DNA from: Nitrospirota bacterium
GTDB taxonomy: Bacteria > Nitrospirota > Nitrospiria > Nitrospirales > UBA8639
Reading direction: 5' to 3'
DNA length: 35,172 bases
Assembly (NCBI GenBank): GCA_027623995.1
Contig: JAQBUF010000036.1
Span: 1 to 35,172, forward strand
Position 1 is the stretch's first letter. Every line of letters begins with the position of its first letter. The translations under genes and the position numbers were made by a program. This document shows, in pieces, positions 1 to 35,172 of this stretch. The notes under the pieces are model-generated. The model worked only from the letters and a program-made list of their open reading frames with translations. It searched no databases and was not told the origin of the DNA.

Positions 1-1
1 T

Positions 2-166
2 CGCTATCTCTTGGCTTTGACACGGTATATTCACCGCAATCCGCTGGGAGGTGACTTGGGCCGCAAACCCTTAGCCAGCTTTCCCTGGTCGAGTTATCCC
101 GCCTATATTGCCAAAGCCCCGTCTCCACCTTGGAATTGGGGGTCAGGTCTTGACTTCATACCTTAA
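2..166 (+). pseudogene. Truncated REP-associated transposase fragment
   Basis: Bases 1-133 are a near-identical copy (about six mismatches) of bases 514-646 inside the intact transposase gene just downstream. Read in the same frame they encode the segment with the RYIHRNPLGG motif, then run into unrelated sequence and stop at 164-166. The part upstream lies outside the window. This looks like the remains of an older tandem copy whose 3' part was replaced where the next element begins: the left inverted end of the intact element starts at 142. It may not be expressed. Confidence 0.75.
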
Positions 167-1147
167 AATCTTTAGCGTTGTCCGATGGCCCGTCCGCTTC
201 GTATCCACTTTCAGAATGCCTATTACCATGTCATGAATCGCGGTCGGGGGCGGCAACGGATCTTTGAGTCTCCTGCCGACTACCAGGCCTTTCTCGACAC
301 CCTCGCCGAAGCTGATGAACGCTTTGGTCTGCGCATCCATGCCTATTGCCTGATGGGCAATCATTATCATTTGCTCGTGCAGACGCCACGCGGGAATCTT
401 GCGCGGTGCATGCGGCATGTCAATGGGCTGTATACTCAACGCTACAATCGCTTGCATGACACGGATGGGCCGCTCTTCCGCGGACGATATAAAGCCATTG
501 TGGTCCAAGCGGATCGCTATCTCTTGGCTTTGACACGGTATATTCACCGCAATCCGCTGGGAGGTGACTTGGGCCGCAAACCTTTAGCCAGTTTTCCCTG
601 GTCGAGTTATCCCGCCTATATTGCCCAAGCTCCGTCTCCACCCTGGTTAGTGCGAACCTTCACGTATGAGTTATTAGGCCATCGACGGAAGTATCAGGAG
701 TATCAGCACTATGTCGAAGGCGAGGCGGAAGATCTTCTTGCGGACTTTTATGGGGAGACGTTTCTCAAACCGGTGTTAGGGAGTGAGGCGTTTGTGGCCG
801 GGTTGGTGGGCAAGGAGCAAAAGGCTTCTCCACGACTGGTGAAAGCTCAGGGGCTGGTCCCCAGCCTTGCGACGATTACCCAAGCGGTGGGGACTCAATT
901 GAATGTTCCGGTGAAGCAGCTTAGGCGAGCCGTTCGCGGGCGGGGACCGAAGAACGAAGCGAGATGGTTAGCGGTGTGCCTGTGTCGGGATCTTGGTGGG
1001 TATCCCTTAGCCGAGATTGCCGCCTACTTTGGGATGGGCCATATCAGTGGTGTCAATCGGTGTGTGGGAAAGTTGCGCCAGTTGTTGGCGAGCCATCCTC
1101 GGCTTGCCCAAGCCAAAAAGGTATTAAGGCAAGACTTGACTTCATAG
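142..1147 (+). mobile_element. REP-associated transposase element with inverted ends
   Basis: The transposase gene is bracketed by a 23-bp imperfect inverted repeat. The left copy is 142-164 (begins gtcaggtcttgac) and the right copy is 1118-1140 (ends caagacttgac). The reverse complement of the right copy matches the left at 20 of 23 positions. The right end lies inside the last codons of the transposase gene, so the element is essentially gene plus ends. Paired ends of this kind are expected if the enzyme recognises hairpin-forming single-stranded DNA, as IS200/IS605 and REP transposases do. I did not identify a target duplication, and this family is not expected to make one. Confidence 0.6.
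185..1147 (+). CDS. REP-associated tyrosine transposase (TnpA_REP / Y1_Tnp), DnaA-like C-terminus
   Basis: The 320-residue protein starts with the typical RAYT opening (MARPLRI, then YYHVMNRG). Its HUH metal site is GNHYHLL with His60 and His62. Tyr119 in RYIHRNP, about 59 residues further on, is the expected nucleophile. Y1 enzymes of this class cut and rejoin single-stranded DNA at hairpins. Beyond the roughly 150-residue catalytic domain there is a long extension. Residues about 228-301 resemble DnaA domain IV, with a GPKNEARWLAV segment, a LAEIAAYFG segment, and GHISGV where DnaA has its RDHTTV signature. That extension probably binds double-stranded DNA. The ATG at 185 gives the usual N-terminus; no strong ribosome binding site precedes it. 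The protein looks complete and may be active. Confidence 0.88.
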   Translation: MARPLRIHFQNAYYHVMNRGRGRQRIFESPADYQAFLDTLAEADERFGLRIHAYCLMGNHYHLLVQTPRGNLARCMRHVNGLYTQRYNRLHDTDGPLFRGRYKAIVVQADRYLLALTRYIHRNPLGGDLGRKPLASFPWSSYPAYIAQAPSPPWLVRTFTYELLGHRRKYQEYQHYVEGEAEDLLADFYGETFLKPVLGSEAFVAGLVGKEQKASPRLVKAQGLVPSLATITQAVGTQLNVPVKQLRRAVRGRGPKNEARWLAVCLCRDLGGYPLAEIAAYFGMGHISGVNRCVGKLRQLLASHPRLAQAKKVLRQDLTS

Positions 1148-1286
1148 CCCATAGCCTTACTACTAGAATTCAAAAGTATTCGCGGCATGGTGAGAATCAA
1201 CCCTCCCCTCTGACCAGGCACATGTCCTGAGGAGGAAAAGGGGAGAGTTACGGTTCAGGCATCCTGGCGAATGCTTTCATTTTCAC

Positions 1287-1544
1287 TCACCCAGGGTTCA
1301 GTACCGGGTCCTTTAACCCAAACTCATAACCCTGATAATTCCCACTGATATGCGAATAGCGGCGATTCGCCCATGTACTGACCGTTTCTTTGTCCGCACT
1401 GTAACGCCGGTCTAAGACATCTTGATATTTTAACATATCTCCATCAACTTGAAGGACATCCTCGTCGGTGATTTTGTCCCATTTGGCTTTCAGCGGGTCT
1501 TGCAGGTGTTTCCAAAATCCTGTGAACTGTTGTTGATTCATCAT
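1287..1544 (-). CDS. CsbD-like stress-response protein
   Basis: This is a small 85-residue hydrophilic protein with the CsbD-family pattern: an N-terminal FWKHLQDPLKAKWDKIT segment followed by DEDVLQVDGD and a second tryptophan/arginine-rich half (TWANRRYSHISGNYQGYEFG). CsbD proteins are abundant cytoplasmic general-stress proteins of unknown biochemical role. The start is the first of two consecutive ATG codons, with a GAGGAG ribosome binding site just upstream on the minus strand. The gene stands alone: the transposase ends 140 bp downstream on the other strand, and a 670-bp gene-poor stretch lies upstream. The C-terminal tail is longer than in minimal CsbD proteins. Confidence 0.72.
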   Translation of the reverse strand: MMNQQQFTGFWKHLQDPLKAKWDKITDEDVLQVDGDMLKYQDVLDRRYSADKETVSTWANRRYSHISGNYQGYEFGLKDPVLNPG

Positions 1545-2212
1545 GTTCTCCTCGTCTTATTGGTTGAGTTCCGATCTTGCCCTTAGTGGGGCAGAATCGA
1601 CTTGTGAGTAAATATCATGTGTTATTCGGTCATCATGGATATGCAGGTTCCTACAACCATCAAATATCCCTCCAGAAATGATCTTACGGGGAGGGACTTT
1701 TTACCTCAGCACCGTACTTGTTCAAGAATGATTGTCTGGGAAATCGTCCACTCCTGCCTTCGAGTGGATTGGGCCTAAAGGAAGGCTGCATGGCTGGACG
1801 GCAACACAGAGCAGTCCTAAAGGGATTTTGGAGAGACAGGTGGTCTTCACGACTCCGTTCTTTGACCGTGACGGTCCAGAAAGACCTCTTCAGAAACCTG
1901 ACCTGATGGTCAGCGTTACCGTTACCGTTGAAATACGACAGCAATAGTTGAAAAGAGGTGCGGCGTAGAAGCGACGGGGACGAGGAAGTCAGACGCGCAG
2001 GAGAAGAAAAACGAAGCGCGAGAGATGAGGATGTCAGCGGGGCTCAATACGTCATGGGTTCACGCTAGACCCTATCATGAGGTGAAGTCAAGGAACCCAC
2101 AGGCATTCCCGTGCTTAAGGGGTAGGTCTTCACTGCATACATTCCCATTCTACTGAGCACGACATTCTGAAACGAACCGCTCTGCCAATAATTTCGTTCT
2201 GACTTGCTTGGG
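1545..2212. other. Gene-poor spacer, nothing recognised
   Basis: About 670 bp between the CsbD-like gene and the ACT-domain gene. Open frames here are short, overlap each other on both strands, lack ribosome binding sites and show no family resemblance. The only local structure seen is a short direct repeat (gttacc twice) near 1915-1927. The part next to 1544 should hold the CsbD promoter, but I could not pick convincing -35/-10 boxes. Confidence 0.5.
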
Positions 2213-2740
2213 CTACTTACCCGTTTTTAGGGTGATGTCGATCATCATGTCGTTGGCTAACTGTTCAAGAGCTGTGCGGATTTGTTCGAACCCGACACTG
2301 GCGGGTGGAACCAGCTCAGCCTCGGCACGAAAGAGCCGTTCTCCTGACATGGGCGCACTCTCGATGACCGTCCGGAGTTCTTGCATGCTGACCCCGAGGG
2401 CCGCCAAGGTCCGGGAAATCTCCTGGACGATCCCGGGCCGGTCCTGTCCGACCAACTCGAGTCGCAACGATTCCCGATGGTCTATCACCGCAAGCGACCA
2501 GTCGCTATCGACGACATTCACCGAAAGGCCTCGGTCGGCTAGGGAGGGAAGCGCAGCGATCAGCCCCTCTGCGAGGTCCTCGTGGATGTGGATTTGGACG
2601 ACCCCTGCAAAGTGGCCGGCTAATCGGGTCATCCGACTTTCGTCCCAACTTCCCTCGTGCTGGGCAATTAAATTTGCGAGCGCTTCAACCAGGCCTGGTT
2701 GATCTGTCCCGATGACCGTGAGAACCAATGCACGCGCCAT
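2213..2740 (-). CDS. Two-ACT-domain regulatory protein, GcvR-like
   Basis: The 175-residue protein is made of two ACT domains and little else. The first (about 4-75) opens with LVLTVIGTDQPGLVEALANLI. The second (about 92-170) opens with LRLELVGQDRPGIVQEISRTL. The GxDxPGxV pattern at each first loop is the classic amino-acid-binding ACT signature. The arrangement matches the glycine-cleavage repressor GcvR family, which acts through a partner protein rather than binding DNA itself. No gcvA or glycine-cleavage genes are nearby, so the ligand and partner are unknown. The ATG at 2740 has a good GGGGAGG ribosome binding site nine bases upstream. It is transcribed alone, divergently from the midA-nuo block. 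Confidence 0.82.
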   Translation of the reverse strand: MARALVLTVIGTDQPGLVEALANLIAQHEGSWDESRMTRLAGHFAGVVQIHIHEDLAEGLIAALPSLADRGLSVNVVDSDWSLAVIDHRESLRLELVGQDRPGIVQEISRTLAALGVSMQELRTVIESAPMSGERLFRAEAELVPPASVGFEQIRTALEQLANDMMIDITLKTGK

Positions 2741-2916
2741 ATGTTTTCGTCCTCCCCATCAGAATTGTCTCTTGGAATAGTGGCAAGATGCTGTGTTGTG
2801 CCATACCCCCTGTGGAGCATTTGATTGGCAGAATAAGGCTATCAGGGTTTATCCCATAAAGGAAGGAATTTGGTACAAAGGGAGTAGGTTGAGGTGGCCA
2901 GGAATTTACAGGCATG

Positions 2917-3074
2917 GGGAATGTTCAAAAAAGTTCGTCCAGCAAGGCCGCAGCCCTTTTGGCGCGCGGAGCGTACTCACAGTACGTGAGCACGGCAAAA
3001 GGGCGACAACAAGTCTGTGCGAGCCGCTCCGGCAAGTCCAGAGAACGCCGCTGGCGGCTTTTTTCAACATTCCC
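2917..3074. repeat. Dispersed repeat with inverted ends, copy A (158 bp)
   Basis: This copy is bounded by 17-bp ends, 2917-2933 (gggaatgttcaaaaaag) and 3058-3074, whose reverse complement matches at 16 of 17 positions. Inside are a ccagcaaggccgcagccc block, a small hairpin (ctcac-agtac-gtgag, about 2976-2990) and a gaacgccgctggcggc block. The same modules in the same order appear in copy B at 20964-21183. It looks like a non-autonomous, structured mobile repeat (MITE- or BIME-like). Short open frames across it are by-products of the repeat. Confidence 0.8.
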
Positions 3075-3114
3075 TTGGTTGAGAGTTTCGGCTTGTAAGG
3101 AGTTGACCTGTTGA

Positions 3115-3222
3115 ATGGCCCCACCTCTCCGAATTGAATATCCTGGCGCGGTCTATTATGTGATGAACCGTGGCCTGGCAAGCCGTGTTCCTGGATCCAT
3201 CAATGATGAAACCTTTCTTTAA
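3115..3222 (+). pseudogene. 5' remnant of a REP-associated transposase
   Basis: An ATG at 3115 opens a 35-codon frame beginning MAPPLRIEYPGAVYYVMNRG. This is the characteristic first 20 residues of RAYT transposases and aligns with MARPLRIHFQNAYYHVMNRG of the intact gene at 185. After that, family similarity ends and the frame stops at 3220-3222. No HUH motif follows. The remnant starts only 41 bp after repeat copy A, which suggests the repeat and this transposase once belonged together. It ends in a hairpin (aaccttt/aaaggtt, 3210-3227). Confidence 0.7.
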
Positions 3223-3344
3223 AGGTTCATCGCTTGAAAAGAAACTTGTGGGTGATCTGCTATTTTTCCACTTTTCTAGAATTCCTTATTCTTCGGTCCT
3301 CAAATATTTCTCCTACCTTTGGGGTGGAATGCCCTTCCCTTTTC

Positions 3345-3427
3345 TTGACTAACCCCCAGGGTGAAAGCTAATGTATGCTTCCTTGGGCCTATTGGACCTA
3401 GGCGTATGGGTCCTATGGGATTTTTTG
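3345..3427 (+). promoter_or_regulatory. Possible promoter and attenuator-like leader upstream of midA-nuo
   Basis: TTGACT at 3345-3350 is followed after 18 bp by TAATGT (3369-3374), a plausible but imperfect sigma-70 promoter. Downstream are two short inverted repeats that cannot form together: GCCTA/TAGGC (3387-3391 with 3399-3403) and GGACC/GGTCC (3394-3398 with 3409-3413). Six T residues follow at 3421-3426, seven bases after the second stem. The arrangement resembles a weak antiterminator/terminator pair before a 13-kb respiratory operon. The T-run gap and short stems make this tentative. Confidence 0.25.
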
Positions 3428-3460
3428 TGTCTTAACCCCTGAATTTTTTTGGAATTTATT

Positions 3461-4645
3461 GTGACGCCTTTGTCAGATAAAATTGCTTCTTGGATCCAGG
3501 AAGCCGGTACCCCCATCACCTTTGCACGGTTTATGGACATGGCGCTGTATGATCCCGACCACGGGTATTATACGACGGGTGGTAACCGTGCTCGAACAGG
3601 CGATTCTTCTTCGCCTATAGGTATGGAAGGCGGGGATTTTTACACGGCTCCCTGTGTTTCTCCTTTTCTCGCCAAATCTCTTGTTCGTCAATTGCAAGAA
3701 GTGGATGCGTTGCTCGAAAACCCTCCTGAATTTACTCTGCTTGAAATGGGACCAGGAGAGGGTCGGTTGATTCATGATGTGATCGATGAAATGGCAACGC
3801 AAGATCTTGGGCTGCTTTCTCGGCTCACTGTGATCTTAGTTGAGCGAAGCCCCTATCTTCGTACTTTTCAGGAACAAGCATTATCGGCATACTCCTCACG
3901 CATGAAAATTCACTGGATCGCTGACCTCGACTCACTCGATGCCGAATCATTCGTGGGAGTGGTGGTGTCCAATGAATTGGTCGATGCCTTCCCCGTGCAT
4001 CGAGTGCGGATGGAATCCGAATGCTTGAAAGAAATCTATGTGAATTATGTAGATGGCCAATTTGTTGAGCATCTCGATGAGCCTTCTACTGATGAGTTGC
4101 TGAATACCCTTAAGGCCTTAGATGTGGAGTTGCCGGACGGGATGACGACGGAAATCAATGTGAATGCCGTGGGCTGGATGCAGCAGGTCGCTCGAGTGTT
4201 GCGTCGCGGGGTTGTGCTCACCATTGATTATGGGCATACGAGTCAAGATTATTTTTCTCCCACGAGAAAAGACGGAACCTTAATGTGTTATTACCGTCAT
4301 ACAGTGACGACCAATCCTTATGAGCGTATTGGCGAACAAGACATGACGGCGCATGTGAACTTTTCACGTTTGGCTCAAGTTGGTGACACCGCTGGGCTCA
4401 CGCTGACTGGCTTTACGAATCTGATGCATTTTTTCATGGGTTTGGGGATTGATGAAATGGTGGCCGGCTATGCGCAAGAGTCTGAAGAGGTGAAAGCGGC
4501 TATTGAATTATTGCGCCATCAAGGCATGGGCACCACGTTTAAGGTGCTGGTTCAACATAAAGGCTTGGAAGCTCCCAACCTTCAAGCGCTCAAGCATCGA
4601 GCATTTTTTGATGGCGCGCTAATGCCAGTAAGGTGTCAAGCGTAA
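3461..4645 (+). CDS. midA: MidA/NDUFAF7-family SAM-dependent arginine methyltransferase
   Basis: The protein (394 residues from GTG at 3461) shows the DUF185/MidA pattern: FARFMDMALYDPDHGYY near the N-terminus, then GGDFYTAPCVSPFLAKSL, a SAM-binding LLEMGPGEGR at about 94-103, and a VVSNELVDAFPVHR segment. The human homologue NDUFAF7 is a complex I assembly factor that symmetrically dimethylates an arginine of NDUFS2, the NuoD counterpart. Here the gene sits directly before nuoA (36 bp gap, same strand), which supports the same role. The start is uncertain: a TTG at 3449 adds four residues, but GTG gives the usual MTPL opening. Neither has a strong ribosome binding site. Confidence 0.88.
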   Translation: MTPLSDKIASWIQEAGTPITFARFMDMALYDPDHGYYTTGGNRARTGDSSSPIGMEGGDFYTAPCVSPFLAKSLVRQLQEVDALLENPPEFTLLEMGPGEGRLIHDVIDEMATQDLGLLSRLTVILVERSPYLRTFQEQALSAYSSRMKIHWIADLDSLDAESFVGVVVSNELVDAFPVHRVRMESECLKEIYVNYVDGQFVEHLDEPSTDELLNTLKALDVELPDGMTTEINVNAVGWMQQVARVLRRGVVLTIDYGHTSQDYFSPTRKDGTLMCYYRHTVTTNPYERIGEQDMTAHVNFSRLAQVGDTAGLTLTGFTNLMHFFMGLGIDEMVAGYAQESEEVKAAIELLRHQGMGTTFKVLVQHKGLEAPNLQALKHRAFFDGALMPVRCQA

Positions 4646-4681
4646 GACCTGTTATTTTTCTGGTTCCAAAGGTGGCTGCCA

Positions 4682-5053
4682 ATGGGTAGTGAAGCGGTTC
4701 CATTAAATTATATTCCGATTGCTATTTTTGCCTTGCTTGCCACGGCCTTTGGCGTGGTCTCTCTTGTGGCAGGATATTTTGTACGGCCCAGTCGTCCTTA
4801 CCGCGCGAAGCTCCTTCCTTATGAAAGCGGCAGTCCGTTGTTCTCTGATGCCCGCATTCAATTTCCCATGCGCTATTACATCATCGCGATGCTGTTCGTT
4901 ATTTTCGATATTGAAATTGTCTTCATGTTCCCATGGGCCGTGGCGTTTAAGAAGCTAGGGCTATTGGGGCTCATTGAAATGGGATTGTTTATTGCCATTC
5001 TTGTGGTGGGCTATTGGTACGCTTGGAAAAAAGGCGCATTGGAATGGGACTGA
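4682..5053 (+). CDS. nuoA: NADH-quinone oxidoreductase subunit A
   Basis: The 123-residue membrane subunit has three hydrophobic helices: about 8-30, 62-85 and 93-113. The family loop between helices 1 and 2 carries the YESGSPLFSDARIQFPMRYY segment, normally exposed near the quinone site at the junction of the peripheral and membrane arms. Length is normal for NuoA. The gene follows midA closely, and its stop leads into a spacer entirely filled by a heptamer repeat array before nuoB. A GGTGG lies just upstream of the ATG at 4682. Confidence 0.95.
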   Translation: MGSEAVPLNYIPIAIFALLATAFGVVSLVAGYFVRPSRPYRAKLLPYESGSPLFSDARIQFPMRYYIIAMLFVIFDIEIVFMFPWAVAFKKLGLLGLIEMGLFIAILVVGYWYAWKKGALEWD

Positions 5054-5055
5054 AT

Positions 5056-5160
5056 GCGTATCTCGTATTTCGTGACGCGTATCTTGTAAAAACAAGAATA
5101 ATGAAACACAAGCGACGAAATCCGAACGACGAGATACTAGATACGAGATACGAACGACGA
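5056..5160. repeat. Heptamer inverted array, nuoA-nuoB spacer
   Basis: The left arm has exact 7-bp units from 5056 (gcgtatc, tcgtatt, tcgtgac, gcgtatc, ttgtaaa). The right arm has units ending at 5160 (gatacta, gatacga, gatacga, acgacga). The arms are inverted: 5057-5068 pairs perfectly with 5141-5152 over 12 bp. A small hairpin (cttgt/acaag, 5083-5096) is nested inside. The array takes up nearly the whole 117-bp spacer. The nuoB ribosome binding site (gagg) lies just outside it. Confidence 0.85.
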
Positions 5161-5170
5161 GGTTTTCTAT

Positions 5171-5650
5171 ATGGGAATGCTTGAACGACAGTTTGATGCG
5201 AATGTTCTGACGACCAATCTTGATTATTTGGTGAGTTGGTGTCGGAAGTCGGCTATGTGGCCAATGACCTTTGGCTTGGCCTGTTGTGCGATCGAAATGA
5301 TCGCGTCAGTGTCATCTCGATACGACATCGACCGGTTTGGGGCAGGAGTGTTTCGGGCATCGCCGAGACAATCGGATGTCATGATTGTGGCCGGAACCGT
5401 GTGCCGAAAAATGGCGCCGGTGATTCGGCGTATTTATGATCAAATGGCTGAACCTCGCTATGTGATTTCGATGGGATCCTGTGCGACGTCCGGCAATCAT
5501 TACAATAGCTATAGTGTGGTCCAGGGCGTGGATCAGATTGTGCCAGTTGATGTGTATATAGCCGGCTGTCCTCCACGGCCAGAGGCCTTAATTGATGGAC
5601 TGCTTAAGCTCCAAGAAAAGATTCAAAAAGAAAAAGTGTTTGTGAAATAA
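5171..5650 (+). CDS. nuoB: NADH-quinone oxidoreductase subunit B
   Basis: This 159-residue peripheral-arm subunit carries the N2 [4Fe-4S] cluster, the last electron carrier before quinone. The cluster ligands are visible: the tandem Cys38-Cys39 in ACCAIEM, Cys104 in MGSCATSG and Cys133 in [10 protein letters not shown]. The RASPRQSDV and [13 protein letters not shown] signatures are intact. There is an additional cysteine (Cys78) in GTVCRKMAP. The gene is compact and lacks long extensions. Heptamer arrays fill the spacers on both sides, and a GAGG precedes the ATG at 5171. Confidence 0.97.
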
Positions 5651-5655
5651 CTGGA

Positions 5656-5809
5656 GACGTGATTCGTGAGGCGTAATGCGTGATCCGTACAAAGAAAAAC
5701 GGTTTAGCATTTTGAGCATGATACTTCGTGGATAACGGTTTGAGACTCATAGTATGAATTGGCAGGATGAACTAGAATTTAAACGCATGACGCTTCACGC
5801 ATAACGGGT
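5656..5809. repeat. Heptamer inverted array, nuoB-nuoCD spacer
   Basis: The left arm at 5656-5690 is five 7-bp units (gacgtga, ttcgtga, ggcgtaa, tgcgtga, tccgtac). The right arm at 5782-5809 is four units (aacgcat, gacgctt, cacgcat, aacgggt). The core atgcgtga (5676-5683) pairs with tcacgcat (5795-5802). About 90 bp of unrelated sequence lies between the arms. The right arm stops nine bases before the nuoCD ATG, leaving no clear ribosome binding site for that gene. Confidence 0.8.
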
Positions 5810-5818
5810 TACAATTTT

Positions 5819-7570
5819 ATGCATCGAGTTCTTGAAACATTACAGGCAAAATTTCCTTCCGCAGTGTTGTCCGTGACTGAGGATAAAAAGCGAGGGGACC
5901 TCTCCGCCAAGGTGCGTGCGAAGGACATTCTAGAGGTTGCACGGTACCTGCATGATGACCCAGGGATGGCCTTCGACCATATCACGGATATTTGTTCCGC
6001 CGATTACCCCGATGATGTTGAACGCTTTGAAGTGATTTATCATTTTTTGTCTTTGCCCCATAGTACCCGCATTCGGCTCAAAGCGCGTGTGACCGAAGAT
6101 GAGCCGACGATTGGAACTGTGACCCCCATTTGGAAAGGTGCAGAATTCCTTGAGCGTGAAGTGTACGACCTCATGGGTATCAAATTTGAAGGACACCCTG
6201 ATCTTCGGCGAATCCTTTTGCCGGAAGACTATGATGAGGGGCATCCCTTACGAAAAGATTTTCCAGCCGAGGGTAAGGGCTGGCGAAGTCGGTTTGAATT
6301 CCTGCCACGTTTAGATGAACCAGAAAGCGAATGGTCTGAAGAGGAAATTCCTGATGATCAGCGTCATATGTTCATGGCCGGTGATACACCAGGAAGTTCG
6401 AAACGCAAAACTGAAATGCTGTTGAATATGGGGCCTCAACATCCTAGTACTCATGGAGTGTTGCGGGTGGTGCTGGAACTCGATGGCGAGCGAGTTTCCA
6501 AAGCCATTCCCGATATGGGCTATCTGCATCGTGGAGTGGAGAAACTCGCCGAGGGTTTACACTACATGCAGGTGATTCCCCATACCGATCGGCTGGACTA
6601 TACCTGTGCCATGACCAATAACTACGCCTACGTACGGGCCGTGGAAAAATTGGTTGGTGTCGAAATCCCCGAGCGTGCCGAATATGTGCGAACGGTTGTT
6701 GCCGAAATGCAGCGCATCATCGGCCATTTGTTTTGGTTGGGGACTCAGGCTCTTGATATTGGGGCGATGACGGTGTTCTTTTGGACGTTTCGGGAACGAG
6801 AAGTGTTGCTCGATATGTTCGAGAAACTCTGTGGTGCCCGCTTAACGCTAAATTATTATCGTATCGGTGGTGTTGATAGTGACTTGACGCCGGAAATCAT
6901 TGAGTCGCTCAAAGAGTTTTTGAAAACATTTCCTGAGCATATGAAAGAATACGATACTCTTCTTCAAACGAACCGTATTTGGATTTCACGTACCAAAGAT
7001 GTTGCGGTGATTTCAGGAGAAGACGCTATTAACTTTGGGCTGACGGGGCCATCTCTTCGTGGGTCAGGTGTTTCCTATGATATCCGGAAGATGGAACCCT
7101 ATGGTGTCTACGATCGAGTTGAATGGGATGTGCCGGTTGGCAAGAATGGCGATACCTACGATCGGTATTGGATTCGGGTTGAGGAAATGCGGCAAAGCGC
7201 ACGAATCATTGAGCAATGTCTCGAACAAATGCCAGAGGGCCCAATTATCGCTGACCTTCCGCAAGTGATTCCACCACCGAAGCAGAAGGTCATGCGAGAT
7301 ATGGAGAGCTTGATTCACCATTTCATTATTTTCACCCAAGGCTTCAAGCCGCCCAAAGGGGAAACCTATTGCGCCACGGAAGTGCCCAAAGGAGAATTAG
7401 GATTCTTCTTGATTAGTGATGGCGGACCAAGGCCCTATCGAATGAAAATTCGCTCTCCATCGTTTGTGCACATGGGTGCGTTTGATTTTATGGCACGCGG
7501 ATATTTAATCTCAGACATCATTACCATCTTCGGTACCTACGATATCGTGATGGGGGAATGCGATCGATGA
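5819..7570 (+). CDS. nuoCD: NADH-quinone oxidoreductase fused subunit C/D
   Basis: This 583-residue protein joins NuoC and NuoD. Residues 1 to about 165 are the 30-kDa subunit, ending in its signature around YDLMGIKFEGHPDLRR and GHPLRKDFP. A linker at about 166-196 is followed by the 49-kDa subunit, beginning LLNMGPQHPSTHGV and ending IVMGECDR. The D part lines the quinone pocket with NuoB. Arg238 in YLHRGVEKL corresponds to the NDUFS2 arginine that NDUFAF7 methylates in mammals, and the MidA homologue is encoded two genes upstream. The C/D fusion is also known in enterobacteria. The ATG at 5819 has no obvious ribosome binding site, as the upstream spacer is a heptamer array. Confidence 0.97.
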   Translation: MHRVLETLQAKFPSAVLSVTEDKKRGDLSAKVRAKDILEVARYLHDDPGMAFDHITDICSADYPDDVERFEVIYHFLSLPHSTRIRLKARVTEDEPTIGTVTPIWKGAEFLEREVYDLMGIKFEGHPDLRRILLPEDYDEGHPLRKDFPAEGKGWRSRFEFLPRLDEPESEWSEEEIPDDQRHMFMAGDTPGSSKRKTEMLLNMGPQHPSTHGVLRVVLELDGERVSKAIPDMGYLHRGVEKLAEGLHYMQVIPHTDRLDYTCAMTNNYAYVRAVEKLVGVEIPERAEYVRTVVAEMQRIIGHLFWLGTQALDIGAMTVFFWTFREREVLLDMFEKLCGARLTLNYYRIGGVDSDLTPEIIESLKEFLKTFPEHMKEYDTLLQTNRIWISRTKDVAVISGEDAINFGLTGPSLRGSGVSYDIRKMEPYGVYDRVEWDVPVGKNGDTYDRYWIRVEEMRQSARIIEQCLEQMPEGPIIADLPQVIPPPKQKVMRDMESLIHHFIIFTQGFKPPKGETYCATEVPKGELGFFLISDGGPRPYRMKIRSPSFVHMGAFDFMARGYLISDIITIFGTYDIVMGECDR

Positions 7571-7572
7571 AG

Positions 7573-7653
7573 AACGTGAAGCGTGAAGCGAAAGGCGTGA
7601 AGCGAATGAAGGAATCCCTACGCATTACGCATCACTCATTACGCATCACGACT
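7573..7653. repeat. Heptamer inverted array, nuoCD-nuoE spacer
   Basis: The left arm runs in exact 7-bp units from 7573 (aacgtga, agcgtga, agcgaaa, ggcgtga, agcgaat, gaaggaa). The right arm runs 7619-7653 (tacgcat, tacgcat, cactcat, tacgcat, cacgact). Bases 7575-7604 match the reverse complement of 7621-7650 at 21 of 30 positions, with mismatches recurring in heptad register. The array fills almost the entire 91-bp spacer. Only gaggcatc, the nuoE ribosome binding region, follows it. Confidence 0.85.
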
Positions 7654-7661
7654 GAGGCATC

Positions 7662-8180
7662 ATGCTTTTAGAAAAACATAAAGACCACATCGACGATCTT
7701 CTTAGCCGATACCCGATCAAGCGGTCGGCGTTGCTGCCGTTGTTGAATTTGGCTCAAAAGGAAGAGGGGTACGTGAGTCAATCAGCGATGAGGGAAATCG
7801 CCAAGATCTTGGACCTGACACCTCCGCAGGTGTTTGAGACGGCGACGTTTTATACGATGCTGAGTCTTAAACCCCTTGGGAGGTTTCACATTCAGGTCTG
7901 TCGCTCGTTAATGTGCGCGTTGGTTCGAGCAGATAATTTGATCGAGTGGCTGCAAAAGCATCTTGGTGTCGCCGTTGGGCAAACGACGTCAGATAAAATG
8001 TTCACGCTCAGCGCTGTGGAATGCTTAGGCTCCTGTGGTACTGGGCCTATGATGCAAATCAACGATGATTACTTTGAGCGCTTAACCGAAGAAAAAGTTG
8101 GTCAGATCTTAGAGGATCTAAAACAGACCGGCGATTGTGCGTTAAAAACCGGACCGTTCATGGTACCGGAACCGCGATGA
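7662..8180 (+). CDS. nuoE: NADH-quinone oxidoreductase subunit E
   Basis: This 172-residue thioredoxin-fold subunit holds the off-path [2Fe-2S] cluster N1a. The four ligands are Cys80 and Cys85 (VCRSLMC) and Cys121 and Cys125 (ECLGSCG), in the normal C-x4-C and C-x3-C spacing. The N-terminal helical bundle (LLPLLNLAQKEEGYVS) contacts NuoF. With NuoF and NuoG it forms the NADH-oxidising module, so this complex I is the full NADH-using type rather than a truncated 11-subunit form. GAGG lies just upstream of the ATG. Confidence 0.96.
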   Translation: MLLEKHKDHIDDLLSRYPIKRSALLPLLNLAQKEEGYVSQSAMREIAKILDLTPPQVFETATFYTMLSLKPLGRFHIQVCRSLMCALVRADNLIEWLQKHLGVAVGQTTSDKMFTLSAVECLGSCGTGPMMQINDDYFERLTEEKVGQILEDLKQTGDCALKTGPFMVPEPR

Positions 8181-8200
8181 TCTGAAACGAGTGATTTGAT

Positions 8201-9514
8201 ATGAAACCGTTTGAAAAGATTTTAACTAAAAATATGAGCAACCCTCAGTATACGGGGTCGCTTCAAGATTACGAGGCTACTGGTGGGTATCAAGCGCTGA
8301 AGAAGGTCCTTGCCGGGGTGCCGCAAAACGATATTATTGAGATGGTGAAAAAATCTGGACTTCGTGGTCGGGGAGGCGCGGGGTTCCCTACGGGTGTGAA
8401 GTGGAGTTTTCTCCCAAAAGATTACCAAGGTCCAAAATACTTGTGCTGTAATGCGGATGAAAGCGAGCCTGGGACCTTCAAGGACCGGCAGCTCATGGAA
8501 CGTGATCCGCATCAGATGTTGGAGGGGATGGCGATTACGTGTTACACCATCGGAGCAGAAATCGGCTACATCTATATACGCGGCGAATTCCGCTTCGGCG
8601 CCAAGGTCTTAGAACGGGCGATTGAAGAAGCCAAACAGGCTGGGCATTTGGGTGTGAATGTGCATGGCAGTGGCGTCACCATTAATCTGTATGTCCACGC
8701 TGGAGCAGGAGCCTATATTTGTGGTGAGGAAACTGCATTGCTGGAATCTTTGGAAGGCAAGCGAGGGAAGCCGCGTGTGAAGCCTCCGTTTCCGGCGACG
8801 CATGGTCTCTACCAAAAGCCGACCGTCGTCAATAATGTCGAAACCTTGGCGAACATTCCGCACATTGTGAGTCGCGGACCAGAATGGTTTGCCGCCATTG
8901 GCGCGCCTCCGAAGAGCACAGGGACTCGTGTGTTTTGCCTCAGTGGGCATGTCAAAAATCCTGGGAATTACGAATTGCCGGTGAATGCCACGTTTCGAGA
9001 TTTAATCGAGGAACTCGGCGGAGGAATGCGGTCCGATAAACCCATGAAAGCCTTTATTCCTGGAGGAGCCTCCGCGCCATTTTTGACTCCAAAACATATT
9101 GATGTGGCTATGGATTTTGAATCTGTGGCGATGGCTGGATCGATGTCGGGTTCCGGTGGCGTGACGGTGATGGAAGAAGGTACGAGTATGGTGTGGGCGG
9201 CTCTTCGCCTGATGGAGTTTTTCTACCATGAGTCCTGCGGTAAGTGTACGCCCTGTCGTGAAGGCAGTTCGTGGATCGTGCAAATTCTCCAGAGAATCCA
9301 GAATAAGCAGGGCAGACAGGGAGACCTCGACACGCTTTCAGAAATTTGCAAAAACATTGGTGGCCGAACGGTCTGTGCCTTTGGTGATGCGGAAATTGCT
9401 CCGGTCCAGAGCACACTGCAGTACTGGCGTCATGAATATGAGGCGTTGATTCAAGAAGCCGAAGCGCTTCGTGCCACCAGAAAAGAAAAAGAAATTCCTG
9501 TTCTTAGTCTTTAG
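8201..9514 (+). CDS. nuoF: NADH-quinone oxidoreductase subunit F (NADH/FMN-binding)
   Basis: This 437-residue catalytic subunit accepts hydride from NADH onto FMN. The glycine-rich NADH/FMN segment GLRGRGGAGFPTGVKW is at 53-68, and a second nucleotide-binding stretch, GAGAYICGEETALLES, is at 168-183. The N3 [4Fe-4S] ligands are Cys346, Cys349 and Cys352 (SCGKCTPCREG) plus Cys392. All expected motifs are intact and the length is typical. It follows nuoE by 20 bp and precedes nuoG by 11 bp, so the three dehydrogenase-module genes are tightly coupled. Confidence 0.97.
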   Translation: MKPFEKILTKNMSNPQYTGSLQDYEATGGYQALKKVLAGVPQNDIIEMVKKSGLRGRGGAGFPTGVKWSFLPKDYQGPKYLCCNADESEPGTFKDRQLMERDPHQMLEGMAITCYTIGAEIGYIYIRGEFRFGAKVLERAIEEAKQAGHLGVNVHGSGVTINLYVHAGAGAYICGEETALLESLEGKRGKPRVKPPFPATHGLYQKPTVVNNVETLANIPHIVSRGPEWFAAIGAPPKSTGTRVFCLSGHVKNPGNYELPVNATFRDLIEELGGGMRSDKPMKAFIPGGASAPFLTPKHIDVAMDFESVAMAGSMSGSGGVTVMEEGTSMVWAALRLMEFFYHESCGKCTPCREGSSWIVQILQRIQNKQGRQGDLDTLSEICKNIGGRTVCAFGDAEIAPVQSTLQYWRHEYEALIQEAEALRATRKEKEIPVLSL

Positions 9515-9525
9515 GTCACAATTAT

Positions 9526-12198
9526 ATGGCAACAACGAAAACAAAAAAAATGGTGACGGTTTCAATTGATGGTAAGTCCATTGAGGTTCCCGAGGGGACT
9601 CTCGTCATTGAAGCGGCTCGGCAAGTTGGCGTGATGGTTCCACATTTTTGTTATCACCCCAAGCTTGAGCCCGATGCCAATTGCCGTATGTGCCTGGTTG
9701 AGATTGAGAAAATCCCTAAATTGCAAACCTCATGTAGTACCCGAGTGGCTGATGGAATGGTCGTACGCTCGTCTGTTCCTCATGTCGAAACTGCGCGGAA
9801 GTCCGTTCTTGAGCTGTTGCTGGGGAACCATCCACTTGACTGCCCGGTCTGCGATCAAGGGGGCCGATGCGATTTACAAGATTTCTCCCATGAATACACC
9901 ATGGGGAGCCGTTTTACCGAACTCAAGCGCGTGTTTCCCAAAGAGCATCTCAGTCCTTTGATCGAAACGCAGATGAATCGATGCGTGTCGTGTATGCGGT
10001 GCGTGCGTTACTGCGATGAAGTGATGGATGCCAAGGCCTTGGCGCCAGTGGGTCGTGGGACCATGACCAAGATTTCGCATTGGGCTGGAAACGAACTCGA
10101 GTGTGATTTCTGTGGCGGGTGCATTCAAATTTGTCCGGTTGGGGCCATCACGAGCCGGTTATCGATGTATGATTTCCGACCCTGGATGTTGAAACGCGCA
10201 GAAACCATTTGTAACTTTTGCGGCGATGGTTGCCAGATGACCGTGCAACGAAAAGATGAAGATTTGATCGAAGTCAATTCTACCTTGGGTGCGGGACGCA
10301 ATGATGGCGATCTGTGTGCTCGAGGGTACTTTGGCTATCACGCGAATGTGCATGCCGATCGGTTGATGCATCCGCTAATTCGTCAGGCTGATGGTTCGTT
10401 TGAGGAAGTGACGTGGGAAGAAGCTCTTGAACGAGCGGCTGATCAATTTGCTCAGATCAAGGCGGCTCATGGGGCCGATGCCATCGGTGGGTTAATCACC
10501 GCACGATGCACGAATGAAGAACTCTACGCCTTTCAGAAATTCATGCGGGGTGTGATTGGGACGAATAACGTCGATAGCAGTGCACGCTATGGCTATATCA
10601 ACGGGGTGAAAGCCCTTCAACGTGTCCAAGGTATCCATCGGTGGGCGGTCACGTTCGATGATATTGTGGAGGCGGATGTCGTGGTGTTGGTGGGCACGAG
10701 CATCACCGAAACGAATCCCATCACTGGGTTGAAAATCAAACAAGGCATCAAGAAGAATGGGGCCAAACTGATTACGCTTGAAACCGCCATTCCCGCTTTT
10801 TCAACCATCAGTAATATTACGACGTTGGCGACCCATCATTTGACGGTGTTGCCTGGGTGTTTTGGTGCCGCTGTTCTTGGGGTCATCAAAGGTCTGGTCG
10901 AACAGAATTTAGTGAATGAGCGGGTGTCCTCACAGGCTTCTGATTTTGCGACAACCATCATTGCTGCGGTCGAGAAAATTTCATGGCAAGAGATTCAACA
11001 ATCCGTTGGGCTCTCATTAGAACAATGTCACGCGGCTGCCCAAACGATTAGCCAGGCGGAACGTGTGGTGGTGCTTGCTGGCCAGGGCGTGCTCCGTGCT
11101 ACTGGTGGCGAGGGTATTGTCACGAATTTGCTGGACCTGTTGATTCTTGCTGGACACCACGGAAACGAAGGGTCGGGTGTCGGTGTCTTAGCTGAAGAAA
11201 ATAATGAGCAGGGTGCGATCGAAATGGGAGTAGTGACCGAGTATCTTCCTGGCCCGACCAAGGCAGACGATCAAACGACCCAAACGATGTTGGCCAAAGT
11301 CTGGGGACGTGATGTGCCGTCCACGCCCGGTGCCACCATGGTGGAGATGCTCGATCGCGCGCGGCAGGGCACCATGAAAGCGATGTTTATTGTTGGGGAA
11401 AATCCTCTCGAATCCTTGCCCCCTGATGCCAAGGTGTCCGAGGCATTGGACGCTCTGGAATGCTTAGTGTGCCAAGAACTCTACCTGACAGAAACCGCGA
11501 AGAAAGCACATGTCGTGTTTCCCGCATCTTCGGCAGTTGAAAAGGATGGAACCTTTACGAACACCGAAGGCTTCGTCCAATCCGTGCGTAAATCACTTGA
11601 CCCGCTTGGCGAAAGTCTTCCTGATTGGGAAATTTTCTCAGCCTTATCCGTGCTGATGAATTCACCCATGGAATATGGGGAAGTCAAAGAGATCTTCAAA
11701 GAGATTCGAGGTGTCATTCCACAATATGGATTGCTGGGACCGACGTCTACGCCCCACGTGGTCAATGCCGAAATCTTGGCACAGTATCTTCGTGAAGGTT
11801 TCAAGGAGGACGTGGAGGTTCGATATACCATTCCTCAAAAGGCTGCTAAAAGTGAAGGCGCTTTGACGCTCGTGCTCGGACAATCGATTTATCATTCTGG
11901 AAAGTTTACTACACGATCCAAAGGCCTCTCACAGATTCAAGAGAGCGGTGTGCTCAATGTGAACCCTGATGATGCCACTCGAATTGGGGTAGAGGATGGT
12001 GCCAGCCTGCGTCTTTCCAATGGCCATGGTGAAGTGACCGTTCCTGTGAAGTTGGTTGATCGGATCCCACTGGGCGTGGCATGGTTTCCTGAGCATTTTG
12101 ACCAAGAATTGCGAGCCTTATTTAGTCTGACTGTGGATAAACGGAATCACGTACCCTGTTGGAAAACTACTGAAGTGCAAGCCACGCGAGTGAGTTAA
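9526..12198 (+). CDS. nuoG: NADH-quinone oxidoreductase subunit G (iron-sulfur wire)
   Basis: The 890-residue subunit carries most of the electron wire. The N-terminal [2Fe-2S] N1b ligands are Cys42, 53, 56 and 70. N5 is ligated by His102, Cys106, Cys109 and Cys115. A ferredoxin-like insert has two [4Fe-4S] motifs: Cys153/156/159/163 and Cys193/196/199/203. Next comes a molybdopterin-oxidoreductase-like body starting with Cys229/232/236 and Cys264, which should bind the extra cluster N7 found only in some bacteria. The paired ferredoxin motifs are more than the single four-cysteine N4 set of textbook NuoG, which may mean an extra cluster. The C-terminus has a molydopterin-dinucleotide-binding-like domain. 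Confidence 0.96.
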   Translation: MATTKTKKMVTVSIDGKSIEVPEGTLVIEAARQVGVMVPHFCYHPKLEPDANCRMCLVEIEKIPKLQTSCSTRVADGMVVRSSVPHVETARKSVLELLLGNHPLDCPVCDQGGRCDLQDFSHEYTMGSRFTELKRVFPKEHLSPLIETQMNRCVSCMRCVRYCDEVMDAKALAPVGRGTMTKISHWAGNELECDFCGGCIQICPVGAITSRLSMYDFRPWMLKRAETICNFCGDGCQMTVQRKDEDLIEVNSTLGAGRNDGDLCARGYFGYHANVHADRLMHPLIRQADGSFEEVTWEEALERAADQFAQIKAAHGADAIGGLITARCTNEELYAFQKFMRGVIGTNNVDSSARYGYINGVKALQRVQGIHRWAVTFDDIVEADVVVLVGTSITETNPITGLKIKQGIKKNGAKLITLETAIPAFSTISNITTLATHHLTVLPGCFGAAVLGVIKGLVEQNLVNERVSSQASDFATTIIAAVEKISWQEIQQSVGLSLEQCHAAAQTISQAERVVVLAGQGVLRATGGEGIVTNLLDLLILAGHHGNEGSGVGVLAEENNEQGAIEMGVVTEYLPGPTKADDQTTQTMLAKVWGRDVPSTPGATMVEMLDRARQGTMKAMFIVGENPLESLPPDAKVSEALDALECLVCQELYLTETAKKAHVVFPASSAVEKDGTFTNTEGFVQSVRKSLDPLGESLPDWEIFSALSVLMNSPMEYGEVKEIFKEIRGVIPQYGLLGPTSTPHVVNAEILAQYLREGFKEDVEVRYTIPQKAAKSEGALTLVLGQSIYHSGKFTTRSKGLSQIQESGVLNVNPDDATRIGVEDGASLRLSNGHGEVTVPVKLVDRIPLGVAWFPEHFDQELRALFSLTVDKRNHVPCWKTTEVQATRVS

Positions 12199-12274
12199 AT
12201 CTCGAGATTGGTGCATAGGAAAGACATGTTGTTGATGACTCAAATGTTGACAAGCCTACTGAAGGAGAAGACCC

Positions 12275-13333
12275 GTGAATGAAGTCGCTATAAGATTGGC
12301 GCTCACGTTGTCGCAAATCGGTGTGGTCATGGGGTTGGTGTTACTCACCGTGGCCGTGCTCACGCTATTGGAACGTAAGGTGCTGAGCTGGATGCAAGAT
12401 CGCATGGGCCCCATGGAAGTTGGCCCCTATGGAATTCTGCAACCAGTCGCCGACGGTCTCAAACTGTTTTTCAAGGAAGACATCATTCCGGCGGGTGCCA
12501 ATAAGTTTATGTTTTGCATGGCCCCGGTGTTGGTGTTGGTGCCGGCGTTGATTGGGTTTGCGGTCATTCCCTTCGGTCCGAATTGGACAGTTGAGGTCAT
12601 GGGGGTGCAATTCAAACCCTTTGTCATCAGCGATATCAATATTGGCGTGCTCTATATTTTGGCCTTTGCTTCCATTGGAGCGTACGGAATTATTCTTGGG
12701 GGCTGGTCCTCCAATAGTAAGTATTCCTTGTTGGGTGGATTACGATCTGCCGCGCAGTTGATTAGCTATGAACTCAATGTGGGCTTATCCATTGTCGGCG
12801 TCTTGTTGCTCTCTGGCAGCTTGAGTTTGGTGCACATTACGGAATCACAGGTCGGTGGGTTTTGGAATTGGTATGCCTTTGCGTTTCCGTTTCCTCAATT
12901 CATTGCCTTTGTGGTGTTTTTAATTTCCGCAGTCGCTGAGACGAACCGGACACCGTTTGATCTTCCAGAGGCCGAGAGTGAATTAGTGGCGGGGTTCTTT
13001 ACAGAATACAGTGGAATGCGCTTTGCCTTTTTCTTCTTGGGGGAATACGCCAACATGATCTTGGTGTCTTGTATGGCCACTGTCCTGTTTTTTGGCGGAT
13101 GGGATGCCCCATTGCCGTTTCTGCAAGCGCCTGGAGATTATGCCTGGATCACTGGAATTATCTGGTTTGCGATCAAAGTCTATTCCTTTCTCTTTTTCTT
13201 TTTCTGGATCCGCGCAACGCTCCCACGACTTCGCTATGATCAACTCATGCGATTTGGATGGAAAGTGCTTCTGCCAATCGCCCTTGGCAATATCGTGATT
13301 ACCTCAATCATGGCGTATATTTTTCCTGGTTGA
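12275..13333 (+). CDS. nuoH: NADH-quinone oxidoreductase subunit H
   Basis: This 352-residue polytopic membrane subunit, with about eight helices, forms the quinone-entry channel between the peripheral and membrane arms. The conserved cytoplasmic loops are clear: LERKVLSWMQDRMGPMEVGP near residue 30 and AETNRTPFDLPEAESELVAG near residue 225, both rich in the charged residues of the E-channel. It begins with GTG at 12275, supported by a GAAGGAGAAG ribosome binding site just upstream. A 76-bp spacer separates it from nuoG and contains no heptamer array. Confidence 0.97.
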   Translation: MNEVAIRLALTLSQIGVVMGLVLLTVAVLTLLERKVLSWMQDRMGPMEVGPYGILQPVADGLKLFFKEDIIPAGANKFMFCMAPVLVLVPALIGFAVIPFGPNWTVEVMGVQFKPFVISDINIGVLYILAFASIGAYGIILGGWSSNSKYSLLGGLRSAAQLISYELNVGLSIVGVLLLSGSLSLVHITESQVGGFWNWYAFAFPFPQFIAFVVFLISAVAETNRTPFDLPEAESELVAGFFTEYSGMRFAFFFLGEYANMILVSCMATVLFFGGWDAPLPFLQAPGDYAWITGIIWFAIKVYSFLFFFFWIRATLPRLRYDQLMRFGWKVLLPIALGNIVITSIMAYIFPG

Positions 13334-13362
13334 GGCCAGTTGAGAATTGAACTGAGAACTCT

Positions 13363-13902
13363 ATGAACATCAAAGCATGGATCAAGACGCTCATCTTTTA
13401 TGAAATCCTGCTTGGGATGAAGCAGACGATGATGCATTTGTTGAAGTACAAACCCATCACGCTGGAATATCCTCACGTGAAAAAGCAGTTGCCACAAAAT
13501 TATCGGGGGATGCTTGCCCTTCTCAAGTACGACGATGAAACCGAAAAATGTGTCGGGTGTGATTTGTGTGAGGCGGCCTGTCCTTCTCGTGTCATTCGGG
13601 TGGTGAGCGCGGAAGTGCCTGGTGAACCGACGAAGCGGTATGCCAAAGAATATCATATGGATATGACCCGATGTCTGTTTTGTGGGATGTGCGTGCAAGC
13701 CTGTCCAGTTGATGCGTTGGGTATGACGCAGGAATTTGAATGGGCTGTCTATGATAAACGCCATTTACAACTCAATAAAGAACAGTTGTTGGCGATCGGG
13801 GATCGGTCCTTTCCAGTCAAAGAAAAACGCTTGGAATTTCAGCATCCGAACGTTGCGTATTTCAACGTGTCGTTCAAAGATATTCCCGAGAAAGAATTCT
13901 AG
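13363..13902 (+). CDS. nuoI: NADH-quinone oxidoreductase subunit I
   Basis: This 179-residue ferredoxin-type subunit carries clusters N6a and N6b, passing electrons from NuoG to N2 in NuoB. The two CxxCxxCxxxCP motifs are Cys63/66/69/73 (CVGCDLCEAACP) and Cys104/107/110/114 (CLFCGMCVQACP). The N-terminal amphipathic stretch attaches it to the membrane arm next to NuoH. It lies 29 bp after nuoH. Confidence 0.96.
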   Translation: MNIKAWIKTLIFYEILLGMKQTMMHLLKYKPITLEYPHVKKQLPQNYRGMLALLKYDDETEKCVGCDLCEAACPSRVIRVVSAEVPGEPTKRYAKEYHMDMTRCLFCGMCVQACPVDALGMTQEFEWAVYDKRHLQLNKEQLLAIGDRSFPVKEKRLEFQHPNVAYFNVSFKDIPEKEF

Positions 13903-13925
13903 TTAACCTCCTCCTGATTTCCGTT

Positions 13926-13946
13926 TCCAATGGGCCTGGCATTGGA
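13926..13946 (+). other. Intra-operon hairpin between nuoI and nuoJ
   Basis: A perfect 6-bp stem, CCAATG (13927-13932) with CATTGG (13940-13945), extends by one T-A pair and has a seven-base loop. No T-run follows, so it is not a standard terminator. It may be an mRNA-processing or stability hairpin in the 82-bp nuoI-nuoJ spacer, which is otherwise unremarkable. Confidence 0.4.
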
Positions 13947-13984
13947 GGGGAATTGAATGTGTGAAAAGGTAAAAGGATGATCCG

Positions 13985-14503
13985 TTGGGAACTGTAATTT
14001 TTTTCTATTTTGCTGGAGTGATTGTGTTGACGGCGACGTTGGTCGTCGCACTTCGAAATCCCATCCATAGTGCGTTGTCCCTCCTGGTCATGTTTTTTCA
14101 TGTCGCGGGTTTGTACGTCACGCTGCATGCCGAGTTCTTGGCCGCTATTCAAATTATTGTGTATGCCGGGGCGATTCTCGTGCTGTACCTCTTTGTCGTG
14201 ATGCTCCTCAATATTAAACGTGAAGAGCAGTTCAATAAGCAGGGTGTGGTCGCCATGTTTTTGGGTTTCGTTCTCTTGGCCGAAACGGTGTTATTGGGCA
14301 TCAGCCGAGGTTTTTTGATTGCTTCTCCACATGCACCGTTACCTGTCCAGGCTGGAGCCTCAGTAGGGAACACGGAGTCGATCGGTGAACTATTATATTC
14401 TACCTATCTCTTTCCCTTTGAAATCGCCTCGTTGATTTTGTTGGTGGCAATGGTCGGGGCGGTGATCCTCACGAAAAAGGGAATTATGGAGCCGAAGTCC
14501 TGA
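13985..14503 (+). CDS. nuoJ: NADH-quinone oxidoreductase subunit J
   Basis: This 172-residue membrane subunit has five predicted helices. The conserved [21 protein letters not shown] segment and the following helix, [21 protein letters not shown], contain the pi-bulge region involved in coupling. The start is the TTG at 13985: an in-frame stop lies just upstream, AAAAGGA gives a ribosome binding site seven bases away, and the nearby ATG at 13977 is out of frame and stops after six codons. Its TGA stop overlaps the nuoK ATG. Confidence 0.95.
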
Positions 14504-14808
14504 TGGATGTTCCTGTTGAATATTACCTGGCGTTGAGCGGATTGGTGTTTCTCATCGGGCTGGTTGGCGTGCTCGTCCGTCGGAACATTATCATCATTCT
14601 CTTATCAATTGAGCTGATGCTCAATGCCACCAATATCAACTTCGTGGCGTTTTCCTCGTATTTGGGAAACCTCGCGGGGCAAGTGTTTGTCTTTTTTGCG
14701 TTGACTGTGGCTGCTGCTGAAGTGGCCGTAGGGTTGGCGATTATCATTGCGTTGTATCGGCACCATGAGAGTATCAATGTCGATGATTTCAGTTTGTTGA
14801 AATGGTAG
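14503..14808 (+). CDS. nuoK: NADH-quinone oxidoreductase subunit K
   Basis: This 101-residue, three-helix membrane subunit is homologous to MrpC of Na+/H+ antiporters. It has the two buried membrane glutamates expected of NuoK: one in [15 protein letters not shown] (helix 2) and one in [11 protein letters not shown] (helix 3). These are part of the proton-translocation chain. Translation is coupled to nuoJ through the TGATG overlap. Confidence 0.97.
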
Positions 14809-14812
14809 GTTG

Positions 14813-16708
14813 ATGCTCTACGCCCTCATTCCACTCCTTCCACTCGTGGCCTTTATCGTCATTGGACTGTTCGGGCACCGCATTAAGGATCGTGCGCATC
14901 TCATTGCCGTGCCGGCGGTATGGGGCTCGTTTGCCTTGTCGTTGATGGCCTTGTCCGAAGTGGCCAGTGGCCAGGTGTTGGAAATTCCCCTCTATACCTG
15001 GGCGTCCTCAGGCGATCTGACTATTCGAATTGGGTTGTACATCGATCAACTCACGGCCGCAATGTTAATGCTCGTGACCATCGTCAGTGGACTTGTCCAT
15101 ATTTATACGATGGGCTACATGCGTGGCGAACCAGGCTATGCTCGGTTCTTTAGCAACATCGCGCTCTTCACGTTTTCGATGCTCATGCTTGTGATGTCCG
15201 ATAACTTCCTGCAGCTGTTTGTGTTTTGGGAAGCGGTGGGTCTGTGCTCCTATCTCCTCATCGGTCATTGGTATGAACGAGCCTCCGCGCGTGCGGCAGC
15301 CACGAAAGCATTTCTCGTAAATCGTGTTGGTGACTTTGGATTCATGCTCGGTATCTTGTTGGTGTTTGTCGTATTCGGCACGCTTCAATATCAACCGGTG
15401 TTGTCCGGGGCCGTGGCACAGGCCGGGGCCACGGTTGATCTGTTGGGTGCAATGGGCGGCGGTTGGGAAGTGTCGGCGATGACCTTGATCTGCTTACTGC
15501 TGTTTGTTGGAGCCGTTGGAAAGTCCGCGCAAGTTCCGCTGCACGTGTGGTTGCCGGATGCCATGGAAGGTCCGACACCGATTTCCGCACTCATTCATGC
15601 AGCGACGATGGTGACGGCTGGGGTGTTTATGGTGGCCAGGTTTGCGCCGCTGTACAACTTGTCTCCTGTGGCCATGGATGTGGTTGCCGTGGTCGGTGGG
15701 TTAACCATGATTGTTGGAGCCACGATTGCCTTAACGCAAACAGACATTAAGCGGGTCGTTGCCTATTCCACATTGAGTCAACTTGGGTACATGATGATGG
15801 CCTGCGGGTTAGGCGGCTATGTCTCAGGCATTTATCACTTGCTCACGCATGGCGCGTTCAAAGCCTTGTTGTTCTTGGGCTGTGGTTCAGTGATTTTGGC
15901 CGTGCATCATGAGCAAGATATGCGCCGCATGGGAGGCCTCAAAGATAAATTGCCGATCACCTATTGGACCTTTATGATTGGCTCATTGGCCTTAGCTGGA
16001 TTCCCGCTTACGGCGGGATTTTTCAGCAAAGATGCCTTGCTCTTGTCAGCGTGGAACGCGGGACTCTTGGGCCAAGTGCTCACGGTATTAGGAGTTCTGA
16101 CTGCGGGAATGACGGCTTTTTACAGCTTCCGTTTGGTCTTTGTCACGTTCTGGGGCGAGTCGCGTGTCGATCCGGCTCATGCGGATCACGTGCATGAACC
16201 AAGCAAAGTCGTGACGGTGCCCTTGTTGGTGTTGGCGGTGTTGAGCATCGTCACGGGGTACATTGGCATTCCTGAATTTCTTCAACATGCGTTTCCTGGA
16301 AGCGAAGAGGCCGGACATCATGGCCCAGCCGCCATGGGCATCATGCTCATGGCCACGCTGGCTGGATTGATCGGCATTGGCCTGGCGTATCTCTTCTATG
16401 TGAAGTCGCCTGGTATTCCTGATCGGCTGATGATGCAGTGGCAAACCCTGTATCAATGTTCACTCAACAAATGGTACGTGGACGAGGCCTACGATAAAAT
16501 TTTTGTGAATCCGACGTTTAGAATTTCTGACCTCATGTGGAAGAAGATTGATATCGCCATCATCGATAACGCGGTGAATGGAGTGGCGCGTGGATTTGCG
16601 TGGTGGGGATGGATGGCGAAGTTCATCCAAACGGGCGAGACGCAAAATTACGCATTGGGCATGACGGTCGGGGCGGTGCTGATCCTTACGGCCTATGTGT
16701 TCTTTTAG
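14813..16708 (+). CDS. nuoL: NADH-quinone oxidoreductase subunit L
   Basis: This is the largest antiporter-like subunit, 631 residues with about 16 helices, at the distal end of the membrane arm. The proton-channel motifs are present: LFVFWEAVGLCSYLLIGHWYE, the KSAQVPLHVWLPDAMEGPTPISALIHAATMVTAG stretch, and a C-terminal region ending in a final helix (ALGMTVGAVLILTAYVFF) that should anchor the long lateral helix. A TTG at 14810 could add one residue, but the ATG at 14813 is the more likely start. It follows nuoK by four bases. Confidence 0.96.
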   Translation: MLYALIPLLPLVAFIVIGLFGHRIKDRAHLIAVPAVWGSFALSLMALSEVASGQVLEIPLYTWASSGDLTIRIGLYIDQLTAAMLMLVTIVSGLVHIYTMGYMRGEPGYARFFSNIALFTFSMLMLVMSDNFLQLFVFWEAVGLCSYLLIGHWYERASARAAATKAFLVNRVGDFGFMLGILLVFVVFGTLQYQPVLSGAVAQAGATVDLLGAMGGGWEVSAMTLICLLLFVGAVGKSAQVPLHVWLPDAMEGPTPISALIHAATMVTAGVFMVARFAPLYNLSPVAMDVVAVVGGLTMIVGATIALTQTDIKRVVAYSTLSQLGYMMMACGLGGYVSGIYHLLTHGAFKALLFLGCGSVILAVHHEQDMRRMGGLKDKLPITYWTFMIGSLALAGFPLTAGFFSKDALLLSAWNAGLLGQVLTVLGVLTAGMTAFYSFRLVFVTFWGESRVDPAHADHVHEPSKVVTVPLLVLAVLSIVTGYIGIPEFLQHAFPGSEEAGHHGPAAMGIMLMATLAGLIGIGLAYLFYVKSPGIPDRLMMQWQTLYQCSLNKWYVDEAYDKIFVNPTFRISDLMWKKIDIAIIDNAVNGVARGFAWWGWMAKFIQTGETQNYALGMTVGAVLILTAYVFF

Positions 16709-16797
16709 ATGTGCTTGTGGCGTAAGAGCTGTTTCCTCTTGCCCCAATTGTGAAAAAGTTACGATGAAGAAATTATCTGTGGAGTGTTATCACTGAC

Positions 16798-18363
16798 ATG
16801 ACTGTTTCGTCCGGCGGATTTCCCTGGATCACTTTAGTCGTCTTTCTTCCACTCTTAGGAGTGGCAGCTATTCTATTGGCCAAAGAAGAAATGGCGAAGT
16901 GGATTGGCTTGGCGGCTTCGTGTGTGGTGCTTCTGGCCTCGCTGCCGTTGTGGGTGATGTTCAATGAAACGACGGCGGCTATGCAGTTTGTCGAGAAGCA
17001 TCAATGGATTGCTTCGCCCTCCATTCATTATGCGGTAGGCATAGACGGTATAAGTTTACCGCTTGTCCTGCTGACCACCTTTCTGACACCACTCTGCGTT
17101 CTCGTGTCCTGGACATCGATTGACACGCGTGTGCGTGAATTCATGATCAGCCTGCTCGTGATGGAGACCGCCACGGTTGGGGTGTTTGTATCTCTCGATT
17201 TTGTGCTGTTTTACATCTTCTGGGAAACCATGCTCATTCCCATGTACCTGTTGATTGGCATTTGGGGTGGGGCAAATCGTGTCTATGCCGCGATCAAGTT
17301 TTTTCTCTATACGTTGGCCGGGAGCGTGTTGCTCTTGGTGGCCATCATCGTGCTCTATTTTAGCTCAGGAGAAAATACCTTTGATATTTTGACTCTCAGC
17401 CAATCGGCTTATTCACCCACATTGCAGTCCTGGTTGTTTTGGGCGTTCTTTGCCGCGTTTGCCGTCAAGGTGCCGATGTTTCCGTTCCATACATGGTTGC
17501 CGGATGCCCACGTGGAAGCGCCGACCGCTGGCAGTGTTATTCTGGCGAGTGTTTTGCTCAAAATGGGAACGTATGGGTTTCTTCGGTTTTCCTTGCCCAT
17601 GCTCCCGGATGCCTCGCTCTCCTTTACCCCGATCATTATGACCTTGTCGGTGATTGCGATTATCTATGGGGCGTACATGGCCTTTGCGCAGTCTGATCTA
17701 AAAAAACTCATTGCGTATTCTAGTGTGAGTCATATGGGTTTTGTGACACTCGGGATCTTTGCCATGAATGCACAAGGGATCGAGGGCGCGATTTTGCAAA
17801 TGGTCAATCATGGCATTACCACCGGCGGACTATTTTTATGTGTCGGAATCATTTATGAACGAACGCATAGTCGGGAGATTGATGATAACTCTGGCCTCGC
17901 CAAACCTATGCCGTGCTACGCGACATTTTTAGTGATCTTCGCGCTGTCTTCTGTCGGCTTGCCGGGAATGAATAGTTTCGTCGGCGAATTTTTTGTGCTG
18001 GTCGGAACCTTCATGTGGAGCAAGTTGGCGGCAACCCTAGCGGCACTTGGCGTGATCCTTGCGGCGGCGTACATCCTGTGGATGTTGCAACGTGTGGTGT
18101 ATGGTGTGCCATCTCAAAGCATGGCCTCGAAGCTCTCTGACTTAAATCCTCGTGAATGGGCCATGCTGGTCCCACTCGTATTTTTCGTGTTTTGGATTGG
18201 GTTGTATCCCAAGCCGTTGTTAGATGTCATGCATGCCAGCGTGGATAATTTGATCCAACACGAAGTGAAAGTCATGACCGTGGACAATCCTGAACCTATT
18301 CTTCCAGCGACATTGGCCCTGAGTGATTCTTTGTCCCAGGATCGTAAGGCGATGCTGCAATGA
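16798..18363 (+). CDS. nuoM: NADH-quinone oxidoreductase subunit M
   Basis: This second antiporter-like subunit has 521 residues and about 14 helices. It carries the NuoM-type motifs DFVLFYIFWETMLIPMYLLIGIWGG (functional glutamate) and FAVKVPMFPFHTWLPDAHVEAPTAGSVILASVLLKMGTYG (functional lysine and histidine). Only one nuoM is present here, so this is a standard operon and not the duplicated-NuoM type. An 89-bp spacer precedes it, and its stop overlaps the nuoN ATG by four bases. Confidence 0.97.
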   Translation: MTVSSGGFPWITLVVFLPLLGVAAILLAKEEMAKWIGLAASCVVLLASLPLWVMFNETTAAMQFVEKHQWIASPSIHYAVGIDGISLPLVLLTTFLTPLCVLVSWTSIDTRVREFMISLLVMETATVGVFVSLDFVLFYIFWETMLIPMYLLIGIWGGANRVYAAIKFFLYTLAGSVLLLVAIIVLYFSSGENTFDILTLSQSAYSPTLQSWLFWAFFAAFAVKVPMFPFHTWLPDAHVEAPTAGSVILASVLLKMGTYGFLRFSLPMLPDASLSFTPIIMTLSVIAIIYGAYMAFAQSDLKKLIAYSSVSHMGFVTLGIFAMNAQGIEGAILQMVNHGITTGGLFLCVGIIYERTHSREIDDNSGLAKPMPCYATFLVIFALSSVGLPGMNSFVGEFFVLVGTFMWSKLAATLAALGVILAAAYILWMLQRVVYGVPSQSMASKLSDLNPREWAMLVPLVFFVFWIGLYPKPLLDVMHASVDNLIQHEVKVMTVDNPEPILPATLALSDSLSQDRKAMLQ

Positions 18364-19841
18364 GTATTCCTTTAGCCGATCTCGTAACGATTTTGCCAGA
18401 ATGCCTTGTGGTGTTGGCGGCATGCGTGTTGTTCGTTCTGGATCCTGTCATGCCTGCATCCAAAAAAGATTTCCTGGCCTGGATGTGTGTGGGGACGTTG
18501 GTGGTCTGCTTTTTTATCACCGCAGCGGGCATGGGCGAGAAGACCTTTGCGTTTAGCAATTTAGTCGTGGTCGATTCCTATGCATCATTTTGGAAGTTGC
18601 TTCTGTATGTGGTGAGCGGCATGACTATTCTCTTATCGATTGGGTATCTCAAAGAAGAGCGGATCGATCTGGCAGAATTTTACGGCTTCATCATGCTGTC
18701 CCTCACGGGCATGATGATTATGGTCTCGGGTTCGGATCTCTTGGTCATCTATTTGGGCATCGAACTGATGTCCATTTCCCTCTACATCATGTGCGGCTTT
18801 AAACGGTTTGAAGCCAAGTCCATTGAGGCGTCGGCCAAGTATTTTATTTTGGGAGCATTTTCTTCGGGGCTGTTGTTGTACGGCATCTCACTTATTTTTG
18901 GAGCCGCTGGTAGCACGCAACTTGTAGAAATCGCCGCAGCTGTAAATGCACGTGGTCTTGACGATCCATTGGTACTCATCGCCATGATGCTGATCATTGT
19001 CGGGTTTGCCTTTAAGGTCGCGGCCGTACCCTTTCATATGTGGACACCAGACGTATATCAAGGCGCGCCAACCACCGTCACCGCGTTTATGGCTGTAGCG
19101 TCCAAAGCCGCAAGCTTTGCCGCATTCCTTCGCGTGTTACTTGAAGGCTTTGGTGGCGTCAAACCAAACTGGAGTGGGCTGATTTTAGGCATGTGTATCC
19201 TCACACTTATCCTGGGAAATATTGTGGCGATTGTGCAGACCAATATTAAGCGGATGTTGGCTTATTCGAGTATCGCCCATGCTGGCTATGCCTTAATCGG
19301 TGTGGTCGTGGCAGGCTGGATGGGTACCGGAGCTGGCGTCGCTTCTGCTGGTGTGTCCAGTATCATGCTGTATCTTGCCATCTACTCATTCATGACCATG
19401 GGCGCATTTGCCATGGTGGCTATTTTAAGGCGTGGTGGTTTAGAAGGCGAAGAGCTAGACGACTTTACCGGTCTTGCTAAACGCCACAAAGGCGCAGCCT
19501 TTCTCATGATGCTGTTTATGATCTCCCTCGCAGGTATTCCACCCACCGCAGGATTCATCGGGAAATTTTATCTCTTCATGGCCGCCGTCAATGCCGGCCT
19601 CACTTGGCTTGCTGTCGTAGGGTTAGTCTTCGCCGCCGTCTCCGCGTTTTACTATCTCCGCGTGGTCATGGTCATGTACATGCGCGAACCCTCATCCGAA
19701 CAAGAACTCGAAACCCGCCTCGCGCTTTCCCCAACCGCTATGGTCGTTCTCGCCTTTGCCGTCGCTGGTGTCGTGTTCCTGGGTGTGTATCCTGGGCCAC
19801 TAGTTTCAATCGCTACTTCGTCAGCCTTGCCTCTCCCATAG
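18360..19841 (+). CDS. nuoN: NADH-quinone oxidoreductase subunit N
   Basis: This third antiporter-like subunit has 493 residues and about 14 helices. The NuoN motifs are clear: SDLLVIYLGIELMSISLYIMCGF, FKVAAVPFHMWTPDVYQGAPTTVTAFMAVASKAASF, and KRMLAYSSIAHAGYALIGV. It is the last gene of the operon, starting at the ATGA overlap with nuoM. No rho-independent terminator is evident after it. A weak minus-strand frame overlaps its last 21 bases. Confidence 0.97.
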   Translation: MSIPLADLVTILPECLVVLAACVLFVLDPVMPASKKDFLAWMCVGTLVVCFFITAAGMGEKTFAFSNLVVVDSYASFWKLLLYVVSGMTILLSIGYLKEERIDLAEFYGFIMLSLTGMMIMVSGSDLLVIYLGIELMSISLYIMCGFKRFEAKSIEASAKYFILGAFSSGLLLYGISLIFGAAGSTQLVEIAAAVNARGLDDPLVLIAMMLIIVGFAFKVAAVPFHMWTPDVYQGAPTTVTAFMAVASKAASFAAFLRVLLEGFGGVKPNWSGLILGMCILTLILGNIVAIVQTNIKRMLAYSSIAHAGYALIGVVVAGWMGTGAGVASAGVSSIMLYLAIYSFMTMGAFAMVAILRRGGLEGEELDDFTGLAKRHKGAAFLMMLFMISLAGIPPTAGFIGKFYLFMAAVNAGLTWLAVVGLVFAAVSAFYYLRVVMVMYMREPSSEQELETRLALSPTAMVVLAFAVAGVVFLGVYPGPLVSIATSSALPLP

Positions 19842-20048
19842 TTGTTGCCTAGCCAAAGAAATTTCTGTTTCCCATTTTTCCCATGCATCGGAAGGAGACA
19901 TGGTTAGGGCCTTCCACCGTTCATAGATCCAAGGATAAGGCTCAAATTGGTATGCGAGATTCGTACATAAGAATACAATCCCAAAACCTACAGCTAGACT
20001 CTTATTGACAGGTCTGGCAAGTTTTTTTAAGCTAGGGATGAAAACCAA
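19821..20048 (-). CDS. Possible small membrane protein, unrecognised
   Basis: A 75-codon frame starting with TTG at 20048 encodes a basic N-terminus, one hydrophobic segment (SLAVGFGIVFLCTNLAY, about 17-33) and a tryptophan-rich amphipathic tail. The composition is protein-like and the frame is not a shadow of a gene, since the spacer between nuoN and the toxin-antitoxin pair is otherwise empty. Against it: no clear ribosome binding site, a TTG start, overlap with the end of nuoN, and no family I recognise. It may be a real orphan or chance. Confidence 0.25.
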   Translation of the reverse strand: MVFIPSLKKLARPVNKSLAVGFGIVFLCTNLAYQFEPYPWIYERWKALTMSPSDAWEKWETEISLARQQLWERQG

Positions 20049-20063
20049 AATGGAACCATTTTG
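20005..20063 (+). promoter_or_regulatory. vapBC promoter and palindromic operator
   Basis: A perfect -35 box, TTGACA, lies at 20005-20010, with TAAGCT (20028-20033, a weak -10) after 17 bp. Just downstream, where transcription should begin, is a perfect palindrome: CAAAATGG (20046-20053), AA, CCATTTTG (20056-20063). Ribbon-helix-helix antitoxins usually repress their own operon by binding such inverted repeats, so this is the likely operator of the gene starting at 20085. Confidence 0.6.
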
Positions 20064-20084
20064 ACATCATGAAAGGAATTCCCC

Positions 20085-20327
20085 ATGGCGTCTCTTACTC
20101 TGAAGAACGTTCCGCAACCATTATTGCGACAATTAAAAGCTCAGGCCGCGCGGCATCGGCGAAGTCTCAATCATGAGGTTATCGTCTGTCTTGAATCGCT
20201 CACTCAATGTGTGCCAATTGATGCAGATAGTCTACTTGCTAAGGTTCGACAGATTCGGAAAGCTCCAAAGAAAACGCGACTCACTGATCGAATGTTGACC
20301 TCCTTGAAGGCTGCGGGTCGTCCATGA
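20085..20327 (+). CDS. FitA/VapB-type ribbon-helix-helix antitoxin
   Basis: In this 80-residue protein the N-terminal half is an Arc/FitA-type ribbon-helix-helix: beta strand SLTLKNVP, then helix LLRQLKAQAARHRRSLNHEVIVCLESL. The C-terminal half is a basic, likely disordered tail that would wrap the toxin. It neutralises the PIN toxin encoded next and probably autoregulates through the palindrome 22 bp upstream. The ATG at 20085 follows an AAGGAA ribosome binding site. Its stop overlaps the toxin start by four bases, the usual toxin-antitoxin coupling. Confidence 0.85.
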   Translation: MASLTLKNVPQPLLRQLKAQAARHRRSLNHEVIVCLESLTQCVPIDADSLLAKVRQIRKAPKKTRLTDRMLTSLKAAGRP

Positions 20328-20725
20328 TTGTGTCCGACACCAATCTGATTGTCTATCTCTATGTGAAAGGGCAGCGAACCAATCAAGCCGAAGCCGTACT
20401 TTTGAAAGATCCTACCTGGGTCGCTCCGATGTTGTGGAGATCAGAATTTCGGAATACGCTCCTGGGGTTGGTGCGGCGCAAAGACTTAACTCTTGATGAG
20501 GTATTGGAAATCATGAACGATGCGGAACAATGGATGATGGGACGGGAATATACCGTTGTCTCTATTAAGGTGCTTCAATTAGCGGAGCAGTCAGGGTGTT
20601 CAGCCTATGATTGTGAATTTGCCAGTCTTGCTATGGACTTGGAAGTTCCCTTAGTGACGAGTGATCGTCAACTGCTTCGAGCCTTTCCAGGGGTCGCGGT
20701 GTCGCCAGAAGGTTTTGTTAAGTAA
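20324..20725 (+). CDS. vapC: VapC-type PIN-domain toxin ribonuclease
   Basis: This 133-residue PIN domain retains all four acidic residues that bind the catalytic Mg2+/Mn2+: Asp5 in VSDTNL, Glu41 in WRSEFR, Asp96 in AYDCEFA and Asp114 in TSDRQL. VapC toxins cleave specific RNAs, often tRNAs or rRNA, when freed of the antitoxin. The target here cannot be predicted. It is translationally coupled to the upstream antitoxin. The cassette sits between the end of the nuo operon and a dispersed repeat, a typical accessory position. Confidence 0.88.
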   Translation: MIVSDTNLIVYLYVKGQRTNQAEAVLLKDPTWVAPMLWRSEFRNTLLGLVRRKDLTLDEVLEIMNDAEQWMMGREYTVVSIKVLQLAEQSGCSAYDCEFASLAMDLEVPLVTSDRQLLRAFPGVAVSPEGFVK

Positions 20726-20963
20726 AGCGAACCTAAGCCTATCTTGAGATACACTCCAATAATATTTGGAAAAAATATCAGCACATGTCGAGTACGTATT
20801 GAATTTGGCTCTGCAAGACTTTCCCCTAAATTTTCTTCCTGATTCAAAAAAATAACTAATACGACCAGCCGTGTTGCTATGAGCGCTTTCGGAAGAGGCC
20901 TGTTGAATATTTCATGCCAAGGAGCCATAAATGCTCTAGAATTTATGGTCCGTATCAGTGAGA

Positions 20964-21183
20964 GGGAATAGTTCAAAAAATCCGTCCAGCAAGGCCGCAG
21001 CCCTTCCCGGCCTTCGTAGCTCACTTCGGCGGAGTAGGCTTGGCGCGCGGAGCGTACTCTTAGTACGTGAGCACGGCAAAATGGGGACGATGTCTGTGCG
21101 AGCCGCTTCGGCAAAGCCAGGGAACGCCGCTGGCCTGCCTGCCGTAGCCTCGGCAAAGGCTGGCGGCTTTTTTCAACATTCCC
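20964..21183. repeat. Dispersed repeat with inverted ends, copy B (220 bp)
   Basis: This copy has the same ends and internal blocks as copy A (2917-3074): gggaat-agttcaaaaaa at the left, ccagcaaggccgcagccc, ggcgcgcggagcgtactc, cagggaacgccgctgg, and ggcggcttttttcaacattccc split across the right end. It is about 60 bp longer because of two extra blocks. One is about 21018-21050 (gccttcgtagctcacttcgg onward), the other about 21134-21163 (ctgccgtagcctcggcaaag). Both are self-complementary in part and share a cgtagc/cggc pattern, so they look like modular insertions. It ends 62 bp before the tRNA. Confidence 0.8.
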
Positions 21184-21192
21184 AAATTGAGA

Positions 21193-21232
21193 GACAACGT
21201 TTCGTTGTCAGGTTCAATATGGCTATGATAAA
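21193..21232 (+). promoter_or_regulatory. Likely tRNA-Val promoter overlapping a hairpin
   Basis: TTGTCA (21205-21210) and GATAAA (21227-21232) are separated by 16 bp. This would start transcription around 21239, just before the tRNA 5' end. The -35 box is the 3' arm of a perfect 7-bp hairpin (GACAACG at 21193-21199, CGTTGTC at 21203-21209, TTT loop) lying directly after repeat copy B. Confidence 0.4.
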
Positions 21233-21245
21233 GTCGTTTTTTTGC

Positions 21246-21320
21246 GGGCGATTAGCTCAGTGGGAGAGCGCTTCCCTCACACGGAAGAGGTCACTGGTTC
21301 GATACCAGTATCGCCCACCA
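21246..21320 (+). tRNA. tRNA-Val (CAC)
   Basis: A complete cloverleaf is visible: acceptor GGGCGAT with ATCGCCC, D arm GCTC/GAGC with GG in the loop, anticodon stem CTTCC/GGAAG with loop CTCACAC giving anticodon CAC, five-base variable loop, and T arm ACTGG/CCAGT with loop TTCGATA. The discriminator A and a genomically encoded CCA (21318-21320) complete 75 nt. It decodes GUG valine codons. No associated integrase or attachment-site duplication was seen. Confidence 0.97.
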
Positions 21321-21423
21321 CTTCATCTATTTCACGCATCGACGTGGCTTTCCCTTGCGGTTCAATTTATTTTCATGTGATGTTCTGGCCAAGGTCCACC
21401 ATGGTCTTACAGGACCGTGTCTC

Positions 21424-22554
21424 TTGAAATATTCACGAGGGGCATTAGTCTTTGTGACCCTTATTGTCTGGACGGCCTGTAGTACTTCTCCTCAACCCGA
21501 ACCCGGACTTCCCCCATCAGCGAGCGATCTGGTCCTCTTGGGCTCGACCAAGCTGTGCGATGACAAAACCCTTATTCTCAATACCTGGAAAGGGACCACT
21601 TTTTCCAAGGAACCCTGGGGTTCTGGGGAGCGACTTCAACGATTGTCTCAAGGCAGTCAACCAGATCACGATCGGTTCTATTTTTTTAATGAGGAGGACA
21701 TTCTGGTTGGGGCGATTTTTCGATTTGTTTCTGGATTGAACCTGAAACCTTATCCAGTGTTGCGTCAAACCCTGTCTGAATTGCCTCCCTCTTCGGCCTT
21801 CTTTCTGGACCCCACCCAACTACTACAGAGCACAAAGGCGAAGTCAGCGATTCTCTTTCGGACCGGCGATAAATTGAGCACCACTCATTATCTCGTGCTC
21901 GATGACGAAGATCGTCCTAAATTACTGGTCGCTTCCATGGCCATTGACCCATACGAACAATTGTTGTCCACGTACCAAGAATCCTATTTGCCAGGATTGG
22001 TCCGGACGATCTCAGAAGAGAAAGCCAAGGAATCTGCCCTGAGTAAGGACAACAAGTTTCTTGCCCTCCAACAATTTGCTCGGGGAGAAGCTGCGTTGTT
22101 TTTGTCATGTGGCCAGCGACAACCCGATGTAGCTGTCGATGCCTATCGCCGAGCTCTTGAATACGGGTTTAAGGATGAAGTGCGATTGGCGGAATCCCAT
22201 CATCGTCTTGGTTTAGCTCTTCGAGAAACGGGGCAAATGGCTGAGGCTCAACAACACTTGGAAAAAGCTCTTGAAATTAGGCCCAACGTTCCTGAGGTGA
22301 TCAATAATCTTGGTAGTGTGTTGGTGCAGCAGAAAAAACAAGCACAGGCGGTTGAACTCTTTGAAAAAGCCATTGTGTTGCGTCCCAATTATGCGCGAGC
22401 TCGTTTTAATTTGGCCGAGGTGCTGGAGAAGGTGAATGTGCGTCGGGCGATTGAAGAATATGAGACCTACCTGGCTCTAGTGGAGGAAATCCCAGAGGAA
22501 GAGCCACGGATCTTGCTCGTTGAAGAACGTTTAAAGCGGCTCAAAGGAAAATAG
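21424..22554 (+). CDS. TPR-repeat lipoprotein
   Basis: From a TTG at 21424 the protein (376 residues) begins with a clean lipoprotein signal: MKYSRG, a hydrophobic run, and lipobox VWTAC with the lipidated Cys19. An AGGA lies upstream. An ATG at 21355 is in frame but would add a 23-residue tail ahead of the signal, so the TTG is preferred. The middle part (about 30-220) is unrecognised. The C-terminal third has three tetratricopeptide repeats, beginning AESHHRLGLALRETGQ, PEVINNLGSVLVQQKK and ARARFNLAEVLEKVN, which are protein-interaction modules. It is likely anchored in the membrane facing the periplasm; its partner is unknown. It is followed after eight bases by rnhA. Confidence 0.7.
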   Translation: MKYSRGALVFVTLIVWTACSTSPQPEPGLPPSASDLVLLGSTKLCDDKTLILNTWKGTTFSKEPWGSGERLQRLSQGSQPDHDRFYFFNEEDILVGAIFRFVSGLNLKPYPVLRQTLSELPPSSAFFLDPTQLLQSTKAKSAILFRTGDKLSTTHYLVLDDEDRPKLLVASMAIDPYEQLLSTYQESYLPGLVRTISEEKAKESALSKDNKFLALQQFARGEAALFLSCGQRQPDVAVDAYRRALEYGFKDEVRLAESHHRLGLALRETGQMAEAQQHLEKALEIRPNVPEVINNLGSVLVQQKKQAQAVELFEKAIVLRPNYARARFNLAEVLEKVNVRRAIEEYETYLALVEEIPEEEPRILLVEERLKRLKGK

Positions 22555-22562
22555 TACGCGCG

Positions 22563-23222
22563 ATGAAATTCTACGCCGTCCGAGTGGGTCGTTCACCGGG
22601 AATTTATACCTCATGGGATGTTTGTGTGTCGCAGGTAAAAGGGTATCCTGGGGCGGTCTTTAAATCCTTCAAATCCAAAGCTGAGGCGCAATCGTTTCTG
22701 GATGTTGATGCAGCTGAACCCACGCTTGATATTGGGACGGATGGATCGTCTAAGTCATCCACGGCAGTAGATATCTGGGTGGATGGGTCTTGTATTCATA
22801 ATGGCGGAGATGACATGCAATTAGGCTGGGGCTATCTCATTCTCAAAGAGGATCGTGAGCTCCATCGTGCCAGTGGAAATGATATTCCCGAAGAAGCCCG
22901 GCAACACCGCAACGTGGCCGGAGAAATACAGGCAGTGTTGAAAGCCTTAGATTGGTGTCATGCCCAGGGTATTCCTAGTGCAACGATTTATTACGATTAT
23001 CAAGGATTAGCAGAATGGGTGAAAGGTTTTTGGAAGGCAAAAACACCGTTCACGCAGGCCTATGTAGCAACAGTGAAGGCCCATGGGATGGATCTCCGTT
23101 GGGGAAAGATCTTAGCTCATTCTGGAGAGAAGTACAACGAGATCGTTGATCAATTAGCCCGTGAGGCAGCACGGGCAGGAGCGGGAGTGCGTGAAACTGG
23201 AAATGGAAGGGGAGTAAAGTGA
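22563..23222 (+). CDS. rnhA: Type 1 ribonuclease H with N-terminal hybrid-binding domain
   Basis: The 219-residue protein has two domains. Residues 1-48 are the RNase H1 hybrid-binding (viroplasmin-like) domain: KFYAVRVGRSPGIYTSWDVC, then YPGAVFKSFKSKAEAQSFL. Residues about 68-204 are the catalytic domain. The acidic catalytic residues are Asp74 (VDGSC), Glu121 (GEIQAV), Asp145 (YYDYQG) and Asp196 (IVDQLA), with His187 in the flexible AHSGEKYNE loop. It removes RNA from RNA-DNA hybrids (R-loops, primers). This two-domain layout is typical of eukaryotic RNase H1 and of some bacteria. The last dozen residues are encoded by one arm of a heptamer-type inverted repeat, so that tail may not be functional. 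Confidence 0.9.
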   Translation: MKFYAVRVGRSPGIYTSWDVCVSQVKGYPGAVFKSFKSKAEAQSFLDVDAAEPTLDIGTDGSSKSSTAVDIWVDGSCIHNGGDDMQLGWGYLILKEDRELHRASGNDIPEEARQHRNVAGEIQAVLKALDWCHAQGIPSATIYYDYQGLAEWVKGFWKAKTPFTQAYVATVKAHGMDLRWGKILAHSGEKYNEIVDQLAREAARAGAGVRETGNGRGVK

Positions 23223-23296
23223 ATAGGCTATAAAATAAGATTCGTAAGATTGGATTTTTTCTCGGCTTTTCCCGTCTTCCGTTTCTCGCTTCACGC
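23189..23296. repeat. Heptamer-type inverted repeat at the rnhA/PCP_red convergent junction
   Basis: Bases 23189-23214 match the reverse complement of 23271-23296 at 18 of 26 positions, including a perfect gcgtgaa/ttcacgc terminus. The right arm reads as 7-bp units (cttccgt, ttctcgc, ttcacgc), like the nuo arrays. The left arm lies inside the 3' end of rnhA; the right arm ends three bases before the PCP_red stop. It may act as a weak terminator for both genes. This is the most degenerate member of the family. Confidence 0.5.
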
Positions 23297-23298
23297 TG

Positions 23299-24288
23299 CT
23301 ACAGCTTGCCTTCGCCTTTGAGATATTTTCGAAATCGCCCCATCAATTCTTCGCCCAACACCCCGACGGCAGGTTTTTCCTTTGTCATGAATTCTTTAAT
23401 TTCAGAAAGGCGTTGTTCGGCTTGATCGTTGCCTTTGAGCCGTTTGACTTTGTGAATGGCATCATCGAAGGCGTCGAAGGTGAGTTCTTGATAGCCAAAA
23501 GCGCGAATGCGTTTTACGGCTTTCATCATGGCCTCATTTCGGAATACTGTGAGGTGGTCAGAGTCAATTTCTTTTAACCCTAATTTTCTCGCGCGACGTT
23601 CAGCAGCTTTCCGAATGCCGCTACGGACAAAGTCTGGTGACGTATTCAATCGTTTCCAGGCTTCATCGTTCCAGCTGACTTGTTCCTGGGGGGATTCCCA
23701 AATTTTTGTGAGTGTGTGTTCATCGATGACGGTGAGCCCAGATTCACGTGCTAAATCTTCCGCATCATGTTTAAGCATGTCGGTCACAAATTCAAGCGCG
23801 ATGGGAGGAGAGTCTTTGATTTTGTCACGCAACATCTCTTGAGCACCCTCGGTCCATTCGAGAGGCGTGAGGGCTTCACCAGTTTGTTCCCCCATGGATT
23901 CAACTTTTTCAAACAGATCGACATTGACTTCCATGTGCCCACCTTCACGTGCGACTTCTTCCGCAATCTGTTGCGTCATGGCACGCATGAATTCAGGAAC
24001 GGTTTCTAAGCGCTTCTTGGCTTCAGCTGTCCAAGGCAATCGACCTTTGGCCATTTGATCGGCGGCTTCCGCCATGCCGGCTTCACCTCCCATCCCTCCC
24101 ATCATTTGGGCTTTGAATTGATCAAGCAGTTCACCTGTGATGACTTCTACGCCCAATTCTCCAGCTTTTTTTTCCGCTAATCGTTTCACCATCCCGCGAA
24201 GAAAAATAGGAGCCCGCTCTATTCGTTGAAGGGCATCCGGGGTCCAGGTTGGGGTGGAGGCGTTGGATGTAGATTCTGAAGTACTCAT
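23299..24288 (-). CDS. Tandem PCP_red-domain protein (four repeats)
   Basis: The 329-residue protein consists mainly of four tryptophan-anchored repeats starting at Trp15, Trp86, Trp145 and Trp206. Each reads roughly W-T/N-x-E-A-x-x-R-L-x-x-x-P-x-F-x-R, then an alpha-helix rich in A/E/R and a short I/V-rich strand. This matches the PCP_red domain (the small C-terminal domain of light-independent protochlorophyllide reductase subunit B), known also as stand-alone copies in non-phototrophs. No nitrogenase-like catalytic part or chlorophyll genes are here, so it is not a chlorophyll enzyme. No cysteines are present. The function is unknown. It starts 14 bp after the HU/IHF gene with an AGGA ribosome binding site. 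Confidence 0.75.
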   Translation of the reverse strand: MSTSESTSNASTPTWTPDALQRIERAPIFLRGMVKRLAEKKAGELGVEVITGELLDQFKAQMMGGMGGEAGMAEAADQMAKGRLPWTAEAKKRLETVPEFMRAMTQQIAEEVAREGGHMEVNVDLFEKVESMGEQTGEALTPLEWTEGAQEMLRDKIKDSPPIALEFVTDMLKHDAEDLARESGLTVIDEHTLTKIWESPQEQVSWNDEAWKRLNTSPDFVRSGIRKAAERRARKLGLKEIDSDHLTVFRNEAMMKAVKRIRAFGYQELTFDAFDDAIHKVKRLKGNDQAEQRLSEIKEFMTKEKPAVGVLGEELMGRFRKYLKGEGKL

Positions 24289-24302
24289 GTGTAGGTTCCT
24301 AA

Positions 24303-24584
24303 CTATTCTCTATTGAGCAATTCTTTAATTTCTTTTCCTGCCTTAAAAAATGGCATCCGTTTTTCTGGAACGGCAACAGTCTCCCCTGTTTTGGGGTTTC
24401 GCCCATCTTTGGTTCGACGAATTCGTAGGCGGAAACTCCCGAATCCGCGGATTTCAGTTTTTTCCCCCTTTTGCAAGGCATCGCGGATAGAGTCAAAAAT
24501 GCAGTTCACAACTTTTTCTGCATCCCGCCGACTCAACGCCGTGGCTTTTTCCGTGACTTTTTCAATCAAGTGCGCTTTGGTCAT
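24303..24584 (-). CDS. HU/IHF-family DNA-bending protein
   Basis: The 93-residue protein has the full histone-like fold: MTKAHLIEKV at the N-terminus, the IRGFGSFRLRIRR strand, the DNA-intercalating arm with GRNPKTGE, and the KAGKEIKELL C-terminal helix. It is closer to IHF-type than HU in the FGSFRLR region, but which subunit cannot be told. The start is the ATG at 24584 with AAGGAG upstream; a longer in-frame opening to 24656 lacks family similarity. Placement of an IHF-type gene downstream of rpsA recalls rpsA-ihfB in proteobacteria, although here sppA lies between. Confidence 0.92.
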   Translation of the reverse strand: MTKAHLIEKVTEKATALSRRDAEKVVNCIFDSIRDALQKGEKTEIRGFGSFRLRIRRTKDGRNPKTGETVAVPEKRMPFFKAGKEIKELLNRE

Positions 24585-24665
24585 TGCCCCTCTCCTTGAT
24601 CTATCATATGTGAGACTCTTGGCATGCCGGAATTGGGGTGTAACTGCAATAAACAAACAGGTGTT

Positions 24666-25559
24666 TTATAATGCCATGAAATACATGAGATTTAGGCCGG
24701 TTTTGATAGGCAGCCCTACAGCCTCCCCTAAAAATCGATTTCCTAAAAATTCCTGCAAGGAAAATGGCTTTTGGGTTTCAACTACATACGGATGTTCTTT
24801 CATCCCACTCATATCAGCGGCAAGTTTGATTGCTTGGTGGAGGTCGCCAAGTTCATCGACCAGTAACACATCTTTTGCTTGTTGTCCTGTGAAGATTCGA
24901 CCATCAGCCAGAATTTCGACATCCGCAACATCCAACGACCGACCATCGGCCACGGCTTCGATAAATTGACGGTGAGCATCATCCATCACGGTTTGCAAAT
25001 ATTGTCGCTCATCATCACTCATGGTTCGAAAGGGAGAGCCCACATCTTTATATCGCCCACTTTTGATGACGGTATTGCGGACGCCAATTTTTTCCATGAG
25101 GTCTTCGAAATTGGCTAATTGCATGATGACCCCAATGCTTCCAGTCAATGTGCCTGGATTGGCCAAAATGCGATCCGAGGCGACAGCGATATAGTAGCCA
25201 CCGGATGCCGCAACGGTACCCATCGATGTTACGATGGTTTTATGATTGTCTTTTCGAACCCGCTTTACCGCATTATAGATTTCTTGTGAGGGCGCCACTC
25301 CCCCGCCAGGACTATCAATGCGAATGACAATGGCTTTGACCAAGGGGTCCTCACCATATTTTTGAAGTTCACTGACCGTGGTGTGGGAATCAAGAATGGG
25401 CCCTTGAATTCTGACGAGGGCAATGCGTTCTTGTCCGATCCCTGCTAGGTCAGGCAGCAAACCTTTACCGATCATGGTCAACAACAATGCCCCCGCCAGC
25501 ATCCAAAAAATGCGACGCCAGCGAGAGGATTTCGGCTTTGTTGCAGTGTCTTCAGACAT
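24666..25559 (-). CDS. sppA: Signal peptide peptidase SppA, S49 family
   Basis: This 297-residue membrane-anchored serine protease degrades cleaved signal peptides. It has a cytoplasmic basic start (SSRWRR), one transmembrane helix at about 17-35, then the protease domain. The IDSPGGGV oxyanion loop is at 81-88, the nucleophile is Ser119 in VAASGGYY, and the general base is Lys171 in SGRYKDVGSP. The length matches the short (single-domain) SppA that assembles as an octamer. It lies 23 bp after rpsA on the same strand. Confidence 0.93.
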   Translation of the reverse strand: MSEDTATKPKSSRWRRIFWMLAGALLLTMIGKGLLPDLAGIGQERIALVRIQGPILDSHTTVSELQKYGEDPLVKAIVIRIDSPGGGVAPSQEIYNAVKRVRKDNHKTIVTSMGTVAASGGYYIAVASDRILANPGTLTGSIGVIMQLANFEDLMEKIGVRNTVIKSGRYKDVGSPFRTMSDDERQYLQTVMDDAHRQFIEAVADGRSLDVADVEILADGRIFTGQQAKDVLLVDELGDLHQAIKLAADMSGMKEHPYVVETQKPFSLQEFLGNRFLGEAVGLPIKTGLNLMYFMAL

Positions 25560-25582
25560 GGTGTTCCATGACGAGCTGCGGG

Positions 25583-27295
25583 CTACTCACTTCCTTGTTC
25601 GGTCGCAGCTTCTTTGTCTTGTGCGGCTCGTCCGAGGCTTTGATCGAATTCCACTTGCCCACTATTATAGGTTTCGAGGTTCTTGGTATCTGACTCCTGT
25701 GAATGTTCGCGTACACTCAAGGCGATTTTTCGTTCTTCACAATCAACTTTGACAACCTTCGCGGTAATGGATTCCCCAATTTTAAAGAGTTCTTCCAATT
25801 TACCTTGGCTATCTTGGCCGGTCTCACTAATGTGAATGAGCCCCTCCACATCGCCCTCTAACTCGATGAATACGCCAAAGTCTGCGATTTTTGCAATGGT
25901 GCCAGTTGCTGTTCCGCCGACTTGATAGCGGGAAGGAATTTCGGTTTCCCAAGGATCTGACGTCAGCTGTTTGAACCCAAGGGATAAGCGTTCTTTTTCT
26001 TTATCGATTCGCAAGATAACTGCTTCCACTCGTTGGGCTTTTTTGAATAATTCAGACGGATGTTTGATGTGCTTGGTCCATGACATATCCGAAATATGAA
26101 TCAGGCCATCAATGCCTTCATCTAGGCCCACAAATGCGCCAAAGTCGGTGACGCTTTTGACTTTACCTTCAATACGAGTCCCAACAGGATAGCGCGATTG
26201 AATAATGTCCCATGGGTTTGGGGCCGTTTGTTTCATGCCAAGAGAAATTTTGCGTCCCTGTTGATCAACATGCAGGACTTGGGCATCAATGGCATCCCCA
26301 ACCGCGACCACACGCGATGGATGTCGCACTTCATGAGTCCAGGACATTTCCGACACGTGGACAAGCCCTTCGACCCCAGGTTCTAATTCCACGAATGCTC
26401 CGTAATCAGTCAAGCTGACAACTTTCCCTGCCACACGCGAGCTTTCGGGGTATTTGGCCGCAATTTCCATCCATGGATCGGCCGTCTTCTGCTTTAAGCC
26501 GAGAGAAATTCTGCCGGACTCCTTGTCATATTTCAGAACGAGGACTGCTAAGCGATCTCCGACAGAGAACATGTCAGAAGGATGCCCAACTCGTCCCCAG
26601 GAAATATCTGTGATGTGCAAGAGTCCATCAATGCCTCCAAGGTCTAGGAACGCGCCGTAGTCCGTAATATTTTTGACGGCACCTTCGATTAACTGCCCTT
26701 CGGCTAAGGTCTCTAAGGTCGTTTTGCGCTTTTTGTCGCGTGTTTCTTCTAGCAAGGCTCGTCGTGAGATGACGACATTTCCACGGCGATGGTTAATCTT
26801 AATAATTTTGAAGGGGAAGGTTTTCCCAACGAGGCTATCTAAATCTCTGACTGGCGTTAAATCGATTTGAGAGCCAGGGAGGAAGGCTTTGACCCCGATA
26901 TCGACCATCATGCCGCCTTTGATTCTGGATACGACTTTTCCTTGCACTTCTTTTTCTTCTGTGTGGGAAACCTCTAGCTCTTCCCATATTTTCATTTTGT
27001 CCGCTTTTTCTTTGGACAAAACTAGATTCCCATCAGAATCCTCGCGCTGTTCAATATAGACCTGTAGCTTGTCTCCTATCGCCATGGTGGGAAGTTCGTC
27101 AGGAAGGAACTGATTCATCGGAATCACACCTTCTGACTTATAACCAATATCCACAATCACCCGGTCTTTTTGGATAGCCACCACGCGACCTTCGGTAATG
27201 GTGCCTTCTTCAAAATTCCGGAAGGTTTCTTCATACAGGGCGGCTAATGTTGCCTGATCAAATTCTTCAACAATGGGGTTAGACATAGTACTCAT
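25583..27295 (-). CDS. rpsA: 30S ribosomal protein S1
   Basis: The 570-residue protein contains six S1 RNA-binding repeats, beginning near residues 34, 118, 204, 289, 376 and 463. Repeats 3-6 are the most regular (TDYGAF or TDFGAF, then GLLHI/GLVHV/GLIHI, and a DMSW-type turn). The first two are the divergent ribosome-binding type, as in proteobacterial S1. S1 brings mRNA to the 30S subunit, which matters where ribosome binding sites are weak, as at several genes here. The ATG at 27295 has AAGGA upstream. Length is slightly above the E. coli protein. Confidence 0.97.
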   Translation of the reverse strand: MSTMSNPIVEEFDQATLAALYEETFRNFEEGTITEGRVVAIQKDRVIVDIGYKSEGVIPMNQFLPDELPTMAIGDKLQVYIEQREDSDGNLVLSKEKADKMKIWEELEVSHTEEKEVQGKVVSRIKGGMMVDIGVKAFLPGSQIDLTPVRDLDSLVGKTFPFKIIKINHRRGNVVISRRALLEETRDKKRKTTLETLAEGQLIEGAVKNITDYGAFLDLGGIDGLLHITDISWGRVGHPSDMFSVGDRLAVLVLKYDKESGRISLGLKQKTADPWMEIAAKYPESSRVAGKVVSLTDYGAFVELEPGVEGLVHVSEMSWTHEVRHPSRVVAVGDAIDAQVLHVDQQGRKISLGMKQTAPNPWDIIQSRYPVGTRIEGKVKSVTDFGAFVGLDEGIDGLIHISDMSWTKHIKHPSELFKKAQRVEAVILRIDKEKERLSLGFKQLTSDPWETEIPSRYQVGGTATGTIAKIADFGVFIELEGDVEGLIHISETGQDSQGKLEELFKIGESITAKVVKVDCEERKIALSVREHSQESDTKNLETYNSGQVEFDQSLGRAAQDKEAATEQGSE

Positions 27296-27382
27296 TCTGT
27301 TCCTTAGTCTTCATTCGCAAATAGCGACGGAGGTGATGGGATTTCCAGCTTGGAGCTCACGTGAATGCTAGATTCCCTAGGT

Positions 27383-28024
27383 TTATAATGCCGGTGTTGT
27401 TGATTGTCTCACGCAACGTATATCAGCAATCCGGTCCATAATGGTCTGACTAATATGTGTGTATAGCTCTCTTCCTTGATACTTTTCCATGTCTCGGCGA
27501 AAGTCTAAAGGCTTTCCAAAATTTACCGATACCGGATGCATTCGCAACCAGGAGGCACCCATTGGTAGCACCTGAAACGTTCCGTCAATGTAGACAGGAA
27601 CAACAGGGCATTGAGCCTCTGCTACTATCATTCCAACACCAGGCTTCCCCGCCTGAAGGTTTCCGTTCGACGTTCGAGTGCCTTCAGGAAAAATGACAAC
27701 GGTCTTACCTGCTTTCAGCATGTCTACGGCATCCTGAAAGGCTTTTCGATCCCAGCGTGTATGGTGCAATGGAATCCAGCCTATGGAGCGTAGCATCCAG
27801 CGCAAGACTGGGTTCGTGAACAAATTGGCTCGACCTAAAAAGAAAAGACGTCGCCGTACCGCACACCCGAGCAAGGGAATATCCGTATAGCTGGCATGGT
27901 TGGCAGCTATGAGGACCCCACCCAATTGGGGAATATGTTCTACGCCATTCGTTCGATATCGAAGAAAGAGGTGACTCAGGCTTCGACAGAGGACCCACAA
28001 GATCCCATAAATGATTGTGCTCAC
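27383..28024 (-). CDS. plsC: 1-acyl-sn-glycerol-3-phosphate acyltransferase
   Basis: This 213-residue PlsC-type acyltransferase transfers the second acyl chain onto lysophosphatidic acid. Motif I is NHASYTD (His43, Asp48), the catalytic dyad. Motif III is FPEGTR at 112-117, which binds the glycerol phosphate. There is a hydrophobic N-terminal segment for membrane association. Its ATG overlaps the cmk stop (ATGA), so the two are translationally coupled. cmk-plsC-rpsA is a recurrent order in bacteria. Confidence 0.92.
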   Translation of the reverse strand: MSTIIYGILWVLCRSLSHLFLRYRTNGVEHIPQLGGVLIAANHASYTDIPLLGCAVRRRLFFLGRANLFTNPVLRWMLRSIGWIPLHHTRWDRKAFQDAVDMLKAGKTVVIFPEGTRTSNGNLQAGKPGVGMIVAEAQCPVVPVYIDGTFQVLPMGASWLRMHPVSVNFGKPLDFRRDMEKYQGRELYTHISQTIMDRIADIRCVRQSTTPAL

Positions 28025-28707
28025 AGGCGAGCCGTAATTGACTCCATCATTGTGGCCACGACTTCATCAACCGTCATTGGTGAGGAATCAATCACGAGGG
28101 CATCAGTAGCCGGAACTAAGGGTGCGATATTCCGCGATTGGTCGCGCGTATCACGATCGTGAATTTGGTGTCGGATATCTTCCTGGTTTCCATCATGCCC
28201 TGCTTGACGGTGTTCTTGGTATCGTCGCGAAGTACGGGTATTGAGATCGGCATTCAAAAAAAACTTCACTTCAGCATTGGGAAACACGCGAGTTCCCATA
28301 TCTCGACCTTCCGCAACAATACCGCCAGCTTGGCCAAATTGTTGTTGAATCGGTAGCAACCATTCTCTCACCTCAGGCATCGCAGCAACGGTTGATGCGA
28401 CTCGAGTGACATCAGGAGCACGGAGAAACGGAGTGACATCCTGGGAGCCGACGATCGTACGAGTAGTATGATCCTCTAATGTTACATGCAGGTCCATGTG
28501 TTGCAAGAGATCTTTCAGCGCAACAGGGTTTGAACAATCAATCCCTGTGGTATTGGCCTTCCAGGCTACGGCACGATACAACGCACCGGTATCCAAATAG
28601 ATGTATCCCAACTGAGCGGCCAAAGCGCGAGCAGTCGTACTTTTTCCTGCCCCGGCTGGACCGTCAATAGTAACGACTAAACGTCGCGTATTGGCTGACG
28701 CGTTCAC
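28021..28707 (-). CDS. cmk: Cytidylate kinase
   Basis: This 228-residue nucleoside monophosphate kinase phosphorylates CMP and dCMP with ATP. The P-loop is GPAGAGKST at 16-24, followed by the Cmk-specific YLDTGALYRAVAWK segment and the substrate-loop GGIVAEGRDMGTRVFPNAEVKFFL. The C-terminal DRDTRDQSRNIAPL lid arginines are present. It lies 33 bp after aroA and overlaps plsC by four bases. Confidence 0.95.
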   Translation of the reverse strand: MNASANTRRLVVTIDGPAGAGKSTTARALAAQLGYIYLDTGALYRAVAWKANTTGIDCSNPVALKDLLQHMDLHVTLEDHTTRTIVGSQDVTPFLRAPDVTRVASTVAAMPEVREWLLPIQQQFGQAGGIVAEGRDMGTRVFPNAEVKFFLNADLNTRTSRRYQEHRQAGHDGNQEDIRHQIHDRDTRDQSRNIAPLVPATDALVIDSSPMTVDEVVATMMESITARL

Positions 28708-28740
28708 AATTTTCGTCTAAAATATTGATTATTATAGGAT

Positions 28741-30036
28741 TCAATTGGAATTTGTCAATAATTCCAATAGTTTGCCATAGAAGCCTGGGAAGGACGTTTC
28801 AATGCAATCCGTGTCATCGATGGTGGTAGAAGATTGGGCTGTGAGGGCGGCAATGGCCATGGCCATGGCGACACGATGATCTCCATAACTTTGACAATGG
28901 CCAGCCTGAATGGTTGATCCGCCTTGGACCATAAACCCATCAGGGGTTTCCTCAATCGCGACGTGAAGCTTTTTCAGCTCGGTGGCCATGGCGTGGATAC
29001 GATCTGTCTCTTTGACCCGTAGTTCTTCTGCGCCCGTGACAATAGTTTGACCTTGAGCCATGGCCGCTGCCACGCAAAAAATTGGAAATTCATCAATAGT
29101 TTTAGGTACTTGTGCTGCGCCAATGGAAATCCCTCGAAGCTGGGCGGTTTTGACCCAAAGGTCCCCCACAGGTTCGCCAGACTCTTCTCGCTGATTGAGA
29201 ATCTGAATATTGGCTCCCATTTCAATGAGAATATCTAAAATTCCCGTTCGAGCGGGGTTCAATCCGATGTTTGGAATGGTCACTTCCGAATTTGGAACAA
29301 TGGAGGCTCCAACAATGAAAAACGCGGCGGCGGAAAGATCCCCAGGGACAAATAGATCTTTGGCCTGAAAAGACTGCCGTCCCGTTAATCGGATCGAATT
29401 TCCCTCTGCTTCAAACGGAATGCCCAAGTAGCGGAACATCCGTTCCGTGTGATCTCGGGATTGTAGGGGCTCGGAAAACCGTGTCTCCCCTTCCGCGAAT
29501 AACCCGGCCAAAAGGACCGCGGATTTAATTTGGGCACTAGACACAGGCGACACATAGTCTGTGCCTTTCAGCGGAGTCCCCGTAATGGCCAGTGGAGCTA
29601 ATTCTCCACACCGACGTCCCTGAATGTGAGCACCCATGAGTTGAAGGGGTTTGACAATTCGCCCCATAGGACGACTTCGGAGAGAGGCGTCTCCCGTGAG
29701 GACCGTAAAAAACTGTTGTCCGGCCAATACTCCGGCGAGAAGGCGAAGTCCCGTACCGGAATTTCCGCAATCCAAAGGTTCTGCAGGTTCGGTGAGACCC
29801 CATAAGCCTTTTCCAGAGACATGAACTTGGTCAGGTTCAACCTTGATGGGTATTCCGAGATGTTGAAGTGATGAGAGTGTATTGAGGCAATCTTCGCCTC
29901 GGCAGTACCCGAGGATGGTAGAGGAACCTTCAGCTAGCGCGCTGAGAATAAGTGCTCGATGAGTAATGGACTTATCCCCAGGAACGTGGACCGTTCCCCG
30001 GAGCGGGCCTTGAGGTGCGATCGTGAGGGAACTCAT
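28741..30036 (-). CDS. aroA: 3-phosphoshikimate 1-carboxyvinyltransferase (EPSP synthase)
   Basis: This 431-residue EPSP synthase joins shikimate-3-phosphate and phosphoenolpyruvate. The motifs GDKSITHRALI (Lys22), LDCGNSGTGLRLLAG, PKTIDEFPIFCVAAA (catalytic aspartate and glutamate) and RVKETDRIHAMATELKK are all present. The length is standard. Its ATG overlaps the tyrA stop by four bases. Within this operon it supplies chorismate precursor to the pheA and tyrA branches. Confidence 0.96.
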   Translation of the reverse strand: MSSLTIAPQGPLRGTVHVPGDKSITHRALILSALAEGSSTILGYCRGEDCLNTLSSLQHLGIPIKVEPDQVHVSGKGLWGLTEPAEPLDCGNSGTGLRLLAGVLAGQQFFTVLTGDASLRSRPMGRIVKPLQLMGAHIQGRRCGELAPLAITGTPLKGTDYVSPVSSAQIKSAVLLAGLFAEGETRFSEPLQSRDHTERMFRYLGIPFEAEGNSIRLTGRQSFQAKDLFVPGDLSAAAFFIVGASIVPNSEVTIPNIGLNPARTGILDILIEMGANIQILNQREESGEPVGDLWVKTAQLRGISIGAAQVPKTIDEFPIFCVAAAMAQGQTIVTGAEELRVKETDRIHAMATELKKLHVAIEETPDGFMVQGGSTIQAGHCQSYGDHRVAMAMAIAALTAQSSTTIDDTDCIETSFPGFYGKLLELLTNSN

Positions 30037-30905
30037 TTTAAGCGTTGCCGGGCTTCGCGGGCTTTGGCGATTTCATGTTCGATCCCTGCTTCATCGTGTT
30101 GCTGAATGAACGATTTCATTTTTCCCAATTGTTTCTCTAGTGCTTCGATCATTACTATCAGATTGTCTTTGTTCCACAAAAAGATATCTCTCCACATCTC
30201 AGGCGAGCTGGCTGCAATCCTGGTGGTATCTCGAAGTCCGCCGCCAGAAAAATTTAATAAGTCCACATCGCCTTTGGTGTGTTGCTGTAATTCACTGAGG
30301 GCATTCATGAGTGCGAAGGCGGCCACATGGGGCAAGTGACTCACGGCTCCTAAAATCCAATCGTGGACAAAAGGGTCAATGGATCGAACGGTTGATCCTG
30401 CGGCCTCCCACATCTCCTGTACTTTCCGTAATGCCTCGGCATCGGTGTTTTCTGTCGGCGTAAGGAGGCATAAGGCGTTCTGATATAAATCAGGAGATGC
30501 CGCACCCGCACCGGATTTTTCTTTTCCTGCAATGGGGTGAGCACCAACAAAATGTACGCCGGGAGGCATCAGAGATTCGGCTTGTTCAACGAGTGGCCCT
30601 TTGACACTGCCCACGTCACTGACAATGGCTCCCTCAGTCAGCAGCCCCCCCCATGATTTCAGGTGCCCGGCATAGCTCTCAATCGGCGTGGCTAAAATCA
30701 CCAAGTCAGTTCCTGGCATGGCGAGTTTCGGCTCTTGCTCGTATCGATCAATGGCCCCGAGCTTGATGGCCAATTCTAAATTCTCAATAGTTCGGCCCAC
30801 ACCAATCACATGATCGGCTAGCTCTTGTTGTTTGAGAATCATCCCCAATGATCCGCCAATAAGGCCGACACCAACTATCGTGACTTGTTTGAAATGGATT
30901 GGCAT
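30033..30905 (-). CDS. tyrA: Prephenate/arogenate dehydrogenase
   Basis: This 290-residue NAD(P)-dependent enzyme belongs to the tyrosine branch. The Rossmann motif GVGLIGGSLG is at 12-21. The prephenate-binding HPIAGKEKSGAGAA segment and the SHLPHVAAFALMNAL helix follow. No C-terminal ACT domain is present, so feedback by tyrosine is not evident. I place the start at 30905 (MPIHFKQVTIVG). The open frame runs another 21 codons upstream, but that stretch is translated heptamer repeat. Prephenate versus arogenate preference cannot be read from the sequence. Confidence 0.93.
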   Translation of the reverse strand: MPIHFKQVTIVGVGLIGGSLGMILKQQELADHVIGVGRTIENLELAIKLGAIDRYEQEPKLAMPGTDLVILATPIESYAGHLKSWGGLLTEGAIVSDVGSVKGPLVEQAESLMPPGVHFVGAHPIAGKEKSGAGAASPDLYQNALCLLTPTENTDAEALRKVQEMWEAAGSTVRSIDPFVHDWILGAVSHLPHVAAFALMNALSELQQHTKGDVDLLNFSGGGLRDTTRIAASSPEMWRDIFLWNKDNLIVMIEALEKQLGKMKSFIQQHDEAGIEHEIAKAREARQRLK

Positions 30906-30912
30906 TAGGGAT

Positions 30913-31055
30913 CCGTCGAGCGTATCTCGTCGCTCGTATCTCGTGAAAAAAATGAGATGCCAGAACAAGATACTGGTTATGGATTGTGACTGACAATACC
31001 AGACTCGTACCTCATGAAAAGACGAAATACGAGATGCGAGATTCGAAAGACGAAT
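30913..31055. repeat. Heptamer inverted array, aroF-tyrA spacer
   Basis: One arm at 30913-30947 is five 7-bp units (ccgtcga, gcgtatc, tcgtcgc, tcgtatc, tcgtgaa). The other at 31021-31055 is five units (gacgaaa, tacgaga, tgcgaga, ttcgaaa, gacgaat). ctcgtat (30933-30939) pairs with atacgag (31027-31033). It occupies nearly the whole spacer between aroF and tyrA on the minus strand and ends eight bases before the tyrA ATG. Confidence 0.82.
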
Positions 31056-31064
31056 TTGAGGTGG

Positions 31065-32078
31065 TTACAACTCTCGTCCTACCGCTTCGGCGATTTTTTT
31101 AAGATTGCCCATCAATTCAAGAAATCGGCTAGGTTTAATCGATTCTTCGCCGTCGCACAGGGCGTTTTCCGGATTGGAGTGTACCTCAATCAATAGCCCA
31201 TCGGCGCCAGCAGCAATCGCCGCTAAAGACAATGGGGCCACAAGGTTCCACTTTCCGGAGGCATGGCTAGGATCCACGAATACCGGCAAATGGGACAATT
31301 CTTTTAGTGCGGGGACCGCCGAAAGGTCCAACGTGTTGCGATAATGTGTTTCAAAGGTGCGGATGCCACGTTCGCAGAGCATGACATTCCGATTGCCTCT
31401 GGACATAATATATTCGGCCGAGAGCAAGAACTCTTTGATGGTGGCGGACAAACCGCGTTTGAGAAGGACCGGTTTGTCATAGGCGCCGACTTCTTTCAGC
31501 AATTCAAAGTTTTGCATGTTGCGGGCGCCAATTTGGATGATGTCAGCTTTTTCCAAAAATATATCGGTGTCGCGAGGATCAAGTATCTCGCTGATGACAG
31601 GAAGTCCAGTTTGCTTTTTGGCTTCGGCCAGAAAGTCCAGACCTTCTCGACCCAACCCTTGAAAGGAGTAGGGAGAGGTTCGTGGTTTATAGGCACCGCC
31701 TCGTAAAATACATGCCCCTGCCGCTTTCACTTCCCTGGCAATTCCCACGGTAATTTCCAGTTTCTCCACGGCACAGGGTCCGGCGATGACCGTGATTCGA
31801 CTTCCTCCGATTTTGACCCCATCGACATCAACGACCGTGTTGTGTTTTTGAAACTCCCGGCTGACGAGTTTCCACGGGGCCATGATGGGGGTGACACTTT
31901 CCACCCCCGGGAACACCGTGAGGGGTTGATTGTCCAACAGTCGCTCATCACCGATCACTCCAATGATGGTGCGTTCTTCCCCTTGAGAGATTTGCGATTT
32001 AAGGCCAAGCTCTCGAAGCCGATCGGTGACGTGATCAATGTCTTCTTCAGTCGCGTGAGGTTTGAATACGATGATCAT
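31065..32078 (-). CDS. aroF: 3-deoxy-7-phosphoheptulonate (DAHP) synthase
   Basis: This 337-residue enzyme makes the first shikimate-pathway committed step from PEP and erythrose-4-phosphate. Residues 1 to about 85 are a ferredoxin-like regulatory domain (opens [17 protein letters not shown]) of the kind fused to type I-beta DAHP synthases. The barrel contains AGPCAVE with metal ligand Cys102, [16 protein letters not shown], the [12 protein letters not shown] segment and [12 protein letters not shown]. The N-terminal domain likely gives feedback control by tyrosine or phenylalanine. It lies 34 bp after hisC. Confidence 0.95.
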
Positions 32079-32112
32079 GAGTGGAGTTTCCTTGATCGAT
32101 GAAGGATCATGT

Positions 32113-33186
32113 TTAAATGACCTTCTTGAGGGCTCTCAGGAATCGAATATTTTCCTCGGGCTGGCCGATGGTCACGCGAATCATGGAGCCGCGTATGTGG
32201 CGAACAATCACGCCTTCTTTTAACAGGCGATTGAACACGTCATGCCCATCCTGGCGTGTATCGAAATAGAGAAAATTCGCTTGGCTTGGAAGTGGATGAA
32301 ACCCAAGGTCTCTGAGTTCGGATGCGACGACTTCCATCTCTGATTCATTGAGCACGCGGCTGGTGGCCACATGTTCTTTATCATCGAGCGCGGCCAGCGC
32401 GGCTTTTTGGGCAAGGGCATTGGTGTTGAAGGGATTGCGGACCCGGTGCAGGTAGTCCACAATTTCAGGTGTGGTGATCCCATAGCCGATGCGTAGTCCG
32501 GCTAAGCCATAAATTTTGGAAAAGGTCCGAAGCACCACCACCGGACGATTTTCCCTGACGTACTGAAGAGAGTCCGGAAAATATGGGTGCCGAACATATT
32601 CAAAATAGGCTTCATCAAAGACCACGATCACATGATCCGGCACATCAGCCATGAAGGCCGTGACTTCATCCCTAGTGACGATGGTTCCCGTCGGATTATT
32701 GGGATTACAAATAAACACTAATCGTGTTCGGTCGGTGATGGCCTTGGCCATGGCGGGTAAATCATGACACCATTCTTTTAAGGGCACTTCTTTGATGGTC
32801 CCATGTCCGCCCGTCACCGCAAGTTTGTACATGACAAACGTATGATCAGCCATCACGGCTTCTTCGCCTGGGGCCACAAACGCTTTCACGAGAAGACTAA
32901 TAATTTCATCCGAACCATTCCCCACGATAACTTGATTGAGTGACACATCGAGGCGATCCGCTAAGGCTCGAGTGAGATGGTGTGCGCCACCATCAGGATA
33001 CAAATGCAGGGTTTCAGCCCCAGTACTCAGCGCGGCAATAGCTTTAGGGGATGGGCCAAGCGGGTTTTCATTCGAGGCGAGTTTGACCGCTCCTCGAATA
33101 CCTAATTCTCTCTCCAATTCATCCAGCGGTTTTCCGGGAGAATAGGGTACGAGTTTGGCAATGTCTGGATGAACGTGAAGGGGCAT
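32113..33186 (-). CDS. hisC: Histidinol-phosphate/aromatic aminotransferase
   Basis: This 357-residue PLP-dependent fold-type I aminotransferase of the HisC family has SNENPLGPSPKAI near the N-terminus, the YPDGGAHHL substrate region, CNPNNPTGTIV, FDEAYFEYV, and the Schiff-base Lys224 in RTFSKIYGLAGLRIGYG. Located between pheA and aroF with no other his genes around, it probably also, or mainly, transaminates phenylpyruvate and hydroxyphenylpyruvate, as some HisC enzymes do. I use the ATG at 33186; the open frame upstream to 33228 is heptamer repeat. No normal ribosome binding site precedes it. Confidence 0.92.
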   Translation of the reverse strand: MPLHVHPDIAKLVPYSPGKPLDELERELGIRGAVKLASNENPLGPSPKAIAALSTGAETLHLYPDGGAHHLTRALADRLDVSLNQVIVGNGSDEIISLLVKAFVAPGEEAVMADHTFVMYKLAVTGGHGTIKEVPLKEWCHDLPAMAKAITDRTRLVFICNPNNPTGTIVTRDEVTAFMADVPDHVIVVFDEAYFEYVRHPYFPDSLQYVRENRPVVVLRTFSKIYGLAGLRIGYGITTPEIVDYLHRVRNPFNTNALAQKAALAALDDKEHVATSRVLNESEMEVVASELRDLGFHPLPSQANFLYFDTRQDGHDVFNRLLKEGVIVRHIRGSMIRVTIGQPEENIRFLRALKKVI

Positions 33187-33187
33187 A

Positions 33188-33273
33188 GAGTATCTCGTAT
33201 CTTGTATCTCGTATTTCGTGGCGGGCATTCGTTTTTTTTACGAGATACGCTTCACGAAATACGAGATACGTTT
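33188..33273. repeat. Heptamer inverted array, pheA-hisC spacer
   Basis: Arm 1 at 33188-33222 is units gagtatc, tcgtatc, ttgtatc, tcgtatt, tcgtggc. Arm 2 at 33239-33273 is units tacgaga, tacgctt, cacgaaa, tacgaga, tacgttt. Bases 33203-33220 match the reverse complement of 33253-33270 at 17 of 18 positions, the strongest stem in the family. The array begins one base from the hisC ATG and fills the spacer almost to the pheA stop. Confidence 0.88.
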
Positions 33274-33284
33274 TTTACGCCTTT

Positions 33285-34367
33285 TTAGGTATGCATGGGA
33301 TAGGAGCCGAGAATTTTTAAAAATAAACATCGGGGTTTAATTTCATCGATGGTTCGGCGAATTCGATCGTCGTCCTTATGCCCTTCGACGTCCACAAAGA
33401 AAATATATTCCCAAGCTTTCCGCCGTGATGGACGTGATTCAATCTTGGTCATATTGATGCCGTTTGAGGCGAAGGGTCGAAGTAAATCATACAGCGCACC
33501 AGATTTATCTTTCACTGACAGCATGATGGACGTTTTGTCTTTTCCCGTTGGATCAGAGGCATGTTTGCAGAGCACAAGAAAGCGAGTGAAATTATTAATG
33601 TTGTCTTCGATGCGAGATTTGAGGATTTGCAATCCATAGAGATTGGCCGCTAGTTCAGCCGCGATGGCCGCGGACGTCGGTTCCTCGGCGCAACGTTCAG
33701 CCGCCCGTGAGGTACTGGGCGTCTCAACGGTAGCCACATTCGGCAAGTGGGTATCTAACCAATTCCGGCATTGGGCCAAGGCCTGTGGGTGTGAGTAGAC
33801 CTTGGTAATCTCATCAATAGAATGAGCCTTAGACATTAAATGGTGGGACACCTCTTGCATCACTTCGCCATAGATCATCAAATTTGAATCGATGAACATA
33901 TCTAAGGTGTAATTGACCACCCCTTCTGTGGAGTTTTCAATCGGCACGACACCATATATAGCTCGTCCCCGTTCGACTTCATCAAAGACTTCTTTGATCC
34001 CACTGACTGGGACGTATTGTGCCGATTCACCAAATTTTCCTAATGCGGCGATATGGGTAAACGTCGCGGGAGGACCAAGGTAGGCAATGGTTTGCATGCC
34101 TTCTAATGAAAGCGATGCCGACATGATCTCTCGGTACAAGGGCCGGATCGCGTCGTTGGGAAAAGGTCCAGTATTGGCCTTCGTCAATCGTTCAATGATT
34201 GCAGATTCGCGGCCTGGAGTATGGAGCAAAGCCGTAGGGTCGGCCTTGCGCTTGGCTTTGCCAATGGTAATGACATGCTGCGATCGCTCGTTCAAGATCT
34301 TCAAGATCTCATCATCAAGACGGTCGATTTCTTTCCGAGAATGATCAATTTGTTGTCGTTCAGACAT
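33285..34367 (-). CDS. pheA: Bifunctional chorismate mutase/prephenate dehydratase (P-protein)
   Basis: The 360-residue P-protein has three domains. Residues 1 to about 90 are an AroQ-type chorismate mutase (IDHSRKEIDRLDDEILKILNER). Residues about 93-270 are prephenate dehydratase (IAYLGPPATFTHIAA, VPIENSTEGVVNYTLD, and the catalytic NNFTRFLVL at 258-266). Residues about 279-358 are an ACT domain with the GALYDLL and ESRP (310-313) phenylalanine-binding motifs, so feedback inhibition by phenylalanine is expected. It is the first gene of the minus-strand aromatic operon. A weak TGAGA precedes the ATG at 34367. The promoter should lie in 34368-34560 but was not identified. Confidence 0.96.
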   Translation of the reverse strand: MSERQQIDHSRKEIDRLDDEILKILNERSQHVITIGKAKRKADPTALLHTPGRESAIIERLTKANTGPFPNDAIRPLYREIMSASLSLEGMQTIAYLGPPATFTHIAALGKFGESAQYVPVSGIKEVFDEVERGRAIYGVVPIENSTEGVVNYTLDMFIDSNLMIYGEVMQEVSHHLMSKAHSIDEITKVYSHPQALAQCRNWLDTHLPNVATVETPSTSRAAERCAEEPTSAAIAAELAANLYGLQILKSRIEDNINNFTRFLVLCKHASDPTGKDKTSIMLSVKDKSGALYDLLRPFASNGINMTKIESRPSRRKAWEYIFFVDVEGHKDDDRIRRTIDEIKPRCLFLKILGSYPMHT

Positions 34368-34990
34368 GACGAAATCTCAGGGTTAGCAACGTAGGGGGTG
34401 AGCATACGCAGAAGGCTACATCTTTGCAAGAAATGTGTGGGGAAATACCCAGGCACATTGGTGTTTCGTTCGAACTTCAAAAGTGCTTGGATGGGCAACG
34501 ACCTGCACCACATAATAAGAACGCAAGAATACACTATTTTTGTGTTGAGGGGATTGGCGTGAAGGTGTTTGGGAAGCGAACAATTGTGTCATCAAAAATG
34601 ACAAGAGTCTGCATGAAATATTGGATTGAAAATGCCGAGCTGAGGCAACAATATTCAAACTCGAAGACCGAAAGACCCTCCACGATACTAAATGGGTTGT
34701 AGTAGAAACCATGACTGTTGGTTGGGGCATTCCCTACATTGAAAATCAGGTGATGCCCTCATTCAATTAACCTCATAAACATGATAGTCTTTCGTAAAGT
34801 AAAATTTTTCAGAGTTATCGTCACCATGTGCCTCTACACACACAACAAGCAATACTCCCACGATGGATCCTCGATAGCCACAGAGACTGAGAATCGCATA
34901 ACGCATGGGATCATTTCAGGAAGTGCTTGGCCTTTGGATGCTCTTTCACCAGAAATCATGGGCAAGTATCCTGAGAAACAGGTTTGACAC
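34368..34990. other. Gene-poor region upstream of pheA
   Basis: About 620 bp with only short competing frames on both strands, without ribosome binding sites or recognisable families. It should hold the promoter of the long pheA operon. A TATTAT-like -10 exists on the minus strand near 34515-34520, but no matching -35 was found. I saw no leader peptide rich in phenylalanine codons followed by a terminator. Confidence 0.45.
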
Positions 34991-35164
34991 GTGAAAGAAA
35001 AATCTTTCCCGATCAACGTCGTGGCGTTAGATGCGGATCCACTCGTGCACCTTGGTCTCGAATGGTGTTCGCCCCATTTTCTGCAATCCGTTTTGGAGCT
35101 TTTGTCAAATGTTGGGGATGCCGTGACTAGGCGGCCTTCCTGGCTTTCTTTTCTCCATCAATGA
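34991..35164 (+). CDS. Possible small ORF or relic resembling a response-regulator N-terminus
   Basis: A GTG at 34991 opens a 57-codon frame. Its start, INVVALDADPLVHLGLE, resembles the first strand and helix of LuxR-type response regulators (I-x-V-x-x-x-D-x-x-P-L-V-x-x-G-L). The phosphoacceptor and remaining motifs are absent. No ribosome binding site is visible. It could be the remnant of a receiver domain or chance. It overlaps the minus-strand frame at the window edge, so at most one is real. Confidence 0.2.
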   Translation: MKEKSFPINVVALDADPLVHLGLEWCSPHFLQSVLELLSNVGDAVTRRPSWLSFLHQ

Positions 35165-35172
35165 ATTCAATG
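35127..35172 (-). CDS. Partial C-terminus of a gene running off the window
   Basis: On the minus strand the last 46 bases read IEFIDGEKKARKAA and a stop at 35127-35129. This lysine/alanine-rich tail looks like a normal protein C-terminus. Only 14 codons are visible, so the gene is not identifiable and may be chance. Confidence 0.3.
   Translation of the reverse strand, partial: IEFIDGEKKARKAA

Follow-up and report, generated by a model that had tools for sequence, protein, structure and literature searches.

One gene of the window – the whole 35,172-nucleotide stretch of Nitrospirota DNA analysed here – encodes a protein, PCP4, that is built of four PCP_red repeats and a conserved tail, and whose partnership with a radical SAM protein bearing the same domain (rSAM-PCP) is well supported. 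We read PCP4, with a probability of about 0.45, as a four-module scaffold or carrier that would present rSAM-PCP with its substrate, probably a tetrapyrrole of the heme type. Repeats, gene linkages, fusions and distribution are directly observed, and PCP4 and the other PCP_red proteins likely form one functional set. The PCP_red domain itself was already known; new are the four-repeat architecture, the fusion to a NirJ/AhbD-like radical SAM protein and the linkage to an oxidase. The domain is filed under a chlorophyll enzyme – 'PCP reductase family protein' being an existing database label – yet it is carried by all 81 genomes of the class (Nitrospiria) that were drawn.

Table 1. PCP4 and its upstream genes, with positions in the window, and the other PCP_red genes of the same genome (R, PCP_red repeat)
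Feature	Position	Strand	Remarks
PCP4	23299..24288	-	329 aa, ATG start; four PCP_red repeats and conserved tail
R1	24112..24246	-	51.7 bits, over Pfam cut-off
R2	23905..24033	-	47.5 bits, over Pfam cut-off
R3, degenerate	23707..23856	-	22 bits, E 6e-4, below Pfam cut-off
R4	23548..23673	-	47.6 bits, over Pfam cut-off
R4 end and C-terminal tail	23302..23553	-	residues 246-329; predicted to fold with R4
HU/IHF-family gene	24303..24584	-	directly upstream of PCP4; start taken as ATG at 24584
SppA-type peptidase S49	24666..25559	-	Pfam and synteny
rpsA, S1 domains	25583..27295	-	Pfam and synteny
Acyltransferase	27383..28024	-	same operon; Pfam and synteny
Cytidylate kinase (cmk)	28021..28707	-	same operon; Pfam and synteny
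Ribbon-PCP2			two CXXC pairs (ribbon by eye, no Pfam match there), two PCP_red repeats; adjoins Mrp/ApbC-type ATPase
Usp-PCP			686 aa; two Usp domains, rubredoxin-like ribbon (19.7 bits, cut-off 26.5), three PCP_red repeats
rSAM-PCP			radical SAM/SPASM with one C-terminal PCP_red; followed by CopD-like gene (28.2 bits, cut-off 32.1)
Oxidase-linked PCP2			short protein, two PCP_red; shares cluster with DUF420 and bd-like oxidase gene

PF08369 (PCP_red) is the sole Pfam family found in PCP4 at an E-value of 0.001, the whole protein scoring 149.5 bits against a curated cut-off of 32.5 bits that three of the four repeats, R3 being the exception, also pass singly. A second profile, trained solely on the eight PCP_red repeats that this genome holds outside PCP4, recovers R1 at 49.2, R2 at 33.2, R3 at 10.1 and R4 at 24.9 bits; when PCP4 is shuffled 1000 times, the highest domain score is 5.0 bits, below all four. 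A preliminary description, made from the letters of this DNA, had proposed four such repeats anchored on Trp15, Trp86, Trp145 and Trp206, and had staked the proposal on a profile search detecting at least two of them; the repeats hold, and the four tryptophans prove invariant in an alignment of 44 sequences, in which R4 and the helix following it form the densest invariant stretch. It was right, too, in seeing neither cysteines nor a nitrogenase-like part in PCP4. Its statement that the repeats make up nearly the whole protein stands for residues ~15–255, while residues 256–329 form an additional conserved helical tail. The acidic and basic repeats that it noted can be assigned – R2 and R3 are acidic, R1, R4 and the tail basic – in a protein whose net character is acidic (pI 5.5). 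Neither a ligand nor a residue or motif for heme binding was identified in PCP4. A mobile-element or defence reading was rejected: searches against PHROGs and PADLOC at 0.01 found nothing, nor did a plasmid search.

The AlphaFold model of the whole protein has a pLDDT of 72.1 and a pTM of 0.39, and for this reason the arrangement of the modules is left uninterpreted; R4 and the tail are predicted as a single confident unit (pLDDT 87.4, pTM 0.73). Two NMR structures of PCP_red (2kru and 2l09, from Asr4154) top the Foldseek lists for PCP4 with a probability of 1.00 but with E-values of 0.011 and 0.11, none falling below 0.001. The model of R4 and the tail aligns with 2kru at a TM-score of 0.75 by target and an rmsd of 1.0 (E 0.011) in Foldseek, and at Z 9.5 over 60 residues and 2.5 Å in VIA, whose superpositions cover mainly residues 1–52 of the model; as modelled, the unit appears to have the fold of the solved PCP_red domains. 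R4 can also be fitted onto ChlB in 2ynm, a DPOR complex, at 1.2 Å over 50 residues (Z 7.3). By sequence and fold, PCP4 carries the same domain as BchB/ChlB (PF08369; 2kru, 2l09), but it does so in four copies with a tail, and in a genome where no protein passes the BchB model (TIGR01278; best match 40.9 bits, cut-off 490.35 bits) and where matches to that model are limited to positions 409–511 of 512, with no nitrogenase-like catalytic part. As far as BchB is concerned, the earlier placing of PCP4 outside any chlorophyll pathway stands.

The window's genome, which is 99.7% complete, holds 12 PCP_red matches across five genes, PCP4 included; Usp-PCP, rSAM-PCP and the CopD-like gene lie together in it, and PCP4 lies elsewhere. 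All 59 genomes of the relatives search, its own included, carry the domain, with typically 10 to 13 matches per genome in the nearest relatives (exactly 12 in 34 of the 59; range 3 to 14). Across the phylum, PCP_red is present in 106 of 195 genomes drawn, among them the 81 of the class, unlisted genomes without a match being assigned outside the class by list order. The PCP4 tail is present in 88 of the 195: it is missing from one of the 81 genomes of the class and occurs in 8 of the 114 outside it. Co-occurrence of the tail with rSAM was discarded as evidence: the rSAM profile matches 85 of the 88 tail-positive genomes and also 92 of the 107 tail-negative ones, and is uninformative here because AhbD-like paralogues match it as well. 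Openly licensed PMC papers yielded no literature on these PCP_red proteins and no text on the role of PCP_red within DPOR.

What ties PCP4 to rSAM-PCP is gene order and fusion. Deep-branching lineages (Manganitrophus, Troglogloeales and kin) provide eight loci in which PCP4 is flanked by rSAM-PCP and the CopD-like gene; the order Usp-PCP / rSAM-PCP / PCP4 / CopD-like is complete in seven deep Nitrospiria loci and cut at the contig end in the eighth (L073), and L192, which has the same order, may be conspecific with L074 or L075. Outside the class, a single 706-residue reading frame in G066 (L149:1006-3126) joins rSAM to a whole PCP4-like C-terminus (positions 7–322 of the PCP4 profile, 342 bits), with Usp-PCP before it and protoporphyrinogen oxidase after it (TIGR00562, 290.7 bits, cut-off 97.85). 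In three further genomes outside the class (G060, G069 and G204), R4 and the tail are fused to a Usp protein (77–83 bits) that adjoins rSAM-PCP, and in G065 a lone 204-residue frame (L152:4222-4833) combines PCP_red with the PCP4 tail, a bd-like oxidase gene lying 529 bases away on the same strand. The rSAM–PCP4 fusion, this short form and the ChdC-type fusion described below come from one genome each. PCP4 adjoins Mrp and ribbon-PCP2 in four loci (L071, L072, L084 and L154). Against the pairing with rSAM stands the fact that most Nitrospirales loci link PCP4 to an HU/IHF gene instead; however, the rSAM link looks the older of the two, because it is also found outside the class, there as a fusion. 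The simplest reading – drawn from the distribution rather than from a reconstruction of gene order – is an old association of PCP4 with rSAM and Usp, the link to HU/IHF reflecting a later relocation. Separately, a 904-residue frame of Ca. Manganitrophus (L075:1711-4422) combines parts resembling Usp with several copies of PCP_red; three CXXC...CXXC ribbons can be made out in it by eye.

The rSAM-PCP of the window's genome matches NirJ2 (TIGR04055) at 332 bits and AhbD (TIGR04545) at 319.3 bits, short of the 500 bits that both models require, the latter for a heme b synthase; the next match is TIGR04053, of unknown function, at 276 bits. All rSAM-PCP proteins tested score 292–332 bits against NirJ2/AhbD, below every NCBIfam cut-off shown, and the AhbD-like genes of the phylum that were tested (425–449 bits) likewise stay below 500. 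The partner of PCP4 is related to AhbD/NirJ and shares their cluster motifs, but differs in scoring below their cut-offs, in its C-terminal PCP_red and in coexisting with a separate AhbD-like gene in G120, G163 and G182 (AhbD-like/rSAM-PCP loci L184/L179, L188/L180 and L187/L177); since both kinds of gene are present, rSAM-PCP is probably not an ordinary heme b synthase in these three genomes. A tree built from 38 rows (37 different) sets 31 PCP_red rows and one contig-cut row apart from five AhbD-like enzymes (support 99/98); this tree has no true outgroup and a root for drawing only, L129 forms a very long branch, and PCP_red needs two changes on the tree instead of one, the extra being L137, whose sequence stops at a contig edge. 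The motifs CX3CX2C and CX2CX5CX19-21C occur in all 31 PCP_red-bearing rows (30 different) and in 7 and 6, respectively, of the seven rows lacking PCP_red, where the one miss is a row truncated by its contig. PMC10548856 gives the NirJ motifs as CX3CX2C and CX2CX5CX20-21C; the second was searched here with a wider spacing. AhbD-like rows carry both motifs too; the motifs are not specific to heme enzymes and leave the substrate of rSAM-PCP unfixed. Genes reading as hemE by eye adjoin the AhbD-like genes of L185 and L187. In several lineages, a protein of ~240 residues adjoins rSAM-PCP (L178:3054-3842, L182:5557-6288, L183:3167-3880 and L151:5176-5853); its L178 copy has no Pfam match, and all four show, by eye, a FSAHLPVM(A/I)TW-like motif.

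That the substrate would most likely be a heme-type tetrapyrrole is suggested by the places where PCP_red is found, since it forms part of, or adjoins, enzymes acting in protochlorophyllide and heme chemistry. In G082, from another family of the phylum, it is fused to a chlorite dismutase/ChdC-type domain (PF06778, L153:6021-7058, 69.2 bits, cut-off 25; no NCBIfam match at 1e-30) of the ChdC/HemQ–chlorite dismutase family, a domain that PCP4 itself lacks. Oxidase-linked PCP2 occurs in 35 of 40 genomes, and a bd-like gene accompanies it in 27 of the 30 loci fetched, the window's own included and all from a single taxonomic order; the genes are arranged as methyltransferase–DUF420–PCP2–membrane protein–bd-like. 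Of the three misses, L194 and L204 end too early and L209 has 231 bases left. The O-methyltransferase that heads this cluster (L223:3781-4770) has BchU as its best NCBIfam match, at 79.7 against a cut-off of 276.1 bits; among solved structures, many O-methyltransferases outscore the CrtF-related 1x19, which we take to be BchU. Outside the class, 14 rSAM-PCP loci of 4.5 to 12 kb (L145, L146, L148, L149, L151, L156, L177–L183 and L189) include four with a bd-like gene and ten without; the gene is next to rSAM-PCP or one gene away in L177, L179 and L181, and at a greater distance in L151. Within the class, none of 11 larger rSAM-PCP loci (L010, L073–L078, L080, L083, L084 and L192) has one. According to PMC6606698, no canonical heme-copper oxidase is present in the Nitrospira analysed, which may rely on a bd-like oxidase instead, and N. 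moscoviensis has four bd-like copies; with several such copies per Nitrospira genome, some of the adjacency may be due to chance.

The idea that rSAM-PCP is the housekeeping heme b synthase of the window's genome is not supported, as hemE, protoporphyrinogen oxidase and a HemQ/chlorite-dismutase-like gene are all present there, the last with 197.9 bits to PF06778 and 131.5 bits to NF042928 (cut-off 235). But this genome has no ferrochelatase match: PF00762 finds none in any of six genomes from the window's family, five of which are at least 97% complete, whereas it matches in all three genomes tested from other families. In G037 (L160, C2), hemH is flanked by hemE and by an oxidase gene reading by eye as protoporphyrinogen oxidase; in the window's genome (L161, G000:C60), hemE directly adjoins protoporphyrinogen oxidase with no hemH in between.

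Taken as a proposal, PCP4 would serve a conserved set of Nitrospirota genes as its non-catalytic scaffold or carrier subunit, the other members being Usp-PCP with its CXXC ribbons, rSAM-PCP, the CopD-like membrane protein, the Mrp-type Fe-S carrier ATPase with ribbon-PCP2, and oxidase-linked PCP2. PCP_red modules on these separate proteins may bind each other or a common ligand; PCP4 would hold the substrate – most likely a heme-type tetrapyrrole – for rSAM-PCP and hand it over to the membrane, with the invariant, basic R4 and tail as its presumed main contact site. Protein scaffolding, which the preliminary description had also raised, is possible and close to this reading. A more far-reaching version, which we consider unlikely, makes PCP_red a general tetrapyrrole-handling module, the set a pathway for making or loading a modified heme destined for the bd-like oxidases – which in these bacteria seem to take the place of the heme-copper oxidase – and PCP4 a multi-site carrier; if true, the PCP_red set of Nitrospirota would be a previously unrecognised heme-making or heme-loading system.

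A somewhat unlikely alternative dispenses with the ligand altogether and takes PCP_red as a protein docking module, PCP4 then being an adaptor that joins Fe-S and electron-transfer partners (Mrp, the CXXC ribbons and rSAM), in the manner of BchB and BchL in DPOR. It draws on the PCP_red protein encoded beside an Mrp/NUBPL-type ATPase that is weakly related to BchL (25.6 bits, TIGR01281), on the conservation of R4 along its full length, and on the resemblance of the fold to AAA+ lid domains (RuvB, Z up to 7.7, from 7.3, over 53–59 residues), where Z values below 8 may reflect a common helical arrangement; what it leaves unexplained are the PCP_red carriers of tetrapyrrole type, that is, BchB, the NirJ/AhbD-like and the chlorite-dismutase/ChdC-type proteins. 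The substrate carried by PCP4 could also be of another kind: as the SPASM relatives of rSAM-PCP include peptide maturases (mycofactocin 124.7, PqqE 111.7 bits), it may be a peptide, and rSAM-PCP might mature a peptide or protein with PCP4 as substrate holder or as the substrate itself. We regard this as improbable, the NirJ2 and AhbD models scoring highest; a gene for a precursor peptide did not come to notice.

Two further explanations look to the neighbours of PCP4 for its role. The preliminary description had hinted at nucleic-acid scaffolding, and an HU/IHF gene does end directly upstream of PCP4 in 57 of the 73 loci with enough upstream sequence (7 of the 80 loci kept from 87 relatives were dropped from this count), R4 and the tail being basic besides; a nucleic-acid or nucleoid scaffold acting with HU/IHF is nevertheless very improbable, for the gene is absent from the other 16 loci, the deep lineages have an rSAM gene in its place, the remaining upstream genes are varied housekeeping genes, and PCP4, acidic overall, matches no DNA-binding Pfam family at an E-value of 0.001. 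Least probable of all is a stress-response module led by Usp-PCP, with PCP4 as a general chaperone-like scaffold: Usp domains do occur in a linked gene, and a Usp gene adjoins rSAM-PCP in six of the seven loci L177–L183, but this would leave the links to radical SAM, to the ChdC-type domain and to the bd-like oxidase unaccounted for. The scaffold or carrier reading with rSAM-PCP as partner is the one we retain.

The position of PCP4 at the end of a housekeeping operon, beside HU/IHF, is as first described: it is the final gene of aroA–cmk–acyltransferase–rpsA–sppA–HU/IHF–PCP4, its ATG begins 14 bases past the HU/IHF stop, and the order from cmk to PCP4 is preserved in many Nitrospirales loci. 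Promoter and terminator scans gave scores no better than those of shuffles, and at gathering scores the sole Rfam match between positions 20,000 and 26,000 of the window is a tRNA (tRNA-Val). Convergent to PCP4, at positions 22,563–23,222, lies a gene for an RNase H with an N-terminal Cauli_VI domain, which adjoins PCP4 in many relatives as well.
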